Origin: Physcia stellaris
Lineage: Eukaryota; Ascomycota; Lecanoromycetes; Caliciales; Physciaceae
DNA length: 64,000 nucleotides
Assembly (NCBI GenBank): GCA_018902385.1
Contig: JABSSW010000021.1
Location: 650,331-714,330 of the forward strand
Reading direction: 5' to 3'
The translations under genes and the position numbers were made by a program. Below, one piece after another: positions 1 through 64,000 of this stretch. The notes under the pieces were generated by a model that saw only the letters and a list, made by a program, of their open reading frames with translations, searched no databases and was not told where the DNA came from. The stretch's first letter is position 1. Every line of letters starts with the position of its first letter.

Positions 1-192
1 GAAAAGGACGGCGCCGAATTCGAAGAGTCGAGAATTCCAGGTTGAGAGGAAATGAGATGTGTAGAGCAAGCGTTTGACTTTGACAGCGGACAGGAACAGT
101 CTATCTTGGATGTTTTGAGTATCTTCCTCGGCTGGGTCTGCAAGGAATGGTTCATATTCCTCTAATGGAACATCGTTTGTTGTAGAAGCCAT
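1..192 (-). CDS. Ferroportin-like iron exporter (SLC40), N-terminal part
   Basis: The first 64 codons of a gene running off the left edge of the window are visible; the start codon is at 192-190. The N-terminus is acidic and cytosolic-looking (begins MASTTNDVPLEEYEPFL), followed by LLYTSHFLSTWNSRLFEFG, which resembles the first transmembrane segment of SLC40/ferroportin proteins. Members of this family export Fe2+ across membranes. Only the first helix is visible, so the assignment rests on one motif. Another multi-pass transporter sharing this N-terminus cannot be excluded. Confidence 0.55.
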   Translation of the reverse strand, partial: MASTTNDVPLEEYEPFLADPAEEDTQNIQDRLFLSAVKVKRLLYTSHFLSTWNSRLFEFGAVLF

Positions 193-582
193 CTGAATGT
201 TAGATTCTGGATCAATTGATGGATTTGGTCTTTTAGGGTTAACTTGAATGTCGTCCTTATTTTGTTGCATGCTACAACCCTAGCTTTGCGGTTCCATTGA
301 GAGATTCGATTTTCTCCGAGTCATTGAATGGCACCTAAAGTACATGGTTGTGGTATGCAGTATGCTCAGAGTAGTATATTCATTATCTCTCAGCATCTCT
401 AGAGCTGAAGGAAAAGCATCACGACAGCCGTCCAACATTCGAGCCACCGGCAGAGTATTCTGTAAGAGAGACAAAACTTTTCTCACAACGACCATTCATC
501 CTCTACTGCTTCGTTCAAACGCTTTCCTCCCTTCAAATTTCCACCTGCTCCTAACCACCCTCGCGAAGGTTTAGAGGCCAAT
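193..582. other. Intergenic, between two minus-strand genes
   Basis: About 390 bp between the start of the ferroportin-like gene and the stop of the cyclase gene. It should hold the promoter of the former and the 3' end of the latter. The small open frames here have no coding look and I see no repeat. Confidence 0.5.
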
Positions 583-2280
583 TCAGGCCCTAGCGCCGTT
601 GGTGTATCCATTGACGCCATTGGTAAGGCCCTCGGAATGTCCATTAGCCATGCTCTCCTCGATTCCATTCGTACCATTCGTGCCATTGACGCCATCCACA
701 AGGTTAGCATGGCCATTGATGCCGTCGTCGTTGTCCACCTGAAGGCTTCCTCCATGTACGTGGCCGTTACCATTGAGAATGCCAGCCTTTTCCGCGGCAA
801 CTTCAACTGCTTCGGTCTCGGCACTGTTGTTCTCCGTGTAGCCGGTGTCGCTGGCGTCGACGTAGGCTTCGAGGCCCTCGCCGTTGCGGGGGTACTCTTT
901 CATTAGCTCCTTGTGGCGGCGGAGGGCTTCATTGAGTTCGGCGGCTTCGACATCATTGAGGAAGGTACATTTGCCGATGGGGCTGGGAACTGCGGCCCGG
1001 AGCTTTCCATCACGAGTTTTGAGAATGGCCGCCGTGGCTTTGTCGAGAATGTCTTCGTCGAACTGGGGATGGTCCATCGAAAGACCGGCCCTGGAAAAGA
1101 GTGATAGGATACGTCGATGCTCTTCGTCACCGATCAATTTGCGGTTGTTGGCAAGGGTAGCCGAATAGGCCATGTCGATAGAGATAGCATGACCGTGACG
1201 TAGTGGCGTCTCAGGTATAAGCTCATGCATCGGTGACCACCTAGACACGTAAGATTCAGTCCTACACCTTTTTGGTATCTTTACTCACGTGTGGCCGTAT
1301 GCGATAACTCTGTCCAAACCAATTTCATGAAGATTTGGCGTCTCCAGTTTCAACATCTCATATATACCCTCATAGTTGATCTTGTCCGCTGCATCATGGA
1401 CCTCTTGAGAAGCACCATCGGTACGGCCAAAGCCGGTTTCAATGATTTCCTCACAGTATTTGTCCAGAAGCTCAAAGGTCGGTAGGTGGGAACAAGTAGA
1501 TATCTTGATCAGCTCGGCAAAGCCATTCCGAATCTGTGCCGTGGGAAGGGTGCGAAGGAAAGTAAAATCGAGGAAGGTGTGAATAGGTGCGTGGTACGCT
1601 CCAAGACGGTTTTTGTAGTTGCCATAGTTGACGGCAACCTTGATCGACACCGAGGCGTCAATCAAGCCAATGACAGTGGTCGGGACTCGAATGAAGTTGG
1701 TGTTCCTGCGGTATGCGGCACAGGCGAATCTGCAGGGACCATCCGTGTTAGTAGCTGCATATCGAGGGTGATAACCATTAGGAGATTGATGGGAGAGTGC
1801 CTTGATATAATCTCTGGCAAGAGCGAGCTTTTACCCAGCAACATCAGTCACAAGGCCTCCTCCAACGACCAATACCGGTTCCTGTAAACGTCAGTGAATA
1901 TGGCTGCTTGTAAACAGAAACATGTTCGAAACGAAAAGCGTGGCGAGTACCTTGCGATAAATCCCAAATTCGGTCATTGAGTCGACAATGCTCAAGAAGG
2001 TTGGAATAGTCTTTGCCTTCTCCCCAATCTTGGTCTTGTGGACCTTGAGCTCAAGCCCATGGTGCTGGAAGTACTTCTCAATCTGCTTGCCATACACATT
2101 GTAGACGTTCAAGTCTGTCACAGCAAGAACACGGCCCCAACGTTTGTAGCATTCGGCAAGCTGACGATTCTCAGGATTGAACACGCCATCAAGGAAGGTA
2201 AAGTCATATGAGATCTTCTCGTAACCATCGACATGGAAGCCGTTTTTGGTTGGAATAACGGTTGCCGTAAGGTCTGACAT
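583..2280 (-). CDS. Sugar-phosphate cyclase, DDG/2-epi-5-epi-valiolone synthase type
   Basis: Dehydroquinate-synthase-fold enzyme, 491 aa after splicing. Exons on the minus strand: 2280-1951, 1881-1835, 1729-1289 and 1240-583; all three introns are GT-AG and keep frame. Visible features: an NAD-binding glycine run ([14 protein letters not shown], about 113-126), the conserved GFAELIKI with E198 and K201, YGHTWSPMHEL (His 272/278) and RHGHA (288/290), which supply the metal ligands. ELIKI and GHTWSP are the forms seen in EVS/desmethyl-4-deoxygadusol synthases, not in AROM dehydroquinate synthase, and there is no AROM fusion. The substrate is therefore probably sedoheptulose 7-phosphate. The last ~80 residues are a low-complexity Asn-Gly-rich tail not needed for catalysis. 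A COMT-type methyltransferase lies 1.4 kb upstream on the other strand. The distinction between DDG synthase and valiolone synthase is not settled here. Confidence 0.85.
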
Positions 2281-3705
2281 ACTGAATTGATTTGAAGGCT
2301 TTCGAAGGTCTGAGTGGGTTTGTTGTGGCTGTTATAAATGCTGGGAAAAGACTTGACTACGTAGCAGACTCTTGGAGTTTGAGAAATTTTAGACCAAAGC
2401 CGTGAACTTTAAACCAGCATGGATGTTGTCATACATTGCTCTAAGCTAATGAGATCTCTCAGCTAGTCTGTGCAAACTAGAGAACGTCGACCAAGCAATG
2501 AATTGCTCGCTTGAGAGAGCTCAAACTGCAGGCTTGATAGGTATCGGGTAGAACCTTCTGCGCAACTTGCCGACCTCTCACAAGCAATAAGGCCCATTGT
2601 TCTTGGTCAAGAAGACTCAATTCGAGGAAGCGACATTTAGTTACATGCCGTCTGATGCAGGGTGCATGGTTGAGCGAGTAGTTCTTTGAATTGTAATGAT
2701 GTATAGTAATGTCTCTTTCAGGCAGAGCTTGAATTGTTCGAGTCGGGAATTAGCCCGCATCGGGATGGACGATGCCAACTGGCCATGGGGACTTCCCAGT
2801 CGCCTGGGCCTCGTCCTAGGACATGTATGAGATCATGAAGGGCTGTCAAACGGTTAGTACGCACCCCACAGATTCTATGCCCCTGGTGCCAGATCTCTCG
2901 GGTAGATTGAGTTTGGCTCGTCCCTGCGCAAAAATTTTCTCAGTCGATCATGTCATGCTTGTGCCCCGCAGGCGGACGTCCTTCCTCTGACAAATTTGTT
3001 CCCTGCATCATGGTCAAACCCGAAAAAGCATTGACTGCCAGCTGTCAATGCTACCTTGCAGCGAACCATACCCGATGCTTCGGATTGCGTGACAGCATGC
3101 AGTACGAAAGCGATCATTGGAAGTGTGCATGCTGAGCAGCCGTTACGCAGGCATGAAGCGATCATCCCAGCAAATACGCTAATTTGTTCGCGCGAGTCCC
3201 CTTAAGCCTTTCCAGGTAAAGTGAGGGGTTCGTGACGTGCGTTCTTGCAGTGGGAAACGGTCCCCCACACCAAGTAGTATAAGCGAGATCGGAGACGTGC
3301 TTTTTTTGCTGTTGGCAGAGGTCAAACTCATGACGAAACATATCGTCGGCCAAGCTTTTCACATGCGGTGATTTGAGCCTTCCGGTGGGATTGGATGGGA
3401 TTTCTGTGGGTCTAAGGGCTACGGTGCGCTTCGGCGAGCATGCGGAAGAAGTCTCTGCAGCGATAGGTTAGCAAACGCCATTGGACCAATCCAGGGAAAG
3501 TTCAAAATGTCTTGATTGTCGTCTCTATGTGTTGGTGGGCTTATGACGCTAAGCTGGAGGTTTGTGTTTCCCTCGAGGTATGACGACTTAGTGTTGCCGA
3601 GGTCGTCACAGCGTAGGTAGGCGACTCTCAATGGTGATTGTCACTCTTGTCCGCAATCCGGACACGATCTCCGGACAGACATCTTTCTCGACTTGACAGC
3701 TCATC
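2281..3705. other. Divergent intergenic region, cyclase and O-methyltransferase
   Basis: A 1.4 kb region shared by two divergently transcribed genes. The short open frames in it (all under 131 codons) lack splice-consistent continuity or family motifs. It is the candidate two-way promoter. Confidence 0.5.
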
Positions 3706-4681
3706 ATGGGCCAGCAGAACTTCAACGAGGAGCGAGCGTACGTACCAAAGGAGGCGGACGGCCAAGCATTTGTAAGATATAGAAGTTGTTGGTTGACGTG
3801 TACGAGCTGACAAGATCGTGGAGTTCGACGACGGCCGCGAGGTTGACCTTCTCCATTTCGTATACGGGCACCCTTCGATAGAGGAAATTCGAAACTCGCC
3901 CAGCCGAGTTCTCCAAGCCATCGATGAGTATGGTCGCCGGAAGAAGTACTTGATGAATGTTGGGGAGAATAAGGGTAGGATTGTCACGAACTTGATTGCG
4001 GAGGTCAAACCCGAAACCATGGTGGAACTCGGAGGCTACATTGGCTATTCGGCGCTCCTGTTCGGCGATGCTGTGCGAAAAGCTGGAGGACAAAGATACT
4101 TCAGCTTTGAAAGAAACCCTGAATTTGCAGCTGTGATAATGTCGCTGGTTGACCTGGCCGGACTGGGCGATTTTGTCAAGGTCGTTGTAGGCCCCAGTGC
4201 TGAAGGCATCAAGAGACTCCACAAAGCCGGTAGCCTCAGGCACATAGATCTTATGTTTTTGGATCATTATAAACCTGCTTATACAACGGACCTCAAGCTG
4301 TGTGAGCACTTGCAACTGATCACCCCAGGGTCAGTGCTCGCAGCGGACAACGTGATCAGCCCAGGCAATCCACCTTACTTGGAATACGTCCGTAGTGATG
4401 TGTCGACGAAGAAAGAAAAGTACGAGAGAGGAGAGGTGAATGGCGATGATGCTGCCAAATTCCCGGACAGGTCTCGGAATCAATACCAGAAAAGAGAAGG
4501 AGAGGAAAAGCTAAGTACGGAAGTGAAAGGCAACCCAAACCTGATCTACGAAAGCAATTTGGTCAACAGCTTTGAGCCGACAGGGGAACCAGTAAGTGAT
4601 CTTGAACCACGGACAAGAAGCTCTGCTGATTCAATCAAGGATGGTGTTGAGATTACACGCTGCGTGGGAGAGTCGACCTAG
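3706..4681 (+). CDS. COMT-type SAM-dependent O-methyltransferase
   Basis: Class I, Mg2+-dependent methyltransferase of the catechol O-methyltransferase family, 294 aa. Exons: 3706-3771, 3815-4591, 4640-4681. The first intron is only 43 nt with branch site CTGAC. The second is 48 nt, GTAAGT to CAAG, and free of stops, so its retention would add 16 residues; homologous proteins run straight from TGEP into DGVEITRC. SAM motif I is VELGGYIGYS (about 92-101). The metal ligands are the Asp of FLDHYKP (about 172) and Asp-Asn in AADNVISPGN (about 200-201), with the catalytic Lys in DHYK. Start chosen at MGQQNFNEERAY because it restores the usual fungal N-terminus. It could serve general catechol methylation, or act with the neighbouring cyclase to make 4-deoxygadusol; the sequence does not decide. 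Confidence 0.85.
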
Positions 4682-5315
4682 AACGCTGGAACACGGAGCA
4701 TCGCGACCGAGCGGCAGACTGTCACCGGACTACTAGCTCTTCAGCCGAACGATGTACTCGTACATCTGAGGCCCCGAAATGGTTGGTGATGGGCCAATTC
4801 TTGATTGCAATGGTACCAAGGACTGGAAGTCGAAAAGAACGGGGAGCCTGCCTGCAGATGGAGATTGTTGAAGAAGGGTATTGATATCCTTATGGTATCG
4901 ATGAAAGTATGAGTACTCAACTGAGGCATGGAATCATCACGAGATCTCTACATGGTTAGGTATGTTCGAGAGTAGCCGTACAGGAAGTGAAGAAGGCGAG
5001 TCGCGCTCAGATCGGATCACAACAATAGACTTGCGTGTAGTGCCTCTGTCGCCTACCGTAACCACACCTCGGCGTGACACTACTGCCAACATGGCAGTTT
5101 TATCGACTCCAAATGTGAAAATGCAAATGCCGCTCATTATTGCCCCGTCTTCCATCTCTAGAGCGTTTGACAACCCCACAGATGGCCTCAGTACTATTAT
5201 CCAGCATTATGTGGGCTCGCCCTAGTCCTACTAATTCCGACTATATCGATGTTGGTTGACCGATTTTTCAATTGGCCACCTGAGCCACTACCCTCCATAC
5301 TATTGAATCTTCATC
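4682..5315. other. Intergenic
   Basis: 634 bp between two plus-strand genes. I see no coding exon, repeat or RNA gene. Confidence 0.5.
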
Positions 5316-6882
5316 ATGGCATCCAAACCCTACAACGTGGGCGTCATTGGTTATGGCATGTCCGCCAAAGTCTTCCACATTCCATTCCTCAAGGTCGTGG
5401 CAGACTTCAAGCTTTATGCGGTGGTACAAAGACATCCCAATCCTGAGGATGACGCTGAGAAGGATCACCCCTGCATCAAGAGCTACCGGTCCACCGAAGA
5501 GCTGGTGAAGGATGAAGAGTTGGATGTTGTGGTCGTGACGACCGTGCCGGACACACATGTCGAATTGACCAAATTGGCATTGGAAAGCGGGAAACATGGT
5601 GCGTTGGAAGACAGACAATCAGACGAAGCCTGTTCACCCCCATGCCTCAAATCGGGAGAATGTCGAATGATCGAAGCAATTGTTGCTTACCAACGAAGCA
5701 GTCGCTGACCTGCGTAATACCAGTCATTGTCGAAAAGCCCTTCACACCAACCTCGCACGAAGCAGACGACCTGATCGCCCTCGCCAAAAAGCATCACCGC
5801 CTCCTAACAGTCTACCAAAGTAACCATCCCCCTCGCCCTTGCTCCTTTCCCTTCTATAGCCTCCAGCCACAACTAAAATCCACTCACACACCCCCTTCCA
5901 GACCGCCGCTACGACACCGACTTCCTGACCATCCTCTCCCTCCTCCGCTCCAACACCCTTGGCCGCATCGCCTCCTTCGAAACCCACTTCGACCGCCACC
6001 GTCCCACTATCCCAGCCCCCTCCATGACCAATCCTAGCAGCTGGAAAACCAAAGCCGACGTTTCCGGCAGCGGCGCAATCTACGACCTAGGCACCCACCT
6101 CATTGATCAAGCCGTCGTCGCATTCGGGCTACCGAACCGAGTGACGGGGTTCGTGGGCAGCCAGCGGGCGGAGAACCCCGGTGGATTCGAAGATAGTTGT
6201 ACCGTGCTGCTGCATTATGAGAGCATGGTCGCGGAGGTCAAGGCCGCGGTTGTGAGTCCTGAGGAGAGGCAACTGAGGTTTTGGGTCAGGGGTGTGGAGG
6301 GGAGTTATAAGAAGGTAGAGAATCTCCTTTCTGTGGGAGGGGAGAATAGGGATTCTGCTGATTGTGGTGCCGGTAGTTCCATCTCGATATCCAGGAGGAG
6401 CAGCTCAAGGCTGGGATGAATCCCAGTGACGAGGCGTTTGGCGTGGAGCCCGAGGATCGGAATGGTGAGATACAATCCTGTCGCTTTACCCCCGTTAGCT
6501 TTGGTGCTGGGAAGAGTGTATGATCCGTCACACTCTGGCAGGTTGCATAAAACGTCTCATCCCTATACTCCCTCGATTTCCCGACTTAGGACACGTCACC
6601 CCCCCTTCCTCTCCCCTCGCCCGATAGAAAAATCCCATCCCATCCACTAACCCGCCTCGCCCGCATCTAGGAACGATCACAACCCTCCAAAACACCGTCC
6701 CCAAAGCCCAGCACTACCCCAACCTCGCACCAGCGACGTACAAAGCCTTCTACACACAGTTCGCGGCCGCATTACGCGGAGACGCCGACGTGCCTGTGAG
6801 GCCGGAGGAGGCTAGAGAGGTGATCAGGATCATTGAGCTTGCGAGGCGGAGTAGTGTCGAAGGGAAGACGCTGGATCTGTAA
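5316..6882 (+). CDS. Gfo/Idh/MocA-family NAD(P)-dependent oxidoreductase
   Basis: 363 aa from five exons: 5316-5598, 5724-5819, 5902-6314, 6377-6464, 6671-6882. Each junction keeps frame and joins family motifs. The N-terminal Rossmann motif is GVIGYGMSAKVFH (8-20). The EKP motif with catalytic-type Lys99 appears only after splicing intron 1 (VIVEKPF). The C-terminal dehydrogenase domain has GAIYDLGTHLID with Asp188 and His192. These enzymes oxidise or reduce sugars, cyclitols or trans-dihydrodiols; the substrate cannot be read from sequence. Intron 4 (about 206 nt) is pyrimidine-rich and longer than the others. It lies between the methyltransferase and ARB1. A role in cyclitol metabolism with the cyclase would be speculation. 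Confidence 0.88.
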
Positions 6883-7235
6883 ATGGTACAGCGGCAAAGA
6901 ATGATAATAGAATGTATAAAGACTCAAAACAATAGAGGACGAGCAACGTTTTCTAGTATTGTGGGAACTATGCGTGGGATGCTCATTTCTATTAAAACTG
7001 GACCCTTTTTCGCTTTATTGCCCTCTAATTGGATCTATCGAATTGCACGCACTCTACACATGCTACCATCGCCGCATCCGTTTTATGCCACGTAGACGCA
7101 GCAGAGCTACATCTGCTGCCGAAGTGGTCCATTCTACTTGGACTTCAGCTTCGTCACCATGACCAAATAACATCTCAGCGATCCTCCCCTTTTTCCATGT
7201 CCGAGGCCTCGTTGCGTTGTTTGTTATTTTGCCGT
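6883..7235. other. Convergent 3' intergenic
   Basis: 353 bp between the converging oxidoreductase and ARB1 genes; expected to hold both 3' UTRs. No coding signal seen. Confidence 0.5.
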
Positions 7236-9282
7236 TTAGACCTGTCCCATGGTGACCATCTTCTTCCGCAAATGGTTCTTGTAGCTCCCAATCGAGCCGT
7301 CCCATCTCCGGATCGTCTTGTTCTCGCACACCATGATGTCCTTGGCGATTTTATCGAGTAATCTATCACAATCCCACAAATTAGTTCTCAATTTCCAATT
7401 CCAGTTTTCAAGCCCCGTGCCCTTTTCGCCAGATGGGGAACATACCTAAAATCGTGCGAAACAACCACAACGCCCCCGCTAAACGCATTAATGGCGTCCG
7501 CCAAACTGTCAATGGTCGGGATATCAAGCCCGTTGGTCGGCTCGTCAAGCAGCAACATATTCGGCCCGTCAATCGCCAACAGCGCAAACACGATCCTGCT
7601 CTTCTGCCCCTCGGACAGCGTCCCCATGAGCGCGGTCTGGGACTCCCCCGACAGACCATAGCGCCCGAGCTGCTGCCGCCAGTACTGATAGTCTTGGCTC
7701 TTATCGCTGTATTTGTCCCGCACAAAGTCCAGCGCCGACTTGGTGAGGTCGAGCTGCTCGGCCGAGTGCTGGCTGTACAGGCCGAGCTTGAGATGCGTGT
7801 GCCTGTTCACCACGCCGCCGGTCGGCGAGAGCTTGCCCGTCATGAGGCGGAGGAGGGTGGATTTGCCAACACCGTTGGGGCCGACGAGCGCGGTGCGCGA
7901 GTCCATGTCAACGCCCAGATCGAGGTTTTCGTAGAGGTTGTCTGCGGCCTTGCCGGAGTAGGAGAAGGTGACGTCGTCGAAGGACAGTACTGGTGGAGGC
8001 AGCTTCTCGACGTCTGCGAAGCGGAACGTGAAGACGCGGTCTTGGTGCACAGGCTGGATGAAGCCTTCCGCTTCCATCTTGTCGAGGATCTTTTGGCGCG
8101 ATTTGGCTTGCTTGACTAGATTGGCGTAGGTACCGGCCGAGGCGATGAACTTCTTGATATGCTGGATTTCCTCCTGCTGTTTGGCGTAGGCTTTCATTTG
8201 GTTGGTTTCTTGCTCGGTCCGTGTCTTGATGTAGCTGTCGTAATTACCGCCGTAGTAGATGAGACTCCGCATTCGCATGTCAATCATGTTGGTGCAGACG
8301 CCGTTGATAAAGTCCATGCTGTGTGAAACGAGGATGAGCGTCCGGTCCCATTTCTTGAGGTATTCCTCGAGCCAGACGCAAGCTTCGAGATCGAGATGGG
8401 CAGTTGGGTCGTCGAGTAGGAGGAGCGAGGGTTTGACGAAGAGAGCTTTGGCCAGGGCGACGCGCATACGCCAGCCGCCCGACATGTCTTTGGTCTTTTT
8501 GTGGATGGTTTTCTTGTTGAAGCCGAGACCGGTGAGGATTAGAGAGGCGCGGGTTTGAAAGGTTGAAGGATCCATTGTCTCCATACGCTAGAATATACTA
8601 TTAGCATAGACGAAGATTATCGGCACTTGCTTCGTACCTCATAGAGGTCCTCGAGGACAGGGTCTTCGGGACCGTTTTTCTCCAGGATTTCTTCCGCCAG
8701 CTTATCTAACCTCTCCATCTCGTTTTCTGCCTCTCTCACCACCCACTCTAGCGCACCGAGATCGCTGGGTGGAGCACCCTCGTTCAGTAGATAGATATCC
8801 ACATGTTCTGGTACCGGATACTCCCGCTTGTCGATGGCCTTCAATAGTGTCGACTTACCGCAGCCGTTTTCTCCCAGCAGTCCGTATCGTCGGCTGTAGT
8901 TGAGTTCAAGGGTGGTATCCGTTATTAGGACTTTGCCGTGGAAGACGAGTGAGGCTGAATTTATCTTGACATCCCGGCTTGCTGTTAATGAGGCCAACAC
9001 ACCGGTTGTGACTCGATCGGACAAGCCATGCTTGTCCAACTGATCTGTGAGCTTCTTGACTTCGGACATTTTATCTTGACTTGTCGCTGGCTGCTCATCG
9101 TCTGGTAATGGATTTCCATCGCCGTCAAGTAGCGGTGGTGTCTCGTCGCCATTGACTGAAGAGGCTGAGGATCCATTTTTGGAGGTGGCTTTGGAGGATA
9201 ATTTGGATGCAGCGGTTTTCTTCTTGTCTGTGCCTGCTTCGGCTCGTTTCGCCTGACGGGCAGCTTTAGAAGCAGAGACCAT
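7236..9282 (-). CDS. ARB1: ABC-F ATPase ARB1 (ABCF2), ribosome biogenesis
   Basis: Soluble twin-cassette ABC protein, 637 aa. Exons on the minus strand: 9282-8638, 8587-7446, 7362-7236. The N-terminus is Lys/Ala/Ser-rich, as in ARB1. Cassette 1 has Walker [11 protein letters not shown] (about 135-144), signature MSGGW and Walker [13 protein letters not shown]. Cassette 2 has Walker [11 protein letters not shown] (about 446), signature LSEGQ, Walker [13 protein letters not shown] and the switch His in VVSHDFR. The last intron splits the Arg of SHDFR, and the short last exon encodes the usual C-terminal end ([12 protein letters not shown]). No transmembrane segments, as expected for ABC-F. Known role of yeast Arb1: shuttling factor for 40S and 60S maturation. 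Walker B of cassette 1 has DDPTAHLD where many homologues have DEPTNHLD; whether this changes catalysis is unknown. Confidence 0.95.
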
Positions 9283-10297
9283 AATGTTGAGTGTAGTGCT
9301 TGGGGATTAATTGACAGCGCTGGGAAAACTTCAAACAATTTGAAGGAAGTGGTGGTAGTGGGGCGGGAAAGCCTTATCGATTGGCGTTAGGCTGAGAGCC
9401 AACAAAGGTCCACCGAGTGCAGCGAATTTCCTCCACGTCGGCAAGAAATCCGTAGCTATTTGCTGGAGGAGGCGCGTAGGAGGAGCGACAGAAGACGGAC
9501 TTAGACTCGAGATACAACAATGGCGTTGGTGATCTTTGAGACTTGGAAGCAACATTCGCTTGTTCACAAACCTCTTGGCATCCAAGACCCTGGGCTGAAA
9601 CGCTACCGCCGGATGGGGTAAGTGCTTTTCTGTGGTCAACCCTAACCCGCTCATCATCCCACATATTGTCTCGAAGATTTCCCGAGTTTGTTTTTCCTCC
9701 ATCTTGGCTCGCGTCTCTGATCAGAACGTTGTCAGTCGCGTCGTCTCAACTCTCAGGTTCGGTTAACAAAGAAGCAGCTTCTCCTCCGCGGAGTGCAATA
9801 TCAGTGGCATTCCTATGCCAACCAAAACCCCGTGGGAGCCCAGTAGGTGATACTGCTCATCTTACCTCCGTAAATTCTGACTGTATCTCGCACTCGCACC
9901 TGTCGACCTTTTCTAACCCACCACTCATCATCGTCTCCATCATACTGAAGGTACAGATTAAGAGCTGGATGCTCGTATGATTTGCCGTCCGAGTGGTCCT
10001 TTTTGTCTGTGCACTCTCTACTCAGCGAGATGACGTTCCCCGCGTTGCGCTTTCCCTTTTTCCTATTTCTGTTTGTCATCGCTTCATCTCATTTGGGCAA
10101 CCGCCGCAGGAGGGTCACAATTCGCAGACTTATTCCGTCATGTTACCTTCCCATGTCGCTATCATCCTGGAGTGCTTCTAAACATGTGTGACCGAAGGCG
10201 GTGGAGACTTGGGTGGAGACCGGCACCGTTCATCCGTCTGGGCAACGAACTTCATCTTTTTCATCTTCATCATGATCGAAGAATCCATACATGAGAG
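9283..10297. other. Divergent intergenic, ARB1 and HPP gene
   Basis: 1.0 kb between head-to-head genes. A 123-codon minus-strand frame at 9331-9702 has biased composition but no recognisable motif, so I treat it as chance or 5' UTR. Confidence 0.45.
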
Positions 10298-11303
10298 ATG
10301 GGTATCAGAGACTGGAACATCGATATCGATCAATGGCTCAATCCCTACCTTCCCTCCAACCGCCTCTCCAAACTTCCTCGGCCCATATCTCACTTTCTTG
10401 GCCACCGCAACGAACCTCGTCCGGACGTCGGAAACGTCCTGGTCGCGTGCTGGGCATTTGTTGGAGCATTCGTCGGAGTTATCATTATCGAGTCGTTTCT
10501 CATGATTCCTGTGATCCACGATCATGGCGGCCCCATCATCATCGCTAGCTTTGTAAGAATGCAAGATTACGAGAGTGGACCCCAACTGAAGTATGCAGGG
10601 CGCTGCGGCTATTCTCGAATACAACGCCATTACCGCCCCTTTATCTCAGCCCCGAAACGCCGTCTTTGGCCATTTCTTCTCCGCTGTTGTCGGCGTAGGT
10701 GTCACAAAACTGTTCATGCTTCATCGGAATTTTGAAAAGTTACGATGGCTAGCTGGAGCCGTGTCGTGCGGTCTCGCTTCTGCCGTCATGACAATGACGA
10801 AGACGGTATACCCGCCCGCTGGAGCTCTAGCATTGGTTGCTGCAGTGGACCCTACCCTGTCGCGTCTCGGCTGGTATTTGCTTCCACTGGTTTTACTCAG
10901 CTCTATCTCCATACTCCTGTCATCCTTGCTACTCAATAACATCCAGAGACAGTACCCTCAGTATTGGTGGACTCCTGCAGATATCAGCAAAAAGATGCCT
11001 GGAACCGATACAGAGAAGACTATCGATATTGAGAAGGATATCGGCACTGAGAAGACTATCAACGTCGAGAAGACAATCGACAACGAGAAGACTGCCGATA
11101 TTATGGAAAACAGTGATGCGAACCAGGCCGCATCGGGCGGAGCAAGCTCGATAGCAACGGAAAACACGCGTTATGAGGATGCGCGTGAGCCACTCATCTC
11201 CATTCACGCAGATTCAATCCTCGTGCCAGAAAGTATGTTTCTGAGTGAAGAGGAAGCTGCCGTGCTGGAAACGCTCAGAAATCGTTTGAGGGCGCCGTCG
11301 TAG
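10298..11303 (+). CDS. HPP-family integral membrane protein
   Basis: 319 aa from exons 10298-10552 and 10599-11303 (46-nt intron, phase 0). The spliced protein has SHFLGHR before the first helix, HGGPIIIASFGAAAILEYN across the splice site, a histidine-containing linker VTKLFMLHRN, and YPPAGALALVAAVDP, the second family hallmark. Four hydrophobic segments fit the HPP topology. Fungal HPP proteins are membrane proteins of uncertain function; the bacterial/plastid relatives have been linked to nitrite transport. The classic His-Pro-Pro is HGGP here. The cytosolic tail carries five 6-residue repeats (see repeat entry). ATG at 10298 gives GIRDWNIDIDQWLNPYLP, the expected start. Confidence 0.85.
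11013..11102 (+). repeat. Coding 18-bp tandem repeat, five units
   Basis: Five 18-nt units inside the HPP gene encode EKTIDI, EKDIGT, EKTINV, EKTIDN and EKTADI. The hexapeptide period gives an alternating acid/base, helix-prone tail. Units differ by point changes, so this is an older repeat. Unit number may vary between strains. Confidence 0.8.
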
Positions 11304-12037
11304 GAGCTGTTTGACATGAAGCTGGCGCCGCACCCCAAGCCCATATTCAATTGTTTCGAATACCTGTATACATATGTGGTCCAGTAGGCTGGAATTCGAA
11401 ACAATATCCGGATTTAGATGTCATTTTCCAAGGCCTGGCTGTGATGCTGGTTACGGATTTCTCCTCCGGGCCGAGTCTTCGGAAAAGGCCACGATAATTG
11501 TGGTAGGCTTTTCAGTGGTAATTTCTTACCCAAAACCAAGATTTAGAACCTTTGTTGATAGTGCAATTTAGCTTCTTCTTTTACGGTGGCTTTGCTTGTT
11601 AGCCTCCGCCAGTCTGCATGCTCGACTCACCTATCCGCATTTCTCAGCTATCGTTTTATTTAGACTAGACTTTGAGTGTACGGATCAAAAAGATGTTGGC
11701 CCTTTACAGTCCTCACCGCATGTGAATTTGTTGTAGCCATGTTGACGGGAATTGAAAACATCACGCACTACGGTAATCTCGCCAATCGAGATCACTTAGT
11801 TTCTACCGGGGGGCTATCTGTGCCTTGCTGCGTGACTCATGGTTGAAGAGTGGTTTCAAGCTCTGGGTGTGACGATTCGTGTAAGTAAATAATGAAGCAG
11901 CTTGTGGCTGACTCGAGTACTTTACGTTCATCACTCTAGTCATTCATAGTCGTACGTCATCATGGAAACCTCTCATTTACTATAAAGACTCCACACCCGT
12001 ACACATTGAGCCTCAAATTTATGTCTCTCACGGCATC
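11304..12037. other. Intergenic
   Basis: 734 bp without coding signal. Only a TATA-like motif near the downstream gene is listed separately. Confidence 0.5.
11981..11986 (+). promoter_or_regulatory. TATA-like box
   Basis: TATAAA lies 57 bp before the ATG of the first F-box/2EXR-like gene. Position fits a core promoter with a short leader. Sequence evidence only. Confidence 0.4.
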
Positions 12038-13070
12038 ATGTGGCTGGTCAAAATTCAAATAAAGAAGCTTACAAACCATTTGAAGAGGCAACGAGACCTG
12101 GAGTCTTTGCAACCACTGTCGATGCTTTTTGTCATGTTGCCTTTGGAAATCCGACGACTGATCTATTCAGAATTATTGATCGTCAAGCCAACGTCTAATG
12201 TTTCTCTGCTTTGGAGCCTGTCTCTAATGGACCCGCCAAGACGGAAGCATGAGAAGTACTGTTCAGGCCTCGATCCCACTGTGCTACGAGTCTGTCAACA
12301 AACATACGACGAGGGTTTGCCAATGCTTTACGGACAGAATGACTTTACTTTCCGGTCTCTGCTCGACATGACATTTTTTGCTAGCCTTGGGATGGACAAT
12401 CCGAGGTGTAAGTCCATCTCCACCTCAATCTGTCACCACCCCTCAATAAGTACATTCAACCCTGAAGAATATCTGAGAGGTGTTGAATAACCCTACTATC
12501 AGTATTCTTCTTCGCCAATTGACAGCTAATTTTCTTTTGAGAATACAGTACACGAAAATCGTCATGCCTCCGTTCAGCCATCTAATCGCCCAGCAGCTCC
12601 GTTGGGCCGTTTAAGTGTCGTACGACGTCTTACACTTGCCCCGACCGTACTGATACGTAAGACCACGGACGCAAATCCAAATGAGGCATTGTTCCACTCC
12701 AGCGACCAAGACCTTGAGAGGCGAACCTTCTTTCTCAATACGTCTGTCACTTGCTTACTCAAGGATGATCCCTTCCGGCGTGTAACCGGAGAGACTCTGA
12801 GGGTTCGTTCGCTGAATCATCTAACACTGGATTTCATGGACTGGGGCATCGAGGCCGACGAGAGTATTGATGTACATGGGGTAACTTCAACCCATCCTCC
12901 GAGAAATGATACCGGCTAACATGAATCAGGTGGCAGGGTTTTCCCGAGTTTTCAGAGGCGATAACGGGCTGCGGAAGTTGACCGTGAAAGGGTTGAAGCA
13001 TGAAGGGACGCTGCAGCGGCTGAAGAGTGAGCTTCTGAGAGATGGAGGGGCCTTTGAGGTAGTGAACTGA
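12038..13070 (+). CDS. F-box/2EXR-like fungal protein, paralogue 1 of 3
   Basis: 277 aa from exons 12038-12407, 12549-12871 and 12930-13070. Domain core: MLPLEIRRLIYSELL (F-box/2EXR-like entry), then VLRVCQQTYDEGLPMLYGQN, the CR-x-YxEA-LY-N pattern of a large fungal-specific family. The C-terminal module (FRGDNGLRKLTVKGLKHEG) is shared with the next two genes. The second intron uses donor GTACAT; I chose it over a nearby GTAACT because the join then aligns residue-for-residue with paralogue 3. No transmembrane segment, unlike paralogues 2 and 3. The function is unknown; F-box-like members are often substrate adaptors of ubiquitin ligases, which is inference here. Confidence 0.72.
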
Positions 13071-13544
13071 TGGATAACATCTTTCGTATGTCTCGCACGC
13101 GGCATTTCTCCCTCCGACTGCTCTGAAGGAACAGGTGGTCTATCGAGATTGTATTCGAAAAAGATAGCTGATGTACTACACTCGGGCTACATTACGGTCT
13201 GCATGATGACATCTACTATCCGTCCTTGGCGAGCATCTATGATCCTCGACAAGCCGTTCATTGCCTTTGATTTTCTGTGAGGAAGTTCAATCTTGCTTAG
13301 CCTGTCGGGATAATTATCAGTGTTATTGTCACATGTCCGACTAATGAGCGGTAGGTGCCGCTCCCTTTCCACCTACCCCTTAGACAACACAGTCGTTTTA
13401 TTCGGCATCCACTGTTCCATGGTTTGACACCATCCATTATTTCTCTTTCTCATAGCAACCAGCCTTCCTAACTTTTCCTCTCATCCACACAAACACCTTA
13501 CCGCCTTTTTCCCTTGACGAGAGATTGGCATACGGACCCCGACT
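13071..13544. other. Intergenic within paralogue array
   Basis: 474 bp between paralogues 1 and 2; CT-rich stretches just before the next start codon. No gene seen. Confidence 0.5.
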
Positions 13545-14929
13545 ATGGAAGGCTCACTAGTAACCATGGACATGAATAAGTCCCTTCTCACGCTCGCTTT
13601 TGTGGGGATCGGCGCCTTTGCGTTCTTCTATGGAAGAGTGATACTCGAAGCTTTCACTGCAGCTAAGCCCGCAATGAAAGGATGGGTGTCCACCACAGAG
13701 GCTAGCTTGACGAGCATGACTCGCAATGAGGTATCAAGATCCTCCTTCCCGTAAGCTAACACAGCTAACCTCATCTCCCATCTAGCAACAAGACTCCCCA
13801 TTATTCGCCAAACTACCGCAGGAGATCCGACTCATGATATACCGCTATCTATTGGTATCGAAAGGATGTCTAACCCGTGTCGGTAACGCGGTGAAAAGGA
13901 AGCATCGGGATGCAGTCAAAAGGACGCGTCATGATGAGGGGAGACCAGAGCCGTATGGTCTTGATGCGAGGCTTTTGAGGTCGTGTCGAAGGGTGTATGA
14001 CGAGGCGCTGCTGGTGCTGTATCGCGAGAACCATTTCGTGTTTACGAATCTATCGGGCATGGGGATTTTTCAGAAGGGAGGGCTGGTAACTATGGGAGGT
14101 AAGTCACCCTTGCCCCCTCCTCCCTCCAAAGCAGACAGCATATGCGCCAACAACAGTTGCTAAAAATGTTATCTATTTTCTACACCAACAGCTCCCAACA
14201 AGCGAGCCACCACAACCCCGATGTTCGCTTTCGAACCTGCCCCCCACGGCCGCCTAACCAATATCCGAACCCTCTCCCTCGTCTTCGCCGCTTCTGTCGA
14301 CGGTGACTTCAACTGGCATATCTCGCCTGCACGTGCCCCCTCTAAGGCGATGCTACAACGACTAATGATGGAGCCACCTAGCGTACTTACGTAGTACTAT
14401 CACGACCTATATAGGACGCCACACCAGAGGAAAATTGCAGAGCGTACCGCGCGCGAGGAGTGGCGTTCTGTGCTCTGGTGCAAGGGCGACGGGTACGGCG
14501 GGAAGTATGCCACGAAGTTGAAGAGCAGTATCGCGTTTCCGGAACTGGATTATCTGATGCTGGATTTTGGGCAGTTGGGTCTTGGCGTGAGATTGAGGGA
14601 GACCAGGGATGAGAGGATGAGGAAGGTTGGGTTGGAGGGTGCGGTTGATGTAAGGCTCTTTTTTTCACTCAATTCCACTTCTCCGCCTTTCTATTCTCTG
14701 TTTTGGTTTTGGGTGTGCTTTTTAGAAGAGGGTGAGCTAGGGATTCGAGCTGATAAGAATACAGGTAGCTGGCCTGATCGACTTGATCGGACGCGAGCGG
14801 AAGCTGAGTTTTCTCGCCATTTCGGGCTTGAGGCATGAGGGTACCGTAGAGGCGTTGAAGAAAGGGTTTCTGAAGGAGGACGGGAAGTTTGTGGATCTTG
14901 ATTCCGAGGAGGAGAGCGCTGAAGCCTGA
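13545..14929 (+). pseudogene. F-box/2EXR-like paralogue 2 of 3, in-frame stop
   Basis: Exons 13545-13730, 13786-14098, 14192-14649 and 14765-14929 reproduce the paralogue architecture: an N-terminal membrane helix (LLTLAFVGIGAFAFFYG), LPQEIRLMIYRYLL, LRSCRRVYDEALLVLYREN, and the shared end module (AISGLRHEGTVEALKKGFL). The third exon holds a TAG at 14392-14394, with the same frame open on both sides and similar to the paralogues. Either the gene is disrupted or a weak-donor intron removes the stop: the acceptor CGTAG ends exactly at 14394 and an ACTAAT branch-like motif lies about 30 nt upstream, but no consensus donor is available. Without transcripts I favour a recent pseudogene with moderate confidence. 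Confidence 0.55.
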
Positions 14930-15918
14930 ATCCGTGGTTTAGGGGAAGGAGAGTGGCAGTTAGATGTTGGCATGATATTGGAAAAAGTTGATGATGAGTG
15001 TGAGATGATGGGTTGTATGCATTCGTGATGAGAAATTAGATGTGCTTGCTGGATGTTGATCCCTGACTCGGTTGTTCTTGATCGTTGGGTTTTTCCCTCC
15101 TGAAGCTTGGCATGCTAGATAGGGGTGCTCATGAAGAAAATGCGCAACAGTCAGTGAAGATCTTCGAATCTTCTGCTGCTGGCGTGCGCTCATTGTTTTC
15201 CATCTTCTCTCTTCGTCCTTCACAACATTTCGTTTTTCTCACTCGCTTCTGTGAAATTCTGAGAATTTAGTCGAAGATGTTATTGCTCCGCAGAGCTGCT
15301 GTCCTATCATCAAAGTCTCTTCGCAGAAATCTTAGAGGGACATAAGATAAGTCCTCTGTTCTGAAAAGGATTGCATCTATGCTTCTTAGGTCAGCCTACC
15401 GGCAGACCTGTGGTCATTTTGTAATTAACATTGTTCGTGACTTCGAATCACCATGGACAAGCTCCTCCTCCATTACATCAAGCTTTTCTGATCTGAGCTG
15501 CTCACGATGGAGATGGAGATCACCACCAAAGCGAGGGAGACAATGAAGATTTGAGTAAAAGCTACTATATCTCGAAAAGGGTTTTCAGGATGATCTGACG
15601 GCATCGGATCGTCTCAATGGTGTGTATGATAGTTTTTGCAATGAGTGAGAAGTTTTACCGTGTTGTTGAAGGTTGCAGAGTGTTTAGTCGTTTCATCACC
15701 TAGAAGATGTTCGGCTAGCGTGTGTGATGTTCAAGACTCTCTCACAACACAACATGACGCTTGATGTGGTTTCATGTCACATGTTCACCACAGCCACCAC
15801 TTTCTCAGCTGCCAAATTTTTCAGATCCTCTCGAAAGCAGAAATCCTTACGCCCTTCCGCGATTCGGAGATGTAAGATACTTCTACAATAATATTGAACC
15901 AGTCACTGCCTTGATAAT
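14930..15918. other. Intergenic
   Basis: 989 bp between paralogues 2 and 3. I see no coding exon or repeat. Confidence 0.5.
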
Positions 15919-17496
15919 ATGAAAGGCCTTTCACTTGTCAAGAATGTCTTCTTTGGCTTTCTAGTGTTTGTAGTGAGTATCGCGGCGCCTGGGCTGTTCG
16001 TGGCACTAGTCATTCTATTCCTAGTCGGAATAATTCCTCTCGACTTCATCAACTTCATCCTTGGGTTCTTCGTTCCCGCCAGTCAAGATGATCCAGAGCA
16101 TGTGAACGAAGATACTAAGCGTCCCCAGAATACTCAGCTTCAAACCCGGAGGAATGCTGCCTATATGACTAAAGTGCCTGCCGGTACACGCCTAGTTCTC
16201 AAAAAGGCAAAGCAGAAGTCATCGCACGACTCCGGGAGACCCGAGCCGCAATTGAGATCTCCAGGTCGTTCTCGCCAGGACACCGTGCAAACACTCAACT
16301 CCAGGGATTTGGATACATCTGGGACTTCCACAGGAGTGTTACATGGGGATTTGCTTAATCCCGACCAAGCAAAGGAAGAGATCAAGCATCGAGTACCTCC
16401 TGGCTCCGTAGTGTTCAAGAAGGTGAAGCCTACGCATGGACCTAACAAAGAATCGGCGCCGGTCCTGGTACAGACCGATGTCGAGCATACTCGCTTACCA
16501 GCAAATAAGCTATCACCGGTCTTCATTCAAATTGACATGGAACCTACGTCTTCATCACTCAAGAGCTCAAGGGTATTAGTTGATCGAGCCAGGAATACAG
16601 CTCAAAGAGGTATGCTGGTGGATTCCGGCTCAGGTCGTGCGGCTGAAGAAGAAGAGGCATCCAGAGGGGCTCGAGGCCCTGCCTTCTTCAAAACATTGCC
16701 ACTTGAAGTTCGGCTCATAATCTATCGTTACATCTTGACGATTTCAACGATGATTAAAAGAGGGGCAGACCTCGTCGAACAGACCACGCTAGGTCTGATA
16801 GCTCCAGACGAGGGTGATACTTCGATGATACTTGATATTGACGCTACAGTATTACGTACTTGTCGGCAAATGTACGCAGAGACCCTGCCGATACTTTACG
16901 GAGATAATGCTTTCTATTTTACGAACGTGAGGGCTCTGGATACTTTCAGGAAAGAGGGCCTAGCGACGTTGTGGTGTAAGCTTCAGACCAAATTACTGTG
17001 CTGATAGAGGATTGACCGATGTGTTAGGTGAAAAGCGCAGATACAGTATGACCCCCATCTTTAATCTGGAAGTAAATCACAACGGCAGGCTGTCTATGAT
17101 CCGGAAATTGTGGCTGGACCTAGGACTGAAGCTGGGAACGACGCCTAGTCGGATCATGATACAGCACGAATGGGGCCGCTTCCTGCACCAAAATCAGTAT
17201 GACAGCTGTAATTCAGACGAGACCTGGGGATTTCCTTCGCTTGAGGGTCTGACCTTGGATTTTTCCGACTGGTCACTGAAGGAGGACGAAGGTCTCATTG
17301 TAAGTGATTTTTGCCTGGCTGAGATTTTGCTTGTCTAATTGAAATACAGACACGCCCGTTTGTGGACAAGTTTCGTGGTCCTCACGGCCTCAGGGACGTG
17401 GTTATTTTAGGGGTTGATCATAAAAAAAGTCTTGCGCAGCTGAAGAGGGGTCTCCTCCGGGAATGTGGTTATTTTTATCCAGACACCGACATCTAA
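15919..17496 (+). CDS. F-box/2EXR-like membrane protein, paralogue 3 of 3
   Basis: 491 aa from exons 15919-16975, 17028-17299 and 17350-17496. It begins with two adjacent hydrophobic segments (about residues 9-55), then a ~190-residue Pro/Ser/Lys-rich linker containing two imperfect copies of a PVxxQxDxExT motif, then the family core LPLEVRLIIYRYIL and LRTCRQMYAETLPILYGDN. The end module FRGPHGLRDVVILGVDH matches the two upstream paralogues. Both introns sit at the same positions and phases (1 and 0) as in paralogue 1. The membrane anchor and long linker are extra to the family core, so this copy has probably diverged in location. Function unknown. Confidence 0.75.
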
Positions 17497-17815
17497 ATTC
17501 TCCTGAAGTAAGTTCATTGAGGGTCCCTGCGATAGGAATGCATTTACATAAGTGTTTACAACAGAAGCCAAGAGAAGGATATATGAAGGAGTAATGCGTG
17601 TGCACAGCACACAATACTACAAGTAAAGAAAGGTTGATCGTAGGTAGATTTCATTGATAGAGCTCACTGTTATTGTTAGACGCATCCCAAGTCATGAAAT
17701 CTCGGTTGCTCTTTGATTGAATATGTTACTGTTTGTGAGGCTATGCCACATTTAGATCGCTCTCCGGGCTTGGTTGTATGACCCACGATACCTGGGCTTG
17801 ACTGTGATGGAAATG
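17497..17815. other. Convergent 3' intergenic
   Basis: 319 bp between converging genes; nothing recognised. Confidence 0.5.
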
Positions 17816-18373
17816 TTATGATGTACTTCCTGCGGTACCTGTGACTGTGTAAAGCGTCGGGCCCGCAATGGTATCAGATGACGGCCCTGCAACAACGCTT
17901 GACTGATTGAACCTCTCTTCCCAATCCACTTCGGCACTAGGCCTCAAGGACAACGTTAGTCCTTGCTCATTCAGAAAGATCCGCCCCCCTAGATACTGCG
18001 AATCTGCCACGCATGCATTATCCAAAGAATCGCCTGCTGAAAGGATGTCGCCGGTGCTAGCCTGGACTTGGTGTGCATATATGAGCTCGATCTTGAGTCT
18101 GCAGCCATTGAATGTACGGTCCCAAGGCAACAAGATAGTATCGTTTGAGGACGAGGGCTGGTTGCTGAATGTGGAGGTCGAGCTAGGATGTTCGTTTGAG
18201 AATTGATCAATCGCTGCTTGACAGTCGGACGAGCTTAGGTTCGGGTCATTGGAGTGGCGAACAAGACAATGCGATGGAAAGGGGGTGCTGGCTTGCGTTG
18301 AAGCGACGAACAGCATGGTCAACTGCACGAGTGTGGAAATCTTGGGAATCATGACTGTAGTTCTACTGGACAT
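17816..18373 (-). CDS. Small secreted four-cysteine protein
   Basis: Single exon, 185 aa. The N-terminus is a signal peptide (hydrophobic KISTLVQLTMLFVAS; the better start may be the second Met, at residue 8). The mature part has four Cys in HCLV, DCQAAI, GCRLKI and NACV contexts and the pattern LLPW...GCRLKIEL...GGRIFL. This layout recurs in uncharacterised secreted proteins of filamentous ascomycetes. There are several N-glycosylation sequons. A plant-interaction effector is possible but nothing here proves it. I do not recognise a catalytic domain. Confidence 0.65.
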   Translation of the reverse strand: MSSRTTVMIPKISTLVQLTMLFVASTQASTPFPSHCLVRHSNDPNLSSSDCQAAIDQFSNEHPSSTSTFSNQPSSSNDTILLPWDRTFNGCRLKIELIYAHQVQASTGDILSAGDSLDNACVADSQYLGGRIFLNEQGLTLSLRPSAEVDWEERFNQSSVVAGPSSDTIAGPTLYTVTGTAGSTS

Positions 18374-19307
18374 AAGGATCCCTGGATTTAGACTTAATCA
18401 CAATAACATGATTGCCGTGTGCTGGCCTCGGGGATGTTATATCAACTGCTCACTCAACGCGCCTATCGCGAGGACCTTCGCTTAGAATAGAATAGTAGCT
18501 GTAGTAATTTGGTCCGAGGGTCGGATTAAAAGTGAATACTAAACCGCGGTATGCGCGAGATCAATGGGAGTGAACTTACCTTACCAATGGCATGCAAAAG
18601 CTGCCTAGATGATACGTTTGAAGTTGGTTTCCGGTCGCAACAAGCCGTTTGATTGAGACTCAGTTTTTCCAAAACAGCGCGGTGCTACGCTATGAACCCA
18701 CCTACTAGATTGAAAAAGATCCTTGAGAACGATGCATACCAATCAGATGAGGCAAATGTCAGAAGATACCCAGTACTATCGTGGTCTCGGATATCTGTGC
18801 TCACGGTGAATTGCGACGATCCTTCACGATGACGACGGGGGCATGCAGCCGGACGTGCTTAGGGTAGCAACTTTTGACTGAAGCAACACTGTGGCTTTCT
18901 TCCGGCTCGTTGGCCTCACATCTCTGGATCTCACCACTTGTCGAGGGAATACCCAGTCTCGCCATGTGGATTTTGCTGAGATGAGATGGACTTGGTCTAG
19001 ACCACCAGCCGCGTGGCACAGTCGGTTGTGGCGCGGTCTAGTTTTGTCGGTCGCGACTGCCAGCTGACAATGATGAGCATTCCTTGCGCGGCTTCATTGA
19101 GATGTCACAATCATCAACTCTGACCATGGTCACCATAGGCTTGATATACTGACTCGCTCGACTACGAGTATACTCGTTACGAGCCAGCACCACCCTTCCG
19201 GTCAAAGCTATGCCTTCGACTTAGTCGCCTGTCTTTCGGCAAAGACACCTTAACCTCCCTCGATCCTTTACCCCCATGGGTTGAATAGCAGCGCTCGATA
19301 TACAGTC
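18374..19307. other. Divergent intergenic
   Basis: 934 bp between the head-to-head secreted-protein and phosphatase genes. No coding exon seen. Confidence 0.5.
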
Positions 19308-22300
19308 ATGGCCCATAGGTCTGGCAACGATGGCTCTCCCTCTCCTCTCATACGAGCGACTCCAGGAGCCTACCCCTCAACGCCGGGCGAGTCAGATGCC
19401 CCAACCATCGTCTCCACCCAGCTCTCCCTGTCGCAAGCCGTCTACCAGAGAAGGAGCGAGTTCACAAGGTCGTACACCACCAAGGTCAAGGTCGGGACCT
19501 GGAATGTGGCGTCATTGAGCGGAACCGACAAGGACATTGGAGGCTGGTTCGTTGATGGCAAGGGTCTATCCGATAACCTTAATGGCCTTGCTATTGATAT
19601 GAAGGATGACCGTCGGCGTCGGTCGGGTACAAATAGTAGCGTGGAGTCTATCGCGTCGCAAGAGAGGCGGAGGTCAAAGAAGAAGTCCACAATACCTGAG
19701 GATGATGAAGCCTACGTTCCTGGCGGCGAAGACATCGGTCTCTACGTGCTAGGGCTGCAAGAGATCGTGGATATTTCATCTGCAACGGAGGCTCTGCGGC
19801 CATATACCGACCCTCACCCGGGCAAGAAGTGGAAAAAGGCCGTTGAGAGGGCGTTGCCCAAAGGCTATCAGCTAGTAGCGGAGCAGCAATTGGTAGGTCT
19901 ATATCTGGTCATATACGCCTCGCCAGCACTCGTTCCCCAGATTTCTTCGGTCAGTACAACGAGCGTTGGTACGGGTCTTATGGGCTATATGGGCAACAAG
20001 GGTGCTGTGACGGCCCGGATCGTGTTGGGCGAAACCACCAGAATGGTATTCATAAACAGTCACCTTACTGCAGGAGTCGAGAAAGGTAATTTGGAGCGGA
20101 GAAACTGGGACGCGGCACAGATCGTGAATAAGACCAAATTCGACCCGGTCTATGATGGGTCAGGTGTTATGGAGGAATTTGGCGAAGGCCTCGGAGATGA
20201 GAATTTTGCATTTTGGTTCGGCGACCTCAATTACAGACTAGAAAGCATGCCAGGAGATGATGTTCGGAGACTCTTGATGCTGCACACACGTAACGAATAT
20301 GGGAAGAATCAAGCGGCGTCTGGTGATAAGATAGAGGAAGAACTGGCTGCACAGAGGTCTCCAGTCTCTATCAAAGATGGGAGATTCATTGACCCCACTA
20401 CCGAGAATGGTCTAAATTCACCGTCACCAGCTTTGAACTCTTCCGCGGATACTTCCCCCTCACCCAGCTGGCTGTCCAACAACGGCCACTTCGAGCCCGC
20501 CACAGATCCTGCATCACTTCAGACTACACTATCGTCTCTTCTGCCGCATGACCAACTACATGCACAAATGCGCGAACGAAAAGCTTTCCACGATGGTTGG
20601 CAAGAAGGCCCTATTGATTTTCTACCAACCTACAAATACGACGTTGGAAGTGTAGGGATGTTTGACTCCAGTGAGAAGAAAAGAGGTCCCAGCTGGTGCG
20701 ATCGTATTTTGTATCGATCACGAAGGCATAAGAAAGATTATGAGGCAAAAGTTCGTGAAGAGCAGGAAGCTGAAAGGGCGGACGCTGAGATGAAAGCGCG
20801 AGGGATAGATAAAGAGGCTGAAGCCGAAGCGGTACTCTTCGATTATGATCCCGATATAGACGCCGATAATGAGTATCAGGAAGAAGAAGCAAGCACCATT
20901 GATCCTGAGATCGTTGAGACTAAGGCAGGCTTCGAAGACAAAATGCATCTTGATTACTACACGTCTCATCAGCGCGTCCTTTCGTCCGATCACAAACCTC
21001 TTGACGCTGTCTTCACTCTCGACTACGACGCGGTAGATCCACAACTCAAGGCCCGGATTCACCAAGAGGTTGCTCGAGAGCTCGACAAAGCCGAGAATGA
21101 AGGACGCCCAGTGGTGACCGTAGTCATCGACCATCATCATGACCACGACGAAAACCTGCCTGATGACGTGGACTGCGCGACCTTTGAAGGCGTCAATTTT
21201 GGCCACGTCAAATACAATCATCCAAAAACTAGGAACATTACTGTCGCCAACACAGGGCGGGTGCCAGCCACAGTTGGCTTTGTTGACAGATCAATAGACC
21301 AGGGGCAGCCAATAGGCGTCGCGCCCTCGTGGTTGTCCATCAAGTTTGACCGGAGAAGCGACAGCCAAGAGCCTAATAACCCAGTAATGCAGCAATATAC
21401 CCTTGAGCCTGGAGATGCCGCTAATGTCGAGTTGACTGTCCACGTCCACGACGTCAGCTCTGTCCGTCGTTTCAACGAAGGATTAGAGAGAATTGAAGAT
21501 GTACTGGTGCTCCGCATCCACAATGGCCGTGATTATTTCCTACCAATGCGTGGTATCTGGCTTCAGTCCTCCTTCGGACGCTCGATAGACCGATTGATAA
21601 GGATACCGGAAGGTGGAATTAGAAGACTCCAACACCAGCGGCCTGACGGCAATGGTCATGGTGATGAAGGGGTAAAGTGGTCAGCTCCTCGCGAGATACT
21701 CCGGCTGACGGAAACGATAGAAGAACTCATGGAGAGAACGATTGCGGAATGGGGGATGAGGGGCGAGGGTGTCAAACCGCCTTGGGATGATCTCGGCTGG
21801 CCTTTTTCTGTCAGGACCGGAGATGCTAAACAGCGAGAAACCCTGAAGGAACGTATCCGTGAAGGCCTAGATTGCCAGGTCGAGCCACATGAAATATTGC
21901 CGCTTGAGACGACCGCGTTGCAGAGGTTGGAAGCAGTTGCAGAAACTCTGGTAGATTTTTTGTCAAGTCTTGAGGATGGTGTTATCACTGAACAGCTGTG
22001 GACAAAGATTGAAAAGACAATGGTCGATCATGAGAAATCAAAGACACTTCTGTCCGGCGAGGATGAGCGTATGCAAATCCTTGAAATCCTATCTGCCTCT
22101 TCCCCTCATAGCGTCTCTTTCACTCTCATCACCTTCATGCTTTCAAGAGTCGCTGGAGAGATCCAACCCATTGAACCACCTTCGGATCGGGTAGGGCTGT
22201 CCTCCGACTCGAACTCAAGGAGTTCGAAAGACAGTGGACGCCTGCAACATTCAGGCAAAGATCAGGATATGGCTCGAAGGATTGAAGTAGAAGGAGCATA

Positions 22301-22433
22301 TGCAACTATTTTCGCCCAGGCTATGATAAGAGCTCCGGTGATAACCAAGGATAAGGAGCGGAAGGCGAGTGAAGGTAGAAGGAAGCATGCCATAGAGACC
22401 TTCTTGAGAAGTAAGTGGGATGAAGACACATGA
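19308..22433 (+). CDS. OCRL/INPP5B-type inositol polyphosphate 5-phosphatase
   Basis: Intronless, 1041 aa. Catalytic IPPc domain: VGTWNVASLSG (about 60), GLQEIVDIS, MGYMGNKGAVTAR, NSHLTAG, WFGDLNYRL (about 302), PSWCDRILYRS (about 461) and SSDHKPLDAVF (about 559). These are the metal- and phosphate-binding motifs of type II 5-phosphatases acting on PI(4,5)P2 and related lipids. Two acidic/low-complexity inserts split the domain (about 345-410 and 475-540). An immunoglobulin-like ASH region follows (VTVANTGRV-type strands from about 640), then a RhoGAP-like helical domain. This order matches OCRL/INPP5B, which act on endosomes and Golgi membranes. The open frame extends slightly upstream without an ATG, so I start at the ATG at 19308. 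A gene of this length without introns is unusual for the window. Confidence 0.88.
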   Translation: MAHRSGNDGSPSPLIRATPGAYPSTPGESDAPTIVSTQLSLSQAVYQRRSEFTRSYTTKVKVGTWNVASLSGTDKDIGGWFVDGKGLSDNLNGLAIDMKDDRRRRSGTNSSVESIASQERRRSKKKSTIPEDDEAYVPGGEDIGLYVLGLQEIVDISSATEALRPYTDPHPGKKWKKAVERALPKGYQLVAEQQLVGLYLVIYASPALVPQISSVSTTSVGTGLMGYMGNKGAVTARIVLGETTRMVFINSHLTAGVEKGNLERRNWDAAQIVNKTKFDPVYDGSGVMEEFGEGLGDENFAFWFGDLNYRLESMPGDDVRRLLMLHTRNEYGKNQAASGDKIEEELAAQRSPVSIKDGRFIDPTTENGLNSPSPALNSSADTSPSPSWLSNNGHFEPATDPASLQTTLSSLLPHDQLHAQMRERKAFHDGWQEGPIDFLPTYKYDVGSVGMFDSSEKKRGPSWCDRILYRSRRHKKDYEAKVREEQEAERADAEMKARGIDKEAEAEAVLFDYDPDIDADNEYQEEEASTIDPEIVETKAGFEDKMHLDYYTSHQRVLSSDHKPLDAVFTLDYDAVDPQLKARIHQEVARELDKAENEGRPVVTVVIDHHHDHDENLPDDVDCATFEGVNFGHVKYNHPKTRNITVANTGRVPATVGFVDRSIDQGQPIGVAPSWLSIKFDRRSDSQEPNNPVMQQYTLEPGDAANVELTVHVHDVSSVRRFNEGLERIEDVLVLRIHNGRDYFLPMRGIWLQSSFGRSIDRLIRIPEGGIRRLQHQRPDGNGHGDEGVKWSAPREILRLTETIEELMERTIAEWGMRGEGVKPPWDDLGWPFSVRTGDAKQRETLKERIREGLDCQVEPHEILPLETTALQRLEAVAETLVDFLSSLEDGVITEQLWTKIEKTMVDHEKSKTLLSGEDERMQILEILSASSPHSVSFTLITFMLSRVAGEIQPIEPPSDRVGLSSDSNSRSSKDSGRLQHSGKDQDMARRIEVEGAYATIFAQAMIRAPVITKDKERKASEGRRKHAIETFLRSKWDEDT

Positions 22434-23472
22434 CACGAAGAGACGATTTGAGCGTCGTCATATCGAACATTGATTCAGTGAAATGCGAACAGTATTATTT
22501 ACAGGATACTCAACGCTTTATTGTCGTACCGACTGGAGGATTCAAGTGAATCAAGACCCAGCATGATCAGACGCGACCCAGTTAAGAATTAGATGCTTCC
22601 TACTACTAGGATCGACAGCAGTCACCGTGAGAATGGACAAACTGCGATCGTATCTCTCACTTGGGAGACGTTCATTGTGTGAAGACTAGAAAGCGGCGCT
22701 GCTGGGAAGGGATTTGCATACATAGATTAGCCATGGCTTCGAAGAACATCCTAACCAGCAGATCGTGGAGGACTATTGAGGTATAATAAGGACTTTGCCC
22801 AACAGAAATCCATACCAGTGAGATACTTATGGCGTGAATGCTGTAACCACCAGTACTGAAAAGCCTAGTTCCATAGGCGTACTTCTGCACAACGCTCGTC
22901 TCCTCCCAACACCTCACCTACAACCGCCTCATAGATCTCGACTGTTCCACCCTCGCCGCTGCAACCGGCATCTGGCTCATCCATGGTCCTTCAGAAAACG
23001 GCATTGCCACTAGAGGTAGTAGTATCAACGAGGGCTACGAAGTAGGGTCTTAGCGCTATCCAGCTACACGGGGCGCCGATGCAAGTATGAAGATCTTGAA
23101 GTCAGCAGTGCTCAATCGAGTTTGATCCAAAGTAGCAACTTGTCTCAGAAACACATGGCTCTTGTACACTCCTCGACTCGTCAATAGTCAACGATTAGAT
23201 CGCTGATCTGCTTCGGATCAACTACCCCCATACTCGCTCGTGCCATCAATCACAATCCCTGTGCGATCGCATATACCAATCGGCAAAAGCTCACGATGTT
23301 ATGCAGCGCTAAGAGCAGCTAACTCATGTTAGTAAAGCTTACTGTCGTCCTATGACGACAAAATGTGCGATGAATCCTGAAGGATCGAGACCTACGACCT
23401 ATAAAGGTGCCAGCAGCTGTCCGGAGCACCATATGATAGAAAACTATCCCCATATCTCCAGGCCAATCCAAC
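22434..23472. other. Intergenic with possible coding remnant
   Basis: 1.04 kb. A stretch near 22,886-23,050 reads as a protein-like frame (contains LIDLDCSTLAAATG) ending in a stop, with no start or acceptor that fits. It may be a gene fragment; I cannot name the family. Confidence 0.35.
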
Positions 23473-24033
23473 ATGCGTCTCTCCCACCTGTTACCTCTAG
23501 CCACACTATCCCTTTTTCCTCGATCCTCCCTCACTAGGGCATACACGCCCTGTATAGACCCCAACACCGAGCTCCAAATCCGTAATCGCCTAGCTCTGTT
23601 TGCCCAAGCCATCGATTTCGACCAGTATTCTCTCTTTAGGGAGGTCTTCACTGCTAATGTTAACGCCACGTTCGGTCCTCCCTACACTCCCTACATCGGC
23701 CTTCAAGCAGTAGAAGAAGCAAACTCGTTCTTCAAGAACGTAACTACGCAGATTAGTATCAGCAGCATTGTTGTCAATTGCACGGACCAGCAAGCGCCGG
23801 AGAGTGTGTCGTATTTTCTGGCGACGAATTTTGTGAATGAGACGGATTTGAGCTTAAGTTATGGGAAATATTTTGATCAATGGGTGAAGGAGGGAGCGGC
23901 GTGGAAGATCCAGCAAAGGAGGACCAGCGTTGTGGTAGGCGTTCATTCTGCCTTATGTTCGGTTAATTGATTTCTTTCTCTATAGCCCGGGAACCCTTTC
24001 AGCGTGCAGATTACGCCCTTCTCTTTTGCATAA
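23473..24033 (+). CDS. Secreted SnoaL-like protein
   Basis: 169 aa from exons 23473-23934 and 23986-24033. A signal peptide (LLPLATLSLFPRSSL) precedes a NTF2/SnoaL-like fold: RLALFAQAIDFDQYSLF at the first helix, a YIGLQAVEEANSFF segment and a C-terminal sheet ending FDQWVKEGAAWKIQQRR, the usual closing strand. Splicing adds PGNPFSVQITPFSFA. SnoaL-like proteins are diverse and include cyclases, isomerases and binding proteins; no specific substrate can be given. Sequons (NAT, NVT, NCT, NET) support secretion. Confidence 0.75.
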
Positions 24034-24498
24034 AGGATCAGTGAGATGGACCTCTTAGCTGCTCTTGGGGAGCATAAGGGGGTCGGAGCCAGTGGGTCAA
24101 GAAGAGGCCATTTTGATCTCTATCAAGACGGTGAAGACACTCTAAGTTCTCTGTACAAATCTCTCGGGTTTCGGAAACGGTGGTGATTGAGGTGATTAAG
24201 AACTAAATCCAGTAAAAAGTTAGTTATGGGTTGAATACAGCGTAAAAAACTTTGCTTGTAGAAATGCTATAACAAGACCTCACACCTTAGGCCAGGCTCC
24301 AATTTCTTATCGGTACAGTCTTTCTTGTTGGGAGGCTTTGCAATCGGCTCGAAGCGCTTGTCAAAGAAAGAATCGGTGCTATGTCGTAGGCCATTTACCT
24401 ACCAAGGTCAGTGCACAGCAGAGCAAACTATTCATCCGCCAGAATTTTACTCCTCCCAAAATAGATTTTTCCACTCTAACTCTCGCAGGTAGCATGAA
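24034..24498. other. Convergent intergenic
   Basis: 465 bp between converging genes, no gene seen. Confidence 0.5.
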
Positions 24499-25143
24499 TC
24501 ACGACGTTCCCACATTCTTCTCTCCTCCACCATCCCCGTCTTTCATTATTTCCTCCTCCTTCAATCTCTCTCTGACGCTCATTAACGCTTTCCCCAACAA
24601 ATTCTGGCCCCAGTTGTGTCTCATCTCCCCCGCATGCTCAGCACTATATCCAACCCCCCAAACCCGATCACTCTCAGCCGCCTCAACCAACTCCCTCTCC
24701 CCAGTCTCCAGCAACTTCCTCCTCAACGCCTCTCCATGTTCCGTCGCCTGCGTGAACTTCAACCAGGTCCCCTCAACCACCGTGTCAAATTTGGTCCTAT
24801 CCCACTCCTTGCTCTTCTCCTTCCAACCCTTCACCTTTCGACCTATCGCCTTTTGCTCCCCCGGATCGAGCGAATTAAGGATCAGTGCCGCGGATGCCGT
24901 GTCCCCTGTCAGGAGCGCTTTGTGGTGCATCATTCGCTGCTCGGCGCAACTGTAGGTTATCCCTGCGTCGGGGTCGTGGAATGGCGAGGAGTACCATTGC
25001 GAGAGGAATCCGTAGGGCTCTTGGTGTTCGCGGTGGAAGTAGACGGGTTGGGTGGAGTGCGTGTCGATCGGGACTTTGGATGTTAGGATGCTGTTTTGGG
25101 AGGCGGCGAGGACCGCCTTTTTCTGGGCGCGGGTGTGCTTCAT
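24499..25143 (-). CDS. NADAR (YbiA/DUF1768) family protein
   Basis: Single exon, 214 aa. Recognised by GFLSQWYSSPFHDPD, then TYSCAEQRMMHHKALL, WDRTKFDTVVEGTWLKFTQ and RVWGVGYSAEHAG with a closing NLLGKALMSVRERL. These are the conserved blocks of the NADAR fold. Bacterial and plant relatives are N-glycosidases that clear early riboflavin intermediates, and others remove ADP-ribose from guanine. The fungal role is untested. Full-length and intact. The start ATG gives a short basic leader (MKHTRAQKKAVL) before the domain. Confidence 0.85.
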   Translation of the reverse strand: MKHTRAQKKAVLAASQNSILTSKVPIDTHSTQPVYFHREHQEPYGFLSQWYSSPFHDPDAGITYSCAEQRMMHHKALLTGDTASAALILNSLDPGEQKAIGRKVKGWKEKSKEWDRTKFDTVVEGTWLKFTQATEHGEALRRKLLETGERELVEAAESDRVWGVGYSAEHAGEMRHNWGQNLLGKALMSVRERLKEEEIMKDGDGGGEKNVGTS

Positions 25144-27427
25144 TCTGTGTGTATCTTGTCTTTGGGGTGATATGGGTGGGTGGGTAGTGCTGATAGTGTT
25201 TGCAGGTTGGAGATGGGAGGGAGCGAGAGATGCAAAGATTGAAATGTGAAGGTTTGATGAGTCATATGCTTATTGGGACGCTAGAAGTAGTGTACCAGAT
25301 TTTGGAAGCTGCAAAGTCTATCCAAGGGTTCCAGCTAGTACATCGCGAACACCTGTTTACAGGGTGCAAGAGAGAGAGCTCTTTTATATCAGTCGTGCTA
25401 AGAATTTGTCTTTTCATCGCCCTTTCCGCGAACCGCATCGCCGAATACTTCGTCAGTACATATAAGATTTGTCGCACTAGACGCACCATCAAAACCGCGA
25501 AGTCAGTATGTGCCGCACCGCGCAGCTGGTCTTGACTTGATCATTGTGGGAGGAACCTGGCGAGCTGTTTTATGTATTCCGAGTTATGTGGTGATTTGAG
25601 CACCGTCCCCCCATCGTATACTTAGCAGCATTGTGCTAATTCTTCGCGCTTGGCAAGAACGATAGATCTATGAGACCACTGTCCGCTCGGTTAGGTTTGA
25701 TTCTTCGCTAGACTTGAAAGTACGGCGAGCTGCAGATTTTCACCATCGTTCTCTCAACCGTGAAAGAATGACTTCGTCGTCATCTGCGTTCCTCGTACCC
25801 AAAGATGTTTTGGAAGGGCGATCTAGGACGATATGACTTACCCCCACATTTTTTGGCATGAGCCAATCTTCTTTGACGTCTTGATAGCTGCGAAGAAGGT
25901 CCTATCCAGACAAGCCACGGCTTTTGATCACCGGGACTTGACCAATCCTTAGGCTCATATGGAGATGTTGGGCTACAAGCGATCTAAGCTCTTGAGCGCA
26001 TTCACAGTCTTCGGATCCGCCTATAGGATGCCCAGCACGGAAAATTTATCTCTGGAGCAAATCCACCGATCTCACAAGAAACCTATCGGAAAGGTGTCTC
26101 GACTGATAACCGCCATTGGAACATTGACTGATCATTCGCCTACTGATATAAGAGCCCGTTGAGTAAGGCGTTCAAAGGAGTACTCGACGTCGCGAAACAG
26201 AGGAAGAAACAGAGAACGCAATCCTACAATTTTGTCTCGTTGATAGAGGGAAGGAGCACGAGAATGTTAAACACACCAATCAGAACTTGCTTATGTAACC
26301 GGACCTCTGGCTTGGCATTAGACCTTTTTTTCTTTCTCGTAGATTCTGTATCAAAACACATCACAATTGATATTTCCCATACACCAATAGAATTATATCT
26401 ATTCTACAGGCTCAATAGAACTCGATTTCGTGCTCCTACCCATGCGCTATATACCCCGTTCTCTCTCGTGTCTCTCTTTTGGGTCTAGCCATCTCATGTG
26501 ACAAGCCTAGTGGTCCGTGTCAGTTTGTGGCAAAGCATCACTCGCCTCAGACAGAAATGATACGACCTTGATGCGGTCGCAATATTTCAATCTTGAAGCG
26601 TAGATTATTATCCCTAGATGAACATGACTTTGGAGTTGACGTCTCTCCCAACCCGTTCCGCCATTTGTGCCCAGTGACTATCAGTCTTGAATGGTATGCT
26701 GCTCCCAGATCTCTAGAATCATTGACTGACTCGGCTAAGTAGACATACCTCATCAGCAAGCACTCGGCGAAAGCGATCTCACTGTGAAGCTCGTGCCTCG
26801 AGCCTGTCCTGTGTCATGTTCACGGCTCGTGAATTCTCTTTCCTCATGCTGTCATCCCATACAAGTGCTGCTTTCGTCCGATCTGTACCAACAATATCGC
26901 CAGCTTAGAGGTAGAGTTCAACAGACTTTATAGTAAGGTACTTAGTGTTTCACTCCATCCCAGATCCCTTGTTATCGGAATCACTCCCACCTGCCCAAAG
27001 CAGCTGCTTAGCCCGCGGTGCCAAGTCGAGCCAAGCAACCAACGCTCTTGGAAATTGTGGCAAACAGCAATAATCAACCACAATCGTCAGCAGCAATTGG
27101 AAACGACAATCTTCTTATCTATAGATGAGACTCGACATACGTTCTTTTGGCTACCCAATCGAGAAGGTGATATTTCTTCATCGCGAAGAATATAAAGAGC
27201 CCGCTATTTCGTCTTCTGTAAGATGTTGTTTGCTCAGTCGCTCCCTGCCTCTACAAATATATTCATCGTCGGCACCTGCCCCCTAAGTTTTCCCCATAAC
27301 TGTGCGAGCTTTTCATATCACAGTAGGAACTGAATCGGGCGTAAAGAGACTTTTTTTACTCGATTATCCACCCAACTTTGTTTTGTGTCATTGATCATCA
27401 CGTTGTCGTTTGCTGGCCATTCTTAAG
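25144..27427. other. Long intergenic region
   Basis: 2.3 kb between the divergent NADAR and aminopeptidase genes, the longest gene-poor stretch within the GC-balanced part. The open frames are short and motif-free. No repeat or RNA gene recognised. Confidence 0.45.
27191..27196 (+). promoter_or_regulatory. TATA-like box
   Basis: TATAAA 232 bp before the aminopeptidase ATG, in a locally CT-alternating promoter. Distance implies a long leader; weak evidence. Confidence 0.3.
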
Positions 27428-28757
27428 ATGTACATCATCAGATATCTTTCCGCATTCTTAGCTTGCTCAGGCATTGTGTCGGCTGTACCTGCCACTAAAA
27501 GCGCAGTCGAAGCCAAATCAGGCCTCCGTTTGATTAAGACATCCGCAGAAGACCCGGGAGCCTGGGTAACAGAGGATGAAAAGATCTCAAAATATGCGGC
27601 AAAGAAAATCGCCTTCATCGACGTCACTGATATCAAGGATCCAGACACTCTTGCGCGCCTCTCGTTCTCCTCGGATGACACAGCTCGTGTTGCTGCGATC
27701 ACTTATCCAACGACTTTATCTCATCAAACCGAAGCCAATGGGCTAATCGCAAAGACTAACACGAATGGTCCTAAGAGCTGGCTTACTACCCTTACCAAGT
27801 AAGCTTGTCTTCACCCGTCAAGATCGGCGGTCACTTCAAACCACTAACCTTCCCCCTTCCTGCTCTCTAGCTTCTACAATCGCTACTACCGCTCGTCATA
27901 CGGCACTCAAGCCAGCACGTGGCTCTTCAATCAAGTAAAGTCGATAGCCGCGTCGAATCCAGTGATAACTGTTTCTCAATTCACGCACTCTTTCTCGCAG
28001 CCCAGCATCATCGCTCGCGTTCCCGGTACCAGCTCAAATCTAATCATCGTAGGCGGGCACTTTGACTCAACCGGTGGATCCTCTACAGCGCGTGGACCAG
28101 GGGCAGACGACAATGGTTCTGGAGTTGTCACCATTCTAGAGGCTTTGAGGGTCTTAGCTGATGCAGGCTACAAGCCTAAAAACACGCTCGAGTTTCACTT
28201 CTACGCTGGTGAGGAGGGCGGTCTGCTTGGTTCTGCAGACGTCTATGCATCGTACAAGTCAGCAATGAAGAACGTGCTTGCCTTTGTCAATCAAGACATG
28301 ACTGGGTACTCACCCTCTGGTAAAATCAGCGTCTACAACGACTATGTCGACACTAGCTTGACAGCCTACGTGCGAAGGATCGTCACTGGGTACATCGGCG
28401 CATACACTACCGACAGTTGCGGTTACGCTTGTGGAGATCATGCTAGCGCTAATGCAAATGGATTCCCGTCTGCTTATGTCTGCGATGAGCCCGATGCCAC
28501 GAGTAGCCCATACATACACAGCTCAGGAGATGTACGTTTCTCGATTCTCTAGCGCAGATACATGCCCGGGGGTATGCATTTGATATGTAGTTGTTAGCTG
28601 ACACAAGATGACAGACGTATGGTACGGTCAGCTTCGTCACTGTGCAGAGACACATTAAAGTAAGGATACCCTAAATTCCGGTTAAATGGTCCCTCCAATC
28701 GCTAATATGCTAATCTAGTTTACTGTTGCATTCTTAGTCGAGGCGAGTTACTTGTAG
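27428..28757 (+). CDS. Secreted M28 leucine aminopeptidase
   Basis: 371 aa from exons 27428-27798, 27871-28531, 28615-28659 and 28719-28757. A signal peptide (IRYLSAFLACSGIVSAVPA) and a ~100-residue propeptide precede the peptidase M28E core. The two-zinc site is complete: H187 in GGHFDST, D204 in GADDNGSG, E238/E239 in AGEEGG, D266 in NQDMTGY and H340 in SPYIHSSGD. The two last exons are only 45 and 39 nt and complete the C-terminus (TYGTVSFV...LVEASYL). It trims N-terminal residues from peptides outside the cell, usually during nitrogen scavenging. Start placed at the first ATG; the frame is open slightly further upstream. Confidence 0.92.
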
Positions 28758-29639
28758 TTGACCTGTGAGAAGATATCTTTTAGAAGGATGTCTCTCCTCA
28801 ATGGTGAAGCGAGAAGCTTCCTACTGGTTTGCCCATTGTTATGTCTTCGGGGAAGATCCAAACAAGAGATAGTATGTCTTCCAATTCAAATCTTCCTCCC
28901 TGTCCCTGATTAGTTGTTTCCTTCATCCCATGATCATAGTAGCATGAAATGAGAAAGATGAGATAGTTCATATTGCGTGTGTCGGAAAACGTACTCGGAA
29001 AGCCGAGTCCTTGGTATACTCATCTCCTTAGAACTTCGAAAGTGCGTAACGACACTGGACGAAAACTCGCATCGCACAGCTTCAGTTGATAGCCCACGTT
29101 CTATTACCCCCTGCGGCCTCCCTGTAGGGGTTTCAACCCCTATGGTCTCAGCCACGGATGCGGGCCCACTCTCTTCTGACGCTGGCTCCGAAACATCACG
29201 ATGACTGATTCCCGGCCTGGTTATAGATAAGCCGACGACTGACCAAGCGTTAGCGCAGGAGGGTTCTGACCTTCGGTGATGGCGATTGTCATCGCATGTG
29301 GGGAAGACGGCTGTTTCCCCGCACGATGAATACATCATGCACGGAGGATGTTCAGCTCTCAAGCTGATCATAAACCAGATTACTCTAGTCATGCCGCAAG
29401 GCTGATGCACGAAGCGGTTATGCGTCATGAGCCAAGCTCACGATAGGACCGTATTAGCGAACAAGGTACGCCTGCAAATTGCAACAGCGCTTTCTCTTAG
29501 GGTTGGGGTTACCAAATATCACAGCTTTCGCCACCACCTCCACCTGGCATTATCGCCCTGTCACCATCACCACCACCATCGTCCTCGGAACACACTGACA
29601 ATTCACGATTATACGTTGAGACGTTGATGATTTTGCGTT
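28758..29639. other. Intergenic
   Basis: 880 bp. Contains a small perfect palindrome near 29,125-29,142 (TAGGGGTT and its complement, 2-nt loop) and a CAC/CAT-rich stretch near 29,530-29,585. A 164-codon minus-strand frame is not convincing. Confidence 0.4.
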
Positions 29640-30280
29640 CGAATATACACACAATTACGTTGAAATCGCAAAAATCGAACGTTTCGTTCGAGCAATTTTC
29701 AATTGACTTTTGATGAAATCAACATTTTCATTCTTTATATCATACAATATGATATGATATGACATGTCATGACATGATATATTATACAACATGATATACA
29801 TATACTTTTCTATAAAAATTCTTTTTAGTGTTTTTTCTTTTAGCGTCATTTTTAGCTCGTCGCATGTCGCATGTCGCATATCGTTGATTGCATTATTGTT
29901 ACGAAACTTGCAACTCAACGAAACAGCGTATATATTACGAAGTTTGTAATTCAACGAAACAGCGTATATACTACGAGATTTGCAACTCAACGAAACAACG
30001 TATAGATTACGAAATTTGCAATTCAACGAAACAACGTGTTACGAAATCAACGTGACAACGTTAACGTACAATTTTATTGACGATAGATATCAGATCGTTA
30101 ATGTTGCAAATAAAAAACGTATCAAATTTTGAATAATTTTTTTGATTCAATTGTTCAATTTGTATAATAAATTGTATGATAATCAGACAGTTGATTTGAA
30201 AATTTTTGTGAATTTTCGTCGTATCTCAAAATTTTTAGATTGAATACGAAATAGACTGTTTCGGAATAAGATTTATTCGC
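29640..30280. repeat. Small AT-rich degenerate island
   Basis: About 640 bp with base composition like the right-hand AT block but flanked by normal gene space. No protein trace is readable apart from repeats. It includes the 36-bp minisatellite below and near-palindromic ATGATATGACATG stretches at 29,745-29,790. Probably a mutated repeat insertion remnant. Confidence 0.6.
29899..30060. repeat. 36-bp minisatellite, about 4.5 units
   Basis: Units at 29899-29934, 29935-29970, 29971-30006 and 30007-30038 plus a partial one to 30060. Each reads roughly TTACGAAAYTTGCAAYTCAA then CGAAACARCGTATA. Differences between units are mostly C/T or A/G transitions. No open frame of interest. Confidence 0.85.
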
Positions 30281-30588
30281 AGATCGTGCTTCTCACGCTA
30301 AGAAATCATTCTTGTACTGAGTTAAAGATTAATTCATCTGCATCTAAGAACTCGCCTATGCGCATGCAAGGATGTACGAAAGACAAAAGCGGAATAAATA
30401 TATCCATTGAACGAATATACCTCGCTCACATCATTCTTCTAGTAGTATTGTTAAGTATATCTTCTCCGTATACTTTGCTTTTCTTTTTCCCTTCCTAATC
30501 CTCCTCGTTTCTAGTGATCTGAAGTGTGATAAGTATAACACACCGTATCATCTCCAAATTTCACCCATCCATTCATCCAAAGCCCATA
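30281..30588. other. Intergenic
   Basis: About 308 bp, CT-rich toward the next start codon; nothing else seen. Confidence 0.4.
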
Positions 30589-31560
30589 ATGTCCGCCCCA
30601 TTCCCAACCCGCCCCGCTTTCATCCACCATGGCTGCTGGTCCCCCACCACTCGATCCCACCCTGCCCTCGCTTTTCTCGAAGAATACTCCGCCTCACATT
30701 TCGATGCGCGGGCCTGGGACACGGCGCATTTCTCTGAGTGGCATCATGAGGGGTGGGAGCTTACGGTGGGTATTTTTTTCAATTTCATCCGGGGTTTGAG
30801 TTGGATAGGGAGAGGGTGAAGATTGGTCTATGGTACCCAAAGAGACGTTTTGAAGAAAGCTTGAGCGCGTCCACTACTACAAGGGCATTTGTTTGGTGAC
30901 GCCTGTCCGTCGCTGTCGAAGAGTGCAGTATGCTCTTTCTTGGTTTGAATTTAATCAAACGGCGCTCCAATCAATACAACTAAGTTGAGGATGAATTCGA
31001 CGGCCATATTTCCTATTGGCCCTGGAAATATGTTGCGGCTGAGGATTATATAATAGCGCTGATTACTTTTGACCTGCAGAAACCAGATACAAGCAAAGTG
31101 CACGGCGGCCATGAAGCTTGGACTGAGGGCATCCCGAGCATCTATGGAGGGTTCAAGGGGCATAAGCATGAGCCCACCTTTTTTGTAGTTTGGGAGATGG
31201 ATGGTGGAGAGGGGTAAGTCCCTTTTGTTCTCTTTTTATAGTGTGCGCGTCATTTTCTGTGAGCGATAGGCCACCGATGGCCGAGATGCTAGCTTGAGTC
31301 CGTACATGGTGGTCCCAAGCTCACAGTTCTGCAGGTGGGAATTAATTGGGGAGGCGAATGTTTTTATGGATTTTTCGGAGGATAAGAAGGGGCAAGGGGA
31401 ACAAGTGAAAGTTCAGGACCTCAGCGGGAAAGAGTGGGATACAGTCATGAGGGGGTCGTTCCATTTTGAGTTCGTTAAGGCGGAGGGAGGTGGAGATAAT
31501 AAACATGGATTGGTTATGAAAGCGTCGCATATCTTTGCGGAGACGGGATCCAATAAGTGA
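30589..31560 (+). CDS. Small SnoaL-like/NTF2-fold fungal protein
   Basis: 178 aa from exons 30589-30765, 31080-31213 and 31335-31560. Features: ALAFLEEYSASHFDARAWDT at the first helix, SEWHHEGWEL, then YGGFKGHKHEPTFFVVWEMD and WELIGEANVFMDF, and a closing FHFEFVKAEGG strand. This fits a family of short cytosolic fungal proteins with an NTF2-like fold. The first intron is 314 nt, far longer than others here, with no gene inside that I can see. The TGA at 31558-31560 overlaps a GTGAGC donor, so a fourth exon (near 31,630-31,760) is possible and the C-terminus is uncertain. Function unknown. Confidence 0.65.
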
Positions 31561-31726
31561 GCATGTTCGAATGATAATCGCTGCGATGAACTTCTTCCAC
31601 TACATTGTGATTTCGATGTTGACTTGATAAGTGTTTTCTGTGCAGTTGATCTGATGCTTAAGCACAAGGATGGGAGAGAAAATTTCTCCCATTCCAGATA
31701 CTGTTTTCTTAATCATCTCTCTGAGG

Positions 31727-32560
31727 TCACTACGGATCACTAGTATGAATGAGGACTCGACATGCAAAGTTGATCGACTCGAAGTTGGCAACGCCGATAT
31801 CAGACCAGGGGAATGACAGTCTCTTCCCTCCGAGGTAAGACCGAAATGTTATCTGAAGCTCGGTGAACCCAAGTCTTTCATATTGCTCTGAAGCATTCTT
31901 GTCGATTAGAAGCCCTCCAAAGCAAAGGCGCGTTACATCATAGACTGGAAGCCAATAGCACGAGGAATTAAGCCTTTCCAAAACGTCGAGAGAGTTGGGG
32001 GCAGAAAGATCCGTTTTGTACAACGGTGCACCATCATAGTCAAGCAAGGCAACATTTTCAACAGCACATCAATCGACTTGATCTCTTTCTTGCCAGGAGA
32101 TCCGACGAATCGGCAACAGCAGGTCTTTAACAATAATATGTGCTGTCTGCACCGCTCCGAAAATATTACGTGCGCTCAACAAAGTCACAGTTCTTGCCAT
32201 AATTCGATTCATCATGCAGGTTCGGTCCAGGTCCTTGAGGCATTAGCGGCATCGAAATGCACATCTGGCTCCCTTTGGTTCCGCAAAGTCACAGGTTGTC
32301 CACGTGGTGCCCACGACCAAAATGGAGCGCAATACTCCGAGACTGATAATTGTTGAGGGATGTGTGATTTGCGATCCGGATGTGGAGGATATGACAGGTG
32401 CCATAGTAGTCCCTCTTTGAACCTCTCGGTCCATAAGCCAGCGCCATAGTTCCCAAGCAGATTTGCGTGGAGCTCCTGCGCCAAGGCTCCGAGTGCTATC
32501 AAAGTATTACTAGGTTGGGTCAGAGCTCTCCTGGGAGTCTGGGATATCTGTTACTCTAGC
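31727..32560 (-). pseudogene. HET-domain protein, 5'-truncated relic
   Basis: Two separate frames resemble the C-terminal half of heterokaryon-incompatibility (HET) proteins: 32560-32212 has SNTLIALGALAQELHANLLG, YGAGLWTERFKEGLLWHL and YCAPFWSWAPRG, the region after the HET domain; 32047-31730 has YWLPVYDVTRLCFGGLLIDK and QYERLGFTELQI, the family C-terminus. The segment between them has stops in each frame, and no HET domain is found upstream; a stop precedes the first block. HET proteins trigger death of fused non-self cells. This copy has lost its effector-bearing N-terminus and is probably dead. Confidence 0.65.
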
Positions 32561-32605
32561 AATCCAGCTGTGAGGAGACCTCATCTTGCATATAATCTTC
32601 CTGAC

Positions 32606-32788
32606 TTATTTCTCGTTCCCGCTGAAGTCATCATCGTCGTCGTCGTTTGATTTCCCGCTGCTTTGACTGTCGCGGCTCCCAGCATCCTCTGCATCTAAAT
32701 CCGAGTACAGAGATAATGAGTCAGGCTCTTCATCAAATGGATTACCAAGCAAGTCGCCCGCAAAGCGTTCCCGCTCTGAGTATTGCAT
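32606..32788 (-). CDS. Possible very short acidic protein
   Basis: A 60-codon frame (start FDEEPDSLSLYSDLD-containing, six-Asp run near the end) divergent from the next gene by 32 bp. The Asp run comes from a GAY triplet repeat. No homology recognised. It may be chance, or the first exon of a dead gene. Confidence 0.2.
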   Translation of the reverse strand: MQYSERERFAGDLLGNPFDEEPDSLSLYSDLDAEDAGSRDSQSSGKSNDDDDDDFSGNEK

Positions 32789-32820
32789 ATTATTGTTGCA
32801 AACTCTTAACTCGGCGATAA

Positions 32821-34194
32821 ATGGAGGAATTTAGATACGCGTATGCAAGCTACTGCAAAGACCCGGCTCCGCCCGAGATTGACACGCAAGGGTTCGATTC
32901 GACGTGGGGCTACTCGGGCGCATCAACACGCCATCTTATCTTTCAACAATTAATCAATACTTGCATTTCCTCTCTATCTACTCCAATTCCGATTGTTCAC
33001 TCGATTGCCAACTTTGGTCCTTGAGCTGAACTCCCTCGCCAAGGACATCTCAGAAGATTCCGCGGGGCTTTCGAACTACCCTTCTTCGGCGCTGCGTGCG
33101 CTACCTGTAAAAATTTGGACATGTCAAACTTGACGTGGCAAGATGGTCTCAAGCACTTCATCTCAACCTTCCTTGCAAGCCCTCGGATGGGACCCATTGG
33201 ATATATTTTAGGCAGCCCATACTCACCGTTGCGCCTCGAGCGAGACATACCGAGCAAAAATTGGAGAGACGCTTTCGAGGATCTCCTTGCAATGGACCTC
33301 GGAGGTGGCATGATAAGCGATATAAGCCGAAGAGAGGAGGATGCATACGCGGCTAAGAAACGCTATGACCACACCAGTGAATACATCTCGATCCTCAACC
33401 AACTGCTCCAGCAGAATCTGCAGCTGGAGGCTATGTCATCGAAGACCCGAGAAGCAACCTCCAAAGATCAGAATAGGAGAGGCACCGAGACAATCGATAA
33501 CATTCTCTCTAAACTAAAGTCAAGTCGCGAGGGACTACTATCTCAAGCCCGCAATGCTCACGTCACGTTCGAAGAGCGGAGAAGCTCATCCGCCAGTAGC
33601 TTGAAGCCACGAGGGCAGTGGATAGCTTCTTTGATAACTAGTGGAGCTCTACCAGGCTGGTCTTCGGATACACAAATCAGTAGCAAAGGAATTATTGTTA
33701 TGCAATTCGAAAGGCGTGATGCCCCACCAGAATTGGCTGCTGACGTCCAAGTCTCAGAACTTGAGCTCAAAGAAGTCTTCGAAGAGGGCAAGCCGTACCG
33801 TGTAAGTAAATTGGAAGGACTTCCGCCAGAGCAGCTCCAATCCCTCAGAGATGGCTCACTCGTCGTAGAGGACGACCCAAACATGAAGGTCTCAAGGTTA
33901 ATGACAGATTTTAAAGCGAGCTCATCTTCGATTCTGATGCAGATTACCGAGACGGAGCCGGTCAAGCTTTCGGATGGCTGTGTCAGCGCCAGGGTTACGA
34001 TCAAAAATCAGCTCGTCGATGGGAGATGGGTGACCAAACATTTCGACCGAGAGCCAGGAAGGGTGCTTGAGGAGGTAGAGAACGCGCGAAAGGCCATGGA
34101 ATTGTTGCACGGACATTTGACAGACTCGCCAGGCTCGCTGGAACTTGATGGTTATCCTATGATACGAGATATAATTCAGAGTTTCAATGAATAA
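32821..34194 (+). pseudogene. Conserved unknown protein, apparently frameshifted
   Basis: The main frame is open from 33115 to 34194 (359 codons, from DMSNLTWQDGLKHF). Upstream, 32821-33024 is open in the same frame with an ATG (MEEFRYAYASYCKDP) but ends in TGA at 33022-33024. Between them the protein-like reading (ELNSLAKDISEDSAG... to ALRALPVK, about 33,010-33,105) is in the +1 frame. The switch back falls in GTAAAAATTT at about 33,102-33,111, as if one A of a run were missing. No consensus intron explains both shifts. The C-terminal part has a helix-rich region and ends GYPMIRDIIQSFNE. I do not recognise the family. A sequencing or assembly error is an alternative to real decay. Confidence 0.5.
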
Positions 34195-34889
34195 GTCGTT
34201 ACTGGATCCTGCAACGAAGCCTCTCTTTAGATCTGGTAGTCGGGCGCTGTCTGCTCTAGAAAGTTTGTGTTACTATCACTTAGATAATTAAATATCTCGG
34301 TTATTATTCTCTAAAAGCTGATATTGTACTACATCAATGACCACAATGCGGTATATCCATTTGATTCTACACAGAATCTCGTAGAAACATTAATTTGAAC
34401 ATCCGTAGCAGTCTGCGATGACAGAATCGAATGATCTTATTCGGAGGATCCCAACCAAAGTGACTTTCATAGATCTACTGTCGAGAGCTCCCCTCTCTAG
34501 GACAAGATGAAAGGGGCGTTTATTCGTCATTCTTCAACCATTCTTGTGCTCTTCTTTCTCATTGGCTGTAGGTAGAGACAATCAAGTTGTCAGTAATAAA
34601 TGCAGCTACATTTTCATGTCTCTAATGATTATAATCATAAACTATCGGGTGTGAGCAGCTTGGATAGGTGTAGCTTGAGTGTCCTAAAGTCAACGACATT
34701 CTTTGTTGGTGAAGATATCATCGTTTCAACTGAGCAATTCCCTTCAAGAACCCCTACTTCTATCTCGATCTCACGTATAGACTGGCAAAGCTTTGTTCAT
34801 CGTTTTACACGGTCACCAAAACCCCACTTAGACCGTCAAAGGATTAAAACGAGAGAGTGTTCACATACCCAGTCCTTGACCCTGTTCTC
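34195..34889. other. Convergent intergenic
   Basis: 695 bp between converging genes; no coding exon recognised. Confidence 0.5.
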
Positions 34890-37265
34890 TCATAGATTCA
34901 AAACAGGGATGTTTCTCTGCCTCCACCCATACCATTTCGGTCTAGTCCGTCCATACGTCTTTCCCAAACTAGCCTGTAAGTCCTCTATAGCAGACGCATA
35001 GCGGATGAGTGTCGGTTCTGACCAAGCAGTGTTCATGAGCGCGAGGCCGAACGGCATTCCTGTGGTTGGACTGACGCCGGCGGGAAGTGTGATCATCGGG
35101 TAGCCTAGATATAGTCACCGTGCTCAGCTCCGAAATTTAGATCTGAAGACGAAGGAGGGAGAAAACAAACCAGCTTGCGCCGCAATCTGATACGTTTGAC
35201 CGATGTCCGGTGGGACTAGCAGACCGTGGAGGAGGACGGGTGGGGTAGCCTCATGGTGCAGGGCGGCGTCAATGCCATTCTCTCGAGTAGACGATTGGCA
35301 GAAATTGAGGGCTTGATGGTAGGTTTCGTCCATGATCCCTGTCAGTGGATTAGGTTGACGGTGTATTTGGCGATGGGGGAAGAGGGTGTTGGCGTCTTAC
35401 CTTTGGTGGCTAACGAGGCGAGGAATGAGTCCTGCCCTGAGATAAATGCGGGCTGGATATTCGGAAGACCGCCCTCCGTGCCGACGTTGTCGATATTATA
35501 TCTGCGCGTAGAGAGGAAGTGTTACTGCTTGATTCTTATTTGAGACCCAGACCAACAGCTAGGGTGAGTACGGCCTAAACTAGGGTCCTTCCATCGTGAC
35601 TCGAATTATCCCGAAGCTTTGGACTTGCAACAAGTGCTTTGGTGACTCACCGTACGATGTCTTCAAGTGATCGGATACCAGTATTTTCAAGCTCGCCCAA
35701 GTAGCTTTTGATGTTGTTGTAAAAGTCAACCTATCAGTTCTCAGCAGGTAAGTATGCATAACAACCCATACCTACCTTAACTACAGTGAACTCGGATTCG
35801 TTTGCGAAGCCACGAGTCGCTCCATAGTCCCTAAGTCAAGGCGTAAGATGTTACTCAAGGCGTTGCTGGAGATTTACTTGCCAGTCCCAGCCATCCGGGC
35901 TCACAATGCGTTCATAGTCCGGCAACTCGGTACCATTGATGATTGTAGCACCAGCTTCTTGGACCAATCTGATCAGCTCTAGGAGTGAGGTCCGCTGTAC
36001 TTCGTCCAAAAGAACCCAGAAGCTTTTCCATGGAAGGCCAAAGGCAGCACCTACAAGTGCATCTTTACTGGTGATGAATTGAGAATAGCCTTTTGCCGGT
36101 GTCTTGCCGATCTGACGCTTGGTATGATTGTACCGTTTGTCAATGCCATAGATGGCGTCGAGCGCATACACGCCATCCCTAACGGTGCGCGAAAAGGTAC
36201 CAACTGTATCCTGATGGACACTTTCTGGCACGACGCTGCCTTGACTTTTAATCAAGTTATCTAGCTCGGTGGTTTAGGGGAACACCTACCCAGCTCGGGA
36301 AGTCAGTCCAACAGTGGGCTTGATACCGACAAGAGCATTTCTCTCGGCAGGATTGATGACTGCAGGATTAGAAGCAAGATCAGCACCTTTGCAGTTGGTC
36401 GTAGAACTTACCACTTCCATCAGTCTCAGTCCCCAGCGCAAACATACATATGTTCGCTGCCACAGCAGCAGCACTCCCAGAACTGCTCCCTCCAGGATTT
36501 ATCGTCAAGTTGTATGGACTCCTGGCCTGCCCACCCCTGGCGGAGTACCCTTCCGAGTAGTTACTACTTCGCATATCGGCCCATTCACTCATTGTCGCCT
36601 TCCCAAGGAGCAACGCACCCGCTTTGCGAAGTCTTGCTACCACATGAGCGTCTCGAGGTACAACGGACCCTAAAAGCATCCAGCTGCCGGCGGTAGTCTC
36701 CATCTTATCTTTCGTCGCCATATTGTCTTTCACCAGGAAAGGGATGCCATGCAATGGGCCACGCACAACGCCCGCCGCCCGTTCGGCGTCTAGGGCAGCA
36801 GCGATTTGCATAAAGTCGGGGTTGAGTTCCATGATTGTGCTTAAAGACGTTAGCAATCTCGCATTGCAATACACCATCTTGATGACACAATCATGATGTA
36901 TCTATCCCTATTGGCACCCACTTAATGTATGGATCGGTCTGATATATTCTTTGTAAATAACATAACACTAGCTGGACAGACGTTAACTTTTTACGGCTCA
37001 TGGAATCTTGGAGTTGATCGATCGTCGCCTCCTCTATTGCTATGCCATTACACTGAGGCATGGGAAATCGCGAGGCATCAATATCCGAGACATTGCCCAG
37101 ATAGGGAAACTCGTACGGGAACGGGGATGACAGATCCTGCGCTATCTCAACGTCCTCAGAACCATCGACGCTAGAGCTCAAATTCTGGGTCCTGACACTG
37201 GGCGGCACTGCTGACATTCGTATGTATGGTAAAAACAATGGCAGCGCAAGCACAGGTTTCTTCAT
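34890..37265 (-). CDS. Secreted amidase-signature enzyme
   Basis: 604 aa from nine exons: 37265-36922, 36839-36412, 36359-36290, 36235-35882, 35830-35776, 35730-35651, 35501-35401, 35338-35171 and 35104-34890. All nine joins keep frame and rebuild the amidase-signature fold. Catalytic triad: Lys in FLVKDN, cis-Ser in PGGSSSGSAA and the nucleophile Ser in TETDGSVINPAERN, which is created by splicing intron 2. The N-terminus is signal-peptide-like (VLALPLFLPYIRMSAV). Intron 4 (35881-35831) begins GCAAGT, a GC-AG intron; only this join gives the family sequence DGWDWDYGATRGF. Intron 7 (35400-35339) and intron 8 (donor GTTTGT) are normal-sized. It hydrolyses an unknown amide or ester. It lies beside the sulfur genes, but no direct link is shown. 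Confidence 0.9.
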
Positions 37266-38166
37266 CGCGGTAATGAGGGAAAATCTGAAAATATGTGCGT
37301 AGAAAGCTAAGCGGACAGGGAGAGAGAGTACACTGCTGTCGAGTTCTCCTCATTCAAGCTCGATGTATCAAAGGAGCAATAGGTCCAACGCAATTGCCGT
37401 TCCTTGAAGACTCGAAACGTATAAGCGTATTAGCGCCAAACAGTCTGACAGACCGATTAGCGACCCAATAGCAGGCATACGGACACGTAAGCTTGTATAA
37501 TGGGCCTGTGTATATATAAACCTCCTGGTAGGCCTGTTAGTTAAATCAAGTCGTTGGCACCTTTTCATGTTGAAGGCGTGCAGTGATTGCGCGCCGACGC
37601 CAAACAGTTTCTACGTCTGCTATGCAGACCCTAAACTTTGGTATGTAGACTCCATTTATGACTATGTCGACTCCCACTGTTGGTAGATGCACCATTGCAT
37701 CATCAATCGGGTCTCTGGAACATGCTCGATGATCAAAGTTACAAAAATGAGGATACGATTTTGACGAGTTATTAGATCGAAATTCGGGAATGCCGATGAA
37801 AGACATAGTCACAGAACTGCCCAGCAGACGGAATTCGACTGGTGATTGTCGGCACAACTATGCAAGGGACTCGATGCGATCATTGGGCTACGAGCCTCCT
37901 GAACTCGCACAATAAAGTTGATAATGGTGTATGTTCATCGTGTAAAGTATACAGTCTAGTAAATGCACTGGTCGAAGCTGGCACCCTTTTCTCCGTTTTT
38001 AGAGTGAAGGGTGCCCAGAGAAGCCTAGAAGCTGGCGCCCGAGACTCCAAGACAGTATATCAGGATCTAGACACGTATTTGTTGAGGGTCAATCTTGTGA
38101 TTCGGCTTGGTTCTGTTCCAAAGGTACTAGTAGCGGTGAATGACCTCACCACAAACATCGAATTCT
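37266..38166. other. Intergenic
   Basis: 901 bp between the amidase start and the dioxygenase stop (both minus strand). No gene or repeat recognised. Confidence 0.5.
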
Positions 38167-39459
38167 TCAGATTTCATCGTCCTTACCAACCTCCACCTTG
38201 TTACCTCCTTCTAAGTCCTCTCGCCTCGATTTACTATTCGGATCCAAATAAGGCTTCTCCCCCAAACCCACAGCCCGATGCCCAAGCCTTTCGCCCAATC
38301 CTTCATAGTCCGGCGTGGCGGCATGATACACACTCCTGTTGTCCCATATTGCCACATCGTTGGGATTCTGCCAGCGATGTCGGACCTGCAAATCGTGGTT
38401 CTCAACAATCAACCTGACAAACCATTCAAGCAAGGCCTTGGACTCTAAAGGAGCAAGGTCATTAATCTTCTGCACATGGTGACCGACGGCAAACACGGAT
38501 TTCCAGCCCGTGACAGGGTTCGTCCGGACCACGGGATGGATGGCTTGGAGGTCTTCGCCGACGTTCTCGGGCGAGCCACGGGCAGCTGTATAGAGCTTGA
38601 AGTTACTGTTGGCGGCGGCTTCATTGAACTTGGGTTGTGCGTATGTCGCCGTTAGGCTTTCGAGAAATTTCTGGTAAGGGCGCGAAATGCGGTCGAAGAG
38701 TTCGTAGCCGGACGCCCAGAGTGTATCTGAAAGCAGTGTGCGTCAGCGAGCTATTCCGTCACGATTTTAAAGATCGAGATACGTACCGCCACCCGTGCCG
38801 GGCAGCTCCGTCAACCGCAAGATTGCATAGTCGCTAGGTACAGGCTCAAAGGTTATATCAGAGTGCCAGCCATCTTTGCCACTCTGCTTCTTGCTGCTGG
38901 GATCGATGGTCAAGCCCTTATATATCTTTTTGGCCTGCACTGAAGAGATGATACTGATCTCATTATCATCGCCGCCATTGTCCCGCTCAGAATTGGAGAC
39001 AGGGTGGATATGAAGCTTGGAGGTGCTGGGTTTGCCGGATAGCTCCCCAAGGCGCTGAGCCAGCTCTTTCTGAAGATCATCGTTGAGGCCATCTTGGGCA
39101 CGGAAGAAAACAACGCCACGTTGAGAGACTAAATGGACGTCAGTATGTCTTGAGCTATACGTGAACGAAATACGCCGTGACTTACTAGTGATTGCCAGAT
39201 CTCGCAGCAGCTCATCTGAATTTGGAGCTCGAAGCCACTCGGAGAGATCGACGTTCGAGTACTCCCTGCCGATGATGGGAGTCACATCAAAGGACTTGAA
39301 TTGATCGAGAACTCCCTTCAGCTCTAATGGAGTCTTTGGAGCTTCATCGTTGGCTTGTTCGCCTTTGCTGCTCTGAACTGTCTTCTCTGGGGCGGCAGTG
39401 ACCTTGTTACCGTTTCGGGTGGCCTCAGGCACCTGAACGTCCTCCGCATGCGGTGCCAT
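38167..39459 (-). CDS. TauD/Jlp1-type sulfonate dioxygenase
   Basis: Fe(II)/2-oxoglutarate dioxygenase, 391 aa. Exons on the minus strand: 39459-39186, 39128-38787 and 38726-38167. The facial triad is H180 and D182 in DGWHSDITF plus distal H340 in VYHAATPDY, with the 2-oxoglutarate Arg in LGHRAVG. The N-terminal core motif GVVFFRAQDG and the LPGTGGDTLWASGYELFD block are typical of TauD. Yeast Jlp1 of this family converts sulfonates (taurine, isethionate) to sulfite plus aldehyde, so the cell can use them as sulfur source. I start at MAPHAEDVQ; the frame has an earlier ATG at 39534. A perfect CYS3/MetR palindrome sits 142 bp upstream. The next genes are a Dal5-type permease and an arylsulfatase. 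Confidence 0.9.
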
Positions 39460-40424
39460 TGTAAAATTGTGCCTAATGTCAAACTCGATTGTAGAGTTAT
39501 CTCCCAAGAAAGTGTCGTATCTGGGTATGGCCAAGTTTCCGGCACAGATACCCCATTTTCATATATCTGGCCCTCACTTCGATCATCGCGTTTTTGCGCT
39601 ATGGCGCCATTCCCTTCATTTGGGACTTAAATGACGTTTGGAAGCACGCAAGTTCACACTCCTGAACTTGCACATTCCATTATGATCGTGGAGGCAGAAC
39701 GGACGCACTGGTAGTGCGGGATGTGTTGGTAAGTCGGTATATGGTACGGTAGTTACCTCACCCTGTCGACGACGCAGCGATTACTTATCTTGACTTGTCA
39801 TGATCATAGCTATCTCGCCTATCGGAGGAAAGTTGACAGCTGAGCAGTTGTCATACGCGTGTCGTCCAGTGTTCTTCATTGAGCAAGTCAGGCAAGACGC
39901 AGGGTGTATTGCGTGCTCGCAAGGAGTCAAGAGGGCGGCCGATGCAAATGCCACGTTCATTTGATCTGTCAGCTCGGGAGCAAAATTGATGAACTATGGT
40001 CCACCGTCTTCCATGGGCGAACGCGGCTGATGCAGGATGTCGCTTCCGATTGAAAGGACATCAGTACGACCCCTGTTTGCAGGACAACATGCAGATGAGG
40101 AAGGGTGTCGCTGTCTGTACATCGTGAAGGGAGTGCGTCATACATTAGTTGATTGCGTGATTCCAATCCAGAACTCCGAAATGGACAAGAAATCCTGGAT
40201 GTTGGCTCTTCCTATCTACATATGAATTTTGCTGGCATGGACTAAAAGGATCTAGACAAGTGTCAATTATGAATGGATCACAGTGCATTTGTGATCTAAG
40301 CCTAGCAAAACCAGATTCTAAACTACCACTTGCTCTGTGAATTGTATCTATCAGAAGCTATCCAGTTTGCCCACATCTCTATCCGCAGTTGTTTTCTTGA
40401 CCCTCAAACGCTGGTTCATAGCTT
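39460..40424. other. Intergenic, dioxygenase promoter
   Basis: 965 bp between the dioxygenase start and the permease stop. Holds the CYS3-type palindrome; no further gene seen. Confidence 0.55.
39601..39610. promoter_or_regulatory. CYS3/MetR-type sulfur control site
   Basis: ATGGCGCCAT is a perfect palindrome equal to the strongest form of the Neurospora CYS3 consensus ATGRYRYCAT (bZIP activator of sulfur-starvation genes; MetR in Aspergillus). It is 142 bp before the start codon of the sulfonate dioxygenase, a typical promoter distance. One 10-bp match by chance is expected rarely in a window this size. Binding is inferred. Confidence 0.65.
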
Positions 40425-42808
40425 CTAATGCGCGAAACGGAAGTCGAGGCTGGGCATGAATGAGCATAATGCGCGGTCGGAGGAGCTTGTACGATGGTGC
40501 GACTTACCGTTTGTTCCCTTTGTCTTTGGTGGTGGCTAGGTAATTAAGCCTTTCCTCACTGGACATACTCTCCCAGATTTGGTCACGAGAGCTGCGGCAA
40601 TCTTATCAGCGTCCTTCTATCAGTGATTGAACAGGTTGAGGTGAAGCCTACTGGTTTTTCCAAGCGTAGTAGAGCTTCGCGCCCACGAATAGTACAATGT
40701 TGTATGCCGCAATACCAATAAGAACTTTGTTGCCCCTGCGATAAAGTGGTGCATCGTCTTTACGGTAGATCTGTTGGTACAGTAAGTGATTGATAATTAC
40801 GACCTTGAGTGGACAGAATCAAATACCTGTGATGAAATAATATTACTCGTCTGGACGGCCATGTTATAAAGCGAAGATCCGACTGTTCTGGTCCTCACAG
40901 ATCCGGAATTCCGACTAGTGATGGCCACTGTGGCGTGGAAGTTAGTTGAACTTCTGGGACTGGCTGCGGGGCGAAAGAATCTACATACCTAGCATTGCAT
41001 GAGCATATGGGTAGCCGACAATTAAAGAAGTAATCGCGAAGCGGGCCCATTGCGCGCCCGCAAACTTGGGCGGTAGCGTCTCTAGAGCAACGAGTAACGG
41101 GATTGACCAGATTTGGCTGACAAGTCCAACGAAGAATCGCTGATTAAACTTTTCGGAAAACCATGTCCAGAAGAGCAGTTGGAGAATAAAGAGGACGCTG
41201 GAAGGAATGACGAGCAGGTTAGTCTCGAATACATTAAAGCCCAGAGATCGAAGGGTAAGAGTCAAATAACTGGTAGACGGCGTCATGGGGATCGTCCAGC
41301 TGAGTCCAATCAGGTAGATAGGCCACATATCATAATCGGAAAGGCTCTCCCAGAGAAGTCTGGGGCTGATGGCTTGTCGGTTATGCATGGTAGCTTTCCC
41401 AGGATCATCTCTCAGTATTCTGGTCACCATGATAACCTCCTCCCTCTCACTAAACCAGCCTTCCTTTGGGCGAAGAAGGCCTTTGATGCCCTTTCTCTTA
41501 GTCTGTGTTGGTGAAGGAGGCAGATACAGAAAGGACATGATGCCGATCGCGGCCGTGATACCGCCCTCAATGGCGAATAGATAGCGCCACCCAGCCCATC
41601 CACCGGGCTTGCGCAGATGAAGGATACCATAGGCAAGGAACGAACCAGCAATATTAGTACCTACATATGAAGTCCAGAAGCAGGCCAGGCGAATAGGTAG
41701 TTCTGCATTTTTGTAGAAATAGCTAAGGTAGAGTATTACCTTTACATAACGTGTTAGTGCACCGATGTGGCGGAAGAAGACGATGGCTTAGAACACTGAC
41801 ATCTGGGATAAAACCTCTAGACATCGAGAAACAGTCAGTATGGCTATCTCTAGACTGGAGTAATAGCGTGGATGATGGAAGAGCTTACCCCTCGATAAAG
41901 CCTAACAGAAAGCGGCAAATGTAAAAAGAGTTCTTGCCATTCAGATGACTTTGGGAACTTGCAACGATACTATTATATCGAGTGGATTAGTTGGGATCTC
42001 CACTCAGGCCATAGATTTTTTACCTCCATGAGATCATTTGAATCCTTCAGACCACGAGATCCATTAGCCGACTACTCCGCCACGACAAGCAGCATAACAT
42101 ACGGTATCCAATTATCTGGGCCAACTTTTTTGCTGATGAGCTGTGATGGAAGCTCAGCGAAGAGGAACGAGCAGTAAAATATCGTCATGCCATTGTTGAA
42201 GTGGTTTGTCGTCAGGCCGAGATCATCTACCAGGAAACATCTCAGTTAATATGCACACAAGACTTCGTCGGAACTGGGCATACCCAGCATGTTGTCTGAA
42301 AGAGCCTGAGTTATGTTGCCACGATCAAGCTGCAAGGCGAAGAACATGACACAAGCCCAAAGGCAGACGCGCCAGTCAAGCTACAAGCGGATGGTCAACT
42401 GTCGAGTACATCGGTGGTGACATGGCCCATTGATTGACTCACCCTACGGACCAGCTTCTTCTCCTCGGCCTCAGACCACGTTGCACGTGGATCAAACCTA
42501 TGCCGGCCCTCATACTTTTCAATTGGCTTGTATATGTCGAAGGCTTTGGCATTGTTGAAGACGCTGTCATCTGCAGTGTTCTCGTCCTCGATGTCACGGT
42601 GTTGGTCGGGCTTATCTAGGCTGTGTTGCTGCTTATCAAGGCTTGTCTGCGATGTTTGTGCGCGAGTGGGAATGAAGCTCCGGTCGCGACCCCCGAATTT
42701 CCACCAAGGGTTGGTCTCTAGCGCTGAACCACGACGCCGCTTCTCAGAACTCCCTTGAGAGTCGTTCTCGGCATATGCGATTGAGATGTCCTTGTTGAAG
42801 TCTGCCAT
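40425..42808 (-). CDS. Dal5/Soa1-type MFS anion permease
   Basis: 594 aa from 11 exons: 42808-42443, 42380-42284, 42226-42103, 42044-42024, 41969-41889, 41816-41801, 41739-40989, 40927-40827, 40770-40652, 40591-40508 and 40449-40425. Two are microexons of 21 and 16 nt; both are needed to obtain IQMISWSIVASS and EGGFIPDV. Hallmarks of the Dal5/anion:cation symporter group: [62 protein letters not shown] and a cytosolic end LDFRFAH. About 12 membrane segments. A long Ser/Asp-rich N-tail is cytosolic. In yeast the same group includes Soa1 (YIL166C), a sulfonate and inorganic sulfur importer. Position between the dioxygenase and an arylsulfatase supports a sulfur substrate; allantoate or vitamin substrates are alternatives. 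Confidence 0.88.
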
Positions 42809-43654
42809 AGCTCACGTTAGGTTCTGCAACTGAGAGGAAACGCTCCCTGGCAGTGATCACAGGAGTACTTTATACCACAGAGGTTAAGTGGATGGGAGCT
42901 ATCAAGCCATGCTCCAAATACAGGGTCTCATGTCGAGGATCGTGCAAAGGCACAGTATCTGGTTTAGCACGACATTCCCTGGGTCTCAGGCGCGATTCGA
43001 AAGGTTCTGGACGGTACGCTCGGCACCCAAAGAGTAAGCCATTGACGACAAGATCTTCAGCGAGAACAGTGAGTCGTTCGAAAGTCGCCATTGGGGCTAA
43101 GAGGAGGTGCAAAACAAATTTGCATCGAGAGCGTTCGATGGCCGCACACGAGTTACCTGCACCAGTGGCGAAGTGTACCGTCAAGCATTTCCATCAAGAC
43201 CTCGGTAGAGGTATACGCCACTGGGCAGGGTTTAGCAGAGTGACCAAGACTTCGCAACAAGTGCCCAGAAATTAATAAAGGATGGGGAGACCAGAAAGTT
43301 GTCGAAACCAGCCCCCCTCAAGCCCACACCAATGCTTAGCTGGCTCACAACTAGACCGAGACCTAGACGTGATGGCAATGTCTTATCATCTCGCTAGCCG
43401 TTGGTAAGAAAGAGGTCAGTTCTGGATCACGGCATGGCAAATCGATTGCATGAATGGCGTGCTTGGGATGCTTGCAGGCACAGGTACACCAATTGCCAAC
43501 GAACGGACACCATCTTCCGACATCCTCACGTCATATTGAACCTTAACGAGGCTACCATGTATATGAAAGGTCGGCTTCTGTCCGGGTGCAATTGCAAAAG
43601 AAAGAGTTGTGGGTGGTGGAGTCTTAGTACGTAGGTACTTTACTCGTAGGAACC
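42809..43654. other. Divergent intergenic, permease and arylsulfatase
   Basis: 846 bp head-to-head promoter region. I searched it for the CYS3 palindrome and found only weak variants, the best an 8/10 match ATGGCGTGCT at 43454-43463, 190 bp before the sulfatase ATG. No gene seen. Confidence 0.5.
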
Positions 43655-45701
43655 ATGTTGCCAAGAATCGCGGCTTTTAGCGCCTTGGCGCTGTTGTTGT
43701 TTCATGGCGCGCGAGCACGTGATCCCTCTCAACAGCCGCTTTCTCCCCAAACCACACGGTCACGACCGAACATCGTTTTCTTTCTCACGGACGATCAGGA
43801 TGTTCATCTCAATTCCATCGCTTACCAACCATATGTTCAACGCCATTTGATCGACGAAGGTCTTTCTTTCAAGCGCCATTTTTGCACAGTGGCTCTCTGC
43901 TGCCCGTCTCGTGTGAACCTCTGGACGGGCAAAGCTGCACACAACACCAATGTCACGGATGTCAACCCACCGTATGGTAAGAGATCTCCAAGTCGGGATG
44001 ACCTATCTCTCGAATTTGCATTTGACTAGTGCTGACCAGGTGGATACCCGAAATTCGTGAGCCAAGGGCTTAATGGTCGTTACCTGCCCATCTGGCTACA
44101 AGAAGCTGGTTACAAGACCTTTTACACTGGCAAATTGTTCAACGCCCACACAGTCGACAACTACAATGCGCCTTTTCCTGGAGGGTGGACCGGTTCAGAC
44201 TTCCTGCTCGACCCTTACACATACTCCTACCTGAACAGTACCTGGCAGCGGAATCAAGAGACCCCAGTCAGTCACGAAGGCGAATACACGACCGATGTCT
44301 TGTCTCAAAAAGCAAAAGGCTTTCTGGAAGATGCAGTCAAGACGGAGGAGCCCTTCTTCCTAGCCATTGCGCCTGTCGCACCCCATAGCAACGTCGATGT
44401 TCACGGCGGAAATCTGATTGACCCTGAAGCTTCTTTTACTGTGACGCCTCCGATCTCTGCCAAAAAACACGAGCATCTATTCAAAGACGTGGAAATCCCA
44501 CGCACGCAACACTTCAATCCTGAGAAGGTACGCTCTCCAATCAAAGACTAATGGTAGGGCCGAAGCTCATGTCGTAGGCTAGCGGCGCAAGTTGGGTTCG
44601 TCAATTACCACGACAGTCACCCGCCCAAGTCGAGTACAATGACGAATTCTACCGCTCACGTCTTCGGGCTTTGCAGTCAGTTGATGAGCTAGTCCATGAC
44701 ATCTTCAGCCTTCTTGACCAGTACGATATCTTGGACAATACCTACATTATATACTCTAGTGATAATGGCTATCACATAGGTCAGCATCGATTACCACCTG
44801 GTAAGGAATGTGGCTACGAAGAGGACGTCAATGTGCCACTGATCATCAGGGGTCCTAACGTGCCAAGAGGCATCACCACCGAGCAGGTCACCTCACATAC
44901 GGATCTAGCCCCGACCATCTTGGAGCTTATAGGTTCAGCGCTCAGGGATGACTTCGATGGTGCTGCCATTCAGCTATCTGATAATCTCCTTGAAAAGCCC
45001 GAAGAGGTAAGACATGAGCACGTGAATCTCGAGTACTGGGGATTTGCCCTTGCGGAGGGAAAGTATGGGTTCGTGCCCGGTCACCCTAACGGTAAGTTGG
45101 TACTGTTTAGTCTGGTCTCGCACATTCACCCAAACACATTGGTCAAGAGGTTGATGGTTAATAGGCAGGTTGGTGAGAAACAACACGTACAAGGCAGTAC
45201 GAGTAATTGCCGAAGACTACAACTTGTATTACTCGGTGTGGTGTAATAACGAGCATGAGTTGTATGACCTGAATGTGAGTCCAGGACTATTTTATCTATC
45301 TCGCCGTGAAGTCGTTCTAACTGCCGAACCAGGCCGACCCATACCAGCTTCATAATATCTACCCTTCGGTGAACCCAGACGATAGTGGCAGCCCTGCTGT
45401 TCACTCAACCACAATCCTGAGCCATACCGTAGAAAAGATCGTGTCTCGTCTCGACGCTCTTCTATTAGTACTCAAGTCTTGTAAAGGATCCAGCTGCGTT
45501 AAACCATGGCAGGTATTGCATCCTACGGGGGATGTAGCTAATCTCAAGGATGCGATCGAAGCACGATTTGATGAATACTACCAAAAAGCCCAGGTCAAGG
45601 TTGAGTTTTCTCGCTGTGAGCAAGGCCAGCTGCTTGATGCTGAAGGCCCTCAGAGTGCGCTCGTGTACAGAGACGGTCTAAAGTGGAGTGAGTGGACATG
45701 A
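43655..45701 (+). CDS. Secreted arylsulfatase
   Basis: 600 aa from exons 43655-43976, 44040-44527, 44578-45091, 45165-45274 and 45333-45701. A signal peptide (RIAAFSALALLLFHGARA) precedes the alkaline-phosphatase-like fold: RPNIVFFLTDDQDVH (metal-binding Asp pair), CCPSRVNLWTG with Cys82 of the C-x-P-S-R formylglycine site, YKTFYTGKLFN, an Asp-Asn pair in YSSDNGYHIGQHRLPPGK and VPLIIRGP. It frees sulfate from aryl sulfate esters outside the cell. In Neurospora the arylsulfatase gene ars-1 is controlled by CYS3. The promoter is shared with the Dal5-type permease. All splice joins are GT-AG and family-consistent, for example PYG/GYPKF and DLN/ADPYQLHNIY. Confidence 0.93.
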
Positions 45702-46101
45702 GAAGGAATTCCTGTAAGGAAATTGATCGCGATGCCGATAGCGGCGAGTTGGATAAAGTTGGTCAATGCAAGTACAGTATCGTATTCCATATCGCTAAAT
45801 TAGTGATGCGGTACACCTCGACTTCTGGCCTTGATCATCCATAAGCGTAGTCTCGTTGATTCGCTCAATCCCTGCCCTACCAGTACAGCCACTCAGTGGA
45901 TTGCGACATCGGAATGCCAGTACTACCATGCCATTACTGGCCTCGTCTTTAGCGAAACTTTTAGGTGTTTGCATCATCGTGCAGCTCACTGCATCGAGCC
46001 TCGGCACCGCACCGTGCAGTCGAGTCATACTGCACGGTGGCTCGAAGTCACTTTCATTGCTTTCGTTGTGCAAAAACATCCGAGGACCAAACCGCACACT
46101 C
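45702..46101. other. Intergenic
   Basis: 400 bp between two plus-strand genes; no coding exon clearly outside the listed models. Confidence 0.4.
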
Positions 46102-48378
46102 ATGGATACTTCGTCGCGTTCGATGGCTGAGAATCCCTCTGACCCCGCTGGAGCATACACGGCCGACGAAAGAACAACAACGTTGCTCGATTCCGACCCA
46201 GAAGGCAAGATCTTGGAGACTTCCATAAGTCGATCAACCTCTAGATGGAGCATGCCAGGCACAGAGAGGCATGGCGACGAGGAGACACCACTGATCGCTC
46301 GTGGTACGGAAGACGTCAAAGCCAAATCCAATGCAGGTATACTCGGTATCATATCGGTTCTACTTCTGGGTACGCTTCACGCCCATTCTATGAACCTGAA
46401 TGAGTCACTCAACATCGTTCAGGATGTTTCATTGCAAATGCCGATGGTTCGATCGTTCTCGCTACCTATGGTATCATCTCTTCCGAGACTGGCGAATTGA
46501 ACAATGGAAGTTGGCTCATTGTCACTTTCATGCTGGCTGTTTGCGCGATTCAACCTACTGTATGCAGACGCTCTCCTTCGGATGCCGTCTAGGGATTGAT
46601 GTTTGATATACTATCAGTATGGAAAATTGAGCGACCTCTATGGTCGCAAGTCGACCTTGATCACAGCGTACACTCTTTTTACTATCGGCTGCCTGCTGTG
46701 GTACGTTGCGCCTCGGCTCATGCTATCTTCTATACGCTACATTCCGGTAGTTGACAAGATTGAAGTGGGGCAGGTCAAGCCTTTTGGCAAGTAGCACTTG
46801 GCCGCGCTATTGGGGGCCTTGGTGGCGCTGGAATGACATCTTTAGTCTCCGTCTTGATAGCTGGTGCCTGGATCTCCACTACTAGTTAAGGATGTTTCCA
46901 GTTGACTTGGTGAATCAGACAAAGTCCCTCTCCGCGACGTCGCAACATGGCGCAGTTACGTGAACATCGCTAGCACAGTCGGAAGGAGTGCGGGGGGACC
47001 TATTGGAGGATTTCTCGCGGATAGTATCGGCTGGAGATGGCAAGTACTCGTACTTCTGAACCCGATCAAGCCCGTGCAATGACTGATAAGAAATAGGTCA
47101 TTCTACATTCAATGTCCGCTTACAGTCACAGCGATCGCTCTAGTGGCCTGGAAGCTTGATGGTTCTAACAGTACTGCATCTACGCAAGTCGACGAGAACA
47201 AACCCAAGCAAGCCAGGTTTCGTCGCATTGACTTTCTCGGATCTACAACCCTTGCTCTGACAATCGTTGGCTTCTTGCTTGTGCTTGATATCGGAGGACA
47301 GAGGCTTCCGTGGACACATTCCCTCGTATGGATCATCTTCGCCGCTGCATGTGGTTTTACAATACTTTTCGTGCTGATTGAGGCCTATGTGGCACGGGAA
47401 CCTATATTTCCATTGCGTCTGATTGTCCACCGGGATGTTATAACGGCCTATGTCGTAACGGCACTTCAGGGAGCCGCCCAATTTGCTGTATACCTCACTT
47501 TGTTGGAGAACCTCCGCGTAGAAAGTATGACAGGATAATCGCTTACTCCTAATTAGGTAATGTATACGGTTCCACTATACTTTCAAGTCACGGCTCGGGC
47601 TTCGGTCACCAACGCTGGTGCTCATCTTGTACCGGCTGTTTGTGGTAACGCAATCGGTGGCGTCCTCTCTGGCATAATCATCAAGCGGTGATTGACGCTT
47701 ATCTCTATTCTTCAAGCTTCCATCGCATCTGACCTAGCATAGAACAGCATCTTATAAGCTCCTCACGCTGGCTGGACTTCTCTGCGCATCCACCGGCTAC
47801 CTCCTCCTGATTCTTTTGTGGAGCGGCAACACCGATATATGGCTTTCATTATTGATCGCTCCAGGCGGCTTTGGGACAGGAATTGTGCTATCTACCACCT
47901 TTGTCGGTCTTGCAGCCGGTATTGAAGAGTCACAGATGGCCATCGCCAGTACTGGCTTGTACCTGAGCGCGAATATCGGAACCTTGGTAGGTGCGAGCTT
48001 AGCTAGTAGCATCTTGCAGACGACTTTGAGGCAAGGGTTGTCGCATGACCTGACCAAGTTCAGCGGTTGGGAAATGGTATGTACTGTTTGTATCGTGATG
48101 GATGAACATTTGATTCTCATCGAACGCAGATTCGGGACAGAGCTTTGTCGGACATTAACTACGTCAACTCGCTTGATGGTCCTTTAAGAGAGGCAGTAGT
48201 GAATTGTTATGTCCGCAGCTTCAGCTATTCCCACAGTATGCTCGTTCCTGTTTATCACGAGGGCAAGAAAAGCCCAAAACCATGATCTCGATGGCTAATG
48301 TTAGTGACAGTAATGTCTCTGGCGTGCGCAGCACTGGCCTTCCTTGTGGTGTTGACTTGGAGAGAACATACCCTATAA
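46102..48378 (+). CDS. Fnx1/Vba-like MFS drug:H+ antiporter family carrier
   Basis: 578 aa from ten exons: 46102-46369, 46423-46559, 46618-46700, 46766-46863, 46919-47039, 47097-47487, 47557-47687, 47743-48076, 48130-48235 and 48311-48378. The spliced product gives GCFIANADGSIVLATYGIIS (TM1), motif A in YGKLSDLYGRKST, GRAIGGLGGAGMTSLVSVLI (motif B/C area) and 12-14 membrane segments, ending in VVLTWREHTL. This is the vacuolar basic-amino-acid/Fnx1 branch of MFS. The fifth intron (47040-47096) starts GCAAGT, a GC-AG intron; only it restores GWRWSFYIQ. A long cytosolic N-tail has Ser-rich and acidic patches. Substrate cannot be read from sequence. It follows the arylsulfatase on the same strand, but membership in the sulfur group is unproven. 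Confidence 0.88.
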
Positions 48379-49736
48379 TACGAATGCGAGACATACCAAA
48401 CATCGAGTGGGACTCGGAAATTATCACAGTGCCTGCCAACTAATGATGCTCTGTTGTTACCATCCAAAGTCTTTCTATGCAAACGTGTTAATGCACTCTG
48501 TGGGCATTTGGAGGCCGTAATAGGCATGAGAATAATCGATTGTATGTCGCATATCTTCGACACTAAAATCCCATTTACATAATGCTTGAAGCATTGAGAT
48601 CCATAAGGACGCCATCAAAGCGGTCCGCATTCAGCTTGTTTCAATGTTCAACGAATCTGGCTGATCTCGAACTTATATATGCACACGTGGAGGTATGGAT
48701 ATCTCAATCGGTCTTGTCCCGATAAATAGAAAAGTAAGGTTTTCAGAATCATGCGGCTTATCGAAGCGCATCAACAATCAGTTTCTTATCGAATAGATGG
48801 AGAGCTATCTTTGGTAGACAGGAGAACGTTTAGCCTACCCGCGTGTGGTCTTACAGAGCGTGCTAGGCTCAAGCCAAGATCCCAAAACGTCTTCGTGATG
48901 CAGGCAATCGAAGATATACAGCAGTCCGAGATTGCCAGTCTTCGACTGGGCCATAGTCACCATCTCACGCATCCTCGAATTGTACCCCAGTAATCTAGCG
49001 TAAATTAGCCCTCCAGACACCGGTGCCGAGCGCTTCGCAACAGATTTTACCAGTAATGCTGTCTTGGGCTATGTCTTTTATCGCGCTCCACGGCTTGTGG
49101 ATCTGCGTGCCTTTGCGAGCTCGGTAGTCATTGAGCTATATCTACCTTTCCAACGCTCGCCCATTCATCAAGGATGCGTATGAGTACACCATCACAGATT
49201 TAACCTTGTCGACCTTGCCATCTTGTAAGGACGTGTAGCATGCCGGCTCGATTGCTATCTCATTCATTAACCTGCCGTTTCTGGACCTTCGGGTGCAGTA
49301 CCAGGATTTGAGCAAGCAGAAAAATGCTAAGTAGGTGAAACTGAACCAAAGGTAGAGTATAAACAGAGATAGTATGACACCCTCCTGGGCTATAGCCCCT
49401 TTTTGAAATAAACATCACGTTGGTGAAAGAGTGTGTGTTTTACGTGGGCCGAATTCCACATCATGTGTTGGCAATTATGGATTGCAGCTTTACTTACAGC
49501 TATCTTGCTTTACCAGAAATACTGAGGGTAAGGAGATCTGGACCTCGTCTGACAAGCAAAGAATTAGGGCGTGACTCAATGGACTTTTGGTGGCTGGCTT
49601 GGAGGGAGTATGATATGCACATATGAAAACAAAGTGCCTTATTGCTCTAAAGATCAGCCTTCTTTCCATAAATATCACACAGCAATAGCCTAGCAGTAGT
49701 TGATTTGAATGAAATTTCTCTCCCGAAAGTCTCCCA
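48379..49736. other. Intergenic
   Basis: 1.36 kb with no recognised gene. Short open frames are motif-free and codon use looks random. Confidence 0.45.
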
Positions 49737-49952
49737 TCATCTCATCTTTCTTCCCAGTAATTGTTCTTCAGCGGAAACAATCATGCCGTCTTCACAGATC
49801 GTCCCGGCCGCAAGGCTTCCAAAGCTAACCAACCCACCTTGATCGCACTCCATGAACGTGCTACCATCGTCGTCGCATACGAGCAGTCCATCCGGCGAGC
49901 AGTCTCCAAGGTTAACGGCACGGATCTGCCTCGACATCAGCTTTTCCACCAC
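49737..49952 (-). CDS. Small Cys-rich domain fragment
   Basis: A 71-codon frame whose centre reads LGDCSPDGLLVCDDDG, CDQGG and AAGTICEDG. This four-Cys pattern is common at the ends of secreted fungal proteins. The frame's own start lacks a signal peptide. The upstream 100 nt contain hydrophobic codons and a possible acceptor near 49,965, so a signal-peptide exon may exist, but I cannot build it with certainty. May be a whole small secreted protein or a leftover. Confidence 0.4.
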   Translation of the reverse strand: MVEKLMSRQIRAVNLGDCSPDGLLVCDDDGSTFMECDQGGLVSFGSLAAGTICEDGMIVSAEEQLLGRKMR

Positions 49953-50215
49953 TTTCCTACATTACCATGTATGAAGAAACGTCAATGGGGCAACAATCAA
50001 AGGCAAATGATAGGTGATAGAAGACTCGCTTCTGCGATCATTCAATAATGACAAATCTGATCTTCATCCTATTGATATCGACGTTATTAGTGAGTGGCAA
50101 TGATAAATTTCATCTGCATTGTTCATTTGAGGAGACAACATTCAAGATATTTCTAGAGCAGGTACTTCAGCTCAAACCAGCTGACCCGCGTCCGCAAGCT
50201 CGCCCCAGATCAGGC

Positions 50216-51898
50216 CTAGTTTTTCGGCTTTTTATAAGCACGCTCGATCTCGTCTTCATAGAGCTCGATACTCTTCTTGCGCTGCACCGTGTCCTTACCT
50301 CCAGCTCTCGCCATCGGCTTCTCCTTTCTGGTCAAGACAACTAGCTCCTTAATCAAACGCCCATGCACCGGACCCGCCTCGTTCGCCCGTTGGAAATGTG
50401 ACCACAGCTGATCAACCAGGTCCTTCTCCGCATCCCCGTCCGCGGGCCAGTCGCGAGGTTGCAGCAATACCGCCGGTCTCGAACGGCCAGTACCGCATAT
50501 CAATGCTGTTGCCACAGCGGGATGTTCTTCGATTACAGCTTCGTATGGTATGGGGTTTAGCTTCTTCGCATCGGCAAAGATTACTACGTCATCCACACGA
50601 CCTGCAGAGCGCCACCAGCCTTTACGTGTCGGATGCTCAATGTAGAGATCTCGCATAGCGTATGTATTCTCGTCAAGAAATGTATAGAAAACCCCTTGAA
50701 AAGGCTGCAAAAATTCGTCCCGCGTGTGAATAAGCTCGTACATGTCGCCATGAAAGTGACGGTATGTATGCCCAAGCCGCTGGTTGTAACGATAGTAGCC
50801 CCAGTCATCGACAGGCGGCATTTCGCCCGGTAGTATTCCCGTCTCCGTGGAGGCATATGTCCCGAACAAGCGCGTGCGACTCTTGATTGCCTCACCCGTT
50901 TCGGCTGGGAGAATCCCTCCGGCATAGGAGACATTGTCTAATTTAGCTATATTTCTTAGATAGACACTGTTACGCGCCACGTCTTGGAGCACGGATGGCG
51001 AATACCATGCCGCCTGAATGTTACCGTGGACATGAAGATGATCTGCAGCAGCGCCGCTGAGTGGCCATTCGTTTGCATTAACCGTAGTGAAGGAGTTGTA
51101 GATAGCGCATGAGAGCAACAAGACGCCCCCAGCATGCACCCAGGGAAAGGAAGTGAGCACCCTCTTACCAGTCCAATAGCATCCGTACCACGGCTCCTCG
51201 CCGAGACTTTGAAAGCGTTGGAAAGCATCGTGTGCAGCAACTGTGCCTTGCTTTAGGATTAGGATCTTCGGGGTGCCGGTGGTGCCTGATGAGTGCATGA
51301 CCACGTATGGATCCCTCCGGGCCTCTTCCCACGTCTTTGTGTACGGATATGGCTTGACGAGTTCGCCCTGGAGGAAGTAGTCAAGGTCGGGCAGGGTGAA
51401 GGTTCGCATCGCGCGTTTGTCGAGCACTCCTCTAGTGGCTTCCGACATCTGCTCAGGGGTTAGAAGAATGTCACAGCCAAGTTTTTCTAAAAGAGCGATC
51501 TGAATTTCGGGGCGGTTGCGAGGAGAGCTATAAAACATCTGATGCCGTTAGTATTGCTTCTTTTTATTGGCTTTTGCGGAACTCGGCCATGCCTTGTAGC
51601 CGGCTTTGATGGCCCCAAAGATAAGTATCACATGTCTAAAGTCCATCGGGCTCAAATATGTCGCGATCGTTGGGAAGTCAATCCCTTTACCCAGGAGCTT
51701 CTCCATCCACCATGCGCATCTGTTGACGGCACAGGCGAGTGTGCAGTACTGTATATCTCTAAGGCCATCTTCTAACTTAGCGCTTCGTGGTATGGACATG
51801 AAGCAGCGTTGAGGATCAGATTCGGAGATTTGATCGATGATCGTTGTCATCAATCGATTGCCAGCGTCCTCAGGAATGTCGTGCCGACTGAGCTCCAT
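50216..51898 (-). CDS. NRPS-like protein, adenylation domain only
   Basis: 542 aa from exons 51898-51593 and 51538-50216. It carries the A-domain motifs in order: A3 MHSSGTTGTPKI, A5 YASTETG, A7-like region YELIHTRDEF, A8 GRVDDVVIFADAKK and an A10-like Lys end (KPMARAGGKDTVQRK). The N-terminus (LACAVNRCAWWMEKLLGK) matches the start of NRPS-like A-T-R or A-T-TE enzymes. The protein stops right after the A domain, at ELYEDEIERAYKKPKN, where a carrier (T) domain would follow; no T, reductase or thioesterase is seen downstream. The intron 51592-51539 has a strong ACTAAC branch and a CAG acceptor, but the only frame-keeping donor is GCATGG, a poor GC-type donor. Either splicing is unusual or the donor is mutated. 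An MFS gene lies upstream, divergent. Confidence 0.75.
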
Positions 51899-53190
51899 GT
51901 CTACCAGCTCTTGCTACGGAAGAGCAATACACCTCAGAGGCTCCTCTAATTTTAAGAAAGCAGAACAGGGCTCGCTCTATTGAACCAGTGAATTCTTTCT
52001 CAGTAAACATGCAGATTGCTGCAATGGAGAGACAATCGGAAACAGTCGAGAGCGACGCCCAAACGAACACTATCTTGGGCACACTTGGCGGCACGTGCTA
52101 GGGTCCTTGTGCTTAGGTGTCCACACCAAGAGTCGTGTGTCACTTGCCTTTCTCGTCTAGGTAGTTGGGGCGGTACCAGAATCGTCCCACGGGAATCTTC
52201 CAGGCAGCCGGAGTAAGGCGGAATTGTATGGCCGGTGGAGTCCAAAGACTGGTTGCGTAGTCTGACCGCATATGCCCAGAAGGTATCTTGCGCACCTTGC
52301 TATGAGACAGATATGTGCGACCCGAGACTCATGAGGCATACTCACTTTGGAAGGATTTTCGGAAGGACTCCTACGGGATGTCAGTCGGTTCGCATCGAGC
52401 GTTGAAGGCGCAATTAAGGCGCCCTGATCCCAAAAAATGTGGATACCCAGCGGTAAGCGCCATCGTACCCGAAGAAGTGGGTGACCCGTTACTGCTGACT
52501 GCTGACAAGGGAGAATGATAAGGTAATCAGTGATAAGAACTCGACCAATAACCGAGGGCTATCCCATGCCCGGATAAGACTCTCCTTTTCAAGGGCGCCA
52601 AGCAAGACGAGGGCGACCGCTTACCCGGATACTAATGGCACATGGCCCACTGGCTGAGCTTTTCGGTCACACACAATTTGTCTTGAGATCGCAACTGGAC
52701 TGGAGGTGAAGACGACTTGACACCATCATGCCGCAGAAGTCTATGTGGTGGTGACACCCTCGGTTTCAGGATGACGGCCGCTCACGTCCGATTGGCTCGG
52801 AAGATGATGCACAAAGCACCTCGGTCCAGGCACAGACGGGGCCAGGACCGAAAAGGCCTTTTCAGCAAAGTAAAGTGCCAGGGAAAATCAAACTCGAACA
52901 ACGACGCCAGTCATCATGCAACTGATATGACTCCGATGCATACCATCACTGAATCATGATTTCATTGGCGAGCTACAGTCGTCGCCGCCTGATTTGAGTT
53001 GATAACCTGCGGGGTGTCCTCATTCACTGGTATGTTACCCCTACCGGTGTACCTCCGTATGGCGAGACTGGCTCATCGAACCTGACGTCATTTGCCAATG
53101 AATAACGACATAGAGCAAAGAAGCTAACGATTCTATTTACCTGACTGACTATCTATCTTTTCAATAACTGGAACTAGAAGACCGCACCCC
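51899..53190. other. Divergent intergenic
   Basis: 1.29 kb between the adenylation gene and the MFS carrier. Small frames without motifs; no repeat recognised. Confidence 0.45.
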
Positions 53191-54587
53191 ATGGAGGTAT
53201 CCACAGAGCATCCCGAAGCACTTGTAGAAAAGCTAGCACATCAAGATCGAGAGAAGGTACCGCCAAATGGAGGTTTGTATGCATGGCTGCAGGTAGCAGC
53301 CTCGTTTTGTATTTTCTTCAGTACATGGTGAGTATCCTCTACGGAATATAATTCACGTTGACTGATTTTCGATACTCGTCATTGACTGACTCTGCAATAG
53401 GGGCATCGTCAACATGTACGGCGTCTACCAGACCTACTATACATCAAGCCTCCCATCCTCGTCCCAATCTGCCATATCTTGGATAGGATCTGTTCAGGCA
53501 TTCTTGCTTTTCCTCGTGGGAAGTTTAGTCGGACCTATTTATGATGCAGGCTACGTACGATCTCTACTCGTCGTTGGCGCCTTGCTGAGTGTCCTCGGGC
53601 TGTTCATGACAAGTATTTGCAAACAATATTGGCAAGCGCTGGTGTCGCAAGGGATTGTCGCTGGCGCTGGCTTTGGCTGCCTTTTCCTCCCGGGAGTCAC
53701 AGTGGTGTCACAGTATTTTAACACCAAAAAGGCGTTCGCGACCGGTATTGCGTCTTTGGGAAGTAGCATCGGTATATACAGCAATCATTACCCTACTGGT
53801 ATCGGTTAGGAGCTAATTGGTTGTAGGTGGTGTTGTCTATCCTATTGCATTCACGCAGCTACAGCCACGTATTGGTGCCGGTTGGGCAACTCGGGTAATT
53901 GCCTTCATTGTTCTCGTCACTCTGGTACTTCCTGTTACGGTCATGCGGCCACTAAATTACGCGGCGAAACGACGGTCTCTTGTTGATCTTTCTGCGTTTC
54001 GCGAAGCGCCATACGTGCTGTTCGGCTGCGGTCTAATTCTCGGGTACATGGGCATTTACGTGGTTTTTGTATACGTCGAACTCTATGCAGTCGCGAGGGT
54101 AGGAACATCACCTCACCTGGGCTTCTACCTTCTCGCCATTATAAACGCGGGATCTTCTCTTGGGCGGGTTCTACCCAACTTTGCTGCCGACTACTTGGGA
54201 ACACTCAATATGCAAGTTATCTTTGTCTCCATAGCTGCCGTGCTCAGTCTATGCCTGCTCGCGATCCATCAAACTGGCGGACTTATCGCCTTTTGCGTAC
54301 TCTACGGGTTCTTCACTGGTACCTTTGTAAGTTTGCCGGGCCCGACCGTGACTAGTCTGTCACCGAATTTGGCGTTCTTGGGTGGACGAATGAGCATGGC
54401 ATTCATTAGTGCCGGGATTGGGCTACTCGTTGGACCACCAGTTGCGGGCGCAATCCTGGCATCTGGCGATGGCCACAATTGGACTATGCTACAGGTGTGG
54501 TCTGGCGCTCTACTGGCGCTCTCAGGGCTATGCATGCTCGGGGCAAGGGTCACGAAGGTAGGGTGGGGACTATTGGGAAAAGCTTAG
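53191..54587 (+). CDS. MCT-type MFS transporter
   Basis: 422 aa from exons 53191-53327, 53401-53771 and 53827-54587. Starts with a charged tail and the MCT-family entry PPNGGLYAWLQVAASF, then TW/GIVNMYGVYQTYY, a GSVQAFLLFLVGSLVGPIYD loop and 12 hydrophobic segments. The second half has YLLAIINAGSSLGRVLPNFAADYLG, a conserved MCT block. These carriers move monocarboxylates, riboflavin-like compounds or small secondary metabolites. Its divergent position from the adenylation gene would suit export of, or precursor uptake for, a small product; that is inference. Confidence 0.88.
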
Positions 54588-54960
54588 TGGCTGGGAGCTT
54601 AGATTCGGATTGAGCCAACAGCCAATAACTATTCTGGAGATTAAAAGCTAATGAATTGTGGTACGTCTAATCCTGTCGAGGATTAACGGAGTGCAATTAG
54701 CTCAATTTCTACATGCTGAGTAGTGGCCCAGTTTCAGCTGATGGTGTCTTTTCTTCTACTCTTGAAGCTACACGTTTGTGCGACAAGTCCCCTGTTGGCA
54801 GCTTCATCTTAGTGGTGCGGCTGCCCCAAAGACCGGATGTATCAGTCCAGTCTGAACATCTTCATAAGATCCAGCGTACCCATATAGGATCACTGATCTA
54901 CTTGCCGGCAAAAGACAGCAACCACGAATCCCACACCACGACAAGCGAGCAATTTTGAAC
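54588..54960. other. Intergenic
   Basis: 373 bp, convergent between the MFS gene and the decayed acetate-transporter gene. No coding signal. Confidence 0.4.
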
Positions 54961-55484
54961 ATTGCCTAATGTGTAATCAACAGCGAGCAGCATAGTTTCT
55001 AGATCAAAGAATACAAGTGCCATCTGGAGCGACAATAGCGCTTGTCTTGCATCAAGAATGAAGAGGATACTTGGGATGGTTCAAGCTCACAAAAGGAGCG
55101 CCAGTGCTTGAGCCAGCTCTGCTAATGGTGTTCCGTCGTTATATCAGTGTACTGCTAAAAAGCCTGGGCCAGTTTCAAAGATGAGCGCATAAGCAGTGTT
55201 AAAACCCGGCGAATGATGAGAAGATCGCCGCTCCAAATTGTCGATTCTGTTGTTTTACAGACATAGACTTTGGCTGGTGTGCACTGTGTTTCCCAGGCAG
55301 GATTCACGATGCCAGCGATGTACTGGCAAACACCTTCAAGAACTATCATAAGTGTAATTATGACATTAGGCGCTTCAATCCCCCGAGCCCCGAGGTCTGT
55401 CAATATCACGAGGAAGACACTGGCAGCAAAGGGGAGCAGACTGAGTGGCGCTGGGGTTGCGAGACGGCAATGATACGTAGACAT
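54961..55484 (-). pseudogene. GPR1/FUN34/YaaH acetate-transporter relic
   Basis: The minus strand near 55,460-55,300 reads ATPAPLSLLPFAASVFLVI and LGARGIEAPNVIITLMIVLE, the NPAPL entry motif and second helix of GPR1/FUN34/YaaH acetate transporters. Further on, in shifted frames, FGAAIFSSFAGF and a TAYALIFETGPGF segment continue the fold, and later LLSLQMALVFFDLETMLLA. At least two frameshifts and a stop separate these blocks and no intron consensus fits. The gene is decayed; the N-terminal cytosolic part is not found upstream. Confidence 0.6.
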
Positions 55485-56088
55485 TCTTGGTTCACTGTAG
55501 TCATTGGTTCATTGAGCCTCGAGACCTGCAGGATACTGCCAGTCGCTCTTTGCTAAGGACGATGAAGTCAAAAGTGACAAAATAGTCGGCACCAATCGAA
55601 AAGATAGGGATAAGAACAAGCGAAATGCTAGATATGTGCTGGATTTTCCAGCGCAAGGAGTGTAGGCGAAAGATAGGAGAATTTGTGCAGCACGAGCATT
55701 CGTTTGGAAACAACGCATAGAATTAAAAGCTAATGCCGCTCGCCCGAGGTTTGACACTATTCGTCATGATGCACATCCCTATCCACACAATCTTACCAAT
55801 GATTTCCCCAATACAGGCAGATTGCAAGAGATCTGCGAGCGCAGTGCAACGTAGTATCGATGAAGCGAGGCTCCATCCAATCGAAACGAAAAGTCCGACC
55901 GACTGCTTTTCGTGGCAAGGTTACACAACGTCTTCCATCAATTTGGAAAAAGCGGGCCGGATTCAATAAAGGGTCAGGGAACGTCCAGTTACACGGAAGC
56001 CCGCAAAAGGCCAATGATCCGATGCGCTGCAGGCCGAAGGAAGGGAGTGAGCGTGCTTCGGGCCAACGCCTTCGCTAAGGCAATCGTA
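55485..56088. other. Intergenic
   Basis: About 600 bp, no recognised coding exon. Short frames on both strands lack motifs. Adjacent to the tandem duplication. Confidence 0.4.
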
Positions 56089-56361
56089 CATCACGTCAGT
56101 AGTGCGCGAATTCTTTGAGCGTTGTTCTATAGGCCTTAGTTTTAGGCGGGTAAATGCAAACTCTGGTACTATTGAAGGTGGAAGGCTGTTTTGGGATGCT
56201 CTGCCCCCTCGTTGCCTCTGTCATCACGTCAATAATGCGCGAATTCTTTGAGCGTTGTTCTGTAGGCCTTAGTTTTAGGCGGGTAAATGCAGACTCTGGT
56301 ACTATTGAAGGTGGAAGGCTGTTTTGGGATGCTCTGCCCGCTCGTTGCCTCTGTCATCACG
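56089..56361 (+). repeat. 133-bp direct tandem duplication plus partial third unit
   Basis: Two full units at 56089-56221 and 56222-56354, each starting CATCACGTCA, plus the first seven bases of a third at 56355. The units are nearly identical; differences I can see are mostly G/A or C/T transitions (for example CAGTAG to CAATAA). Noncoding. High identity means a recent duplication or homogenisation. Confidence 0.9.
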
Positions 56362-56749
56362 CTCATTTACCAGCCAAAGTCGGGCATTTGTAGTTGTTGG
56401 GGGATACAAGAAATCCATGCGGTCATGCTTTAGCGACTCGAACAAAATGTTAATGATCAACCATTCCACAAGGACTTCAAACGCTCAGAGTCGAGAGTGA
56501 TGTGACCAAAACGCGCGGATGAGGCACGTCAGAGCATGTCAACAAGTGGTCATAGTATTGGTTGCATACAACTGAGGCCCCACGCTTTGTGCCAGACGAT
56601 GTCCCCTCCGATCACTTTCCATGCGTCTTTAATGCATTTATGTTTTTGCGTGTCCTAGAACTTGCTTTGAAAGAATTATTCCGAATCCCTGAGACTTCTG
56701 CAACTAGCATTGTATCGATGCTGAAAAGGTCTTCGAAACGCATTCGAAT
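56362..56749. other. Intergenic
   Basis: 388 bp before the rhodopsin-type gene. No gene seen; the open frame here has no motif. Confidence 0.4.
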
Positions 56750-58199
56750 ATGTTTGTCCGAACAGAGAAAGAAATCTACAATCAGAAGCTTATCATAGGG
56801 CTCACAACGACTCTCTTGATACTCTGCTACACATTCTACTTTCTTCGCATCCTATCTCGAAAGCTATTGCAGACTCCGTTATGGATCGATGATTGGTTCA
56901 TGCTCTTTGCCCTAGTAGGAACCCTCGACTCTGTCTCGATAACGACTTATCGTTGACACTTCAACAGTTCGTTTGCGGTGGACAGAGTGTTCTCAATTAT
57001 GTCGGTAAGAGCAATTAGGGTGGTTTTATGTCGCGAAAAACCTAAGCAGAACCTCTGAAGGAGTTCGCTATGGCTCTGGAGTACATCGCAGCCATCTAAG
57101 AGAATCGCAATATCAAGATTTCCAAATCGTAAAGTCTTCCACGCATAGTCTATCACCCCAACTAATACGTATTAGAGCCTGTATGTCTTCATGATGTTTT
57201 GGGCGCTCGGAGTAGCTGTAGTCAAGATTGGAATCTTGCTCTTCTATTGGCGAATCTTCATCGTATACCGATTCCGGCGCCTCGTCGCTATCGTCGGATG
57301 CCTTATTCTGACCAGCAGCTTGGCCATCTTTCTCTCTTTCATGTTGCAGTGTCGTTCAATCCCTCGTTTCTGGGCCGAGACAAGTGCTGGCTCTTGTATT
57401 GACCAGGTTGCGTTCTATATCTCTGCCGGCAGCATCAACATCGCCAGCGACGTGCTGGTACTCAGTTTGCCAATGAGACAGGTATGGAAGCTCAACGCGA
57501 CGGTTTACGAAAGGATGGCACTCACATTTCTCTTCTGTTTGGGTGGTTTGTAAGTCCACACGTATCTCACCGGGGTGCAAAGAATCTTAGCACTTAAAGC
57601 AAATAGTGTGTGCATCACGAGTATCTTGCGCCTCATGGCCCTCAACGACATTGATCCTGACGACTTCTCCTGTGAGCTTCCTCCCTAGTGGAGTGCCATT
57701 CCGACGTTGTGCTAAACACGTTGCAGATACTAACGTAGGAGGCGGCCTGTGGTCAACTGTCGAAGTACAGGTGGGCTTCATCTGTGCCAACTTACCGCAC
57801 ACCCGTCCCCTTGTGATCCGCTGGTACCAGCGTTGGCGGCCTCGTGGCCTCGTCCGCTCCAGCACCAGCGACTATCCTGACTCCTACATTACGCAGACCC
57901 ACCGCTCTCACCCTTCCCACCGCCACGATACGCTGGGATTCCAGAGCCTGGACTCCGATGGTAAGGCTGTTGGACAGGATACTGAGACCTTGGGTGGAGG
58001 TGAACAGGCTTACACTGGAGGCTTTGGCGAAGGAAATTTGGACCCTGAGGTCGGAGGTATAAGGGCACCTGGGGAAAGGATCAAGGTCAGGACTGAGGTG
58101 CGTCAGGAAGTACAGCGGATGGGGAGTCCGGGGCCTCTAAAATTGAAAAAGTGCTGGAGAAATGATACTGTGTCAACTGAGATTAGCGCGAAAGCGTAA
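56750..58199 (+). CDS. Fungal rhodopsin/Pth11-like (SAT4) membrane protein
   Basis: 393 aa from six exons: 56750-56914, 56968-57004 (37 nt), 57061-57128, 57176-57549, 57607-57671 and 57727-58199. Motifs of the seven-helix fungal family: LWIDDWFMLFAL, VRYGSGVHRSHLRESQYQDF, FMMFWALGVAVVKIGILLFYWRIF, a CIDQVAFYISAGSINIASDVL helix with paired Cys, and NVGGGLWSTVEVQVGFICANLP at the end of helix 7. A ~130-residue polar cytosolic tail follows. Family members are proposed GPCR-like receptors; ligand unknown. Introns 1 and 2 were chosen because they alone give the continuous VLNYVGVRYGSG join; the first 70 residues are less certain. Its stop codon lies exactly at the edge of the AT-rich block. Confidence 0.78.
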
Positions 58200-60281
58200 A
58201 AGTTGACGTGATCTAAAACAACGTCAAATAATTAATTTTTCTTTTCAAAAATGAATACGTTGTATTGCAATTTAAAGACGAGTAGTATACGGATTTTTCA
58301 TCTTGATAAATGAATTTTTCGCGTTCGATAAATGAATTTTTCTATTCGAAAATTTTTTCGAAATCGCTTTCGAGAATTTTTCGACTCATATTTTTTGTCA
58401 AAGTTCGATCTTGTCATACAAAAATGATTTTTTTGTTGAAAATATCTCAAAACGATTTATATTATTTAGTTTTTTATCTTTTTATCTTTTTGTTTTTTTA
58501 TTTGTTCAATTATTTCTTTATCTGTTTATCTTGCTGAATAAATAAATAAATTCTTTTTATAATAAAATATTCTGTAAATTCGCTTCGCGCGAAAAATCGA
58601 TCGGAAAAAATTTGAATCAATTTTGATTTCGTATTCGTTAAATTCGATAAATTCAATCAATACATAATTCACGTTTTCAAAGAAAAAAACGATTATATTT
58701 CATTTTATCAATCATCAAAATTTTTCAATTTCTGCAATTGTTGTATTGCATACATCGCAATCAACGATCACGTATCAATTTCATTTATTTACAAACAAAT
58801 TCGAAATTTTTTTAAAAAAAATTCTTTCAAACGTTTTCAAAATTAGAATTGAATTTAATAAAATTGTCAAATTCGACATTTCGTCATTGTTTTGCAACTT
58901 CACGAATTTCGCATTGCAATAACGTTTACATCTAATGAATAAAACAAACAATCGAAAATTCGTTTTGAAATTCAAAGTGAATTTTATTCAAATAATCAAT
59001 AATATCGAGAATTTATCGAATGCGCATTGAGTTATGATCGAAATCGCATTGAAACGTTGCAAACATTGCGAAAAGTCGCAAAACGAACACAAATTTGACA
59101 ACAACATAATTTTTCAAATCACAAAATTATTGCGATAATGAATCGATTTTCGTTGTTTTTGCAAAATTGAATTGCGTTCGTTTCGTTTTACAATTTTGAC
59201 TAAATAAATGAAAAAAATATGTGATTGTTGATTGCGATGCAAAATGTGCAACAATTGTACGAACGCAACAATTTTGATGATTGATCGAATCAAAAATAAC
59301 AAATTATTTCTTTGAAAACGTGAATTAAATATTGATTGAATTTATCGATTTTAAACAATACGAACGCAAAATTGATCAAAATTTTTTTCGATCGATCATT
59401 CGCGTTAAGCGATTTTTGTTGAAAAATACAATTTTCGCAAAAAAATAATCAAGAAATCAATTGATATAATTTAACGAAAAAAAAACTAATGCGTTTTTGT
59501 TGAAATTAGCGTCTTGACATTCGCACATTTTTTGTGTTTTCATTTCATGTATGTTATTAAAATAACGAAATTCAAAACAATAAAATGATAATCATTCATG
59601 ATTTTTTCAATAGATTATGAGAATCGAATTAACAGTTTTCGTTATATCTAATATCAATTACAACATGTCAGAAAACGTCGAACAGTAATAATTAATCGCA
59701 CGCAATACAACAATGTACACGCAACAATAATCAATTCAATAAAATATTTAATTTTGTCAAATTCGAAATCGATTCAATTGTATTGACAACATTTAATATT
59801 TTGATACACAATATATTTAATACGTTTTCAGTTATTTCAACAATAACATTTATTTATTTATTTACGAATTTTTCGAAATCGTCAACTTTCGATTTATTTA
59901 TTTATTTTCGCGAATTCGTTTATTTTACGAACATTTTACGATATGAAATCTTTTCGCGAATTCATTTATCATTCAGTCAAAATGACGATTCGTATTTTCT
60001 TTGTGAATTTCGCATTTTTTATTTCTTTTTCGACATTTGATTTTTTATTTTTTTTTCGTTTGTTTTTTGCGATTACGTATTTGAAAATCATTTCATGACG
60101 CAAAATTTTAAAACGTTGTATATCATGTATTTAATTGAAAATATTAAAATTTTGAAATGCAATTGATTCACTCAGACAAAAAAAACACAAGAAAGTTATC
60201 ATTTACGAAAACATGAATTGAAAATCAAAAACAAATTCAAAAAGAAAATGAAACAATTGACAAAACAAAAAAAAAATTCGT

Positions 60282-60545
60282 TTGATCAAAAAACGAACTG
60301 AAAAATATACGTGTAAACGTTGCAAAACGATCAAATTTGACAACAACATCAAGTTTCACGAATATATTCGCATTCGTCATGTCAAAAAATCGAAATCTGT
60401 TTCGTTGCAATCAATTGTTTCATTTTTTACGTTTTTTCAATCGATAATTTTTTCAGCGTTCACGTCATCGAAATTTTTATTTTTTCGATTTTTACATCAG
60501 AAATTGTACGCGAACGTTCAGAAAACGTATCATCGAAATCAATAA
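60282..60545 (+). pseudogene. C2H2 zinc-finger repeat-associated relic
   Basis: An 87-codon window reads YTCKRCKTIKFDNN then KFHEYIRIRH: C-x2-C, 11 residues, H-x6-H. It resembles a zinc-finger sequence repeated in AT-rich, transposon-dense parts of ascomycete genomes. The rest is mutated. It may belong to the same element as the Copia traces 2 kb downstream. Confidence 0.4.
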
Positions 60546-62475
60546 TCGAATTTCTAGTTATTTTTCAAAAAACGTGTCAGAATTTTTGTCCATTGCAACA
60601 TCAAAAAAATCGATATTTTGAGCAGAAATCGCTTCACGATCAATCGTTGCATTCAAGTTTTTTCGTTTTTCGATTGCGACATCAAAATCGATTTACATTA
60701 TTTTGAAAAAGTTCGCAATTTGTTGTTCGTTTGTTTCGTTTATTTCGTTTCGAATGTTTACATCATCGAGATTTTATTTGATCGTGAACGATTTGTTTCA
60801 CATGTTCGTTGAAAAATCGAATTCATTTGATTTGCAATCAAGTCAAAACAAATCGTTGTTTTTTCGCAATTTCGACAAATGCAATTTCGTCAACAAATGT
60901 AATTTCATACAAAATCGCATTACGTTATATTTTCATGCGATGATTTCATTTGTTTTCAAATCGATCAAATTCGAAACATTTTTAACAACACACGTTTCGA
61001 TAAAACAATCGACTCGTATGTTATTTTTTTTGTTTCGATTTATTTTTCGATTTTCTTTTTCGATGCGTTTTTCTTTTTCAATGATTTTTCGTTTATTTTT
61101 TGTTTGCAAACATTATCAAAAACGTTTCGTCATTTATTGATTTGTCGATTGAATTACGTCATTATATTGCTAAATGAATTCAGATTGAGATGATTTTCGT
61201 CGAATTTAAAAATTTTCGACATTTCAAAAAATTATTCAATTTTTTCGATTATTCAATTATATCAAACGCAATTTTCAAAATAAAATCATAATTTTGTTTA
61301 TAAAAATGTTTTTTTACATTTGATTCACAATTTAAATTTAATTATAACATACGATACAATCAACAACAAAAAATATTTCATTGCGCAATATTGCGACATT
61401 CAAAATTCATTCAAATGATAATTTTTCGAATTTTCAAATTAACAAAAATCAATAATAATTGATTGCAATTATTACATGATGTAATCAATTCGAAATTTCG
61501 TTTTTTCGTTGATACGTAATTTAAATTTTTAAATTTTGTTTTAAAAATTTAATTTACGTATCAACGAAATTGATTATTTTTTTATTGATTTCATGTTTTG
61601 TTTATGTTTACATTTTTGTATTTTTTCAAAACGCGTTATTCACAAATTCAACATCAATTGAATTGTTTTTTGACATTATCAATCATAAAATAATTTCATT
61701 TCAAAATAATGAATGATAATTTTCTATACATTGTTTTACACATTCAGAAAATCATATCAGCAATTTTTTATTACATTTAATATCAATTATAACATAATGA
61801 TAAATCACAACATGACAAAATATGAAATACATCGTTGAACAATACAGCAAATTTATGATATAACAACAATATTATTTCAATGAAATATTCAATTTTATTT
61901 AATCAAAAATCATTTTAATTATATTACACAATAAACGATATTGATTTTGTTTTTTGATTATCGATTTTGTTTAAAAGTTTATTAAATCGTTTTTACAAAA
62001 TGTCATTTTCGAACATATCAAAATTATTATTCAAAAAGTCAAATGATACGATTATTATCAAAAATTTTATCACAATCATATCGAATGCATCATCAAATAT
62101 TTTCATTTTGTCATTGTCAAATAAATTTGAAAAAACAAAAAGAAAAAATCACACAAACACAAAAATTAACAATATAACAATGATCAAAATCAAAATCAAA
62201 ATCAAAATCAAAATCAGAATTAAACGAAAAAAAAAAAAAACAAAAAAAACAACAAGAATAAAACGAAATCTGACAAAAATTTTTGAAAATCGATGAACGA
62301 AACGATAATTACGCATTCGATTTTCGTCGAAATTGTTGTTTTTTTGAAATCAGTCAATTTTGACAAATTTATTGTCGTCAAATTTTTTTTTCATTTTTGT
62401 CATTATCAAGATTTTGAATTTCAATATTGTTTGATTGTTCGATACGAACGTTTCTTTTCATATAATTAATAATCG

Positions 62476-62742
62476 TTGATTTTTATCAATTATATTGTCA
62501 TTTTCGATATTTCAATTGAAAACATAGAGAAAAAATTCAAATTTTTCGATTACAATATTGTGCGATTTTTTTGCGACATTTTCAACAAAAATCATTATTT
62601 ATTCATTTATCAAATGCTTTATATTTCAAATTGCATTTATAATTTTTTTTCTTTTTTTCAATTTCAACAAGACGATTGTTTTTTATTTATTATATTCAAC
62701 AATTTCGCAATGAGTAACAAGAACATTCATGTTTTAAAATAA
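62476..62742 (+). mobile_element. Ty1/Copia Pol relic: protease region
   Basis: Reads HYLFIYQMLYISNCIYNFFS, matching the region after the aspartic protease in Copia Pol (pattern VLYVPxxxxNLLS). Substitutions replace many conserved residues with Phe, Ile, Asn or Lys, as expected from C-to-T change on both strands. Same strand and about 0.6 kb before the integrase relic. Confidence 0.5.
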
Positions 62743-63117
62743 CAAAATTTTTACATTTTTCAATTCGACAAGTTCGTGATTTGTTTAATTGTCAATTAAA
62801 ACACGTTGAAAATGTAACACGAACGATTGAATCATTTAAACATTCAAAATATTATTCAAATAATTTATTAACATAATATTGATTTTTTAAATTATTATCA
62901 TCGAATTCGTGCATTTCTTGCGAAAAATTAATGACAAAACGAAATTTTATCGAAAATTTATTAAATCAAAACGTCACGTCGACGATTTTATTCACGATAA
63001 TTTGATGAATTTCTTTTCAAAAAAACAAAATGATGATTATTGAATAATAATTTGAATTAACGATTTCATTTAAATGTTTCACGTGAACATTTTATATGAC
63101 AAAACATTTTCGAAATT

Positions 63118-63366
63118 TTGATTTCATTCAAGAAATTTTTGAATATCATTAAACACGATCATTTTCGTTGCATTCGTTTACAAATTGACAACGATGATGA
63201 ATTTTTTGAAAATGTTTTTACGATTTATCGAGAGAAACGCGACATCATAATGAAATTTTTTATTGTTGAAAATTCTCAAATGAACGAATGCGTTGAACGT
63301 TTGAATCAAATTATCATGCGCAAAATCAACACATTTCTGAAAAACTCAAAATTGCTCATAAAATGA
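63118..63366 (+). mobile_element. Ty1/Copia Pol relic: integrase core
   Basis: Reads RLQIDNDDEFFENVF then NECVERLNQIIMRKIN, matching the Copia integrase pattern RLRSDNGGEF ... NGVAERxNRTL. The acidic residues at both catalytic positions are still encoded, but the surrounding sequence is mutated and closed by stops. No LTR recognised within the window; the element continues toward or past the right edge. Confidence 0.6.
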
Positions 63367-63666
63367 TGATTCGAATTTGTTAATGTTGTCAATCACATTC
63401 GCAACGTTTTCATTTTCATTTTCGTAATCGACGACAATGATAAATCAATATTTTTTTATCAAAAGTTTATTAATCATGTTTATTTTATCGAAAAATTTTG
63501 TTATATCGATTAAAAAAAAAAATATTTGATAATCAAATTCAATATTAATTGAAAAAAATTTCAAAATCATCGTTAACGTAAAATTTTGATAAAATACAAT
63601 GAAAAAATTATATATCGAATGATTATCATTTCGAACAATATTTATCGTTTTTTCAACGTCGAATGA

Positions 63667-63942
63667 TTGAACAACAAACGATTTTATTCAACGACAAAAT
63701 CATTTGCGCAAACATTTAAAAATCAAATCGACATTTTTTTAAACAATTTGAACGTGAAATTCAAAAATGACAATTATTGTATCGATGTCATTTATCGTTT
63801 CACACAAATTCAATCGCAAAAAATTTTTCAAAATAATGCGTTCGTGATTTTTGACATATTCGATTTCGAAAACGATTTCGAAAAATCGCGAAAACAACGT
63901 CAATTTGCTTTTTCGCTTTTCATTTTGAAAAATTCAATTTGA
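63667..63942 (+). mobile_element. Probable Copia relic downstream of integrase
   Basis: A 91-codon open stretch with no diagnostic residues, in line with the order protease-integrase-reverse transcript region. Listed only by position and shared composition. Confidence 0.25.
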
Positions 63943-64000
63943 TTATTTTTTACGTTGTTTGATAATGATGTCGACGAATTGATTATCAACATTTTCGATT

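Follow-up and report, generated by a model that had tools for sequence, protein, structure and literature searches.

Repeats in the genome of the lichen fungus Physcia stellaris carry the mark of C-to-T mutation on both strands at cytosines followed by a pyrimidine. We read this, at a probability of roughly three in four, as RIP-like, CpY-specific mutagenesis of repeats that is probably run by methylases of the RID/DIM-2 class. That the CpY mutation process itself is real is in our view hardly to be doubted; we hold it likely that the RID/DIM-2 class carries it out as a form of RIP, and here we infer the enzyme.

Dinucleotide make-up of the terminal block

The window, by which we mean the whole 64,000-nucleotide stretch analysed, closes with an AT-rich block (GC 24%) in which 432 of the 762 cytosines stand before A, 277 before G, 52 before T and a single one before C; for CpT, about 297 would be expected from base composition. 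The complementary dinucleotides follow suit, with GpG found twice (observed/expected, o/e, 0.03) and ApG 61 times (0.26), while CpG (o/e 3.37) and CpA (1.53) are kept and TpA is not enriched (0.45). The first-pass annotation had drawn this picture from ten lines of sequence, where C stood almost always before A or G, rarely before T and never before C, and had concluded from absent GpG and rare ApG that both strands were affected; the count over the whole block, with 709 of 762 cytosines before A or G, bears it out, and line 59041-59100, said to lack TpA, does so on rechecking. The remaining 58199 bases of the window, taken together, are ordinary (o/e 0.94 for CpC, 1.04 for CpT and 0.91 for CpG). 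The left edge of the block is sharp, CC and GG being dense until 58156, past which the block has only two GG (58291, 58603) and one CC (60590); the window ends with the contig (714330), and the right edge of the block thus lies outside view. A further tract with this make-up (Table 1) goes unmentioned in the earlier annotation.

Table 1. Stripped tracts and repeats located within the window
Feature	Position	Strand	Basis
AT-rich block, almost without CpC/GpG, CpT/ApG mostly gone, CpA and CpG kept	58200..64000	.	dinucleotide counts; copies elsewhere in genome
Repeat with 216-nt inverted arms (58576-58791 and 59201-59416, 80% complementary)	58576..59416	.	inverted repeat; parts have other copies
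Part of ~1.74-kb dispersed repeat	59413..61161	+	at least 28 other long copies among matches listed, 73-79% identity
Probable 5' part of Copia element, truncated by contig end	61200..64000	+	coordinates of long copies versus RVT_2 matches
Second isolated CpY-stripped tract, flanks ordinary; dispersed repeat	~29600-30260	.	at least 76 matches listed; 40 of 74 candidates scored

Judging by its shape, the repeat with inverted arms would be MITE-like. The ~1.74-kb repeat is the source of the 20-copy alignment discussed below; a Pfam scan of one copy in six frames, with X at stops, gave nothing above cut-off, and an Rfam scan of the window gave no match. The earlier claim that the block holds Copia probably stands for its last 2.8 kb, since an RVT_2 match begins 267-307 bases beyond long copies of this part at seven places (C9, C27, C29, C48, C52 and, twice, C84).

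Mutation context in repeat copies

Five pairs of Copia copies, three of which have one reference in common, were pooled, each pair being polarised from the copy with fewer mutations to the one with more. C>T had struck 1155 of 1219 CpC and 1253 of 1696 CpT, against 99 of 2222 CpA and 39 of 1818 CpG. All pairs among 20 copies of the ~1.74-kb repeat gave 47/47 for CpC and rates of 0.70 for CpT, 0.085 for CpA and 0.083 for CpG, and an rDNA pseudogene, compared with conserved rRNA, had changed at 21/23 CpC, 14/27 CpU, 0/22 CpA and 0/24 CpG. The context ranking is CpC > CpT >> CpA > CpG, the 5' base and the +2 base have little effect, and in heavily mutated Copia copies both strands are affected alike. 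These comparisons support the proposal, made at first pass, of a RIP-like C-to-T process preferring a 3' pyrimidine: in the copy alignments it had called for, C>T falls on CpC and CpT and not chiefly on CpA. Beyond that proposal, CpC suffers more than CpT, and the damage extends to an rDNA copy. Methylation decay at CpG, which would show as CpG loss, is rejected, this being the best-kept context both in the block (o/e 3.37) and in the Copia pairs (39/1818 changed).

Taken singly, and in the order CpC, CpT, CpA, CpG, C>T amounted to 226/241, 214/357, 6/448 and 0/344 from L032 to L038; to 429/458, 321/416, 26/479 and 23/422 from L031 to L036; and, starting from the unmutated L034, to 291/324, 187/377, 29/430 and 21/364 in L055 and 313/328, 276/382, 30/448 and 9/366 in L056. 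Between L032 and L038, where rates on the two strands are similar, C>T and G>A make up 446 of the 461 differences over 3127 aligned columns, with a single transversion; this favours a burst on near-identical copies. Slow decay, in which DIM-2-type methylation of silent repeats at CpC and CpT would let 5-methylcytosine deaminate to T without active mutagenesis, would hardly yield such a pattern, and it sits poorly with a top target of CpC instead of CpT and with an untouched CpG. We consider it unlikely, even though a DIM-2-like gene is present, Neurospora DIM-2 has a CpT preference according to the available text of a 2026 review (PMC13297926), and some pairs (L031-L036, L034-L055) hold many other differences; as these include dozens of transversions, the two pairs lend no support to a burst.

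L032 itself shows depletion on a single strand (GG 73, CC 229), which would suit an APOBEC-like cytidine deaminase working on single-stranded intermediates in place of a methylase-class RIP enzyme. The simple neighbour rule, of a kind that deaminases follow, and the eight PF00383 matches in the genome, as in most control genomes, would suit it too. However, the strands are alike in heavily mutated copies, the rDNA copy was struck although rDNA does not pass through a retroelement cDNA, and it is the 3' base that decides the context, with the 5' base hardly mattering, whereas known APOBEC rules read the 5' base; such a deaminase is therefore a very improbable agent. One deaminase match carrying four TGA was set aside, as by eye it is an ordinary gene with introns.

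Another possibility is that the ancestors of these repeats already had no CpC or CpT, or that some other bias acted after classic CpA RIP, as had been suggested earlier. The unmutated relatives L031, L034, L035 and L046 have normal CpC and CpT levels and the conserved rRNA used as reference contains both, so that copy and rRNA comparisons alike oppose an ancestral lack; a later bias is unneeded, with CpA kept (99/2222) and TpA at an o/e of 0.45. We found no support for either, give them next to no credence and reject both.

Under the RIP-like reading, C:G-to-T:A transitions should be concentrated in repeats and single-copy DNA spared. This is what we find in the repeats examined, with ordinary CpY in the rest of the window and in the GC-normal sampled windows, and with the limit that three long, similar Copia copies escaped. 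In the sample (160 windows, eight 10-kb stretches), eight AT-rich windows, all of them from one stretch, had no CC or GG, and the remainder had a mean CpY fraction of 0.51. The three open Copia copies (L034, L035 and L046) resemble one another at 95-97% over 3.2 kb, with an ordinary spectrum and C>T at only a few percent of CpC; their unmutated state, in spite of length and similarity, indicates that such repeats can escape.

Coding mark and the artefact question

Stops in 61 mutated RVT_2 matches are TGA in 239 cases, TAA in 41 and TAG in 2, a dominance of TGA in line with TGG>TGA and the sparing of CAA and CAG. When a stop-free stretch of mutated Copia served as protein query, there were 10 ENA-source matches, whose 1411 residues include no Pro, no Gly and 3 Trp, and retain 75 Gln, 71 Met and 19 His; since the query was itself mutated and the search selects what resembles it, they are not an independent test. 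With an unmutated Copia piece, 120 listed of 3490 matches were examined, and the five lowest in Pro+Gly+Trp kept 3/17, 4/22, 5/22, 8/28 and 8/20 of the query's P/G/W, as against 15/18, 15/20, 17/20, 14/20 and 14/18 of its H/Q/M/C. These five, though the extreme of 120 and read as protein only, hint that other genomes share the CpY context.

The ENA matches also bear on whether the pattern could be an artefact of long-read assembly or sequencing. The assembly was built on about 31-fold Nanopore and 30-fold Illumina data, going by the available part of its description (PMC7513301). Nevertheless, genes on the same contigs are normal, the sites obey a dinucleotide rule and Trp codons, and ORF fragments of other (ENA) assemblies show the same residue losses; we reject an artefact, its chance being negligible.

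Known RIP systems and candidate enzymes

The RIP of Neurospora crassa and Trichoderma reesei resembles what we describe in its both-strand C-to-T changes in repeats, sharp edges and AT-rich blocks, in striking transposons and rDNA copies, and in the presence of RID/DIM-2-class genes. The order of preference, however, is CpA>CpT>CpG>CpC in N. crassa and CpA~CpG above CpT>CpC in T. reesei, following the available part of PMC5496416, so that CpC comes last there and first here. In Botrytis cinerea, Sclerotinia sclerotiorum and Magnaporthe oryzae, which have a RID/Masc1-class gene, a 3' T is a leading or second context, yet CpA is also a signature in each, and CpC goes unnamed in the available text of that source (PMC4352252). 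Prominence of CpT likewise appears in the accessible portions of RIPCAL and van Wyk et al. (PMC2621366, PMC7882544). The CpG-type hypermutation of basidiomycete repeats (TpCpG in Pucciniomycotina) is context-specific C-to-T in fungal DNA too, but as far as the available passages tell (PMC4014442, PMC4352252) its target is CpG, which here is the best-kept context. In the open-access literature searched, we found no CpC-first, CpA-sparing RIP. A further lichen fungus, Cladonia rangiformis, is a Lecanoromycete. Its RIP produces strong AT-rich repeat blocks with sharp edges, alongside reported RID and DIM-2 homologues, although the GC peak lies at about 16% there and about 24% here; a dinucleotide context was not found in the available text (PMC12542154).

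Canonical RIP, with its CpA preference and raised TpA, is not what we see (CpA 99/2222, TpA o/e 0.45). The absence of the CpA preference, the usual RIP mark, counts against the RIP reading, as do the negative indices: with thresholds of product >1.15, substrate <=0.75 and composite >0 in the available text of PMC7882544, the block scores 0.46, 1.54 and -1.08, and none of its ten one-kb windows is RIP-positive under 1.1/0.75/0.01. With CpC the leading target and CpA spared, indices built on CpA yield a false negative.

A search of the genome with the PF00145 profile gave three loci of C5 DNA methylases, among them L009/P0001, whose methylase core carries PPCQ. Genes that look like RID and DIM-2, which the first-pass annotation had suggested seeking, are present; these labels rest on motifs and entries, and by its motif L009/P0001 looks like a C5 methylase of the RID/Masc1 class.

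In the explanation that we propose, a RIP-like process inactivates repeats by C-to-T change on either strand wherever the 3' base is a pyrimidine. The data show its context, with CpC converted nearly always, CpT mostly and CpA and CpG hardly ever, its direction, its reach over both strands and its action on several Copia families, an unclassified repeat and an rDNA copy. Duplication may be the trigger; as in Neurospora, the mutations may fall in one burst near the sexual cycle; and the CpY preference would be set by a RID-class enzyme, with DIM-2 perhaps taking part. The present data link the process neither to mating nor to any one enzyme.

CpA is the usual means by which RIP is described and recognised, and the repeats of this lichen fungus, heavily mutated at CpC and CpT, depart from this rule. 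The coding mark of CpY mutation, with mostly TGA stops at Trp, with Pro and Gly lost and with Gln, His and Met kept, is usable to screen genomes and protein sets. Whether a lichen-fungus lineage has a RID-class enzyme (RID or a second RID-like protein) that turned to CpY, with CpC on top, is to our judgement evenly poised. If so, RIP context would be encoded in the enzyme and open to evolution, and there would be a kind of RIP that surveys relying on CpA miss altogether. These repeats also provide a natural variant for asking what sets the context of RIP, one in which the usual methylase classes have another mutational readout.

Composition of the block and its repeats

The block at window 58200-64000 has a G+C content of 24% (23.9%, against 49.2% outside it), and its dinucleotide counts are 1 for CpC, 2 for GpG, 52 for CpT, 61 for ApG, 432 for CpA and 277 for CpG, with observed/expected ratios of 3.37 for CpG and 0.45 for TpA. 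The rest of the window has an ordinary dinucleotide make-up. The left edge is sharp, the last dense CC/GG lying at 58156, while the right edge is the end of the contig. The repeats that make up the block are listed below, together with a second tract stripped of C before pyrimidine (CpY); copy counts for the 1.74-kb repeat are lower bounds, because 40 of 559 candidates were scored. The first-pass annotation had read the block as Copia, which probably holds for its last part, since an RVT_2 match begins 267-307 bases further on at seven places holding copies of that part. Elsewhere in the window, a tandem repeat at 56089-56361 (unit of 133 bases, 2.1 copies, 96% matches) is unmutated, perhaps being too short for recognition.

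Features in the window (first four rows) and elsewhere in the assembly
Feature	Coordinates	Strand	Remarks
CpY-stripped tract, about 650 bases	29600-30260		Dispersed repeat, isolated amid ordinary sequence
Repeat with 216-nt inverted arms	58576-59416		
Part of 1.74-kb repeat	59413-61161		At least 28 other long copies among the matches listed, 73-79% identity
Probable Copia part	61200-64000		Long copies at 86-94% identity
L007, second RID-like DNA methylase gene	G000:C6:791557-792528		With introns; by eye
L057, rDNA pseudogene	G000:C41:45899-46052, with flanks	minus	Sole 5.8S match found in the assembly

Context and direction of mutation

When 20 copies of the 1.74-kb repeat were compared in all pairs and on both strands, the fraction of C positions with T in the paired copy was 0.70 for CpT and 47/47 for CpC, against 0.085 for CpA and 0.083 for CpG. 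Copia pairs, in which the less mutated copy serves as reference and the more mutated one as readout, give a cleaner count. From L032 to L038, C>T affected 226/241 CpC, 214/357 CpT, 6/448 CpA and 0/344 CpG, and from L031 to L036 429/458, 321/416, 26/479 and 23/422, respectively. In the reverse direction CpC is nearly empty, and for CpT the shares run from 2/99 to 20/57, low to moderate values that would be expected with both copies mutated. Pooling five pairs, three of which have L032 in common, yields 1155/1219 CpC, 1253/1696 CpT, 99/2222 CpA and 39/1818 CpG, or, as rates of -ln(1-p), roughly 136:62:2:1. The 5' base has little influence (CpC 0.93-0.98, CpT 0.69-0.77), and the same holds for the +2 base, apart from a reduced value of 0.81 for the first C of CCC, which would follow if the middle C mutates first and leaves CpT. 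Read from the open copy L034, C>T at CpC, CpT, CpA and CpG was 291/324, 187/377, 29/430 and 21/364 for the mutated copy L055, and 313/328, 276/382, 30/448 and 9/366 for L056.

Among the differences between L032 and L038 there is a single transversion in 3127 columns, and L031-L036 and L034-L055 carry dozens each, so that only the L032 pairs argue for a burst. L032 itself holds 73 GG against 229 CC, near-equal AG (206) and CT (223), and 100 TGA words against 13 TGG, from which we infer an early, one-strand stage with CpC first. Three open Copia copies of normal composition (L034, L035 and L046) have escaped, with 3-5% mutual difference (95-97% alike) and an ordinary spectrum; they did so despite more than 15 related copies at 70-79% identity among the matches listed. 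It may be that they arrived recently, or that the process now acts only rarely.

In coding sequence, the 61 best stop-containing RVT_2 matches (137 matches in all) hold 239 TGA, 41 TAA and 2 TAG stops. Copia fragments in ENA and similar assemblies (P0137, P0138, P0139, P0152 and P0248; contigs up to 262 kb) lack most Pro, Gly and Trp of the query and keep His, Gln, Met and Cys, as CpY mutation would leave them.

Published RIP contexts and candidate enzymes

By the usual indices the block is RIP-negative (product 0.46, substrate 1.54, composite -1.08), and 0/10 of its one-kb windows pass the thresholds of 1.1, 0.75 and 0.01, respectively; for the product index, the literature gives a more stringent cut-off of 1.15 (PMC7882544). 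In the accessible portions of the sources, the context order is CpA>CpT>CpG>CpC for N. crassa and CpA~CpG above CpT>CpC for T. reesei (PMC5496416), a 2015 paper names signatures at CpA, CpT and CpG and leaves CpC unnamed (PMC4352252), and CpT is prominent in some alignments (PMC2621366, PMC7882544). There, too, a kingdom-wide survey states CpA preference as shared, its 130 strong species all coming from four classes other than Lecanoromycetes (PMC12543289), and strong RIP is described in a Cladonia (PMC12542154). We found no CpC-first, CpA-sparing RIP in the accessible open-access literature.

The PF00145 profile, searched in six frames and exon by exon, so that further methylases could be missed, gave four matches at three loci. 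L008 matches PDB 9bap (E 2e-181) and 9baq (E 2.9e-181), entitled cytosine methyltransferase and which we take to be DIM-2, over 680 residues. L009 (protein P0001) has the methylase core, is alignable with lichen relatives and, from its motifs, is presumably RID-like.

Genome-wide extent and rDNA

The assembly comprises 43,974,083 bases in 147 contigs (the window being G000:C21:650331-714330), and the genome paper, in its accessible text, reports 46.57 Mb at 43.32% G+C (PMC7513301). We infer from the G+C outside and inside the block that about 23% of the genome would be block-like; among 500-base windows from eight arbitrary 10-kb stretches the share was lower (8/160, all within one stretch). 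No RIP analysis was found in that accessible text, where three 'RIP' word matches refer to fungal RiPP peptides (PMC7513301).

The rDNA copy L057 is altered by the same CpY rule as the repeats, with U at conserved rRNA positions in seven of the alignment blocks for 21/23 CpC, 14/27 CpU, 0/22 CpA and 0/24 CpG. No unmutated 5.8S or functional rDNA for comparison was found in the assembly. The mutated rDNA copy therefore means that the targets are not transposons only.
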